Shown here one piece after another: positions 1-36,157 of a DNA stretch of 36,157 nt. Source of the DNA: Bacteroidaceae bacterium (GTDB taxonomy: Bacteria; Bacteroidota; Bacteroidia; Bacteroidales; Bacteroidaceae); assembly GCA_024398665.1 (NCBI GenBank), contig JAKSIS010000022.1, forward strand, positions 1 to 36,157. The letters run 5' to 3'. The position numbers were made by a program, and so were the translations under genes. The notes beneath the pieces were generated by a model that was not told the DNA's origin, made no database searches, and saw only the letters and a list, made by a program, of their open reading frames with translations. The first letter of the stretch is position 1, and each line of letters starts with the position of its first letter.

Positions 1-1388
1 ACAATCTGCATCTTGTCATTGTTCTCAATGCACCACTTGAAGGTACGCAGATGGAATTCACCCTGGCCGTAAAGAATGACCTGACGGAGTTCCTTTGACT
101 GGACTACAACCAGTGTGGGATCTTCTTCGCGCATGCGGTTGACAATGGTCATCATCTTTTCCATATCGGCCTCATTGACGGGCTTCAGTGCGCGTGAATA
201 CTTTGAGTTGGGGTACTTGATGAAGTTGAACGAGCGGTCAGCGCCTTCGTTCAGAGTATTGCCTGTACGTACGTCCTTGAGCTTTACAGTGCAGCCCAGA
301 TCACCGGGAGCAAGTTCAGGAACCTGAATGCGTGATGTGCCCTGGCTTACGAAAATCTGGCTGACGCGTTCCTTTGAACCGCGGTCGGCGTTTACCATAT
401 CCTGACCCTCATGGGCCTTGCCTGACATAACCTTGAAGTATGAAACGGCACCGATATGGGGTTCCATTGAAGTCTTGTAGAAGAACAGTGAAGTTCCGGC
501 AGCGTCAAGAGCAACGGTTTCACCCTTCACATCCTGAACAGCCTTGCCCTCCAGAGGTGACGGAGCGACATTGCCAAGGAATTCGACGAGACGGCTTACG
601 CCGATGTTGCCGGCAGCCGATGTGCAGACGATTGGGAACAGTCCGCATGCCTCAATACCCTTGCGGAAGCCGAGACGGATTTCATCAGTTGAAAGTTCGC
701 CCTGATCGAAGAACTTGTCCATGAGTTCCTCATCATTTTCAGCGGCTGATTCGGTAATTGAGTCACGCATGCCCTGAGCCTTGTCAGCGACTGCAGCGGG
801 TATGTCTTCGGCCTTTACGGCTGCGCCGTCAGCGAATGTGAGCTTCTGGTTGAGAAGGACATCAATGATGCTGTTGAACTGGGGACCTGAATGTTCGGGG
901 AACTGGATTGCAACGCAGGTGGATCCGAATGTGGAACGGATCTGTTCGATTACATTTTCATATTCGCACTTGTCGCTGTCAACATAGTTCACAACGAAGA
1001 AAGCGGGCTTATTCAGTTTCTTGATAAGACGGTAGCTGTTGATCAGACCTACGTCAACGCCACGTGAACCGTTGACCAGCAGGATGGCTGAATCACAGAT
1101 GTTCAGAGCGGTGACGGCCTGGCCGGAGAAATCATCGGAACCCGGGCAGTCAAAGAAGTTGAACTTCTTGCCGAACATTTCAACTGAGAAGACGGTCGAA
1201 TAGACTGAATAGCCGTATTCAAGTTCTACAGCTGCAGTGTCGCTGACTGTGTTCTTTGCATTGACTGTACCGCGGCGCTTGATGACGCCGGCTTCAAAAA
1301 GGATGCTCTCTGCGAGAGTCGTCTTACCTGATCCGGATCCGCCTACAATGGCAATGTTCCGGATTTCTTCTGTTTTATAATTCTTCAT
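1..1388 (-). CDS. fusA2: EF-G paralogue (EF-G2 type), C-terminus outside window
   Basis: Translation elongation factor G-like GTPase-fold protein, read from ATG at 1388 and running off the left edge, so 462 codons of roughly 700 are visible. A P-loop GGSGSGKT lies at residues 16-23. The G3 motif is DCPGSDDF (80-87) where canonical EF-G has DTPGHVDF, so the catalytic histidine is Ser84. Switch I lacks the RGIT signature (YGYS instead), and the G4 motif is NYVD (134-137) rather than NKxD. Domain II follows. Known: Bacteroides thetaiotaomicron has an EF-G2 reported to translocate without GTPase activity and to be needed during starvation and gut colonisation. Inference: this is its orthologue rather than the housekeeping FusA or a Tet ribosome-protection protein. 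It has its own perfect promoter at 1441-1471 and is divergent from hemW. Confidence 0.88.
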   Translation of the reverse strand, partial: MKNYKTEEIRNIAIVGGSGSGKTTLAESILFEAGVIKRRGTVNAKNTVSDTAAVELEYGYSVYSTVFSVEMFGKKFNFFDCPGSDDFSGQAVTALNICDSAILLVNGSRGVDVGLINSYRLIKKLNKPAFFVVNYVDSDKCEYENVIEQIRSTFGSTCVAIQFPEHSGPQFNSIIDVLLNQKLTFADGAAVKAEDIPAAVADKAQGMRDSITESAAENDEELMDKFFDQGELSTDEIRLGFRKGIEACGLFPIVCTSAAGNIGVSRLVEFLGNVAPSPLEGKAVQDVKGETVALDAAGTSLFFYKTSMEPHIGAVSYFKVMSGKAHEGQDMVNADRGSKERVSQIFVSQGTSRIQVPELAPGDLGCTVKLKDVRTGNTLNEGADRSFNFIKYPNSKYSRALKPVNEADMEKMMTIVNRMREEDPTLVVVQSKELRQVILYGQGEFHLRTFKWCIENNDKMQI

Positions 1389-1440
1389 ATCTTTAATTGT
1401 TGATTGTCAGTACAAGTGCCCAATTCAAAATTTTGGCTCG

Positions 1441-1471
1441 CAAATTTATTCAAAATAAGAGAAATATCAAA
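1441..1471 (-). promoter_or_regulatory. Bacteroides-type promoter for the EF-G2 gene
   Basis: On the minus strand, TTTG (1468-1471) is followed after 19 bases by TAAATTTG (1441-1448). Both match the Bacteroides primary-sigma consensus TTTG, 19-21 bases, TAnnTTTG. The predicted transcript would start near 1434 and carry a leader of about 45 bases before the ATG at 1388. Confidence 0.65.
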
Positions 1472-1490
1472 GGAAGTACCTATTATATTT

Positions 1491-1498
1491 TAACTTTG
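1491..1498 (+). promoter_or_regulatory. -7 element for hemW, almost leaderless
   Basis: TAACTTTG is a perfect TAnnTTTG box only 10 bases before the hemW ATG at 1509. No good TTTG is seen at the -33 distance. If it is used, the mRNA would start within a few bases of the start codon. Confidence 0.4.
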
Positions 1499-1508
1499 CA
1501 GACTGATT

Positions 1509-2612
1509 ATGGCAGGCATTTACGTTCACATTCCTTTCTGCGCAAGGCGCTGTCTGTACTGCGGCTTCTTCTCAACCACACGTCACAGTGAAACAGGGCG
1601 GTATACCGATGCCCTGTGCAAAGAACTGTCCATGATGCGCGGCTGGTTCAGCGGCAGGGCTGTGCACACCGTCTATTTCGGCGGCGGAACGCCGTCACAG
1701 CTGTCCCTGCCCCAACTGTCCCGCATTCTGAATGAAATCCTGTCTATGGCCGGCAGTGCCCCGGATGAACTTACCGTAGAATGCAATCCCGATGATTTGG
1801 ACCCTCAGTTCGCGGCCGGACTGCGGGAGATTGGATTTGACCGCATAAGCATGGGAGTACAGACGTTCGATGACGGCCTGCTGCGGTTTCTGGGCCGCCG
1901 CCACACCGCGCAACAGGCTGCTGATGCGGTCAGGACCTGCAGGGATGCGGGTTTCAAGAACATCAGCATTGACCTGATGTACGGTCTGCCGGGACAAAGC
2001 GCAGAAATGCAGCAGCATGACCTTGAAACGGCGACAGAACTGGGCGTACAGCACATTTCCAGCTATTGTCTTTCCTACGAAGAAGGTTCACCGCTTGAAC
2101 GCATGCGCCTGGAAGGGCGCCTGACTCCGCAGTCCGATGACACCTGCGCCGAAATGTTCAGCCGCATGTGCGCCCACATAAAACAGGCAGGATATGAGCA
2201 TTACGAGATATCGAACTTTGCCCTCCCGGGTTTCCGTTCCAGGCACAACAGCAGCTACTGGGACGGCACGCCGTATCTGGGGCTGGGAGCCGGCGCCCAC
2301 TCTTATGACGGGCATGTGCGCAGATGGAACGTACCGGACCTGGACGCATATGTCAGGGGGATTGAAGACGGGTGTCCCGAATGCGGATCAGAAGAGCTGA
2401 CGGCAACGGACCTGTTCAACGAAAAGCTGATGCTGGGACTGCGGACCTGTGACGGAGCGCAGCTGTCCGAGGACGGCTTTGGGTTGATATCCCGGGCTGC
2501 CGCACCATATATTGCAGGCGGGCAGCTGATATGGGAAAAAGGCCGTCTCCGCATTGCCGAAGACAGCCTTTTCATAAGTGACAGGATAATAAGCGACCTG
2601 TTTCTCGATTAG
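1509..2612 (+). CDS. hemW: HemW-like radical SAM heme chaperone
   Basis: Cytosolic radical SAM protein of the HemW family (formerly annotated oxygen-independent coproporphyrinogen III oxidase-like), thought to deliver heme rather than oxidise coproporphyrinogen. The N-terminus has the 4Fe-4S motif C11-x3-C15-x2-C18. The residue after the third Cys is Gly where HemW usually has Asp. A GGGTPS SAM-binding motif is near residue 58, and the family signature HNxxYW (HNSSYW) followed by GLGAGAHS lies near residue 246. At 367 residues it has the usual family length. The start at 1509 puts the HIPFC motif at residues 7-11, as in relatives. It is divergent from the EF-G2 gene and convergent with glmM, with the two stop codons overlapping in TTAG at 2609-2612. 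Confidence 0.93.
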   Translation: MAGIYVHIPFCARRCLYCGFFSTTRHSETGRYTDALCKELSMMRGWFSGRAVHTVYFGGGTPSQLSLPQLSRILNEILSMAGSAPDELTVECNPDDLDPQFAAGLREIGFDRISMGVQTFDDGLLRFLGRRHTAQQAADAVRTCRDAGFKNISIDLMYGLPGQSAEMQQHDLETATELGVQHISSYCLSYEEGSPLERMRLEGRLTPQSDDTCAEMFSRMCAHIKQAGYEHYEISNFALPGFRSRHNSSYWDGTPYLGLGAGAHSYDGHVRRWNVPDLDAYVRGIEDGCPECGSEELTATDLFNEKLMLGLRTCDGAQLSEDGFGLISRAAAPYIAGGQLIWEKGRLRIAEDSLFISDRIISDLFLD

Positions 2613-3991
2613 ATCATGGAAGTGATGACATTCATCACATCCTGGCCTATAGCATTGGCGGCCTCCATGGTCGAAGCCTCGGAATAGACGCGTATGATAG
2701 GTTCCGTATTGCTCTTGCGCAGATGCACCCACTTGTCCGGGAAATCAATCTTCACACCGTCAATGTCATTGATCTCCTCATTCCTGTAAATGTCCTTGAC
2801 TTTACGGAGTATGGAATCGACATCGGTTCCGGGCTTGAGGTCGATGCGGTTCTTGGCAATGTAGTACTGCGGATATGTCCGGCGCAGCTGGCTTACCTTC
2901 TTGCCCTCATGTGCCAGATGACTCAGGAACAGTGCAATGCCTACCAGTGCGTCACGTCCGTAGTGCAGTGCGGGATAGATGACTCCACCGTTGCCCTCAC
3001 CGCCTATCACAGCTCCGGTCTCCTTCATCTTGGTGGTGACATTGACCTCACCCACAGCTGCTGCGTTGTACTGCTGTCCGTATGCGCGGGTCACGTCACG
3101 CAGTGCGCGGGTGGAGCTGAGATTGGAGACGGTATTGCCTGGGGTATGTTTCAGCACGTAGTCAGCCACAGTCACCAGCGTGTACTCTTCACCGTACATG
3201 CAGCCGTTCTCGTCAATGAAAGCCAGACGGTCAACATCAGGATCCACCACGAAAGCCACATCGCAGCCACCCTGCTTCATGAGTCCCATTATGTCACCGA
3301 GATTCTTTTCCAGAGGCTCGGGATTGTGCTGGAAATCACCGGTGGGTTCACAGTACAGTCCCTTGACACTGCTTACCCCAAGACGTTCCAGAAGTTGGGG
3401 CAGAATTATTCCGCCAACTGAATTGACGCAATCAATGGCCACGCTGAAACCGGCTTTGCGTATTGCATCGGCATCAACCAGGTCCAGTGCCAGCACGGAC
3501 TCTATATGACGGGCATTCATGCTGTCATCCTTTGTGTAGCTGCCCAGGTTGTCAACGGTTGCATAGTCGAAATCTTCAGCATCGGCAATGGCAAGCACCT
3601 GGTTACCGTCAGCCGCACTCAGGAATTCACCCTGGCTGTTCAGCAGCTTCAGGGCATTCCAGTGACGCGGATTGTGGCTTGCAGTCAGAATCAGACCGCC
3701 ATCGGCCTTGAGCCATGTCACGGCAAGTTCAGTCGTAGGGGTCGATGCCAGACCTATGTCAGTCACGTCAAAGCCCATGCCCATAAGCGTTCCGCATACC
3801 ACCTGGCGCACCATTTCACCGGACAGGCGTGCGTCACGCCCCACTACAATGCGTTTTGCCGAGGGATTGTTGCGGCGTACCCATGTGGCGTATGCCGATG
3901 TGAACTTCACTATGTCAAGAGGGGTCAGTCCGTTTCCGGCGGGACCTCCTATTTCTCCGCGTATTCCGGAGATTGATTTGATCATTGCCAT
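2609..3991 (-). CDS. glmM: phosphohexomutase, probably phosphoglucosamine mutase
   Basis: Alpha-D-phosphohexomutase, 460 residues. It probably converts glucosamine-6-phosphate to glucosamine-1-phosphate for UDP-GlcNAc, peptidoglycan and LPS synthesis. Visible motifs are the catalytic phosphoserine loop TASHNP (Ser105), the metal loop DPDVDR (250-255), a sugar loop GEGNGG near 335 and the phosphate-binding loop RKSNTEP near 425. The sugar loop differs from the enterobacterial GlmM form, so phosphomannomutase or phosphoglucomutase activity cannot be excluded. The start at 3991 (MAMIKSISG) matches relatives in length. A second ATG at 3985 would form a classic ATGA overlap with the DUF4827 stop. 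Either way the two genes overlap and are probably translationally coupled. Confidence 0.9.
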   Translation of the reverse strand: MAMIKSISGIRGEIGGPAGNGLTPLDIVKFTSAYATWVRRNNPSAKRIVVGRDARLSGEMVRQVVCGTLMGMGFDVTDIGLASTPTTELAVTWLKADGGLILTASHNPRHWNALKLLNSQGEFLSAADGNQVLAIADAEDFDYATVDNLGSYTKDDSMNARHIESVLALDLVDADAIRKAGFSVAIDCVNSVGGIILPQLLERLGVSSVKGLYCEPTGDFQHNPEPLEKNLGDIMGLMKQGGCDVAFVVDPDVDRLAFIDENGCMYGEEYTLVTVADYVLKHTPGNTVSNLSSTRALRDVTRAYGQQYNAAAVGEVNVTTKMKETGAVIGGEGNGGVIYPALHYGRDALVGIALFLSHLAHEGKKVSQLRRTYPQYYIAKNRIDLKPGTDVDSILRKVKDIYRNEEINDIDGVKIDFPDKWVHLRKSNTEPIIRVYSEASTMEAANAIGQDVMNVITSMI

Positions 3992-4626
3992 TTTTCAGTA
4001 CTTATGGTTATTTCATAGAATGTGGGATACACTTTCGATGCCGCCGTCTGCGTACCCTGGTTGTGCGGTACTATGAGACGCACTTTGGCTGACGGTTCGC
4101 CGTTCAGGAAACCGGGTTTTATGAAGGGAAGGACCATGAGCCATGAATTGGGTACGGAATTGCCGTATTTCATGGCCATGTTGCCCGATGTGAACGATGC
4201 CGTGAACTTGTCACCGGTACGCTGGACGGTCATTGTTTCCGAATAGGTGTATTTGAGGTTCAATGACAGCGTGTCACCTGTAGGGATGTACACCTCAACG
4301 TATCTGGCATTAAGGTTCCAGCGCTTGTCGGCAGGCATGACAATGCCCTGCCCGCGGCGGATTATCTGCATATATACACCGTTGTCCTGGAACAGCACAT
4401 ATTCGTTCCTGGACTTGTCCGGACCTGTCTCCGGATTGTTTGTAACAGTATCCTTGAGGAACTCCTCCATACTGATGACCTGAATGTCATGGTCGGCAAT
4501 CCAGTCCATTATCTGGTTGTTTTCACGTTCTTTCTGGTCTGCATATGTCTCTTCGTCATCGCATGAAACGAATGCCGTTGCGATGGCTGCAAGAGAAAGC
4601 GTGCAGATAAGTGGCAATTTCTTCAT
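3982..4626 (-). CDS. DUF4827-family lipoprotein, probably surface-exposed
   Basis: A 214-residue lipoprotein with a signal peptide ending in the lipobox FVSC (Cys22). The residues after the cysteine are DDEE, resembling the acidic lipoprotein export signal that sends Bacteroidota lipoproteins to the outer face of the outer membrane. The mature protein is mostly predicted beta-strand, with a short helical N-terminal part. It resembles DUF4827 proteins of Bacteroidales. I know of no established biochemical role. It lies between a DHH phosphoesterase (3-base gap) and the glmM-type mutase (10-base overlap), so it is co-transcribed with a cell-envelope precursor gene. Surface location is inferred from the signal only. 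Confidence 0.8.
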   Translation of the reverse strand: MKKLPLICTLSLAAIATAFVSCDDEETYADQKERENNQIMDWIADHDIQVISMEEFLKDTVTNNPETGPDKSRNEYVLFQDNGVYMQIIRRGQGIVMPADKRWNLNARYVEVYIPTGDTLSLNLKYTYSETMTVQRTGDKFTASFTSGNMAMKYGNSVPNSWLMVLPFIKPGFLNGEPSAKVRLIVPHNQGTQTAASKVYPTFYEITISTEKWQ

Positions 4627-4629
4627 ATC

Positions 4630-5688
4630 TTATTTCACAAAAAGCTGTCTGATACATTCCTCGCTGCTTTCAGCCCATTTCTCCAGTCCTTTGCGGAACA
4701 CTTCCACAGCCTCCTGGAGCGTGCCTGTGAATTCACCGCCTGCGGCATTGACATGCCCGCCGCCATTGAAGAATTCCTGGGAGAAACGGTTGCACGGCAC
4801 CGTACCTACCGACCTGAATGACAGTTTGATGATACCCAGCACCGTATCCTCACGGAAGAATGCGGACATGAGGATGCCCTTGATCTGCAGGGGCATGTTG
4901 ACGAAACCTTCAGTGTCGCCCTTCCGTGCATTGTATTTCTTCAGTTCCGCGTCAGTCAGCGTGACAAGCGCAGCCGATGCCGAATCAATGATCTGCATCT
5001 TCTCACTGAGCACATAGCCCTGAAGACGAAGACGCGATTCACTGTATGTATGATACACGTTACGGTAAATCTCATCCTTGTCAATTCCCTTGTCAAGCAG
5101 CAGGGATACAGTGCCGAACAGTCCTGAACTGCTGCTGTTGTAGGTAAGGGCGCCGGTATCGGTCATTATTCCGGTATACAGGCATACCGCCGTTTCCGTA
5201 TCAATCAAGCCGTACTGGCCCATGGCACAAATGAAATGGAAGACAAGTTCCGATGTCGATGACGATTCCGGATGGGAAAGAGTCACGTCAAAGAAAGGTC
5301 CGGGATACGGATGGTGGTCAATGACAATCTTCTTTGCTTTGGTATAGAGGAATGAGGCTGCAACGCCTGAGATGCGTTTGACCGTGTTGAAGTCCAGACT
5401 GCATACCACATCGGCATCGTAAACCAATTTCTCCGCCCTTTCGGAATCATCGGAATATATCACGACATCAGAAAAGCCGGGAAGCCACTTGAGGAAATCA
5501 GGAACTTCATCAGGAAGCACCACGGTGCACTGCTTGCCGCACTTGCGCAGGAAACGGCACAATGCCAGACTTGAGCCCACAGCGTCACCATCCGGGCCCA
5601 TGTGTGAAATGACGACATAGCGGTCTGCCCATTCCATCCATTTCCTGAACTCCTGAATGTCTGATCCGGAAAAATAATTGTCAATCAT
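4630..5688 (-). CDS. DHH/DHHA1 phosphoesterase (NrnA-like)
   Basis: Cytosolic Mn-dependent phosphoesterase of the DHH family, 352 residues. Such proteins degrade nanoRNA (oligoribonucleases of two to five bases), pAp or cyclic dinucleotide products such as pApA. Motifs from the chosen ATG at 5688: DGDAVGS (33-39), LDFN near 99, DHH (124-126), YTGIMTDTG near 200 and the DHHA1 motif GGGHVNAAGG near 306. The open frame extends upstream to 5790, but that would overlap the end of comEC by 46 bases and add 34 residues unlike the family, so MIDNYF is preferred. A promoter-like GTTG, 20 bases, TATTTTTG lies directly upstream. Substrate cannot be settled from sequence. It is followed by DUF4827 and glmM. 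Confidence 0.9.
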   Translation of the reverse strand: MIDNYFSGSDIQEFRKWMEWADRYVVISHMGPDGDAVGSSLALCRFLRKCGKQCTVVLPDEVPDFLKWLPGFSDVVIYSDDSERAEKLVYDADVVCSLDFNTVKRISGVAASFLYTKAKKIVIDHHPYPGPFFDVTLSHPESSSTSELVFHFICAMGQYGLIDTETAVCLYTGIMTDTGALTYNSSSSGLFGTVSLLLDKGIDKDEIYRNVYHTYSESRLRLQGYVLSEKMQIIDSASAALVTLTDAELKKYNARKGDTEGFVNMPLQIKGILMSAFFREDTVLGIIKLSFRSVGTVPCNRFSQEFFNGGGHVNAAGGEFTGTLQEAVEVFRKGLEKWAESSEECIRQLFVK

Positions 5689-5710
5689 CGGCTGCGCCTT
5701 CAAATACGCG

Positions 5711-5742
5711 CAAAAATACTCATTTACATTCAAACGGCCAAC
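5711..5742 (-). promoter_or_regulatory. putative promoter for the DHH-DUF4827-glmM operon
   Basis: On the minus strand GTTG (5739-5742) is followed after 20 bases by TATTTTTG (5711-5718), a perfect TAnnTTTG -7 box with a three-of-four match at -33. It sits in the 56-base gap between comEC and the DHH gene, the longest gap in this run, and would give a leader of roughly 17 bases. Confidence 0.45.
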
Positions 5743-5744
5743 TG

Positions 5745-7301
5745 TCACAGGGCTTTGATGAGCATTGCAGCGCTCCATACGGCCACACACCCTAAGGCAT
5801 AGGTCAGATATCGTGTCCTATGGCGGACCAGCCATGCGTAAATGAGCAGTATGAGCGCATAGGCGAGCCACACATCAGCCGCATCAATCCTGACCGTCAG
5901 GCTGGAGAACGGCAGACTGACAATGCCTTCAAGACACAGGTTGACCAGATTCACGATACGGGTTATGCACCACACGGCAGCGCTGCGTAAAAACGGTATG
6001 AAGGAGACCATCCACATTATTACAGACAGATACACCACAGCGAACATGAGCGGAATGACAATGATGTTTGTAAGCAGGAAATACGTGGAGAAATTCGAGA
6101 AGCTGTACATGACAAGCGGTGCCGTTCCGATCTGTGCCGCCAGGGAGACGGCCACTATGCCCCACAGGTATTTTCCGACCGCCGTTTTCAAGGACAGCAG
6201 CGGACGTATTCCCGGTTCAAAGAGCAGAATGGCCAGGACTGCAGTGAATGAAAGCTGGAAACTGATGTCAAAGAGCCCCTGGGGCTGCACCAGCAGTATG
6301 ACAAACGCAGCGAAAGCCAGCGTGTTCACTGACAGACTTTCACGCCCGGCCGCCCGGCAGACCGCAAGCATTGTGAACATGATTAGGGAACGTGTGATTG
6401 ACATGGGCAGTCCTATCAGAAATGCGTATGTCCACATTATCCCCATGACGGCTAGTTCACGGACCCAGGCTATGCGCCTTCTGAACAGGAAAGAAGGCAG
6501 CAGCAGATACAGGAAGGAGCACATTATGCCCACATGCAGTCCTGATACGGCCAGCACATGGCTTGCACCGGCAGTGGAATATGTCTGTTTCAGGTCAGCC
6601 CCAAGTTCGCGCCTGCTGCCCAGAGTGACTGCACAGACAACGGCAAGAGCATTGCCTTCCAGCCCCCACTCTGCGTATTTGCGCGCCATTCCACGGCACA
6701 GGCGAACGGCGCGGATACGGAGCGGCGGTTCTCCTTGGGATTCCCCGATCCGCCAGTTGTCCGCACTGACCCAAAGAGTACCGGAGATGTCATGACGGTA
6801 CAGGTAGGACGCGTAGTCAAAGTCTAATGAATCACCGTTATGCGGTTTCTCCACCCGCCCCCTGAAACTGACAGTCTGTCCCGGGCATGCCACCTCCGCA
6901 CAACTGTCCTTTGGAACATACATGATTATGTTGCGCCCCATATACGCGCTGTCACGCAGCTGGACATCAAGACGGTAGCTGCGCGCCTTCTCCTGCGGAT
7001 AATCAGTGATCATACCGCTGTATGTGCGCGGTTCATGCGGCCATTCCACATGCACTTTGCACTCATGAAGGGCATAAAGTCCGGCGCCAAGCAGTAAAAG
7101 AGCGAGCGACAGGCTGAGACCGTATGTACGGGCCAGTCTGCCGCCGTATAGCAATGATATGAATGCTGTCAGAAGTACAGGAACCAGAAGGACGCACGCA
7201 AGTGACACCACTGCTGCGGCGTTTTCCATGGAATCCGATATGAGTATACCCGCGATGAGGGGAAGAACCAGCCTCAGGGAGGGCCAGTCCGACAGTTTCA
7301 A
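5745..7301 (-). CDS. comEC: ComEC/Rec2-family membrane protein, short form
   Basis: Polytopic inner-membrane protein of the ComEC/Rec2 family, the presumed DNA-uptake channel, 518 residues. The N-terminus has two or three hydrophobic segments, then a soluble OB-like region (about residues 90-190), then the competence domain with the signature ASHVLAVSGLHVGIM (about 231-245) and several membrane helices up to the C-terminus. The metallo-beta-lactamase nuclease domain found at the C-terminus of longer ComEC proteins is absent: the frame ends after the last helices. No other competence genes are visible, so a role in transformation is unproven. It lies 6 bases downstream of rpe, in the same operon. 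Confidence 0.87.
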   Translation of the reverse strand: MKLSDWPSLRLVLPLIAGILISDSMENAAAVVSLACVLLVPVLLTAFISLLYGGRLARTYGLSLSLALLLLGAGLYALHECKVHVEWPHEPRTYSGMITDYPQEKARSYRLDVQLRDSAYMGRNIIMYVPKDSCAEVACPGQTVSFRGRVEKPHNGDSLDFDYASYLYRHDISGTLWVSADNWRIGESQGEPPLRIRAVRLCRGMARKYAEWGLEGNALAVVCAVTLGSRRELGADLKQTYSTAGASHVLAVSGLHVGIMCSFLYLLLPSFLFRRRIAWVRELAVMGIMWTYAFLIGLPMSITRSLIMFTMLAVCRAAGRESLSVNTLAFAAFVILLVQPQGLFDISFQLSFTAVLAILLFEPGIRPLLSLKTAVGKYLWGIVAVSLAAQIGTAPLVMYSFSNFSTYFLLTNIIVIPLMFAVVYLSVIMWMVSFIPFLRSAAVWCITRIVNLVNLCLEGIVSLPFSSLTVRIDAADVWLAYALILLIYAWLVRHRTRYLTYALGCVAVWSAAMLIKAL

Positions 7302-7307
7302 TTTCAG

Positions 7308-7958
7308 TTACAGTTTTTTGAGTTCGCTGATGGTCTTTTCAGGATCAGCTGCTGAAAAGACTGTGTTTCCTGATACCAGAACGTCGACACCGGCCTTTAC
7401 CAGTCGCGGAGCGGTCTCCATATTGACCCCTCCGTCAACCTGAATAAGGGCATGTGATCCGGTCTGTGCAATGAGATCCTTCAGTTCAGCCACCTTTTCT
7501 ATTGAATGTTCTATGAACTTCTGGCCGCCGAATCCGGGATTTACAGTCATGAGAAGCACCATGTCTACGTCACGGATGACATCCTTAAGGAGACACACCG
7601 GAGTTGACGGATTCAGGGTGACGGCAGCTTTCATGCCGCGCTCCTTGATTTCCCAGATGACACGGTTCAGATGTGTGCAGGCTTCATAATGGACATTCAC
7701 CGAATATACGCCCAGTTCCTTGAAACGGTCAAGGAACTTTTCCGGCTGCACGATCATGAGATGTACGTCCAGCGGTTTGGTACAGTACCTGGCCACGTAT
7801 TTCAGGACAGGGAATCCGAACGATATGTTCGGCACGAAAACTCCGTCCATAATGTCCAGGTGAAGCCAGTCGGCATCACTCCGGTTAATCATTTCAAGGT
7901 CCCGCCGCAAGTCACCGAAATCAGCTGACAGCAGCGAGGGTGCTACAATTGTGCTCAT
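7308..7958 (-). CDS. rpe: ribulose-phosphate 3-epimerase
   Basis: Cytosolic TIM-barrel enzyme of the pentose phosphate pathway that interconverts ribulose-5-phosphate and xylulose-5-phosphate. At 216 residues it has normal length. Motifs: PSLLSADF at 8-15 and LHLDIMDGVFVPNISFG near 33-49 (metal and catalytic residues), DVHLMI near 65-70, MTVNPGFGGQ near 137-146 (phosphate loop and catalytic side) and QVDGGVN near 172-178 with the catalytic Asp. The gene lies 30 bases downstream of a small ORF and 6 bases upstream of comEC, in one minus-strand run. Confidence 0.96.
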   Translation of the reverse strand: MSTIVAPSLLSADFGDLRRDLEMINRSDADWLHLDIMDGVFVPNISFGFPVLKYVARYCTKPLDVHLMIVQPEKFLDRFKELGVYSVNVHYEACTHLNRVIWEIKERGMKAAVTLNPSTPVCLLKDVIRDVDMVLLMTVNPGFGGQKFIEHSIEKVAELKDLIAQTGSHALIQVDGGVNMETAPRLVKAGVDVLVSGNTVFSAADPEKTISELKKL

Positions 7959-7988
7959 AAAGGTATTCAGTTCTGAAAGTAAGACGCA

Positions 7989-8174
7989 TCAGTTGAGCGA
8001 GAAGGCCGACGTCTCTTCAGACAGTTCCGGTATGAAACGCAGGCTGGCGGCGAAACTGCGGATGAAATCCAGAGTCCTGTCAGCCGGTGACCCGTACGAA
8101 CCGCTTTTGAGGGCGGTGCGCAGGAGATTTTCAGAAATAGCAGAAGAAGAAGTAAAAGTCTCGTCCATAGGCAT
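7989..8174 (-). CDS. small protein of 61 residues, unknown function
   Basis: A short open frame between the ECF sigma gene and rpe, beginning MPMDETF. A second ATG at 8168 is possible. It contains a segment of the form LRTALKSGSYGSPADRTLDF followed by IRSFAASLR. I recall similar 60-70-residue proteins with an 'SGxYGxPxxRTLxF...FA' core in Bacteroidales, but cannot confirm that by search. No signal peptide or membrane segment is present; it is probably a small cytosolic protein. The 88-base gap upstream holds a possible promoter (see 8195-8226). Function is unknown. The overlapping frame 7967-8203 on the same strand lacks this composition and is taken as a shadow. Confidence 0.6.
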   Translation of the reverse strand: MPMDETFTSSSAISENLLRTALKSGSYGSPADRTLDFIRSFAASLRFIPELSEETSAFSLN

Positions 8175-8194
8175 CCTTTCAAGTTTACACTATT

Positions 8195-8226
8195 CAAACG
8201 CAAACTTAAAAAGATTAGTATTCAAA
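8195..8226 (-). promoter_or_regulatory. possible promoter of the small-protein gene
   Basis: On the minus strand TTTG (8223-8226) is followed after 20 bases by TGCGTTTG (8195-8202), one mismatch from TAnnTTTG. A perfect box, TAAGTTTG (8201-8208), overlaps it but has only 14 bases of spacing from the same TTTG. The two CAAA-containing sites belong to a 10-base direct repeat TATTCAAACG at 8191-8200 and 8219-8228. Confidence 0.3.
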
Positions 8227-8262
8227 CGGGCAGGATTTTTCGAAAAAATTCAGGACATGACG

Positions 8263-8856
8263 TCAAATCATGTTCAGAGCTATGTCTTTTTCAACAGCCA
8301 TGCGGCGAATATTGATAAGGGCGTAGCGCATGCGGCCCAGTGCCGTATTGATTGAAACGCCTGTAATGTCTGCAATCTCCTTGAAGCTGAGGTCCTGATA
8401 GTAGCGCATGAACACCACTTCACGCTGGTTGTCAGGCAGCATGTCGACCAGACGGCGTACATCGGCCAGTGTCTGGCGGTTGATCATGGAATCCTCAACA
8501 TTGGAATCCGAAAGACGCGCGTCATTGAGCAGGTCATATTCCACTGCGTCATTGCTTACCGTATTGTCAACGCTCTGCTGACGGAAATAGTCTATGATAA
8601 GGTTATGTGCTATACGTGTAAGCCAGGCCCCGAACTTGCCGGTACAGCTGTAACCGCCTTTCTGCAAAGTGGTTATGGCCTTTACGAATGTCTCCTGAAA
8701 AATGTCATCGGCAAGGTCACGGTTGCGCACAACGAAATTGATGTACGAATACAACTTGTCCTGATATCTCTTGAGGATAGCTTCGAATGCCCTGGTGTTT
8801 CCCTTTGAATAAAGACCGATGAGAACGTCATCAGCCAGCTGATTCAAATTTTCCAT
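8263..8856 (-). CDS. ECF-type RNA polymerase sigma factor
   Basis: Sigma-70 family ECF factor of 197 residues, cytosolic. Region 2 covers about residues 20-95, with the core-binding stretch DLADDIFQETFVKA and the region 2.3-2.4 segment FGAWLTRIAHNLIIDYFRQQ. A linker with acidic residues follows, then region 4 at about 132-185, including LPDNQREVVFMRYYQDLSFKEIA and the helix-turn-helix TGVSINTALGRMRYA. No membrane-bound anti-sigma gene is next to it; the neighbours are a 61-residue small protein and rpe. It has its own consensus primary-sigma promoter. In Bacteroidales such stand-alone ECF genes are common; the regulon is not evident. Confidence 0.92.
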   Translation of the reverse strand: MENLNQLADDVLIGLYSKGNTRAFEAILKRYQDKLYSYINFVVRNRDLADDIFQETFVKAITTLQKGGYSCTGKFGAWLTRIAHNLIIDYFRQQSVDNTVSNDAVEYDLLNDARLSDSNVEDSMINRQTLADVRRLVDMLPDNQREVVFMRYYQDLSFKEIADITGVSINTALGRMRYALINIRRMAVEKDIALNMI

Positions 8857-8930
8857 TACTTCTTCTTTCTGTGGTTTCTGGAGTAATGTTTCAGTCGATA
8901 GGCAATTCGTTTTAGAGGTTAATGATGGGG

Positions 8931-8963
8931 CAAAGATAATGTGAATATTTCTTAATATCCAAA
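8931..8963 (-). promoter_or_regulatory. Bacteroides-type promoter for the ECF sigma gene
   Basis: On the minus strand TTTG (8960-8963) is followed after 21 bases by TATCTTTG (8931-8938). Both boxes are perfect matches to the primary-sigma consensus. The leader would be about 70 bases. Confidence 0.65.
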
Positions 8964-8997
8964 CAAAATGCTGATTTTAACACTTTCAGGGCCCAAT

Positions 8998-9957
8998 TCA
9001 TATGAATTTCTGCCCGCATGAAAGGTCATTTCCGCAAAGGAATGCGCTTGCCGGCATGCGTTTCCGGCCTGCAATCTGGACCTGAAGAAGTCGCAGCGCA
9101 CCATCAGCGGCAGCCACTTCAATGAAGCTCTTGCCGTCAGTCGTGACGGTTCCCGGTTCACGGGCCGGAGCGGATACGGCGACAGCCTCATATACTTTGA
9201 AATCCAGCATTGAACCGTCAGTTTCCTGAAGGACGGTCCATGCTGCAGGATAAGGCGATAGGCCGCGTATGAAGTCCGATATCCTGCGGGCCGGCATGTT
9301 CCAGTCTATGCGGCAGGTCTCCTTGAATATTTTCGGAGCCGGACGCAGATCACCGGATTCATCCTGGGGGACTGATGACACATTGCCGGAAAGTATGTCG
9401 TCAACGGTCTGCAGTGTCACCTCAGCACCCAGTTCCATCAGGCGGTCATGAAGTGTGCCGGCATTGTCATCGGCCTTAATGGGAACCCGCTCCTGGCGTA
9501 TTATGTTGCCGGTGTCAATGTCATGTTTCAGGAAGAATGTGGTGACTCCGGTTTCCGTATCGCCGTTGATTATGGCCCAGTTGATGGGTGCGGCGCCGCG
9601 GTACTGCGGCAGCAGTGATGCGTGCAGGTTGAATGTACCCAGACGCGGCATGCTCCATACGCATTCGGGGAGCATGCGGAATGCGACCACTATCTGAAGG
9701 TCCGCCTTGAGTGCAGACAGTTCCTCAAGGAATGCGGGGTCCTTCAGGCGCTCGGGCTGGAGGCACTTCAGACCGTATTCCACGGCAGTATTCTTTACGG
9801 CACTGCCCTGAAGCACACTGCCGTGACGGCCCATGGGCTTGTCAGGCATGGTCACCACACCGACTACATTGTAGCCGCCGTCCACAAGCCGGCGCAGAAC
9901 GGTCTGCGCAAATTCCGGCGTACCCATGAAGACTATTCTCAGGTCTTTCTTTTCCAT
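8998..9957 (-). CDS. fmt: methionyl-tRNA formyltransferase
   Basis: Formylates initiator Met-tRNA using 10-formyl-tetrahydrofolate. From the ATG at 9957 the protein has 319 residues, as usual for the family. The catalytic Rossmann domain shows FMGTPEFA (10-17), NLHASLLPQYRG (110-121; catalytic Asn110 and His112) and HDIDTG with catalytic Asp148; the C-terminal OB domain spans about 210-315. The frame stays open upstream to 10035, but those 26 codons are encoded by an inverted-repeat element (9957-10124) and are not family sequence, so MEKKDL is the start. The A of this ATG is the last base of the element's perfect terminal repeat. The upstream gene is the ClC channel. Confidence 0.96.
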   Translation of the reverse strand: MEKKDLRIVFMGTPEFAQTVLRRLVDGGYNVVGVVTMPDKPMGRHGSVLQGSAVKNTAVEYGLKCLQPERLKDPAFLEELSALKADLQIVVAFRMLPECVWSMPRLGTFNLHASLLPQYRGAAPINWAIINGDTETGVTTFFLKHDIDTGNIIRQERVPIKADDNAGTLHDRLMELGAEVTLQTVDDILSGNVSSVPQDESGDLRPAPKIFKETCRIDWNMPARRISDFIRGLSPYPAAWTVLQETDGSMLDFKVYEAVAVSAPAREPGTVTTDGKSFIEVAAADGALRLLQVQIAGRKRMPASAFLCGNDLSCGQKFI

Positions 9958-10124
9958 AGAAGCTGTTTTGAAATGTTCGATTAAAAATTTTATGAAAGAT
10001 TTTCGAGATGAAAATTCGGTTATTTGAAGGAGCAATGGGGCTCCATTATGACTGAAAAGAAACGGATTTTTCAGCCGGAAAGATTTTATAAAAGATTAAT
10101 TGGAACATTTCAAAACAGCTTCTA
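9957..10124. repeat. 168-bp fold-back inverted repeat (MITE-like) between clc and fmt
   Basis: The ends 9957-9978 and 10103-10124 are perfect 22-base inverted repeats, beginning TAGAAGCTGTTTTG and ending in its complement. The interior continues as an imperfect palindrome (roughly 9979-10028 against 10045-10102), closing on a short hairpin with GGAGC at 10029-10033 and GCTCC at 10040-10044. The outermost bases are TA on both sides, as expected for a TA target duplication of IS630/Tc1-mariner-type MITEs. Removing the element with one TA would leave TGA-TT-ATG, a 2-base clc-fmt spacing like its neighbours. It is too short to encode a transposase. It could instead be an RNA hairpin for processing or attenuation. 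Confidence 0.75.
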
Positions 10125-10125
10125 A

Positions 10126-11904
10126 TCATTCTTCAGACAGTTCAAGCAGGACGTTCCTGTATGAGTTGAATATCTTTGACTTTGAAACGAAACCCACATA
10201 CCTGCCCTCTTCATCTTCAACGGGCAGGTTCCAGGCTCCGGTCTCATCGAATTTCTTCATGACCAGTTCCATGGGATCATTCACCGACAGACGGGCCGGC
10301 GGCAGTTCCATAAGTTTCTGGACGAAGAAGCGGTGGTAGAGTTCCTGACGGAACATTATGTTTCTGATGCTTTCAAGGCTGACCACACCGACCAGGCGGT
10401 GTTCCTGGTCCAGCACCGGAAAGAGATTGCGTTTTGAGCGGGCTATCACATTGACCAGCTGGCCCAGATCCATATCCGGACTGACTGACAGGAATTCCTT
10501 TTCTATGACGTTGTCCATGCTCATGAGCAGCAGCACCGACTGGTCCTTGTGGTGTGTCATAAGTTCTCCCTTCTGCGCCAGACGCATTGAGTAAATGCTG
10601 TGCGGCTGGAACAGGCGGATTGTCAGGTATGACATTATAGAAACCATCATCAGAGGCAGGAACATCGAGTATCCGCCGGTCAGTTCCGCAATCAGGAACA
10701 CTCCGGTAAGCGGAGCATGCATGACGCCGGACATCAGGCCGGCCATGCCCAGCAGAGCGAAATTCTGTTCCGATACGTCAGCGGCGGGGAACAGGCGGTT
10801 CGACATGGTGGCGAACACGAATCCGGTAAGACACCCCAGGAACAGGCTGGGTGCGAATATGCCGCCGCAGCCGCCTCCGGCATTGGTGGCTGTTGACGCG
10901 AACACCTTTGCAAGGATTACAAGGACCAGGTAGAGAATGAGTTTTCCTCCGCCATAGAAGAGGGAACCTTCCAGAACCTTGGCCGAATTCTGTTCGCTGT
11001 CAAGCAGCAGGGTAATGGTATCATAGCCCTCACCGAACAGTGACGGAAACAGGAATATCAGGACGCTCAGTATCAGGGCGCCGGCACAGAACCTGACATA
11101 CGGGTTCCTGAAACGTTTGAACCAGGTCTCGAACCAGTGCATGGTCTGTGAGAAGTACAGTGACACAAGTCCGCATACTATTCCCAGTATCAGGGCATAT
11201 GGTATGCGGCCAAGGCTGAATTCGTGCGCAGCCACAAAATTGAACATGGCGTCAGTACCGGTGAACACGTATGATATGGTGGCAGCCGTGACCGATGATA
11301 CGAGCAGCGGCATGAGCGACCCCATGCTGAGATCAAACATCAGTACCTCAAGCACGAACACAAGACCTGCAATGGGAGCCTTGAAGATACCAGCAATGGC
11401 ACCGGCCGAACCGCAGCCCACAAGCAGCATCAGCGTCTTGTGCTCCATCTTGAACATGCGGCCGATGTTCGAACCTATGGCTGACCCTGTAAGGACTATA
11501 GGCGATTCGGCACCGACTGATCCGCCCATGCCTATGGTAATGGCGCTGGCAATGACTGACGAGAACATGTTGTGCGGTTTGATACGGCCGTTCTTCTTTG
11601 AAAGGGCGTACAGGATTTTTGTCACACCGTGTCCTATGTCGTCACGGACAATGTATCGGATGAACAGTCCGGAAACGAATATTCCTATCACCGGATAAAT
11701 GAGAAGGCTGTAGTTCTCCTGACTGGTTTCAAGCCCTCCGGCTATCATCCCGTGTATAAGTTCGATGAGAAATTTCAGAATGATGGCGGCGAATGCGGTG
11801 AACACACCTACGAGAAGGGCCAGAATGAGTATGAACTGACGCTCGCTGATGTGGTCCTTTCGCCACAGGTTGAAGCGGTTGAGCAGCGATTCCCTCTCTT
11901 CCAT
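10126..11904 (-). CDS. ClC-family chloride channel/antiporter with CBS domains
   Basis: Inner-membrane ClC protein, 592 residues, moving chloride either as a channel or in exchange for protons. The membrane part (about residues 20-450) has the selectivity and gating sequence GSVGAESP, where Glu133 aligns with the gating glutamate of GREGP in other ClCs. CGSAGAIAGIFKAPIAG and GGGCGGIFAPSLFLG, typical of the family's helix N region, follow. The C-terminus carries a CBS pair (about 465-590), which in relatives binds adenine nucleotides. The gene begins 5 bases after the tsaC stop and ends one base before the inverted-repeat element preceding fmt. The ion and the coupling mode cannot be decided from sequence. 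Confidence 0.93.
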   Translation of the reverse strand: MEERESLLNRFNLWRKDHISERQFILILALLVGVFTAFAAIILKFLIELIHGMIAGGLETSQENYSLLIYPVIGIFVSGLFIRYIVRDDIGHGVTKILYALSKKNGRIKPHNMFSSVIASAITIGMGGSVGAESPIVLTGSAIGSNIGRMFKMEHKTLMLLVGCGSAGAIAGIFKAPIAGLVFVLEVLMFDLSMGSLMPLLVSSVTAATISYVFTGTDAMFNFVAAHEFSLGRIPYALILGIVCGLVSLYFSQTMHWFETWFKRFRNPYVRFCAGALILSVLIFLFPSLFGEGYDTITLLLDSEQNSAKVLEGSLFYGGGKLILYLVLVILAKVFASTATNAGGGCGGIFAPSLFLGCLTGFVFATMSNRLFPAADVSEQNFALLGMAGLMSGVMHAPLTGVFLIAELTGGYSMFLPLMMVSIMSYLTIRLFQPHSIYSMRLAQKGELMTHHKDQSVLLLMSMDNVIEKEFLSVSPDMDLGQLVNVIARSKRNLFPVLDQEHRLVGVVSLESIRNIMFRQELYHRFFVQKLMELPPARLSVNDPMELVMKKFDETGAWNLPVEDEEGRYVGFVSKSKIFNSYRNVLLELSEE

Positions 11905-11909
11905 ACACC

Positions 11910-12482
11910 CTACTCCCTTATAACCTTGACAAGTCCGCCCTCACCCAGCTTGATTATGCTTGAGGCGGCAGCCTGGCTCATGTCGTTCTGGCGGTACTGC
12001 ACAATGTAGTCGACACCGTCGCGGATAACCTGTGATATTTCGCTGAAATTGCGCGGTGAAGGTTCACCGCTCACGTTGGCCGATGTCGATACCACGGCCC
12101 CGCCCATCCTGGCACACAACTGGCGTGAAAACTCTTCACGCGTAACCCTGATTCCGGCGCTTCCGTCAGCAGCGACAAGTTCAGGAGCCATGTGGCGCAC
12201 ATTGTCATATATGATTGTCAGAGGCTTCTCCGACAGGTCCATCAGGTCATAGGCTATATCAGGAACTGACGGCACGTAGAAATTCAGTTTTGCATCGGAA
12301 TCGATGAGAGAAAGCATTGACTTGCTGTCATCGCGTTTTTTCAGCTGGAAGATGCGGCGTATGGCGGCGCTGCATGATGCGTCACAGCCTATTCCCCATA
12401 TGGTATCGGTCGGATAGAGGATTATGCCCCCTTCCTTCATGACCTGAACGGCCTTCCTGACATCATCGCTGTATTCCTTCAT
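11910..12482 (-). CDS. tsaC: threonylcarbamoyl-AMP synthase (Sua5/YrdC/TsaC family)
   Basis: Forms L-threonylcarbamoyl-AMP from threonine, bicarbonate and ATP, the first step of t6A37 modification of ANN-decoding tRNAs. It has 190 residues, the short YrdC-only form without the C-terminal Sua5 extension. Visible motifs: GGIILYPTDTIWGIGCDA near residues 18-35, the basic KKRDDSKSM stretch near 48-56 and STSANVSGEPSP near 132-143. The gene is tightly packed: one base separates it from the prfC stop and 5 bases from the clc start, so the run is one transcription unit with other translation-related genes. Confidence 0.93.
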   Translation of the reverse strand: MKEYSDDVRKAVQVMKEGGIILYPTDTIWGIGCDASCSAAIRRIFQLKKRDDSKSMLSLIDSDAKLNFYVPSVPDIAYDLMDLSEKPLTIIYDNVRHMAPELVAADGSAGIRVTREEFSRQLCARMGGAVVSTSANVSGEPSPRNFSEISQVIRDGVDYIVQYRQNDMSQAAASSIIKLGEGGLVKVIRE

Positions 12483-12483
12483 C

Positions 12484-14052
12484 CTAGAATTCGCTTGTAA
12501 AGTGGAACTTTATGTGCTTGAAGTCTATCTGGGCCATCTGCAGCACGTATCCGCTGTCAGCAAGGAACACGTCACGCCCCTCCTTGTCAGTGGCCATGAA
12601 CTGGTACTTGCGTTTCTTGAAGGCTTCCAGTTCTGCTGCGTCGTCACTCTCAATCCAGCAGGCCTTGTAAAGACTGGCAGGTTCCCAGCGGCACATGGCG
12701 TTATATTCATGTTCCAGACGGTACTGGATGACCTCAAACTGAAGCTGCCCTACAGTTCCTATCAGCTTGCGGCCGTTGAACTGGTTCACGAACATCTGGG
12801 CCACGCCCTCGCCCATAAGCTGGTCCAGGCCCTTGGCCAGCTGCTTGGCCTTCATGGGATCAGCATTCTCAATGTACTTGAACATTTCAGGCGAGAAACT
12901 GGGCAGTCCCTTGAAATGCAGCTGTTCGCCCTGCGTGAGCGTATCTCCAATCTTGAAGTTTCCGGTATCGGGAAGTCCTATGATGTCACCCGGCCAGGCC
13001 TCTTCAATGGTGCTCTTGCGCTGTGCCATGAACTGTGTGGGTGACGAAAAGCGGAATGTCTTGTCAAGACGGACATGATAATAGGGTTCGTTCCTGAGGA
13101 AACGGCCCGAACATATCTTGCAGAATGCCACTGACGAACGGTGGTTGGGATCGATATTGGCTGTAATCTTGAAGATGAATCCCGTGAACTTGGGATCTTC
13201 AGGTTTCACCGAACGCTCTTCAGCCTGGGTGGGACGCGGACTGGGAGCAATCTTCACGAAACAGTCCAGCAGTTCCTTTACGCCGAAATTGTTCAGGGCC
13301 GATCCGAAGAACACCGGAGCCAGACGTCCTTCAAGGTACGCCTGATGGTCAAACGGTTCATAAACGCCGTCTATCAGTTCCAGATCGCTGCGCAGTTTGG
13401 CGGCATTGCCTTCACCCACATGACGTTCCAGGTCTGTGCTGTCAATATCGACCTGAACCCTTTCAGTCACCATCTGCTTGTTTGGAGTGAACAGGTTCAG
13501 CTGTTCTTCATATATATTGTACACGCCCTTGAAACGCGCACCTTTTTCTATAGGCCAGCTGAGAGGCCGCACATGAATCTTCAGTTCCTCTTCAAGTTCG
13601 TCCAGCAGGTCGAACGGGTCATTGCCCTCACGGTCCAGCTTGTTGACGAAAACTATCACGGGGGTGTTGCGCATGCGGCATACCTCCATAAGGCGGCGTG
13701 TCTGCAGCTCAACGCCCTTGGCGCTGTCTATGACAATGATCACGCTGTCAACGGCGGTAAGCGTGCGGAACGTGTCCTCGGCAAAATCCTGGTGACCGGG
13801 AGTGTCAAGTATGTTTATCTTGTAGCCGTCATAGTCAAACTCCATGACTGACGTGGTCACTGAAATGCCACGCTGCTTCTCAATGTCCATCCAGTCCGAT
13901 GTGGCGGTCTTGCGTATCTTGTTGGACTTGACCGCACCGGCAACCTGGATCTGGCCGCCGAACAGCAGGAACTTCTCCGTAAGCGTAGTCTTGCCGGCAT
14001 CAGGATGCGACACGATTGCGAACGTTCTTCTTCTTTCTATTTCTTCCATCAT
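12484..14052 (-). CDS. prfC: peptide chain release factor 3
   Basis: RF3, a translational GTPase that removes RF1/RF2 from the ribosome after termination. At 522 residues it has the normal length. G domain motifs: SHPDAGKTT (15-23), the switch I region with RGISVTTS (61-68), DTPGHQDF (83-90, catalytic His present) and NKLD (137-140). Domains II and III follow, with the QLMGEGVAQ and GQLQFEV stretches typical of RF3. Two adjacent ATG codons at 14052 and 14049 are both plausible starts. It is in an operon with DUF4924 upstream (5-base gap) and tsaC downstream. Confidence 0.96.
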
Positions 14053-14057
14053 AACTA

Positions 14058-14603
14058 CTAATCCAAATCAAGTGTGCCGGCCTTGTCCTCACTGTACAGC
14101 GCCGACAGCATACCCATAAAGGCCGATACGGCCTGCACAGCCTGTGCGGTGGCTTCGCTGACCGGCCTGTGCTGCAGTCTGAGCATCCACACGCCGTACA
14201 GCATGTCAAAGCAGTCACGCAGCTCCTCGTTGTCCCGTTCTCCGGTCCTGGTCCTGAATTCCACTATGTAAGGCAGTGCACGGTAGTACATCTGCCTGTA
14301 TTCCGGACGCTTTCCGGACTGGAGAATACGGTTATGCAGGTCCGTAAGCAGGATAATCACATTCTCATTGATCTGCAGATGCCCGCTTTCCTTCCTGTCT
14401 TCAGTGCGCATCATGGCAATCAGGTCCTCATACCACGCCTTCCATGCCCTGCAGTCCTCAGCGCTGCGTCCGCTGTCCTTTATCAGGGAATCATAAAGGC
14501 GGTCCGCATCAAGTCCTGCAGCGCGTATCATATCCTCGACCTGCCACATGTAAAGCAGGTATTCGGCTATATTCTTTCTTCTAAGTTCTTCCGATACGAA
14601 CAT
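14058..14603 (-). CDS. DUF4924 family protein
   Basis: A 181-residue cytosolic protein, predicted to be almost entirely helical, with the conserved N-terminal run [18 protein letters not shown], which I recognise from DUF4924 proteins of Bacteroidales. No signal peptide or membrane segment. Function is unknown. It is placed one base after a LysE-type exporter gene and 5 bases before prfC, so it is co-transcribed with both. Confidence 0.82.
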
Positions 14604-14604
14604 G

Positions 14605-15252
14605 TCACCCTTTTATCAGTATAAGCACGAACCATCCGGCTGCGGCGCAGATGAGTATGGTGCCAAGTATTCTGTTTATAAGCCATATCCCCCTCAGATC
14701 GAATCGGTTCCTCAACCGGTTGATGAGGAATGACAGGGTCAGCCACCAGCACAGGTCACCGGCCACGATGGCTGTCCAGGTTTCCGCCTTGCACCCCAAT
14801 GAAAAATTTTCAATCGGGAATGAGAAGAAGGCGAACAGTCCCATGTATATGAATATGACCAGCGGATTGACTATGGCAACCAGGAAACCGGTCAGGGGAA
14901 ACTGGAAGAAGTTCTCCCTGATGACAACATCCTGTTTGGACTTTGACAGAGGGTTGTTTCTGAGAGTACTTATGCCGAATGCCAACAGAAGCGCGCAACC
15001 CACAAGTTTCACTGTCATGGATATCTGGGGATTCTCAAGATATCCCATGACCAGTGAAAGACACATCATGGTGACGAAAATGTAGAATGCGTCGCTTACA
15101 GCAACCCCTACACCCGTGAAGAACCCCTTCCAGTATCCTTTGTTCAGGGTTCTCTGGATGACCAGTACACCTGACGGTCCGGTAGGGGCTGCGGCAAGAA
15201 AGCCTATCGCAAGTCCTTTGAGTATTATTTCAGCAATCGAACACTCTTCCAT
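14605..15252 (-). CDS. LysE-family amino acid or small-solute exporter
   Basis: Inner-membrane protein of the LysE/RhtB superfamily, 215 residues from the ATG at 15252, with about six hydrophobic segments. The N-terminal signature GFLAAAPTGPSGVLVIQRTL matches the family's PGP-type first loop. The frame can be extended seven codons to a TTG at 15273, but ATG is preferred. The substrate is unknown: members export lysine, arginine, homoserine, threonine or other metabolites. It is the first gene of the run continuing to DUF4924, prfC, tsaC, clc and fmt. I found no convincing consensus promoter in the 100 bases upstream. Confidence 0.85.
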   Translation of the reverse strand: MEECSIAEIILKGLAIGFLAAAPTGPSGVLVIQRTLNKGYWKGFFTGVGVAVSDAFYIFVTMMCLSLVMGYLENPQISMTVKLVGCALLLAFGISTLRNNPLSKSKQDVVIRENFFQFPLTGFLVAIVNPLVIFIYMGLFAFFSFPIENFSLGCKAETWTAIVAGDLCWWLTLSFLINRLRNRFDLRGIWLINRILGTILICAAAGWFVLILIKG

Positions 15253-15352
15253 TTCAGCCGCGAAGATAATCAATCCTTACGACTTATCGGTCAAATTCAC
15301 TCACCGGCTGCCGTGTTGGCTGCCATACGTTCCGGAGAATGGCCCGAAACGC

Positions 15353-16729
15353 TTACCTTTCGGACTTTCCGCCCAGTGCCAGACTGATTCCGGCATTCAC
15401 TTCAGCTCCGAACCTTTCAAGCGGGATATACTGTCTGTTAAGGCTGGTCTTCATGCAGTCACAGGCAATGAAAAGAGTGACGGCTGAAGGATGGAAGCTG
15501 GCTATGAGACCTCCTGAAGTGCCGCGGGTTGAGAAGGCCACGTTGCCGGAGAAGTCAAACCAGCCGCACGGTGACAGGACGAGCGATGTGCGGGACTCGA
15601 AGAAGCCCCACTTTCCGGTACGGCATGTAAGCAGTTCACCGCACTTTATCCAATCCACCCAGGGCAGAACATATTCAGCACCGGCTCTCAATGTGGCAGC
15701 CGTAGCGACCGCCATGGCAGACTTGCCATCCTCATAGAGCTTGAGCATATCACTGAAATCATCCTCCAGCAGGTCTGTGTCGGAATCATCACCGTCACCC
15801 ATGACGTCATAATCCTGGAAACCGCTGAAAGTCACATATTCGTCATTCCTGGTAACGAAACGGTCCAGATCCTTCCACCTGATGAAACCTATATCAGTAA
15901 TCGAAGCGGAAACCTTCAGGCCTTCAACAAATTGGGCCATATCATATTCGGCACCAAGATCAAGCGCAAGTCCGAAACTTTCCGGCGCGGAAAACGAATA
16001 GTCTATGCCTTCTATCGAATTGTCCTCTCCGTCATATTCAATCTTACCGCCCGGAAGTGACTGGGTAAATGACGCATTGGTACGCACCTTCCATGCATCT
16101 TCGGAAAAATCGGCGTCAATCCGGTCTATATTGACATCGGTATAGTCAATGCCGGCCAGCAGTTTGACGGTAGCTCCTACACGCAGGGGGGCAATGATAC
16201 GGCGAGAATGGTTCACGGACAGTTCAAGGTATGTGGTGCTGTTGACATTGATGTCCTCAATCAGGTATGTGCCGTTTGACAGGCCGGCCTTCATGAATCC
16301 GAACATTTCCCTGGGTATGCCGACATTGTTGTCATTGCGCAGTCTGAGACCGGCCGATGTGAATCCGTTCTCACCGCCAACGCCTACTGAAAGAATATCC
16401 ATATTCAGACCGGCACCTATACGGAATACGTCAGGAAGGCCGTTCACGAATCCGTCACGGTCAACCTCGCTGCTCATGAACGTGGTCAGGCGGTCAGGAT
16501 CAGCCTGTGACTGATATATGAAATTACCCAGACCGGCTGAACCGTTCGCGCCAAGCTGCAGGTTGCCCAGCAGCGGAACTGACACCACTATGTCACGTTC
16601 AGGAGCGAATGCCGGATTCAACTGGTTTCTCTGGTTGAAACCCTCAAGGAAATATGATGAAGCTGTTGTCTGTGCCAGTGAGAGAGATGTGACCAGAACC
16701 GCAGCTGCAATTGCTGATATCTTTTTCAT
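15353..16729 (-). CDS. DUF5723-type outer-membrane protein
   Basis: A 458-residue exported protein with a signal peptide (about residues 1-19, MKKISAIAAAVLVTSLSLAQ). A Gly/Asn/aromatic-rich, alternating beta-strand pattern follows, consistent with an outer-membrane barrel. The early sequence ASSYFLEGFNQRNQLNPAFAP resembles the N-terminus of DUF5723 and PorV/PorQ-like proteins of Bacteroidota, in which a 'NPA' stretch follows the signal peptide. An acidic insert (DVMGDGDDSDTDLLEDDFSD) near residues 307-326 may be a surface or calcium-binding loop. It is 38 bases downstream of a large lipoprotein gene, with which it probably forms an operon. Function is unknown. Confidence 0.75.
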   Translation of the reverse strand: MKKISAIAAAVLVTSLSLAQTTASSYFLEGFNQRNQLNPAFAPERDIVVSVPLLGNLQLGANGSAGLGNFIYQSQADPDRLTTFMSSEVDRDGFVNGLPDVFRIGAGLNMDILSVGVGGENGFTSAGLRLRNDNNVGIPREMFGFMKAGLSNGTYLIEDINVNSTTYLELSVNHSRRIIAPLRVGATVKLLAGIDYTDVNIDRIDADFSEDAWKVRTNASFTQSLPGGKIEYDGEDNSIEGIDYSFSAPESFGLALDLGAEYDMAQFVEGLKVSASITDIGFIRWKDLDRFVTRNDEYVTFSGFQDYDVMGDGDDSDTDLLEDDFSDMLKLYEDGKSAMAVATAATLRAGAEYVLPWVDWIKCGELLTCRTGKWGFFESRTSLVLSPCGWFDFSGNVAFSTRGTSGGLIASFHPSAVTLFIACDCMKTSLNRQYIPLERFGAEVNAGISLALGGKSER

Positions 16730-16767
16730 TTGTCTGTCAGTTTTTTAGTTACCGTTCCAATACACAT

Positions 16768-18543
16768 TCACTTTTCATCTGTAAAGTCCAGCGTCACACC
16801 TTCAGGCAGGGATAGTGACATGTCCTTTATCTGGACGTACTGTCCTTTCATGAGTGTGGCATCATGCGCATCGCATTCAGCCTTCAGTACAAGATTGTCA
16901 AGAGTGCCCAGCGTTCCGGCTGCTGCCTTCATTTCAAGGACGATGTCTGATTCCACAGGCTTTTCCCCACCGGCGGCAAGCGCGCATGTGCTTATGGTTA
17001 TGCCCTTTAGCGGCTGCATTTCAGCGTCATAAGGGCTGGCGGTGAGTGAAAGGCCGAAAGGCAGTGTGCTTTCAGCTGTGGCTTTCAGTTTCAGAGTCAC
17101 TGCGCCGGCCTTGTCAGCAATGTCTTCAAGACTCTCGGCAAGACCGGATATGGTGTCAGTGTACTCTATGTGCAGGTCATCGAATGCGAACGGTGCTGAA
17201 ACTTCATATTTCACATCCACTGAGAGCGGACGGTCCAGTGCAAGCGTCTGTTCCGTTCCGTCAGTACTGACTGACAGGTCAAAGCCCACGGAAGCCGGGA
17301 TTGTTCTTGTAAGTTCGGCAAGACCGGGGACATGGACGTAGACGGTGTCGGCCGTATCAGGTTTGGGCCTGCAGGTAAGAATGAAAACGGTAGTCCTGGA
17401 AGGCTGGTCCTGAGGACATGCCGGCAATGAAACCTTGCCGTTTGCCGGAACAATGTCACGGGCAATGTAACCGCCGTCGCTGTCCTTTGAAGAAAGGCTG
17501 ATGTCAAGGTCAACCGGCAGGGTGATGCTGCTTGTCAGAGACAGAGCGAACTGCGGGTCGCTCACGACGAGACGGTTGTTTCCGCCAGCCAGGAATTCCA
17601 GATCCGACCCGGCATTCAGGTCAACGGACTTTGATATGGGATCAATGTCAGGAGAAAAGACACCTGTGACTTCACTCACTGTGAGATCGGAAATTACAAT
17701 TGACGGATCCACTGTGACGGAACCCAGATCATTGATGTTCACTGTTTCACCGCCAAGTTTGAAAGTGCCGGACATTTCTATGTCACCTTCAATGGAGAAC
17801 ACGGAGGCTTCCGTTTCAACGGGCTTGCCGAAATCAAGGCCTTCAATGGACAGGGGAATTGTGAAACTGTCCATTTCACCTGCGCTGCGCAGAAGTGAAC
17901 CGTTGACGGTCACAATTGACCCTGACGTTGAAATGCGCGGATCACTGCCGGAATACAGCGGGGTCAGGAAAGAGGGCAGCGCTATGGTCACATCTTTAAG
18001 ATCAATGGCCTGGCATGAAGCGGGAAGACCGGTAAAGTCCATCAGCAAGTCAACTGACGCAGGCTGCTCCAGCACCAATCTGCGGATTGAAACCAGCGCA
18101 GGGTCGACATCGGATTCAATAAGAAGTTTTGACGTGGTTGGCGTGACACTGTATTCAGGTATCAGGTCCGTACTTATTATAATGTCAAGGTTTCCTGCCG
18201 GGTTTTCAAATACAGCGGTCAGCGGCTGCAGCGAGGGTGAAGGAACGCTTATTGTAAGGGCGTCGATTCTTGTTCCCACTGAATCGACTGAACCGTTAAT
18301 GGAGATTCCGAAAGCCCCGTCATCAAGTACCGATACCGGTGAACTTTCATCTGTACTGACAAGAGAATCGATGTAGATTCTGTCAAGGCTGCCAAGCGGG
18401 ATGGATGTTCCGCCCGGCGCAAGCTGGATGTCCAGACTGATATCCTTTTCCAGATCAAGCCTGTCAGTGACGGAAACGCATGAAACCATGCCTGCAAACG
18501 AAGCGAGACAGCATAGCGCTGTAAATTTCAATTTTTTCTTCAT
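16768..18543 (-). CDS. large lipoprotein of unknown function
   Basis: A 591-residue lipoprotein: the signal peptide ends in the lipobox GMVSC (Cys22). The sequence after it (VSVTDRLDLEKD) is not an acidic cluster directly at +2, so surface export is less likely than for the DUF4827 protein; it may face the periplasm. The mature chain is rich in Ser, Thr, Val, Asp and Leu, with short alternating hydrophobic segments that suggest repeated beta-sandwich modules. I cannot name a domain. It has a candidate promoter directly upstream and is followed by the DUF5723 outer-membrane protein. The two probably act together at the outer membrane, but this rests on adjacency alone. Confidence 0.7.
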   Translation of the reverse strand: MKKKLKFTALCCLASFAGMVSCVSVTDRLDLEKDISLDIQLAPGGTSIPLGSLDRIYIDSLVSTDESSPVSVLDDGAFGISINGSVDSVGTRIDALTISVPSPSLQPLTAVFENPAGNLDIIISTDLIPEYSVTPTTSKLLIESDVDPALVSIRRLVLEQPASVDLLMDFTGLPASCQAIDLKDVTIALPSFLTPLYSGSDPRISTSGSIVTVNGSLLRSAGEMDSFTIPLSIEGLDFGKPVETEASVFSIEGDIEMSGTFKLGGETVNINDLGSVTVDPSIVISDLTVSEVTGVFSPDIDPISKSVDLNAGSDLEFLAGGNNRLVVSDPQFALSLTSSITLPVDLDISLSSKDSDGGYIARDIVPANGKVSLPACPQDQPSRTTVFILTCRPKPDTADTVYVHVPGLAELTRTIPASVGFDLSVSTDGTEQTLALDRPLSVDVKYEVSAPFAFDDLHIEYTDTISGLAESLEDIADKAGAVTLKLKATAESTLPFGLSLTASPYDAEMQPLKGITISTCALAAGGEKPVESDIVLEMKAAAGTLGTLDNLVLKAECDAHDATLMKGQYVQIKDMSLSLPEGVTLDFTDEK

Positions 18544-18585
18544 AAATGACCTGTTTGGTGATATGCGATAAAATATCCTTCACCG

Positions 18586-18616
18586 CAAAAATAGCATTTG
18601 CGGGCCAAGCGGGAAA
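18586..18616 (-). promoter_or_regulatory. putative promoter for the lipoprotein-DUF5723 pair
   Basis: On the minus strand TTTC (18613-18616) is followed after 19 bases by TATTTTTG (18586-18593). The -7 box is perfect; the -33 box has one mismatch. It lies in the 111-base gap between gldE and the lipoprotein gene and gives a leader of about 37 bases. Confidence 0.5.
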
Positions 18617-18654
18617 GAATTTGGAAGAAAAAGTAACGGGACGGTTGAAAAAAA

Positions 18655-19971
18655 TCACAATCTGCTGACTGTCACTCGGATTCCCGAAATACGCCGTTCC
18701 TTCTTTTCCATGACTTTGAATGTCAGATTACGGCAGACAAGTTCCTCATCCTTGCGCGGGAAATCGCCTTTCAGTTCAAGCAGCAGTCCGGCCAGCGTGT
18801 CTGCTTCACCGATCACATCGGAAAAGTCGTCCTCATCAAGATCCAGAATGCGGAAGAAATCCTGCAGCGGAGTCTTGCCTTCAAAGACGTATGTGTCAGG
18901 GCCTGTCTTGCGGTAGCTGACCTTGTCGTCATCATATTCGTCATTGATTTCACCCAGAATCTCCTCAATCACGTCTTCCAGTGTGACCATGCCTGACGTA
19001 CCGCCAAATTCGTCAACGACAATGGCAATGTGTATGTGACCGTTCTGGAAATCATGCAGCAGGTCATCAAGCTTTCTTGTTTCAGGCACGAAGAACGCAG
19101 GGCGGACCAGCGACTGCCAGCGGAATGAATCGCCCTTTTCAAGATACGGAAGCAGGTCCTTGATGTACAGTATGCCCTTGATGTTGTCCGATGTGCCCTG
19201 GAACACAGGCATTCTGGAATAGAAGTTCCGGCCTATGCAGTCCATTACGTCACGGTACGTGGCCCTGATGTCAAGCATGACCATATCCACGCGAGAAGTC
19301 ATGATGTCTACCACCGTTTCGTCACCGAAACGTATCACGCCTTCAAGCATCTGCTGTTCGTCAATTATGTCTTCAGTGTCAGTCAGTTCAAGCGCCTGTT
19401 CCAGCTGGTCTACCGAAATGCTGTAGCCAGCACCTGCAGGTACATGCCTGGCCAGTTTGTTTGACCGTATGAGTATTGCCGTGAAAGGTTTCATAACCAC
19501 TGACAGCGTTGACAGGAAAGGTGCGGAACGCCTGCTGAACGACAGGGCGTTGTTTGCAGAATACAGCTTGGGGGCAATCTCACCGAACAGCAGAAGCAGG
19601 AAAGTAAGCAGAACGGTAATGACGATGAACTCCAGCCAGACCGCATTGCCGAAACTTACCATCTGGCCGAACGCCAGGTCAAGCAGAAGGATGATTGCCA
19701 CGTTGACAAAATTGTTTGTCACGAGAATTGTGGCCAGCAGCTTTTCCGAATTGTCAGTCAGTGCGCACACTCTCCTGTCACGCAGGGTTCCGCTTGTACG
19801 GACAGTGTTGAGTTCTTCAGGAGAAAGCGAGAAGAATGCGGTTTCTGAAGCTGAAACGAAGCCGGAAACCGCAAGAAGAAGCAGGGCCGCCACCATTCCG
19901 ATGACGGACCCCACTGTGGGAAGGCTGAACGTGACGCCTGCGGCCACGCCTGCCGATGCCAATGTAATCAA
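18655..19971 (-). CDS. gldE: GldE-like CNNM/CorC transporter-associated protein
   Basis: Inner-membrane protein with an N-terminal DUF21/CNNM domain of about four hydrophobic segments (about residues 20-150; VSASETAFFSLSPEE near 40-54), a CBS pair (about 210-335) with GTSGMVTLEDVIEEILGEI, and a C-terminal CorC/HlyC domain. In gliding Bacteroidota GldE supports motility together with GldD; in non-gliding gut species the homologue is kept next to ssb, possibly for Mg2+ homeostasis or lipoprotein stability. The start is uncertain. No ATG precedes the first helix: an in-frame stop lies just upstream and TTG at 19971 is the longest option, while ATG at 19893 would begin inside the first helix. It is 27 bases downstream of ssb. 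Confidence 0.87.
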   Translation of the reverse strand: MITLASAGVAAGVTFSLPTVGSVIGMVAALLLLAVSGFVSASETAFFSLSPEELNTVRTSGTLRDRRVCALTDNSEKLLATILVTNNFVNVAIILLLDLAFGQMVSFGNAVWLEFIVITVLLTFLLLLFGEIAPKLYSANNALSFSRRSAPFLSTLSVVMKPFTAILIRSNKLARHVPAGAGYSISVDQLEQALELTDTEDIIDEQQMLEGVIRFGDETVVDIMTSRVDMVMLDIRATYRDVMDCIGRNFYSRMPVFQGTSDNIKGILYIKDLLPYLEKGDSFRWQSLVRPAFFVPETRKLDDLLHDFQNGHIHIAIVVDEFGGTSGMVTLEDVIEEILGEINDEYDDDKVSYRKTGPDTYVFEGKTPLQDFFRILDLDEDDFSDVIGEADTLAGLLLELKGDFPRKDEELVCRNLTFKVMEKKERRISGIRVTVSRL

Positions 19972-19998
19972 GGTTTCTATAATACTGCCTGGTTACGT

Positions 19999-20448
19999 TC
20001 AGAATGGAAGTCCGGAATCAGAGGGCTGCTGTGGAGGCTGCGGTGCCTGTACCGGCTGCACAGCGGGCGGAACCGGAGGGACTGGTGCCGTATCGGCCGG
20101 TCTTGCCTGCTGGGTACGGCTGGTAAGCATCTCCATGTTGTCAACGAAAATTTCAGTCACATAGCGTTTGACACCGTTCTGGTCATCATAGCTGCGGTTC
20201 CTGATACTGCCCTCCACATAGAGCCTGTCACCCTTGTGGACGTATTTTTCAACGGTTTCGGCCAATCCGCGCCAGAAGACCAGATTGTGCCATTCAGTCC
20301 TTTCCGGCACCTGAGTGCCATTCTGCAGAGTGTAGCCGCGGTCCGTCGTTGCAAGAGTCAGGTTGGCTACACAGACGTGGTTGTCCAGATACCTCACATC
20401 CGGATCCTTACCAGCATTTCCGATTAGAATTACTTTGTTTACTGACAT
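19999..20448 (-). CDS. ssb: single-stranded DNA-binding protein
   Basis: SSB of 149 residues that coats ssDNA during replication and repair. The OB fold covers about residues 1-110 (MSVNKVILIGNAGKDPDVRY, TEWHNLVFWRGLAETVEKYVHKGDRLYVEGSIRNR). A Pro/Gln/Ala-rich linker follows and the tail ends SDSGLPF. The usual interaction tip is DDDIPF/DDDLPF, so the acidic part of the tip is reduced to one Asp before GLPF. It is divergent from the HU-like gene and leads an operon with gldE, an arrangement common in Bacteroidota. Confidence 0.96.
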   Translation of the reverse strand: MSVNKVILIGNAGKDPDVRYLDNHVCVANLTLATTDRGYTLQNGTQVPERTEWHNLVFWRGLAETVEKYVHKGDRLYVEGSIRNRSYDDQNGVKRYVTEIFVDNMEMLTSRTQQARPADTAPVPPVPPAVQPVQAPQPPQQPSDSGLPF

Positions 20449-20477
20449 AATAATTAGGTATTAAATGAATGTATTGG

Positions 20478-20509
20478 CAAATATAATGTCTGAAAACGCC
20501 TGATGCAAG
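20478..20509 (-). promoter_or_regulatory. promoter for ssb-gldE
   Basis: On the minus strand CTTG (20506-20509) is followed after 20 bases by TATATTTG (20478-20485). The -7 box is perfect and the -33 box matches three of four. It overlaps a small inverted repeat, ATGCAA (20503-20508) and TTGCAT (20514-20519). Confidence 0.55.
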
Positions 20510-20599
20510 CATTTTGCATTTTTTATTTTATACAAAGCGGTATCGGAAGCCGCAAATTGTACATTTGGTGAAAATATGATTAAAAATAGGCGGAATATT

Positions 20600-20629
20600 T
20601 TTGTTAGTCATTAAAATGGACTACATTTG
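20600..20629 (+). promoter_or_regulatory. promoter for the HU-like gene
   Basis: TTTG (20600-20603) is followed after 18 bases by TACATTTG (20622-20629), a perfect -7 box, in the 227-base divergent region. The leader would be about 40 A-rich bases. A second TACATTTG at 20560-20567 has no suitable -33 box. The rest of the divergent region is AT-rich with no other feature that I can see. Confidence 0.6.
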
Positions 20630-20675
20630 CAACTCGAAAAAAAACAAAGGAATAAAGACTTAAACTATTGAAGAT

Positions 20676-20951
20676 ATGACAAAAGCACAAGTTGTAAATG
20701 AGATTGCCAAAAAGACCGGCCTTGACAAGGCTGACATCCTGGCATGCGTAGAGGGTTTTATGGAAACTGTTAAGGATTCTCTTGCAAATGAAGAGAACGT
20801 TTATCTGAGAGGTTTCGGCAGTTTCATCATCAAGAAGAGAGCAGCCAAGGCTGCACGTGATATCCTCAAGAACACCACCATCACAGTTCCTGAGCACAAC
20901 ATTCCGGCTTTCAAGCCCGCAAAGACCTTTGCTGCTGCTGTAAGAAAGTGA
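20676..20951 (+). CDS. HU/IHF-family DNA-binding protein
   Basis: Nucleoid-associated DNA-bending protein of the bacterial HU/IHF family, 91 residues, the usual size. The N-terminal helices (MTKAQVVNEIAKKTGLDKAD), the GFGSF turn at about residues 48-52 and the DNA-binding arm with the conserved NIPAFKPAKTF near the end are all present. In Bacteroidales this copy is often annotated as HU or 'integration host factor subunit beta'. The gene is divergent from ssb and lies 25 bases upstream of a 29-codon ribosomal-protein-like gene and RNase G. Confidence 0.95.
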   Translation: MTKAQVVNEIAKKTGLDKADILACVEGFMETVKDSLANEENVYLRGFGSFIIKKRAAKAARDILKNTTITVPEHNIPAFKPAKTFAAAVRK

Positions 20952-20976
20952 TTATAAACTTCAAATACCTTTAACT

Positions 20977-21066
20977 ATGCCTAGCGGTAAAAAGAAAAAA
21001 AGACATAAGATGTCTACGCACAAGCGTAAAAAGAGACTGAGAAAGAACAGACATAAGAGCAAATAA
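20977..21066 (+). CDS. 29-residue bS22/mS38-like (AURKAIP1/COX24 domain) protein
   Basis: A tiny, extremely basic frame encoding 29 residues (MPSGKKKKRHKMSTHKRKKR then LRKNRHKSK). The pattern KRxKMxxHKxKKRLRKNRHK resembles the C-terminal domain of mitochondrial mS38 (AURKAIP1/COX24) and the actinobacterial ribosomal protein bS22. Almost identical short proteins are, to my knowledge, widespread in Bacteroidota. The likely role is a small ribosomal subunit protein binding 16S rRNA near the decoding region; this is inference from family similarity. It sits between the HU-like gene and RNase G, 25 bases after the former, and is followed by a 12-base-pair hairpin. Confidence 0.82.
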   Translation: MPSGKKKKRHKMSTHKRKKRLRKNRHKSK

Positions 21067-21082
21067 GAGTCTGTAAAGATCT

Positions 21083-21134
21083 CAAAGAACAAACTTGCCG
21101 TGAACAAAATTCCGCCGGGTTTGTTCTTTGTTTT
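21083..21134 (+). promoter_or_regulatory. leader hairpin ahead of RNase G, possible attenuator
   Basis: CAAAGAACAAAC (21083-21094) and GTTTGTTCTTTG (21119-21130) form a perfect 12-base-pair stem with a 24-base loop, followed by TTTT. It lies between the stop of the 29-codon gene and the ATG of rng at 21153. It could be a weak terminator reducing read-through into rng, or a structured 5' leader cut by the enzyme itself. Confidence 0.6.
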
Positions 21135-21152
21135 AAAAGCCATCAGGACAAC

Positions 21153-22724
21153 ATGACAAGTGAACTGACAGTCAACGTACAGGAAAACTGCATTGAAATC
21201 GCCATTACCGAAGACCGCAATCTGGTGGAATACCAGAAGGAGAACAGGGAGATGACGTTTGCAGTGGGCAACATGTATCTGGGCCGCGTGAAGAAACTCA
21301 TGCCGGGCCTGAACGCATGTTTTGTTGACATAGGTTCGGAAAAGGAGGCGTTCCTCCATTATCAGGACCTTGGTTCCCAGTTCGCATCGCTCCAGAAATA
21401 CGTCCGGCAGGTACGCAGCAACCGCAAGAAGCTGTATCCGTTCAGCAAAGCCCAGTATTCACCGGACAAGGACGCTGAAGGCAACATAGCCACCGCCCTG
21501 GAGCAGGGTCAGGAGATCATTGTCCAGATTGCAAAGGAACCCATATCGACCAAAGGTCCCAGGCTGACCGGCGAGATTTCATTCGCAGGCCGTTTCCTGG
21601 TGCTCATACCGTTCACCGACAAGGTGTCCGTGTCATCGAAGATAAAGAGTCCGGAAGAGAGGGCCAGGCTGAAACAGCTCATACACAGCATAAAGCCCAA
21701 GAACTGCGGCGTAATTGTACGCACTGTGGCTGAAGGCAAGCGCGTGGCTGAACTTGACAACGAGCTCTCAATCCTATACCGCCGCTGGGAGGACAGCCTG
21801 GCCATGGCACAGCGTGCGGAAAAGCCCGCAACGCTCATCTTTGAGGAAACCAGCCGTACCATTGCCGTACTTAGAGACCTGCTCAACTCGTCATATGAGT
21901 CAATACATGTCAATGACGAAAAGACATACAACGAGATACGCGACTATGTCGCTCTTGTGGACCCTGAGCGTACAGGCATCGTAAACCTTTATAAAGGTGA
22001 ACTGTCAATCTTCGACAATTTCGGCATCACAAAGCAGATCAAGTCTTCATTCGGGCGTGTGGTGTCATACAAGAGCGGCGCTTACCTTATCATCGAACAT
22101 ACTGAAGCCCTGCATGTGGTTGACGTGAACAGCGGTCACCGCGTGAAAGCAGGCACACAGGAAGAGAACGCGCTTGAAGTCAATCTTGGAGCCGCCGACG
22201 AACTGGCCCGCCAGCTCAGGCTGAGGGACATGGGCGGAATCATTGTCGTGGATTTCATTGACATGAATCTTGCCGAGGACCGCCAGAAGCTGTACGAACG
22301 CATGTGCCAGAACATGGAACGTGACCGTGCAAAGCACAACATTCTGCCGCTGAGCAAGTTCGGTCTGATGCAGATAACCCGCCAGAGAGTACGTCCCGTC
22401 ATGGATGTTCCGGTTGACGAAACCTGCCCCACATGTTTCGGAAAGGGCACCATACGTCCGTCCATTCTGTTCACTGACACGCTGGAAAGCAAGATAGCGT
22501 GTCTGATGGACCAGGTCAAGGTAAGGCGCATAACCCTGCGCGTGCACCCGTATGTGTACGCATATATAAACAAGGGGCTGTTTTCACTCAAGACACGCTG
22601 GAAACTGCGTTTCGGAATGGGGCTCAAAGTTCTTCCGGACCAGAATCTGGCATTCCTGGCCTACAAGTTCACCGACAGCGGCGGGCATGAGATTGACATG
22701 AAGGAGGAACATGAGGTGCTTTGA
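21153..22724 (+). CDS. rng: ribonuclease E/G family endoribonuclease
   Basis: Mg-dependent endoribonuclease acting in mRNA decay and rRNA 5' maturation, 523 residues. That is close to RNase G length, without the long C-terminal scaffold of RNase E. An S1-like RNA-binding domain covers about residues 35-125 (GNMYLGRVKKLMPGLNACFVDIG). The 5' sensor and DNase I-like catalytic domain carry VDVNSGH near 323 and IVVDFIDM near 368, which hold the metal-binding aspartates. The Zn-link CPTCFGKG is near 425. The gene lies downstream of the HU-like and ribosomal small-protein genes, and an intrinsic terminator overlaps its stop codon. Confidence 0.95.
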   Translation: MTSELTVNVQENCIEIAITEDRNLVEYQKENREMTFAVGNMYLGRVKKLMPGLNACFVDIGSEKEAFLHYQDLGSQFASLQKYVRQVRSNRKKLYPFSKAQYSPDKDAEGNIATALEQGQEIIVQIAKEPISTKGPRLTGEISFAGRFLVLIPFTDKVSVSSKIKSPEERARLKQLIHSIKPKNCGVIVRTVAEGKRVAELDNELSILYRRWEDSLAMAQRAEKPATLIFEETSRTIAVLRDLLNSSYESIHVNDEKTYNEIRDYVALVDPERTGIVNLYKGELSIFDNFGITKQIKSSFGRVVSYKSGAYLIIEHTEALHVVDVNSGHRVKAGTQEENALEVNLGAADELARQLRLRDMGGIIVVDFIDMNLAEDRQKLYERMCQNMERDRAKHNILPLSKFGLMQITRQRVRPVMDVPVDETCPTCFGKGTIRPSILFTDTLESKIACLMDQVKVRRITLRVHPYVYAYINKGLFSLKTRWKLRFGMGLKVLPDQNLAFLAYKFTDSGGHEIDMKEEHEVL

Positions 22725-22740
22725 ACGGGCACCTTTTTTT
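22714..22740 (+). terminator. Rho-independent terminator after rng
   Basis: AGGTGC (22714-22719) pairs with GCACCT (22729-22734) around a 9-base loop and is followed by an uninterrupted T run to 22740. The stem contains the last codons of rng, and its loop holds the TGA. Confidence 0.8.
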
Positions 22741-22815
22741 ATTCTGCAAACTTAACATTTCCCGTCCGGACACGTCTTATATGTGAACAACGGCCCGAAG
22801 AACGGAGATTCAAGA

Positions 22816-23295
22816 ATGACTGGTCCGCAGCTGACAGAAACCTACAAGACCCTCAGTGACGGTCTGTACAGGATTGCCTATTATGTCCTGGAATCACAGG
22901 CCGATGCCGAGGATGCAGTGCAGGACCTGTTCATCAAGCTGTGGAACACAAGGGACAGGCTTGATACGGTAGGCAGCATGAAGGCATACTGTTCGACCCT
23001 CATGAAGAATCTCTGCATTGACCGTCTGCGCAGGCAGTCGCACGCCGGCAGCGAGCCGATAGCTGCTGACATTGCATGCGCAAGGCAGTTCGAAGACGAT
23101 CTGCTGGACAGGGAAAAGCTGGAACGCGTGATGGCTGCAATGGACAGCCTTCCCGCAAGACAGCGGGACGTGATGAGGATGTATGTGTTTGAGGAAATGT
23201 CATATGATGAGATATCGGAAAAGACCGGAATGTCAAACCTTAGCCTGCGCGTACTGATGAGCAATGCGCGCAAGTCACTGAGAAAACTGATATGA
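22816..23295 (+). CDS. ECF-type RNA polymerase sigma factor, first gene of a coupled trio
   Basis: ECF sigma factor, 159 residues from the ATG at 22816. An in-frame GTG at 22783 would add 11 residues. Region 2 includes SQADAEDAVQDLFIKLWNTR and MKAYCSTLMKNLCIDRLRRQ. Region 4 includes LPARQRDVMRMYVFEEMSYDEI and the helix-turn-helix TGMSNLSLRVLMSNARKSL. The family usually answers envelope or stress signals through a membrane anti-sigma factor. Its stop overlaps the next ATG in ATGA (23292-23295), and that gene encodes a single-TM protein, so a sigma/anti-sigma pair is likely. No primary-sigma consensus is seen upstream, where the rng terminator ends; autoregulation by the ECF factor is possible. 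Confidence 0.9.
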   Translation: MTGPQLTETYKTLSDGLYRIAYYVLESQADAEDAVQDLFIKLWNTRDRLDTVGSMKAYCSTLMKNLCIDRLRRQSHAGSEPIAADIACARQFEDDLLDREKLERVMAAMDSLPARQRDVMRMYVFEEMSYDEISEKTGMSNLSLRVLMSNARKSLRKLI

Positions 23296-23693
23296 AACAC
23301 ATAGAAGACTTGGAGGAACTTGATTCTGAAGTTCTGGAAAGGATAGCAGCAGACAGCGGCATAACAGTTCCTGAAACATTGAAGCAGGACATTGGAGCGA
23401 CCGCCCGCATTCTTGAAGCGGTTACGAAACCGTGCAGCGTATTGTCAGCACCTGCTGATACCGGACGGCGCATTACGCTGTTCTCATATGCCGCAACGGC
23501 TGTCGCGCTTGCCGCAGTGCTCATTACCGTCCGGCCCGGTACCCCTAAGGACACATTTGACGACCCGTACCTGGCCCTTGCCGAATTCGAACGCACAATG
23601 AACTACATACAGGACAAGACCGGCGCCGGACTGGAGTTTGCCGGAAACAAGGTTGAACCTGTCATTGAAAAGACCCTAAACATACTGAAATGA
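23292..23693 (+). CDS. putative membrane anti-sigma factor
   Basis: A 133-residue protein with an acidic N-terminal domain (about residues 1-60), one hydrophobic segment (about 62-81, ITLFSYAATAVALAAVLITV) and a C-terminal part of about 50 residues predicted to be periplasmic. I recognise no named domain. The layout (N-terminus in the cytosol, one helix, extracytoplasmic tail) and the 4-base ATGA overlaps with the sigma gene before it and the DUF4252 gene after it suggest a role in holding the sigma factor inactive. It lacks a visible zinc-binding HxxxCxxC anti-sigma motif, so a different binding mode or a different function remains possible. Confidence 0.6.
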   Translation: MKHIEDLEELDSEVLERIAADSGITVPETLKQDIGATARILEAVTKPCSVLSAPADTGRRITLFSYAATAVALAAVLITVRPGTPKDTFDDPYLALAEFERTMNYIQDKTGAGLEFAGNKVEPVIEKTLNILK

Positions 23694-24193
23694 AAAGGAT
23701 ATTGGCTACAGTTGCAGCAGCAGTGCTGCTGGCAGTGAACGCTCTTGCCCAGGACGGCAAAGCCATTTACAACAAGTATTCGGACTGTGACGATGTAAGC
23801 GCCGTCTACATTTCGTCAGCCATGTTCAGAATGATAGGAAAGGTGCCTGACATGAACCTTAGCAGCAGCCCGATAAAGCTGGGTTCACTCATCAGGAGCC
23901 TGGATTCGATGTATGTTCTGGACTGCGATGATGACGAACTGTGCGGAGAGATCAGTACTGACGTCAGGAAACTTCTTAAGAAATATGAATTCGAACTTCT
24001 CATGGAAATGAAGGAGAGCGGCGAAACCGTAAGGATTCATACCTTGGGAAGTGAAAAGGTTGTCAACCATTTCATACTTACAGCATCGGGCGAAGACAGT
24101 TTCACGTTCATCGGTCTGGACGGAAAGATGGACCGCGAAGAACTGGAAAAGGAAATTGCCAAGGCTGCAAGGAATCTTGACAGGGAGGATTAG
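23690..24193 (+). CDS. DUF4252-type exported protein
   Basis: A 167-residue protein with a cleavable signal peptide (MKRILATVAAAVLLAVNALA, then QDG) and no lipobox. The mature part has the features of DUF4252 proteins of Bacteroidota: an early segment with SAVYISSAMFRMIG, a middle segment with RSLDSMYVLDCDD, a charged helix (ISTDVRKLLKKYEFELLMEM) and a C-terminal FIGLDGKMDREELEKEI. Function is unknown; the family often lies behind an ECF sigma and its partner. Its ATG overlaps the preceding stop (23690-23693), and its own stop overlaps that of the convergent glucosaminidase gene in TTAG (24190-24193). Confidence 0.78.
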   Translation: MKRILATVAAAVLLAVNALAQDGKAIYNKYSDCDDVSAVYISSAMFRMIGKVPDMNLSSSPIKLGSLIRSLDSMYVLDCDDDELCGEISTDVRKLLKKYEFELLMEMKESGETVRIHTLGSEKVVNHFILTASGEDSFTFIGLDGKMDREELEKEIAKAARNLDRED

Positions 24194-25122
24194 CGCAGCA
24201 GCAAGACCATCCCCACTTTCAGCGGGTTGTCCTTTCCTATCGCATTGCGCCTGATCAGACTCTCAAGCCTGATCCCATACTGCTGCGAAACTGACCACAG
24301 GCTGTCATCAGCCTTTACCGTATGCGTTCTGGCATCCCTTGCTGAACGCGTTTTCTTTTTCTCCAGGAATATGTTGACTCCGGCCGGTGGCGTAAAGCGG
24401 CGGTCTGCATCATTGTATCGGCGCAGCATGGCGGGACGGATTCCGTATTCTGCGGCAATGTCCTGAAGTGTCTCCCCCTGGCGCAGCACGACGCACCTGC
24501 ATTCATTGACCTCAAGGACGGCACGCTGCTCCTGCACTGCAGCACGGCCTGCACTGCTGCGGGTATCATAACGGTCCAGGCCGTACCTTTCAACCAGTTC
24601 AATCAGCTTGTCGGCATATGTGGGACTGGTCGCGTATCCGGCAGCCTTGAGCCCCCTGGCCCACCCCTTGTAGTCAGTACGGCCAAGTGTGAAAAGCGAA
24701 CTGTAACGGGATCCGTTCACCAGAAAAAGGGAATGGTCCTCAAACGATTCCGATGCAGAAGAATAGCAGCGGAAACATTCGTTTTTCGCATCATCGTCCT
24801 TGCGCATTGTACGGCCGGTCCAGTCACTGTGACACTTTATACCGAAATGGTTGTTGCATGATACGGCAAGGCTGCTGCGTCCGGCATCGGACTCGAGTAT
24901 GCCCTGGGCAAGTGTTATGCTGGCCGGAATTCCGTATTTCTCCATCTGCCGGACAGCCATGTCAGAATAGTTTGCTATATAGTCCGTGTATGCGTCGCCG
25001 GTACTGACCGGTTTGGAAGAAGCTGCAGACGGTGCTGTTGTGACTGAGACCTGTCTTGGTGCGGAGCATGATGCCATGACTGCAATTGCCATGGCTGCTA
25101 TGGCGTGGCGGAAGCGTTTCAT
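24190..25122 (-). CDS. glucosaminidase-LysM lipoprotein (peptidoglycan hydrolase)
   Basis: Envelope hydrolase, 310 residues from ATG 25122: signal peptide with lipobox MASC (Cys19), then a glucosaminidase domain (about 45-190). The likely catalytic Glu77 is in LAQGILESDAG, followed by NNHFGIKCHSDWTG and the C-terminal WARGLKAAGYATSPTYADKL typical of the family. Two LysM repeats follow (about 210-255 and 265-310), which would tether it to peptidoglycan. It would cleave the glycan strand between GlcNAc and MurNAc during growth or remodelling. The frame continues upstream to 25176 but those 18 codons precede the signal peptide, so 25122 is the start. The gene is convergent with the ECF trio. Confidence 0.92.
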   Translation of the reverse strand: MKRFRHAIAAMAIAVMASCSAPRQVSVTTAPSAASSKPVSTGDAYTDYIANYSDMAVRQMEKYGIPASITLAQGILESDAGRSSLAVSCNNHFGIKCHSDWTGRTMRKDDDAKNECFRCYSSASESFEDHSLFLVNGSRYSSLFTLGRTDYKGWARGLKAAGYATSPTYADKLIELVERYGLDRYDTRSSAGRAAVQEQRAVLEVNECRCVVLRQGETLQDIAAEYGIRPAMLRRYNDADRRFTPPAGVNIFLEKKKTRSARDARTHTVKADDSLWSVSQQYGIRLESLIRRNAIGKDNPLKVGMVLLLR

Positions 25123-25174
25123 CAGCTGGGTTTCGTATTTGGACCATAAAGTTAGTCCAAAACCTTGACTCCTC

Positions 25175-25207
25175 ATTGGAATGGAGTGAGAAAATGAACT
25201 AACTTAG
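25175..25207 (+). promoter_or_regulatory. possible promoter for cdd
   Basis: ATTG (25175-25178) is followed after 21 bases by TAACTTAG (25200-25207); each box has one mismatch to the consensus. It lies in the 109-base divergent region between the glucosaminidase and cdd genes. On the other strand TAACTTTA (25147-25154) could serve the glucosaminidase gene, but no -33 box supports it. Confidence 0.35.
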
Positions 25208-25231
25208 CGGCAGTTTTCAAAACATCAGCAT

Positions 25232-25714
25232 ATGGAAAGCCACAGCATGACAATTACATGGAAAATCCTTAAGTCCGATGAACTTGAGGAGCGTGACAGG
25301 AACCTGGTACAGGCCGCGATGAAGGCCACTGACGGCAGCCATTCGCCATATTCAGGCTTCAGGGTCGGAGCTGCGGTCCTGCTTGATGACGGCACTGTGG
25401 TCACGGGCAGCAACCAGGAGAATGCAGCCTACCCTTCCGGACTGTGCGCAGAAAGGACAGCACTCTTTTCAGCCGGACACCTGCACCCTGACAAGGCGGT
25501 CACCGCCATGGCCATTGCCGCCAGAAACGCCGGCGGCTTCACCGCCCAGCCTATAACCCCGTGCGGAGCATGCCGTCAGGTCATGGCTGAAACGGAACAG
25601 ACGGGCGGCCGTCCCATACGGCTTCTGCTGTACGGAACTGACGGCACAATGCTCATTGACGGCGGAACATCGGCCATACTGCCATTCTGTTTCGGAGCCG
25701 GGTCAATGGAATAG
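25232..25714 (+). CDS. cdd: cytidine deaminase
   Basis: Zinc enzyme converting cytidine and deoxycytidine to uridine and deoxyuridine in pyrimidine salvage; 160 residues, a normal homotetrameric-type length. Zinc ligands and catalytic residues are C72-A-E74 and P-C111-GA-C114. The substrate-binding YSGFRVGAAV (40-49) and QENAAYPSGLCAE are present. ATG at 25247 (residue 6) is an alternative start. It stands alone between divergent and sigma-54-controlled genes; an imperfect inverted repeat (25708-25750) straddles its stop codon. Confidence 0.95.
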   Translation: MESHSMTITWKILKSDELEERDRNLVQAAMKATDGSHSPYSGFRVGAAVLLDDGTVVTGSNQENAAYPSGLCAERTALFSAGHLHPDKAVTAMAIAARNAGGFTAQPITPCGACRQVMAETEQTGGRPIRLLLYGTDGTMLIDGGTSAILPFCFGAGSME

Positions 25715-25750
25715 CCATTGTGTCCCGCCGGCCTGCCACAGTGTCATTCC
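25708..25750. repeat. imperfect inverted repeat at the cdd stop, upstream of the sigma-54 promoter
   Basis: GGAATAGCCATTGTG (25708-25722) is an imperfect complement of CACAGTGTCATTCC (25737-25750), with GGAAT/ATTCC at the ends and a TTGTG/CACAG core. No T run follows. It may end cdd transcripts or serve as a binding site for an enhancer-binding protein just upstream of the -24/-12 promoter. Confidence 0.4.
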
Positions 25751-25757
25751 ATCCATA

Positions 25758-25774
25758 TTGGCACGGTCTTTGCA
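25758..25774 (+). promoter_or_regulatory. sigma-54 (RpoN) promoter for grpE-dnaJ
   Basis: TTGGCACGGTCTTTGCA matches the -24/-12 consensus YTGGCACGrNNNTTGCW at every defined base, with the invariant GG (25760-25761) and GC (25772-25773) at the correct separation. Transcription would begin near 25785, about 16 bases before the first grpE ATG. The position, strand and spacing all suit control of grpE, dnaJ and folC. Confidence 0.75.
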
Positions 25775-25800
25775 GTACCTGAGCCGGAACACAATGACAA

Positions 25801-26385
25801 ATGAAAGGAATGAAAAAAGGCAAAAAGCACAATATGTCAGAAAAAATTAAATCCGAGAAAGATCAGATGAATGAGCAGCAGGAAAATCAGGTTCAGGAAG
25901 AAACTGATCAGCAGCCTGCTGAAGAGACTATGGAATCGAAGTTGGCTGCTGCCGAGGCTCTGGTAGCCGAACTGCAGGACAGATATCTGCGTCAGGCCGC
26001 TGAATTCGACAACTACCGCAAACGTACGGTCAAGGAAAAGGCGGAACTTATAAAAAACGGTTCAGCCGATGTCATGGAGAGCATCCTGCCTGTAATTGAC
26101 GACTTGGAAAGGGCGCTTGCAAATACCGGAAAGTCACAGGATTTCGATGCCCTAAAGGAAGGCCTGTCGCTGATATACAGCAAGCTGATGCACACACTGG
26201 AACAGCAGGGACTCCAGAAGATTTCGCCCAAGGACGAACCTTTTGACACTGATTTTCATGAGGCCATCGCCACACTGCCGGCTGCAAGCGAAGAGCAGAA
26301 AGGCAAGGTGGTGGACTGTGCAATTGACGGATACAGACTTAACGACAAGGTTCTGCGCCACGCCAAAGTGGCCGTAGCACAATAA
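25801..26385 (+). CDS. grpE: GrpE nucleotide exchange factor
   Basis: Cofactor of the DnaK chaperone that releases ADP; 194 residues. The N-terminus is charged and Gln/Glu-rich, followed by a long coiled-coil helix (about residues 43-85, with LQDRYLRQAAEFDNYRKRT, the conserved GrpE segment). The C-terminal beta domain contains FDTDFHEAIATLPA and ends VLRHAKVAVAQ, typical of the family. A second in-frame ATG at 25834 (MSEKIKSEKD) is an equally plausible start, preceded by an AAAAAAGG stretch. It is transcribed from the sigma-54 type promoter at 25758-25774 and lies 6 bases ahead of dnaJ. Confidence 0.95.
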   Translation: MKGMKKGKKHNMSEKIKSEKDQMNEQQENQVQEETDQQPAEETMESKLAAAEALVAELQDRYLRQAAEFDNYRKRTVKEKAELIKNGSADVMESILPVIDDLERALANTGKSQDFDALKEGLSLIYSKLMHTLEQQGLQKISPKDEPFDTDFHEAIATLPAASEEQKGKVVDCAIDGYRLNDKVLRHAKVAVAQ

Positions 26386-26391
26386 ACTCAC

Positions 26392-27555
26392 ATGGCACAG
26401 AGAGACTATTATGAGGTTCTTGAGGTCCCGAAAACCGCAACAGCCGATGAAATAAAGAAGGCCTACAAGAAGAAGGCCATCCAGTACCACCCCGACAGGA
26501 ATCCGGGTGACGCCACCGCTGAAGAGAAATTCAAGGAGGCAGCTGAAGCGTACAGCGTTCTCAGCGACCCGGACAAGAGAGCCAGATACGACCAGTTCGG
26601 ATTTGACGGACTGAACGGTTCCCAGGGCTTTGGCGGAGGCTTCTCTCAGGGCATGGACATGAATGACATATTCTCCATGTTCGGTGACATTTTCGGTGGC
26701 GGAGGCGGATTCTCAGGCTTTTCCGGGTTCGGCGGCAGCCGTTCCAGACAGAGAGGCGAACGCAAATCGCAGGGATCCGACATCAGGATCAAGGTGTCAC
26801 TCACACTTGAGGAAATCAACACCGGTGTCAGCAAGAAATTCAAGCTGAAGAAACTTGTCCCGTGCCAGCACTGCAACGGTACAGGCGCACAGGGAGGTTC
26901 AGGTGTCGAGACCTGTCCGGACTGTCATGGAACCGGCACAGTCATGCGTACACAGCAGAGTTTCTTCGGCATGGTCCAGACACAGTCAGTATGCCCGCGC
27001 TGCGGCGGCGAAGGCAAGATCATAAAGAACCGCTGCCCGCACTGCAGCGGTGACGGCGTGGTTTACGGCGAAGAGATTGTCGAAGTCAAGATTCCCGCAG
27101 GTGTGGCTGAAGGCATGCAGCTGCAGGTTGACGGCAAGGGCAATGCAGGCAAGCACAACGGCTACAACGGCAGTCTGCTGGTTGTCATTGAGGAGCAGGA
27201 GCACAAGGATCTGGTACGTGACGGCAATGACCTGGTTTACAACCTGCTGCTCAGCGTTCCGCAGGCAGCGCTTGGCGGAGCCGTTGAGATACCCACACTG
27301 GACGGAAGCGTAAAACTGAAGATTGACGCCGGCACACAGCCTGGAAAGATGCTGCGTCTGCGCGGCAAAGGCCTGCCCGAAGTGAACAGCCAGCGCCGTG
27401 GCGACATGATTGTCAACGTAAGCGTATACATACCTGAAACAATGTCCCGAGACGAAAAGAATGCCATGGAGAGTTTCCAGAATTCTGACCATTTCAAACC
27501 GTCGCTTTCCGTCAGGGAGAAGATATTCAAAAAGTTCAAAAGCTATTTCGACTGA
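26392..27555 (+). CDS. dnaJ: chaperone DnaJ (Hsp40)
   Basis: Full-length class A J-protein, 387 residues. The J domain is at about 1-70 with [16 protein letters not shown] holding the HPD that stimulates DnaK. A Gly/Phe-rich linker runs about 75-125. The zinc domain begins at Cys158 with four CxxCxGxG repeats ([32 protein letters not shown]). The C-terminal substrate-binding domains follow. Paired with grpE upstream (6-base gap); dnaK is not in the window. folC begins 2 bases after its stop, so all three are probably one transcript. Confidence 0.97.
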
Positions 27556-27557
27556 CC

Positions 27558-28871
27558 GTGACATACAGTGAAGCTGTAAACTATCTTTACAACAGCACAC
27601 CCCTGTTCCAGAACAAAGGTGAAAAGGCATACAAGGAAGGTCTTGAGAACACTCTGCTGCTTGACGGGCATACCGGATCGCCGCATAAGCTGTTCAAGAC
27701 CGTGCACGTTGCCGGCACGAACGGCAAGGGCAGCGTAACACACACACTGGCCGCCATACTGCAGGCATCGGGCCTGAAAACAGGACTTTACACGTCCCCG
27801 CACCTGCTGGATTTCAGGGAGAGGATAAGGGTCAACGGCACTCCGGTCCAACCTTCATTCGTAATAAGGTTCATTGAAGAGAACAGAAGCTTTTTCGAGC
27901 CTCTGCACCCTTCATTCTTTGAAGTTGCCACGGCCATGGCCTTCAGCTGGTTTGCAGAACAGGAGGTCGATGTGGCAGTCATTGAAACCGGTCTCGGAGG
28001 CCGTCTTGACTGTACGAACATAATCAGACCGGTACTTTCAGTCATCACCAACATAGGGTTCGACCATATGAAATTCCTGGGAAACACTCTGGCTGAAATT
28101 GCCGGCGAAAAGGCCGGCATAATGAAGCCCGGCATTCCGGTTGTCATTGGAGAACACTGCGATGAAACGCGTCCAGTCTTTGAAAAAAAGGCCGGAGAAG
28201 TAGGCGCACCCATTGTGTTCGCTCAGGATAATTGTAAAATAATTTCGCACAAATACCTAACTCCTGACAAAGTCATATACGAAACCGCGGAACTGCCCGG
28301 ACTGCAAAGTTGTCTTGGCGGGTTCTGTCAGGAATGCAACGCAAACACCATACTGACAGCCGTAGGAATTCTCAGGGAAAAGGGATTCAGGATATCCGAC
28401 CGGGACATACGCGACGGATTTGCCGACGTATGCAGGATGACCGGTCTCAGAGGACGCTGGCAGAAACTCTCGGACAGGCCGCGCATAATCTGTGATACAG
28501 GGCACAACAGCCATGGAATCAGGTATATAGCCCAGCAGCTGGAACAGATAAAGTCAGAACCCGGTTTCGGTACTCTCAGGATTGTCCTGGGTATGGTCAG
28601 CGACAAGGACATTAGCACTGTTCTGGACCTGCTGCCAAAGGATGCACGGTATTATTTCACCCAGGCATCAGTTGAAAGGGCCATGGATTCCAACCGGCTC
28701 CAGGAACTTGCCAGGGCCGCAGGCCTTAAGGGAAACGCATACCGCGGGGTTCCGCAGGCAGTGCAGAGCGCACGCAGTGAAGCCCTGCCGGAAGACCTGA
28801 TTTTCGTTGGCGGAAGCACATTTGTCGTGGCAGACCTGCTCACTATGCCGGAATTCTTCATTCAAGCCTGA
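27558..28871 (+). CDS. folC: folylpolyglutamate synthase / dihydrofolate synthase
   Basis: Mur-ligase-type enzyme that adds glutamate to dihydropteroate and folates; 437 residues. The P-loop VAGTNGKGSVTHTLAA lies near residues 51-66, the Omega-loop and folate region TSPHLLDFRERIRVNG near 81-96, and the C-terminal Rossmann domain begins near 305 with ICDTGHNSHG. The start is a GTG (27558), 2 bases after the dnaJ stop; the sequence from that codon (MTYSEAVNYLYNSTPLFQ) aligns with the N-terminus of relatives and no ATG occurs nearby. Coupling of folC to a chaperone operon is probably read-through rather than function. Confidence 0.95.
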   Translation: MTYSEAVNYLYNSTPLFQNKGEKAYKEGLENTLLLDGHTGSPHKLFKTVHVAGTNGKGSVTHTLAAILQASGLKTGLYTSPHLLDFRERIRVNGTPVQPSFVIRFIEENRSFFEPLHPSFFEVATAMAFSWFAEQEVDVAVIETGLGGRLDCTNIIRPVLSVITNIGFDHMKFLGNTLAEIAGEKAGIMKPGIPVVIGEHCDETRPVFEKKAGEVGAPIVFAQDNCKIISHKYLTPDKVIYETAELPGLQSCLGGFCQECNANTILTAVGILREKGFRISDRDIRDGFADVCRMTGLRGRWQKLSDRPRIICDTGHNSHGIRYIAQQLEQIKSEPGFGTLRIVLGMVSDKDISTVLDLLPKDARYYFTQASVERAMDSNRLQELARAAGLKGNAYRGVPQAVQSARSEALPEDLIFVGGSTFVVADLLTMPEFFIQA

Positions 28872-28888
28872 TTTTTTCCGCATTTTTC

Positions 28889-28920
28889 TTTGTTGCTACG
28901 CGTATATTTGCGTTAATTTG
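28889..28920 (+). promoter_or_regulatory. promoter of the galactose/arabinose cluster
   Basis: TTTG (28889-28892) is followed after 20 bases by TTAATTTG (28913-28920), one mismatch from TAnnTTTG. A perfect box TATATTTG at 28903-28910 lacks a -33 partner at the right distance. The predicted start near 28926 falls inside an 18-bp palindrome. Confidence 0.5.
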
Positions 28921-28924
28921 CGTT

Positions 28925-28942
28925 GTTATAATATATAATAAC
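28925..28942. promoter_or_regulatory. candidate operator palindrome before galM
   Basis: GTTATAATATATAATAAC is palindromic at 16 of 18 positions and sits at the predicted transcription start of the sugar cluster, where a bound repressor would block initiation. Two direct copies of TTTGCGTT (28907-28914 and 28917-28924), one helical turn apart, adjoin it. The regulator is not in the window. Confidence 0.45.
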
Positions 28943-28965
28943 CAATTAATGCATAAATATCCGTT

Positions 28966-30051
28966 ATGAGCGACTTTTTCATCGAAAAAAACCTTGCCGG
29001 ACTCAAAAGAGAGGACTTCCAGGCAACGGTCCAGGGTAAGAAAACTGATCTGTACATTCTCAGGAACAGCAGAGGTGCTGAGATTGCGATATCCAATTTT
29101 GCAGGCGCACTGCTTGCAGTCATGATGCCGGACAGGAACGGCAAAATGGAAAGCGTAGTATGGGGTCATGACAGCCTTGAGCACGTCATGAACAGCCAGG
29201 AAACATATCTGAGCGTTCTGATAGGACGTTACGGCAACCGTATCGCCGCCGGAAAGTTCACACTGGACGGAAAGGAATACACGCTGGCTATAAACAATGA
29301 CCCCAACAGCCTTCACGGCGGTCCCACCGGATTCCACAAACGCGTTTTTGACGCAGTGCAGACCGATTCCTGCACGCTGAAGCTCCATTATCTCTGCAAG
29401 GATGGTGAGGAAGGTTTCCCAGGCAATCTTGACGTCAATGTCACCTACCGTCTGACTGATGAGAACGAACTGGTCATCGAATATGAGGCCACTACTGACA
29501 AAAAGACTGTCGTATGCCTGACAAACCACGCATACTTCACGCTGAACGGCATGAAGAAGAATCCGGCAACGGTTCTGGACTATGATCTGACAATAAACGC
29601 AGACCATTACATTCCAATTGACAGTACTGCAATTCCTCTTGGAAGCATTGACAAGGTAGAAGGCACTTCATTCGATTTCCGCACTCCCCACAAGGTAGGC
29701 GAGCGTATTGAGAAGGGCCAGCAGACAGCCAACGGCAACGGCTATGACCACTGCTGGGTGCTGAACAAGCGCCAGCCGGGCGAACTGAGCTTTGCAGTAA
29801 AGTGCGTTGACCCCGCAAGCGGCCGCAGTCTTGAATGCTACACGACTGAACCCGGTGTCCAGTGCTACACAGGCAACTACTGCAGCGGAAGCATCTGCGC
29901 CCATGGTTCGGACCTGCCCAAGCGCTGCGCCATCTGCTTTGAGGCCGAGCATTTCCCTGACAGTCCCAACCGTCCGTACTTCCCGTCAGCCGTTCTCAAC
30001 CCCGGTGAAGTGTATACCCAGACAACCGTTTACCGTTTCGGCATAGAATAA
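28966..30051 (+). CDS. galM: galactose mutarotase (aldose 1-epimerase), cytosolic
   Basis: Interconverts alpha and beta anomers of aldoses, supplying alpha-D-galactose to galactokinase. 361 residues, no signal peptide. Catalytic residues fit the family: His117 in SLHGGP, His188 in LTNHAYF and the base Glu295 in TTEPGVQ; GNGYDHCWV is near 257-265. It is the first gene of the cluster, 5 bases before galK. A related lipoprotein mutarotase follows galK; the two share blocks such as GKKTDLY, ATTDKKTV and FPDSPN. Confidence 0.94.
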   Translation: MSDFFIEKNLAGLKREDFQATVQGKKTDLYILRNSRGAEIAISNFAGALLAVMMPDRNGKMESVVWGHDSLEHVMNSQETYLSVLIGRYGNRIAAGKFTLDGKEYTLAINNDPNSLHGGPTGFHKRVFDAVQTDSCTLKLHYLCKDGEEGFPGNLDVNVTYRLTDENELVIEYEATTDKKTVVCLTNHAYFTLNGMKKNPATVLDYDLTINADHYIPIDSTAIPLGSIDKVEGTSFDFRTPHKVGERIEKGQQTANGNGYDHCWVLNKRQPGELSFAVKCVDPASGRSLECYTTEPGVQCYTGNYCSGSICAHGSDLPKRCAICFEAEHFPDSPNRPYFPSAVLNPGEVYTQTTVYRFGIE

Positions 30052-30056
30052 GCCAC

Positions 30057-31211
30057 ATGGATACTACCCAACTCAGGAACCGGTTCCGTGATAGATTCGG
30101 CAGTCAGGGCCAGCTGTACTGGTCGCCCGGACGCATAAACATAATAGGCGAACATACGGACTACAACGGCGGATTCGTTTTCCCCGGGGCAGTCGACAAG
30201 GGCATTGCAGCTGAGATTTCAGCCAACGGCAGCCGCCAGGTGCGTCTGCTGGCGCTGGATCAGGCAGAATGTCCTTTCGTGGAATTCAGCCTTGACGACA
30301 AGGAAAAGCCGCAGCAGCACTGGGCCTGCTACATTTTCGGTGTATGCATGGAAATGATGAAACGCGGTGTCAGCATAGGGGGATTCAACGCCGCCTTCAC
30401 AGGTGACGTGCCTCTGGGTGCCGGCATGTCGTCAAGCGCCGCACTTGAAAGCGTTTTCGCGTTCGCGATAAATGACATGTTCGCATCAGGCGGCATAGAC
30501 AAGTTCGAACTGGCAAAGGTCGGACAGGCCACCGAGCACAACTACTGCGGAGTGAAATGCGGAATAATGGACCAGTTCGCATCGGTCTTCGGAAAGAAAG
30601 GCAACCTTATACGTCTGGACTGCCGCAGTCTGGAATATGAGTATTTCCCTTTCGACCCGAAAGGATACAGGCTGGTTCTGCTCAATTCATGCGTAAAGCA
30701 CTCTCTTGGCAACGAATACAACGAACGCCGCGAAAGCTGCGAACGCGCTGTAGAAAGAATGGCACAGCGCTGGCCGGGCATTGAGACGCTGCGCGACTGC
30801 ACATACCCCATGCTCGAGGCTGTCAGGCCGGAACTGAGCGACACGGACTACCGCCGTGCAAAGTACGTCCTTGACGAAAAGGAACGCGTGCTTGCCGTAT
30901 GCGGCGCTTTGGAAAAGGGCGACTATGAAACAGTGGGAAAAAAGATGTATGAGACGCACTGGGGTCTCAGCCGTGACTATACGGTTAGCTGTGACGAACT
31001 TGACTTCCTGGTCAGCATTGCACAGGAATGCGGAGTCACCGGCAGCCGCGTCATGGGCGGCGGATTCGGCGGATGCACAATCAACCTGGTGCGCGAAACG
31101 CTGTATGACCGCTTCATTTCAAAGGCCACCAGGGACTTTGCCAGGAAGTTCGGCATTGAACCCAAGGTTTACCAGGTCGTTATAGGAGACGGTTCATCAA
31201 AACTGCAATAA
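30057..31211 (+). CDS. galK: galactokinase
   Basis: GHMP-family kinase that phosphorylates alpha-D-galactose to galactose-1-phosphate in the Leloir pathway; 384 residues, the usual length. Signatures are PGRINIIGEHTDYNGG (24-39, the galactokinase signature), the ATP-binding PLGAGMSSSAAL near 121-132, GVKCGIMDQF near 165-174 (catalytic Asp) and VMGGGFGGCT near 332-341. It sits between two mutarotase genes. galT and galE are not in the window, so the rest of the pathway must be encoded elsewhere. Confidence 0.96.
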   Translation: MDTTQLRNRFRDRFGSQGQLYWSPGRINIIGEHTDYNGGFVFPGAVDKGIAAEISANGSRQVRLLALDQAECPFVEFSLDDKEKPQQHWACYIFGVCMEMMKRGVSIGGFNAAFTGDVPLGAGMSSSAALESVFAFAINDMFASGGIDKFELAKVGQATEHNYCGVKCGIMDQFASVFGKKGNLIRLDCRSLEYEYFPFDPKGYRLVLLNSCVKHSLGNEYNERRESCERAVERMAQRWPGIETLRDCTYPMLEAVRPELSDTDYRRAKYVLDEKERVLAVCGALEKGDYETVGKKMYETHWGLSRDYTVSCDELDFLVSIAQECGVTGSRVMGGGFGGCTINLVRETLYDRFISKATRDFARKFGIEPKVYQVVIGDGSSKLQ

Positions 31212-31246
31212 TTTTTCAATCAACTAATAACTAGCTCTTTAATCAA

Positions 31247-32413
31247 ATGAAAAAATCAAGTTCCATTGTTCTGTTGGCAGGTATGCTGGCACTGACCGCC
31301 TGCTCACAGAAGGAAGCCGCCCCCGTTCTGAACAGGGCCGATTTCCAGACAGAGTTCACAGGAAAGAAGACTGACCTGTACACGCTGAAGAATGCGAATG
31401 GCTGCGAAGTTTGGGTTACCAACTTCGGCGCACGTATCGTTGCCATCATGGTTCCTGACAAGGACGGCAAGATGCAGGATGCAGTCATCGGATTCTCAAA
31501 CATCAAGGATTACACGACCATTGCAAGCGACTTCGGTTCAACCGTAGGCCGTTATGCAAACCGTATCAACCAGGGCAGAATCACCGTTGACGGCGTTGAA
31601 TACCAGCTGCCGCAGAACAATTTCGGCCACTGCCTGCACGGAGGCTGCGACATTACAGTTCCCATGGGCTGGCAGAACCTTGTATGGGATGTCAAGGAAG
31701 TTTCTGACAAAGCCATCACCCTTGTCATGAATTCAGCTGACGGTGAAGCCGGATTCCCCGGTAACGTCACAGCAACCGTAACATACACTCTCAATGAAAA
31801 GAATGCCATTGACATTGTATGGAAGGCCACCACTGACAAGAAGACTGTCATCAATATGACCAACCACAGCTACTTCAACCTGAACGGCGACCACTCAATT
31901 CCCATCACCAACCATATTCTGACCTTGAAGGCCGACAACTTCACTCCGGTTGACGACACCTACATGACCACCGGTGAGATTGCTCCTGTTGCAGGAACTC
32001 CCATGGACTTCACAAAGGGACGCCGCATCGGTGAGGCCATTGAAGGTCTTACAGGTGACGCTTTCAAGGACATCCAGCTCAGAAACGGCAACGGTTACGA
32101 CCACAACTGGGTTCTGAACACCAAGGGTGACGACACCAAGTGCTGCGCAAAGCTCTACAGCCCCATCACCGGCATATTCGTTGAGGTCTACACCAACGAA
32201 CCCGGCATCCAGTTCTATTCAGGCAACTTCCTGGACAATTCAGGCAATGACAAGCAGGGCAAGCCTCTGGCACTGCGCACCGGCTGCTGCCTGGAGACAC
32301 AGAAGTTCCCCGACAGCCCCAACAAGTCTGACCTGCCCGGCTGGTACAGCGCAGAACTCGCTCCCGGACAGCAGTACTACAGCCACTGCATCTATCAGTT
32401 CGGTGTAGAATGA
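31247..32413 (+). CDS. lipoprotein aldose 1-epimerase (AraM-like position)
   Basis: Mutarotase paralogue of 388 residues with a lipoprotein signal ending LTAC (Cys19), so it acts outside the cytoplasm, probably in the periplasm. The active-site residues are present: His131 in CLHGGC, His207 in MTNHSYF and Glu318 in TNEPGIQFYSG. It resembles the cytosolic GalM encoded upstream but carries the export signal and a longer insert in FLDNSGNDKQG near 328-338. Lying directly before the sugar symporter, it may convert incoming arabinose or galactose to the transported anomer. In Bacteroides arabinose loci a similar epimerase gene accompanies ara genes; that comparison is from memory. Confidence 0.92.
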   Translation: MKKSSSIVLLAGMLALTACSQKEAAPVLNRADFQTEFTGKKTDLYTLKNANGCEVWVTNFGARIVAIMVPDKDGKMQDAVIGFSNIKDYTTIASDFGSTVGRYANRINQGRITVDGVEYQLPQNNFGHCLHGGCDITVPMGWQNLVWDVKEVSDKAITLVMNSADGEAGFPGNVTATVTYTLNEKNAIDIVWKATTDKKTVINMTNHSYFNLNGDHSIPITNHILTLKADNFTPVDDTYMTTGEIAPVAGTPMDFTKGRRIGEAIEGLTGDAFKDIQLRNGNGYDHNWVLNTKGDDTKCCAKLYSPITGIFVEVYTNEPGIQFYSGNFLDNSGNDKQGKPLALRTGCCLETQKFPDSPNKSDLPGWYSAELAPGQQYYSHCIYQFGVE

Positions 32414-32451
32414 TCCAATGCAATTATTAACTCAAATACATAAGACAACAA

Positions 32452-34401
32452 ATGATTTTACAATCTGTTTCAGTGTTGGAAGGCCTCAAGAGCAACGGCT
32501 TTGCAACAATTGACTACGTAGTTGTAGTTGCCTATCTGGCACTTCTCATTTTCCTGGGATTTTTCCTGTCCCGCAGTAAGAACGGTAAAGAAAAGGACTC
32601 AAAGGACTACTTCCTGGCAGGCAACACCCTGACATGGTGGGCTGTCGGTGCTTCTCTGATTGCCGCCAACATTTCAGCCGAGCAGTTCATCGGAATGTCC
32701 GGTACCGCTTTCGCTTCAGGTATTGCAATTGCAGCTTATGAACTCATGGCTGCTGCAACACTTATCGTTGTGGGCAAGTTCCTGCTTCCTGTCATGATTG
32801 AAAAGAAGATCTTCACCATCCCACAGTTCCTGCGCGACCGTTACAATCCGGGCACAGGTCTTGCATTCTCGATCTTCTGGCTCTTCCTCTATATATTCAT
32901 CAACCTGACATCAGTGGCATGGCTGGGAGCTCTTGCAATCGAGCAGATCCTGGGTCTTCGCGGATGCATGCTTGTAATAGGAAGCACCCAGATTTCAATC
33001 CGTCTGGTCATCATCCTTATCCTGTACATCATTGCAGGTGTCTATTCAATCTACGGCGGTCTGTCATCAGTTGCATGGACCGATGTGATGCAGGTAACCT
33101 TCCTGGTAGGCGGCGGTCTGATCACTGCTTATGCAGCCCTGAAGGTCATCGCCACCAAGCTTGGTCTTGAAGGCGGCGCCTTTGCAGCTCTCGGCGAAGT
33201 GTTCTCCAACCTGAAGAGCATTGACGGCGACACACACTTCAATCTGGCAGTACAGCGCAACACGGCCATGTATTCCAACATAACCGATGACCCGTACTTC
33301 ACACTTCCCGGCATTGCACTTATAGTCGGTGCCCTGTGGCTGACCAACCTGGGTTACTGGGGCTTCAACCAGTACATCATCCAGAAGGGTCTTGCTGCAA
33401 AGAGCCTTGACGAAGCCAAGAAGGGTATGATTTTCGCAGCATTCCTGAAGATCCTCATCCCGTTCATCGTCTGCATTCCCGGTGTATGCGCATTCTACAT
33501 CAAGACCCAGCAGCCTGACCTGTTCGCAAGTCTTGCCGGCGGCATATCAATCTCCGATGACGCTTACCCGTTCCTTATCCGCAACTTCACTCCGGTATTC
33601 GTGAAGGGTCTGTCATTCGCAGCACTTGCTGCCGCTGTCATCTCATCACTGGCTTCAATGTTCAACTCGACATCAACCATCTTCACGATGGATATCTACA
33701 AGCAGTATATCAATAAGGACGCATCGGAAAAGAAGCTTGTGAACGTTGGACGTATCACATCAGTCTGCGCTCTGGTCATTGCAATGATTGCCGTATATCC
33801 CATCATGGGCGGTGCCGACCAGGCATTCCAGATCATCCAGGAGTACTCAGGTTTCGTATATCCGGGCGTTGTAGTCATCTTCGGTCTGGGTCTGCTGTGG
33901 AAGCGTGCTTCAGGTCCTGCAGCCGTAGTTGCAGCCATCGGCACATTCTTCTTCTCAATCCTGTTCAAGTTCCTCATGCCGAACGTTCCGTTCCTGCTCC
34001 GTATGGGTTACGTGTTCCTGGTACTCGTTGCCATATTCGTTCCCATGTCACTGCTCAACAAGAACGGCCGCATCGAGGCTGAAAAGCTTGACCAGCACAC
34101 CATTGACACACAGCTCAAGTGGTCAAAGATCCTGTTCATTGCAGCCGGTGTCTCATTCGCAGTGTTCATCTGGGGCGTATGCGATCCCGTTCTGCGCTCA
34201 TGGGGCTTTGAGGCAATGCTGTTCTTCGCTGCCATCCTGGGCGTTCTTGGCCTGTACCTGCGTTCAAATGCAAAGGACAAGTACCAGAATGCAAAGGCTG
34301 TAGGCATTGACCTGACACTGTTCCGCACTGACCGCACCTTCAACATCGGTGCTATCTGCGTCATTGTAATTCTTGCAGTTCTCTACATATTCCTTTGGTA
34401 A
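32452..34401 (+). CDS. sodium/solute symporter of the SSS/SGLT family
   Basis: Inner-membrane Na+-coupled sugar transporter, 649 residues with about 14 hydrophobic segments. Family features are the first helix region [16 protein letters not shown] followed by [33 protein letters not shown] (sodium and substrate-site region), the middle [19 protein letters not shown] and [20 protein letters not shown]. Position between an exported mutarotase and araD-araA suggests L-arabinose, as for the AraP transporter of Bacteroides, but galactose is equally possible given galK upstream. araD begins 4 bases after its stop. Confidence 0.93.
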
Positions 34402-34405
34402 TACG

Positions 34406-35101
34406 ATGCTGGAAGAATTGAAGGAAAAGGTGTTCCAGGCCAATCTGGACCTTGTACGTCAGGGTCTGGTCATCTTCACATGGGGTAACGTTTCAGGCAT
34501 AGACCGCGAAAAGGGACTTGTAGTCATCAAGCCCAGCGGAGTGAGCTATGACGAAATGAAAGCCTCCGATATGGTTGTAGTCTCCCTCGAAACCGGAAAG
34601 GTTGTCGAGGGGGACCTCAATCCTTCATCGGACACCCCTACCCATCTGGTTCTGTACAGGGCCTTCCCCAACATACAGGGCGTGGTTCACACTCATTCCA
34701 CCTATGCTACAGCATGGGCCCAGGCCGGAATGGACATCCCCAACATAGGGACAACACATGCCGACTATTTCTATAAGGACATACCCTGCACACAGGACAT
34801 GACTGAAAAGGAAGTGAAAGGTGAATACGAACTGGAGACAGGAAATGTCATTGTACGCCGTTTTGAAGGCATCAACCCCGACCACACGCCCGGCGTTCTG
34901 GTAAAGAACCACGGACCGTTCTCATGGGGTACAAGTCCTGCAAATGCAGTGTACAATGCCAAGGTGATGGAACAGTGCGCCAAGATGGCGTTCATTTCAT
35001 TCACCCTGAACCCTGACACTACCATGAACCCGCTTCTCGTCGAGAAGCATTACATGCGCAAACACGGCCCCAATGCATATTACGGCCAGAAGAAAAAGTA
35101 A
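34406..35101 (+). CDS. araD: L-ribulose-5-phosphate 4-epimerase
   Basis: Zinc class II aldolase-type epimerase converting L-ribulose-5-phosphate to D-xylulose-5-phosphate, the third step of L-arabinose catabolism; 231 residues, matching the E. coli enzyme. Zinc ligands His95 and His97 (VVHTHSTYA) and His169 (KNHGPF), catalytic Asp120 (THADYF) and a C-terminal Tyr near 225 are present, as are GNVSG (27-31) and KPSGV (42-46). The frame extends upstream to 34373 inside the symporter gene; ATG 34406, 4 bases after that stop, is the start. Confidence 0.95.
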
Positions 35102-35120
35102 CTTTTTAAAACAGAAGACT

Positions 35121-36157
35121 ATGTTTGACAATTTTGAAATATGGTGGGTGACAGGCGCACAGCTTCTTTACGGAGGCGACGCTGTCGTCCAGGTTGACGG
35201 ACACTCAAAGCAGATGGTTGCCGGACTTAACGAATCAGGCAACATCCCTGTAAAGATAGTATATAAAGGTACAGCCAACAGCAGCAGGGAAGTTGAAGAT
35301 ATCATGCTTGCCGCCAACAACGACAAGAAGTGCATAGGTATCATCACATGGATGCACACATTCAGCCCCGCCAAGATGTGGATCAAGGGTCTGCAGTCAC
35401 TGAAGAAGCCGCTTCTGCACTTCCACACCCAGTTCAATCAGGAAATTCCATGGAGCACCATGGACATGGATTTCATGAACCTGAACCAGAGCGCCCACGG
35501 CGACATTGAATTCGGACACATATGCACCCGCATGCGCATTCCGCGCAAGGTGGTTGTAGGCTACTGGAAGAGCGCCGAGGCACAGAAGCAGATTGCCGTA
35601 TGGGCACGCGCAGCTGCCGGCCGCGCCGATGCACATGACGTACGCTGCCTCATGTTCGGCATGAACATGAACAACGTAGCCGTTACTGACGGTGACCGCG
35701 TTGAATTCGAGCAGCGCATGGGCTACCATGTCGACTACTACCCCGTATCCTCACTCATGGACTACTTCAAGAAGGTTACCGATGCTGAAACCGACGCCCT
35801 TGTTGAAGAATACAAGAAGCTCTACACCATCAAGATCGATGAAAGCGGAGAAGAAGTATACTGGGAGAAGGTACGCAATGCCGCAAAGGCTGAAATTGCC
35901 CTGCGCCGCGTGCTGAAGGACGAAAACGCAACAGCTTTCACCACCAACTTCGATGACCTGGGCGGTGCTGACATTGACGATCCCAACTTCCTGGGCTTTG
36001 ACCAGATTCCGGGACTGGCATCACAGCGCCTCATGCAGGAAGGCATAGGTTTCGGTGCTGAAGGTGACTGGAAGACCGCATGTCTGTACCGCACACTCTG
36101 GATCATGAACCAGGGTCTTGCAAAGGGCTGCTCATTCCTTGAGGACTACACCCTGAA
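35121..36157 (+). CDS. araA: L-arabinose isomerase, C-terminus outside window
   Basis: Isomerises L-arabinose to L-ribulose. The first 345 codons of about 500 are visible. The N-terminus FEIWWVTGAQLLYGG and the active-site segments GEGDW-like GFGAEGDWKTA (Glu314) and SFLEDYT (Glu341), corresponding to the metal-binding glutamates of the E. coli enzyme, are intact. It starts 19 bases after araD. An L-ribulokinase gene (araB) would be expected next but is outside the window. Confidence 0.96.
   Translation, partial: MFDNFEIWWVTGAQLLYGGDAVVQVDGHSKQMVAGLNESGNIPVKIVYKGTANSSREVEDIMLAANNDKKCIGIITWMHTFSPAKMWIKGLQSLKKPLLHFHTQFNQEIPWSTMDMDFMNLNQSAHGDIEFGHICTRMRIPRKVVVGYWKSAEAQKQIAVWARAAAGRADAHDVRCLMFGMNMNNVAVTDGDRVEFEQRMGYHVDYYPVSSLMDYFKKVTDAETDALVEEYKKLYTIKIDESGEEVYWEKVRNAAKAEIALRRVLKDENATAFTTNFDDLGGADIDDPNFLGFDQIPGLASQRLMQEGIGFGAEGDWKTACLYRTLWIMNQGLAKGCSFLEDYTL

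Follow-up and report, generated by a model that had tools for sequence, protein, structure and literature searches.

A short palindromic element at the fmt start codon of a Bacteroidaceae bacterium is an inserted MITE, most likely moved by an IS5-family transposase

The DNA analyzed here is a stretch of 36,157 nucleotides (hereafter called the window) from a Bacteroidaceae bacterium, in which the gene encoding methionyl-tRNA formyltransferase, fmt (8998–9957, minus strand, 319 amino acids, PF00551 and PF02911), is preceded by an upstream gene encoding a clc-type channel with CBS domains (10126–11904, minus strand, PF00654 and PF00571). The junction between the clc stop, at 10126 on the minus strand, and the ATG of fmt is filled by sequence that folds back on itself. 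A single inverted pair was found, made of two arms of 82 nt each (9957–10038 and 10043–10124) that are 72% complementary and separated by a spacer of 4 nt. The preliminary description of this locus had reported perfect 22-base inverted repeats, an imperfect palindrome throughout and a TA at both outer ends, and all three were recovered: inverted-repeat comparison places the left perfect arm at 9957–9978 (plus strand) and the right one at 10103–10124 (minus strand), outer TA included, and the palindrome runs along the whole of 9957–10124. The overlap with fmt proposed there is also correct, the first base of the ATG being 9957 on the minus strand, at the foot of the hairpin. Furthermore, the plus strand of 9950–10130 is strongly foldable, with a free energy of -68.2 kcal/mol, whereas shuffled sequences average -32.3 (z -9.4, none of 200 shuffles being as low).

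While the repeat stands as described, the element itself does not extend over 9957–10124. Comparison of copies together with their flanks, including four full-length copies in the genome of the window, trims it to 9959–10122 (plus strand), that is 164 bp beginning with GAAGC and ending with GCTTC, the plus orientation being defined by a tip reading ...CCATTATGACTG. The outer TA belongs to the duplicated target and lies outside the element proper; from the empty site in relatives, its left copy is at 9957–9958, where 9957 doubles as the first base of the fmt ATG, and its right copy at 10123–10124. The best conserved part of the interior between the two subfamilies described below is the tip hairpin region (10023–10059, plus strand, from BLAST and alignment), in which 23 of 29 columns are identical between subfamily majorities (alignment columns 71–100). 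Short, bounded by terminal inverted repeats and devoid of a transposase gene of its own, the window copy contains just one frame, of 26 codons.

The clc-fmt junction was compared across the genus. In all 36 other genomes of the genus, the gap between clc and fmt is 2–49 bases long and lacks the element, the gaps of two loci (L100 and L101) resting on an extrapolated fmt start. The junction that excision had been predicted to leave, TGA-TT-ATG, is present exactly in three of these relatives (G031, G022 and G016), and the window reads CCATA-(164 bp)-TAATCA where the empty site of relatives reads CCATAATCA, with the TA doubled. Copies elsewhere, the 36 relatives that are empty at this place and the three exact empty sites thus support the proposal that a foldback MITE entered a junction that used to be tight. 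Because copies sit elsewhere and relatives are empty at clc-fmt, the element of the window is an inserted mobile element and not an ancestral hairpin. On the sequences compared, the insertion is derived and private to the window species among the species examined.

The further copies foreseen under a mobile-element reading were indeed found when the whole element was searched in its own genome (2.24 Mb in 90 contigs, 84% complete). Sixteen matches to the 168 bases were obtained, the palindrome being counted in both orientations. They include four dispersed full-length places with 98–100% identity (C15, C21 twice and C7), partial matches of 133 bp and 90 bp close to the ends of contigs, one shortened copy measuring about 95 bp (C55) and fragments of the ends (C17 and C20). 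Since some contigs end in copies, the true copy number may be higher. Beyond this genome, the element matches 12 of 61 genomes (its own included), all 12 being among the 37 of the genus, and none of the 24 genomes from 24 other families of the order. End-pattern matches with up to 3 mismatches amount to 16 in the own genome, 81 in G030 and 85 in G033, compared with 3 over 11 genomes for the reversed pattern used as a control; the end pairs listed for G033 and G030 include minimal forms of 44–110 bp.

In four genomes (G004, G011, G019 and G033), BLAST with the window copy matches the tip only, at positions 67–103. Three of these loci (G004, G019 and G033) have the same build with diverged arms and represent a second subfamily. 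The fourth, in G011 (L017, around 1501–1534, contig C13), has no MITE ends, its tip hairpin being located inside a different imperfect inverted repeat, and it is perhaps another element sharing the tip. On a wider scale, a search for the 19-base end signature across 84,980 species genomes returned 98 stretches, of which 96 were matched by the MITE sequence in BLAST, a bare figure that includes the bases of the signature, itself part of the element. The match covers at least 40 bases in 76 of the 98 stretches, at least 60 in 58 and at least 150 in 36. The two stretches without a MITE match, from Massiliimalia and Atopobacter, are likely due to chance. Among the 80 titles listed, 78 are Bacteroidales MAGs, many of them named with horse, yak, buffalo or reindeer.

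Several copies depart from the basic build. In G031 (L044 954–3646, contig C93, 26453–29145), the two halves of a MITE flank about 2.5 kb containing an open reading frame for a lipoprotein-like product of 524 amino acids and a short one that resembles, by eye, the end of an IS3-type integrase; this insert may be cargo or a nested insertion. Two copies of 233 bp (L042 575–811 and L043 556–791) are longer by about 69 bases, located next to the tip hairpin, and a sequence related to this extra segment is found on the other side of the tip in a copy of the own genome situated at a contig end (L038 2805–2947). In four other loci (L009, L030, L037 and L051), copies adjoin the end of another copy at a distance of one to a few bases, as if MITE ends were preferred targets.

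Target duplication was analyzed on 85 de-duplicated end pairs lying 40–420 bp apart, a few of which are doubtful (L230, for example). The three outer bases are identical on both sides in 48 of these pairs (TAA 23, TTA 20, TGA 4 and TAT 1), when 2000 shuffles of partners gave a mean of 23.7 agreements and a maximum of 35; an earlier and smaller set had given 34 of 65. The agreement has the form TNA in 47 pairs, it extends to a fourth flanking base in two and is never longer, and TA alone is common to both sides in 12 pairs, the window copy included. Within the element, all four letters occur as the fourth base of an end, but the two ends of a pair agree at this position in 77 of 85 cases; shuffles gave 36.7 on average and 50 at most, and lineage accounts for part of the observed figure. 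Within the IS5 family, elements of the IS1031 group typically duplicate a TNA target.

Ends of the same kind are found on IS5-family elements of this lineage. In the own genome (L055, contig C72), a 485-bp remnant of an IS5-type transposase gene has the ends GAAGCTGTTTTGAAAT and GAAGCTGTTTTAAAAT and is flanked by TTA on both sides. A longer, interrupted relative in G016 (L060) has the left end GAACCTGTTTTGAAATCATT; its right end was looked for and not found. In G030 (L061), an uninterrupted transposase gene of 266 amino acids is enclosed by ends of the GAAxCTGTTTAAA type and flanked by TAA on both sides, and some MITE copies of this genome bear the TTTAAA type of end. The 266-amino-acid protein matches NF033580 with 219.5 bits (cut-off 110), as well as PF13340 and PF01609. 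The ends common to MITE and IS are 13–17 bases long and the interiors differ. With this protein as query, matches were obtained in 8 of 37 genomes, mostly as fragments; the sole uninterrupted transposase found in this way is that of G030, another species, and the own genome (84% complete) contains fragments.

Several observations count against an IS5-family partner, namely that the window copy duplicates TA and not TNA, that 25 of the 85 end pairs share neither three bases nor TA, that the similarity between MITE and IS is confined to the 13–17 bases of the ends, and that the intact transposase gene lies in another species. On balance, we hold with high confidence that the element of the window is an inserted MITE, which most likely owes its movement to the action of an IS5-family transposase on the common ends. 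In such a mechanism, the transposase would act in trans, binding the ends shared by MITE and IS and inserting the MITE at a TNA or TA that becomes duplicated. The element probably spread through the genus with the help of IS5-family transposases.

An IS5 transposase should have no need of the interior palindrome, and a less likely explanation starts from it: a single-stranded hairpin with a fixed polarity, made of RNA or of DNA, would be the form under selection or the form that moves, and the IS5-like ends would account for only part of what the element does. When 26 chosen copies of both subfamilies were aligned, 96.6% of the pair cells proved to be standard pairs, a percentage that drops to 40–56% when the structure is slid. 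Changes on both sides affect 27 of 63 pairs, a number attained in 1 of 500 shuffles (mean 21.1), and neither the covariation score nor the percentage of paired cells was reached by any of 500 shuffles. Family A alone (37 copies) has 13 columns with Watson-Crick double changes. Paired changes keep the interior complementary while the interior arms of the two subfamilies diverge to about half identity. On the other hand, further pair types are no more numerous than in shuffles (60 against a mean of 59.8, reached by 281 of 500). Between the majorities of the two families, 18 pairs differ on both sides; some of these may reflect replaced or misaligned arms, because the interior arms are identical at only 21 of 46 and 24 of 47 positions.

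The two strands are also unequal. The plus strand folds better in all 50 full-length copies tested, with means of -66.4 against -47.9 in family A (n = 37) and of -82.3 against -52.2 in family B (n = 13). With strand-neutral pairing, consensus wobbles are G-T rather than A-C by 5 to 0 and 7 to 0 in the two families (sign tests 0.0625 and 0.0156); on the alignment structure, these fixed wobbles occupy 5 and 7 columns, one of them common, hence 11 distinct columns. Among minority cells, the result depends on the structure chosen, since the plus and minus strand pairs differ: G-T to A-C is 51 to 14 (A) and 34 to 5 (B) on the plus strand pairs of RNAalifold, and 17 to 10 and 3 to 6 on the pairs predicted for the minus strand. 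The strand-neutral totals, 204 to 36 and 98 to 15, are mostly made up of the fixed G-T pairs (5 and 7 per consensus), and once these are subtracted the remaining cells are more often A-C than G-T (G-T to A-C about 19 to 36 and 7 to 15). The asymmetry of wobbles therefore rests on about 11 fixed columns, as the remaining minority changes show no such bias.

These fixed G-T wobbles on the same strand in both subfamilies are a hint that a single-stranded form, perhaps RNA, matters. However, the counts are small and come from related copies, and the same pattern could arise from template-switch correction of palindromes or from strand-biased mutation. The surroundings of the copies do not help this explanation either: of the 51 full-length instances, 38 had flanks of 350 bases or more on either side; none of these 38 fell inside a gene according to a crude ORF caller, and the neighbors relative to the plus strand are (-,+) in 16, (-,-) in 11, (+,-) in 8 and (+,+) in 3. 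Copies are thus not found preferentially downstream of a gene that runs in their own direction, and the tendency is, if anything, the opposite, with too few cases (n = 38) to claim it. Selection on an RNA or ssDNA hairpin, template-switch correction and strand-biased mutation could each explain parts of the data. We regard as speculative and rather unlikely the proposal that the element depends, for its spread or its persistence, on single strands of one polarity, most likely a hairpin RNA made by transcription; if true, IS5 ends would here be the vehicle of a mobile structured RNA.

The preliminary description had proposed, as one of two possibilities, a MITE of the IS630/Tc1-mariner type, with TA as the duplicated target. 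Taken alone, the TA-only duplication of the window copy would fit such an element, and 11 other pairs behave in the same way. However, this pattern is limited to these 12 of 85 pairs when three-base TNA sharing concerns 47, and the same ends are carried by IS5-family elements of the genus. In addition, PF13358 (IS630-type, DDE_3) gave no match in five genus genomes, that of the window included, these assemblies being incomplete; the same search gave matches in 3 of 14 control genomes. An IS630/Tc1-mariner origin is therefore not supported, and we regard it as very unlikely.

A shade less likely still is the second proposal of that description, an ancestral hairpin kept at clc-fmt for the control of fmt, which fails by the very comparison suggested for it, since other copies sit elsewhere in the genome and the 36 relatives lack the element at this junction. 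In its favor, a very stable fold ends at the AUG of fmt, and two sigma-70-like sites lie inside the element on the minus strand, for a shuffled mean of 0.8 (sd 0.8) and with an E. coli-type consensus that may not apply to Bacteroidales. Against it, the element contains no terminator-like site, the only one in 9700–10400 being outside, at 10341, and no Rfam family was matched at gathering score, the six weak matches (E up to 1) all being far below.

An insertion at a start codon may nevertheless have consequences, and an effect of this copy on fmt is possible. In the minus strand form, as present in the fmt mRNA (-56.8 kcal/mol, z -5.6), the arm preceding the AUG and the A of the AUG itself are predicted to be paired. 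A paired AUG would hinder initiation there, and the hairpin would uncouple fmt from the translation of clc. Furthermore, the fmt frame remains open into the element as far as an in-frame TTG (10033–10035, minus strand), a putative alternative start that would add 26 residues (ORF 8998–10035, 345 amino acids). From such modeling, we infer that the hairpin may hinder or reroute the translation of fmt.

Just as improbable as the ancestral hairpin is a mobile -33 promoter box that would build hybrid promoters with TAnnTTTG, a promoter motif, at the junction: this motif starts within the first five flanking bases in 21 of 296 collected ends, which the TNA duplication accounts for, its frequency given TA being not clearly higher next to the element than elsewhere, with 13/225 (offsets 0–1) and 21/287 (offsets 0–4) near the ends, and 74/1597 (offsets 10–100) and 32/573 (offsets 10–40) farther away. 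A peptide encoded by the 26-codon frame starting at the ATG of the tip was likewise discarded, many of the 51 copies being start-less, shifted or stopped.

Correia/NEMIS, RUP and BOX elements are short mobile palindromes of intergenic DNA that can enter transcripts, and the MITE of the window resembles them in being a short mobile palindrome in intergenic DNA and differs from them in sequence and transposase partners. With IS5-family ISs (NF033580; DUF4096 plus DDE_Tnp_1), it shares the ends of L055 and L061 and the 3-bp TNA duplication, but it encodes no transposase and, as far as seen, has an interior unrelated to theirs. RUP and BOX are also named in PMC10969869. Further counterparts are the MITEs of P. 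gingivalis (MITE239, MITEPgRS/464, MITE700 and BrickBuilt), whose terminal repeats match those of IS5-family elements in the same genomes (PMC4596501). They are also short Bacteroidales elements devoid of a transposase gene, and their occupied sites show duplications while other strains have the sites empty (PMC4596501). Their ends, GAGAC... or ACGTC..., are however distinct from the GAAxCTGTTT found here, and BrickBuilt has a minisatellite and irregular duplications where the present element has a wholly palindromic interior and mostly TNA. No title or abstract on this family was found in the open-access literature searched. IS5-linked MITEs are thus already known in Bacteroidales from P. gingivalis (PMC4596501), and the GAAxCTGTTT-ended family is a new member of that kind.

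Altogether, this genus of uncultured gut bacteria shows how a small element that can be tied to a transposase family reshapes the junction between two genes of an operon, in the present case right at the fmt start codon. If a strand-specific hairpin proved to be under selection, this family would offer a tractable case for understanding why some bacterial MITEs are palindromic throughout.
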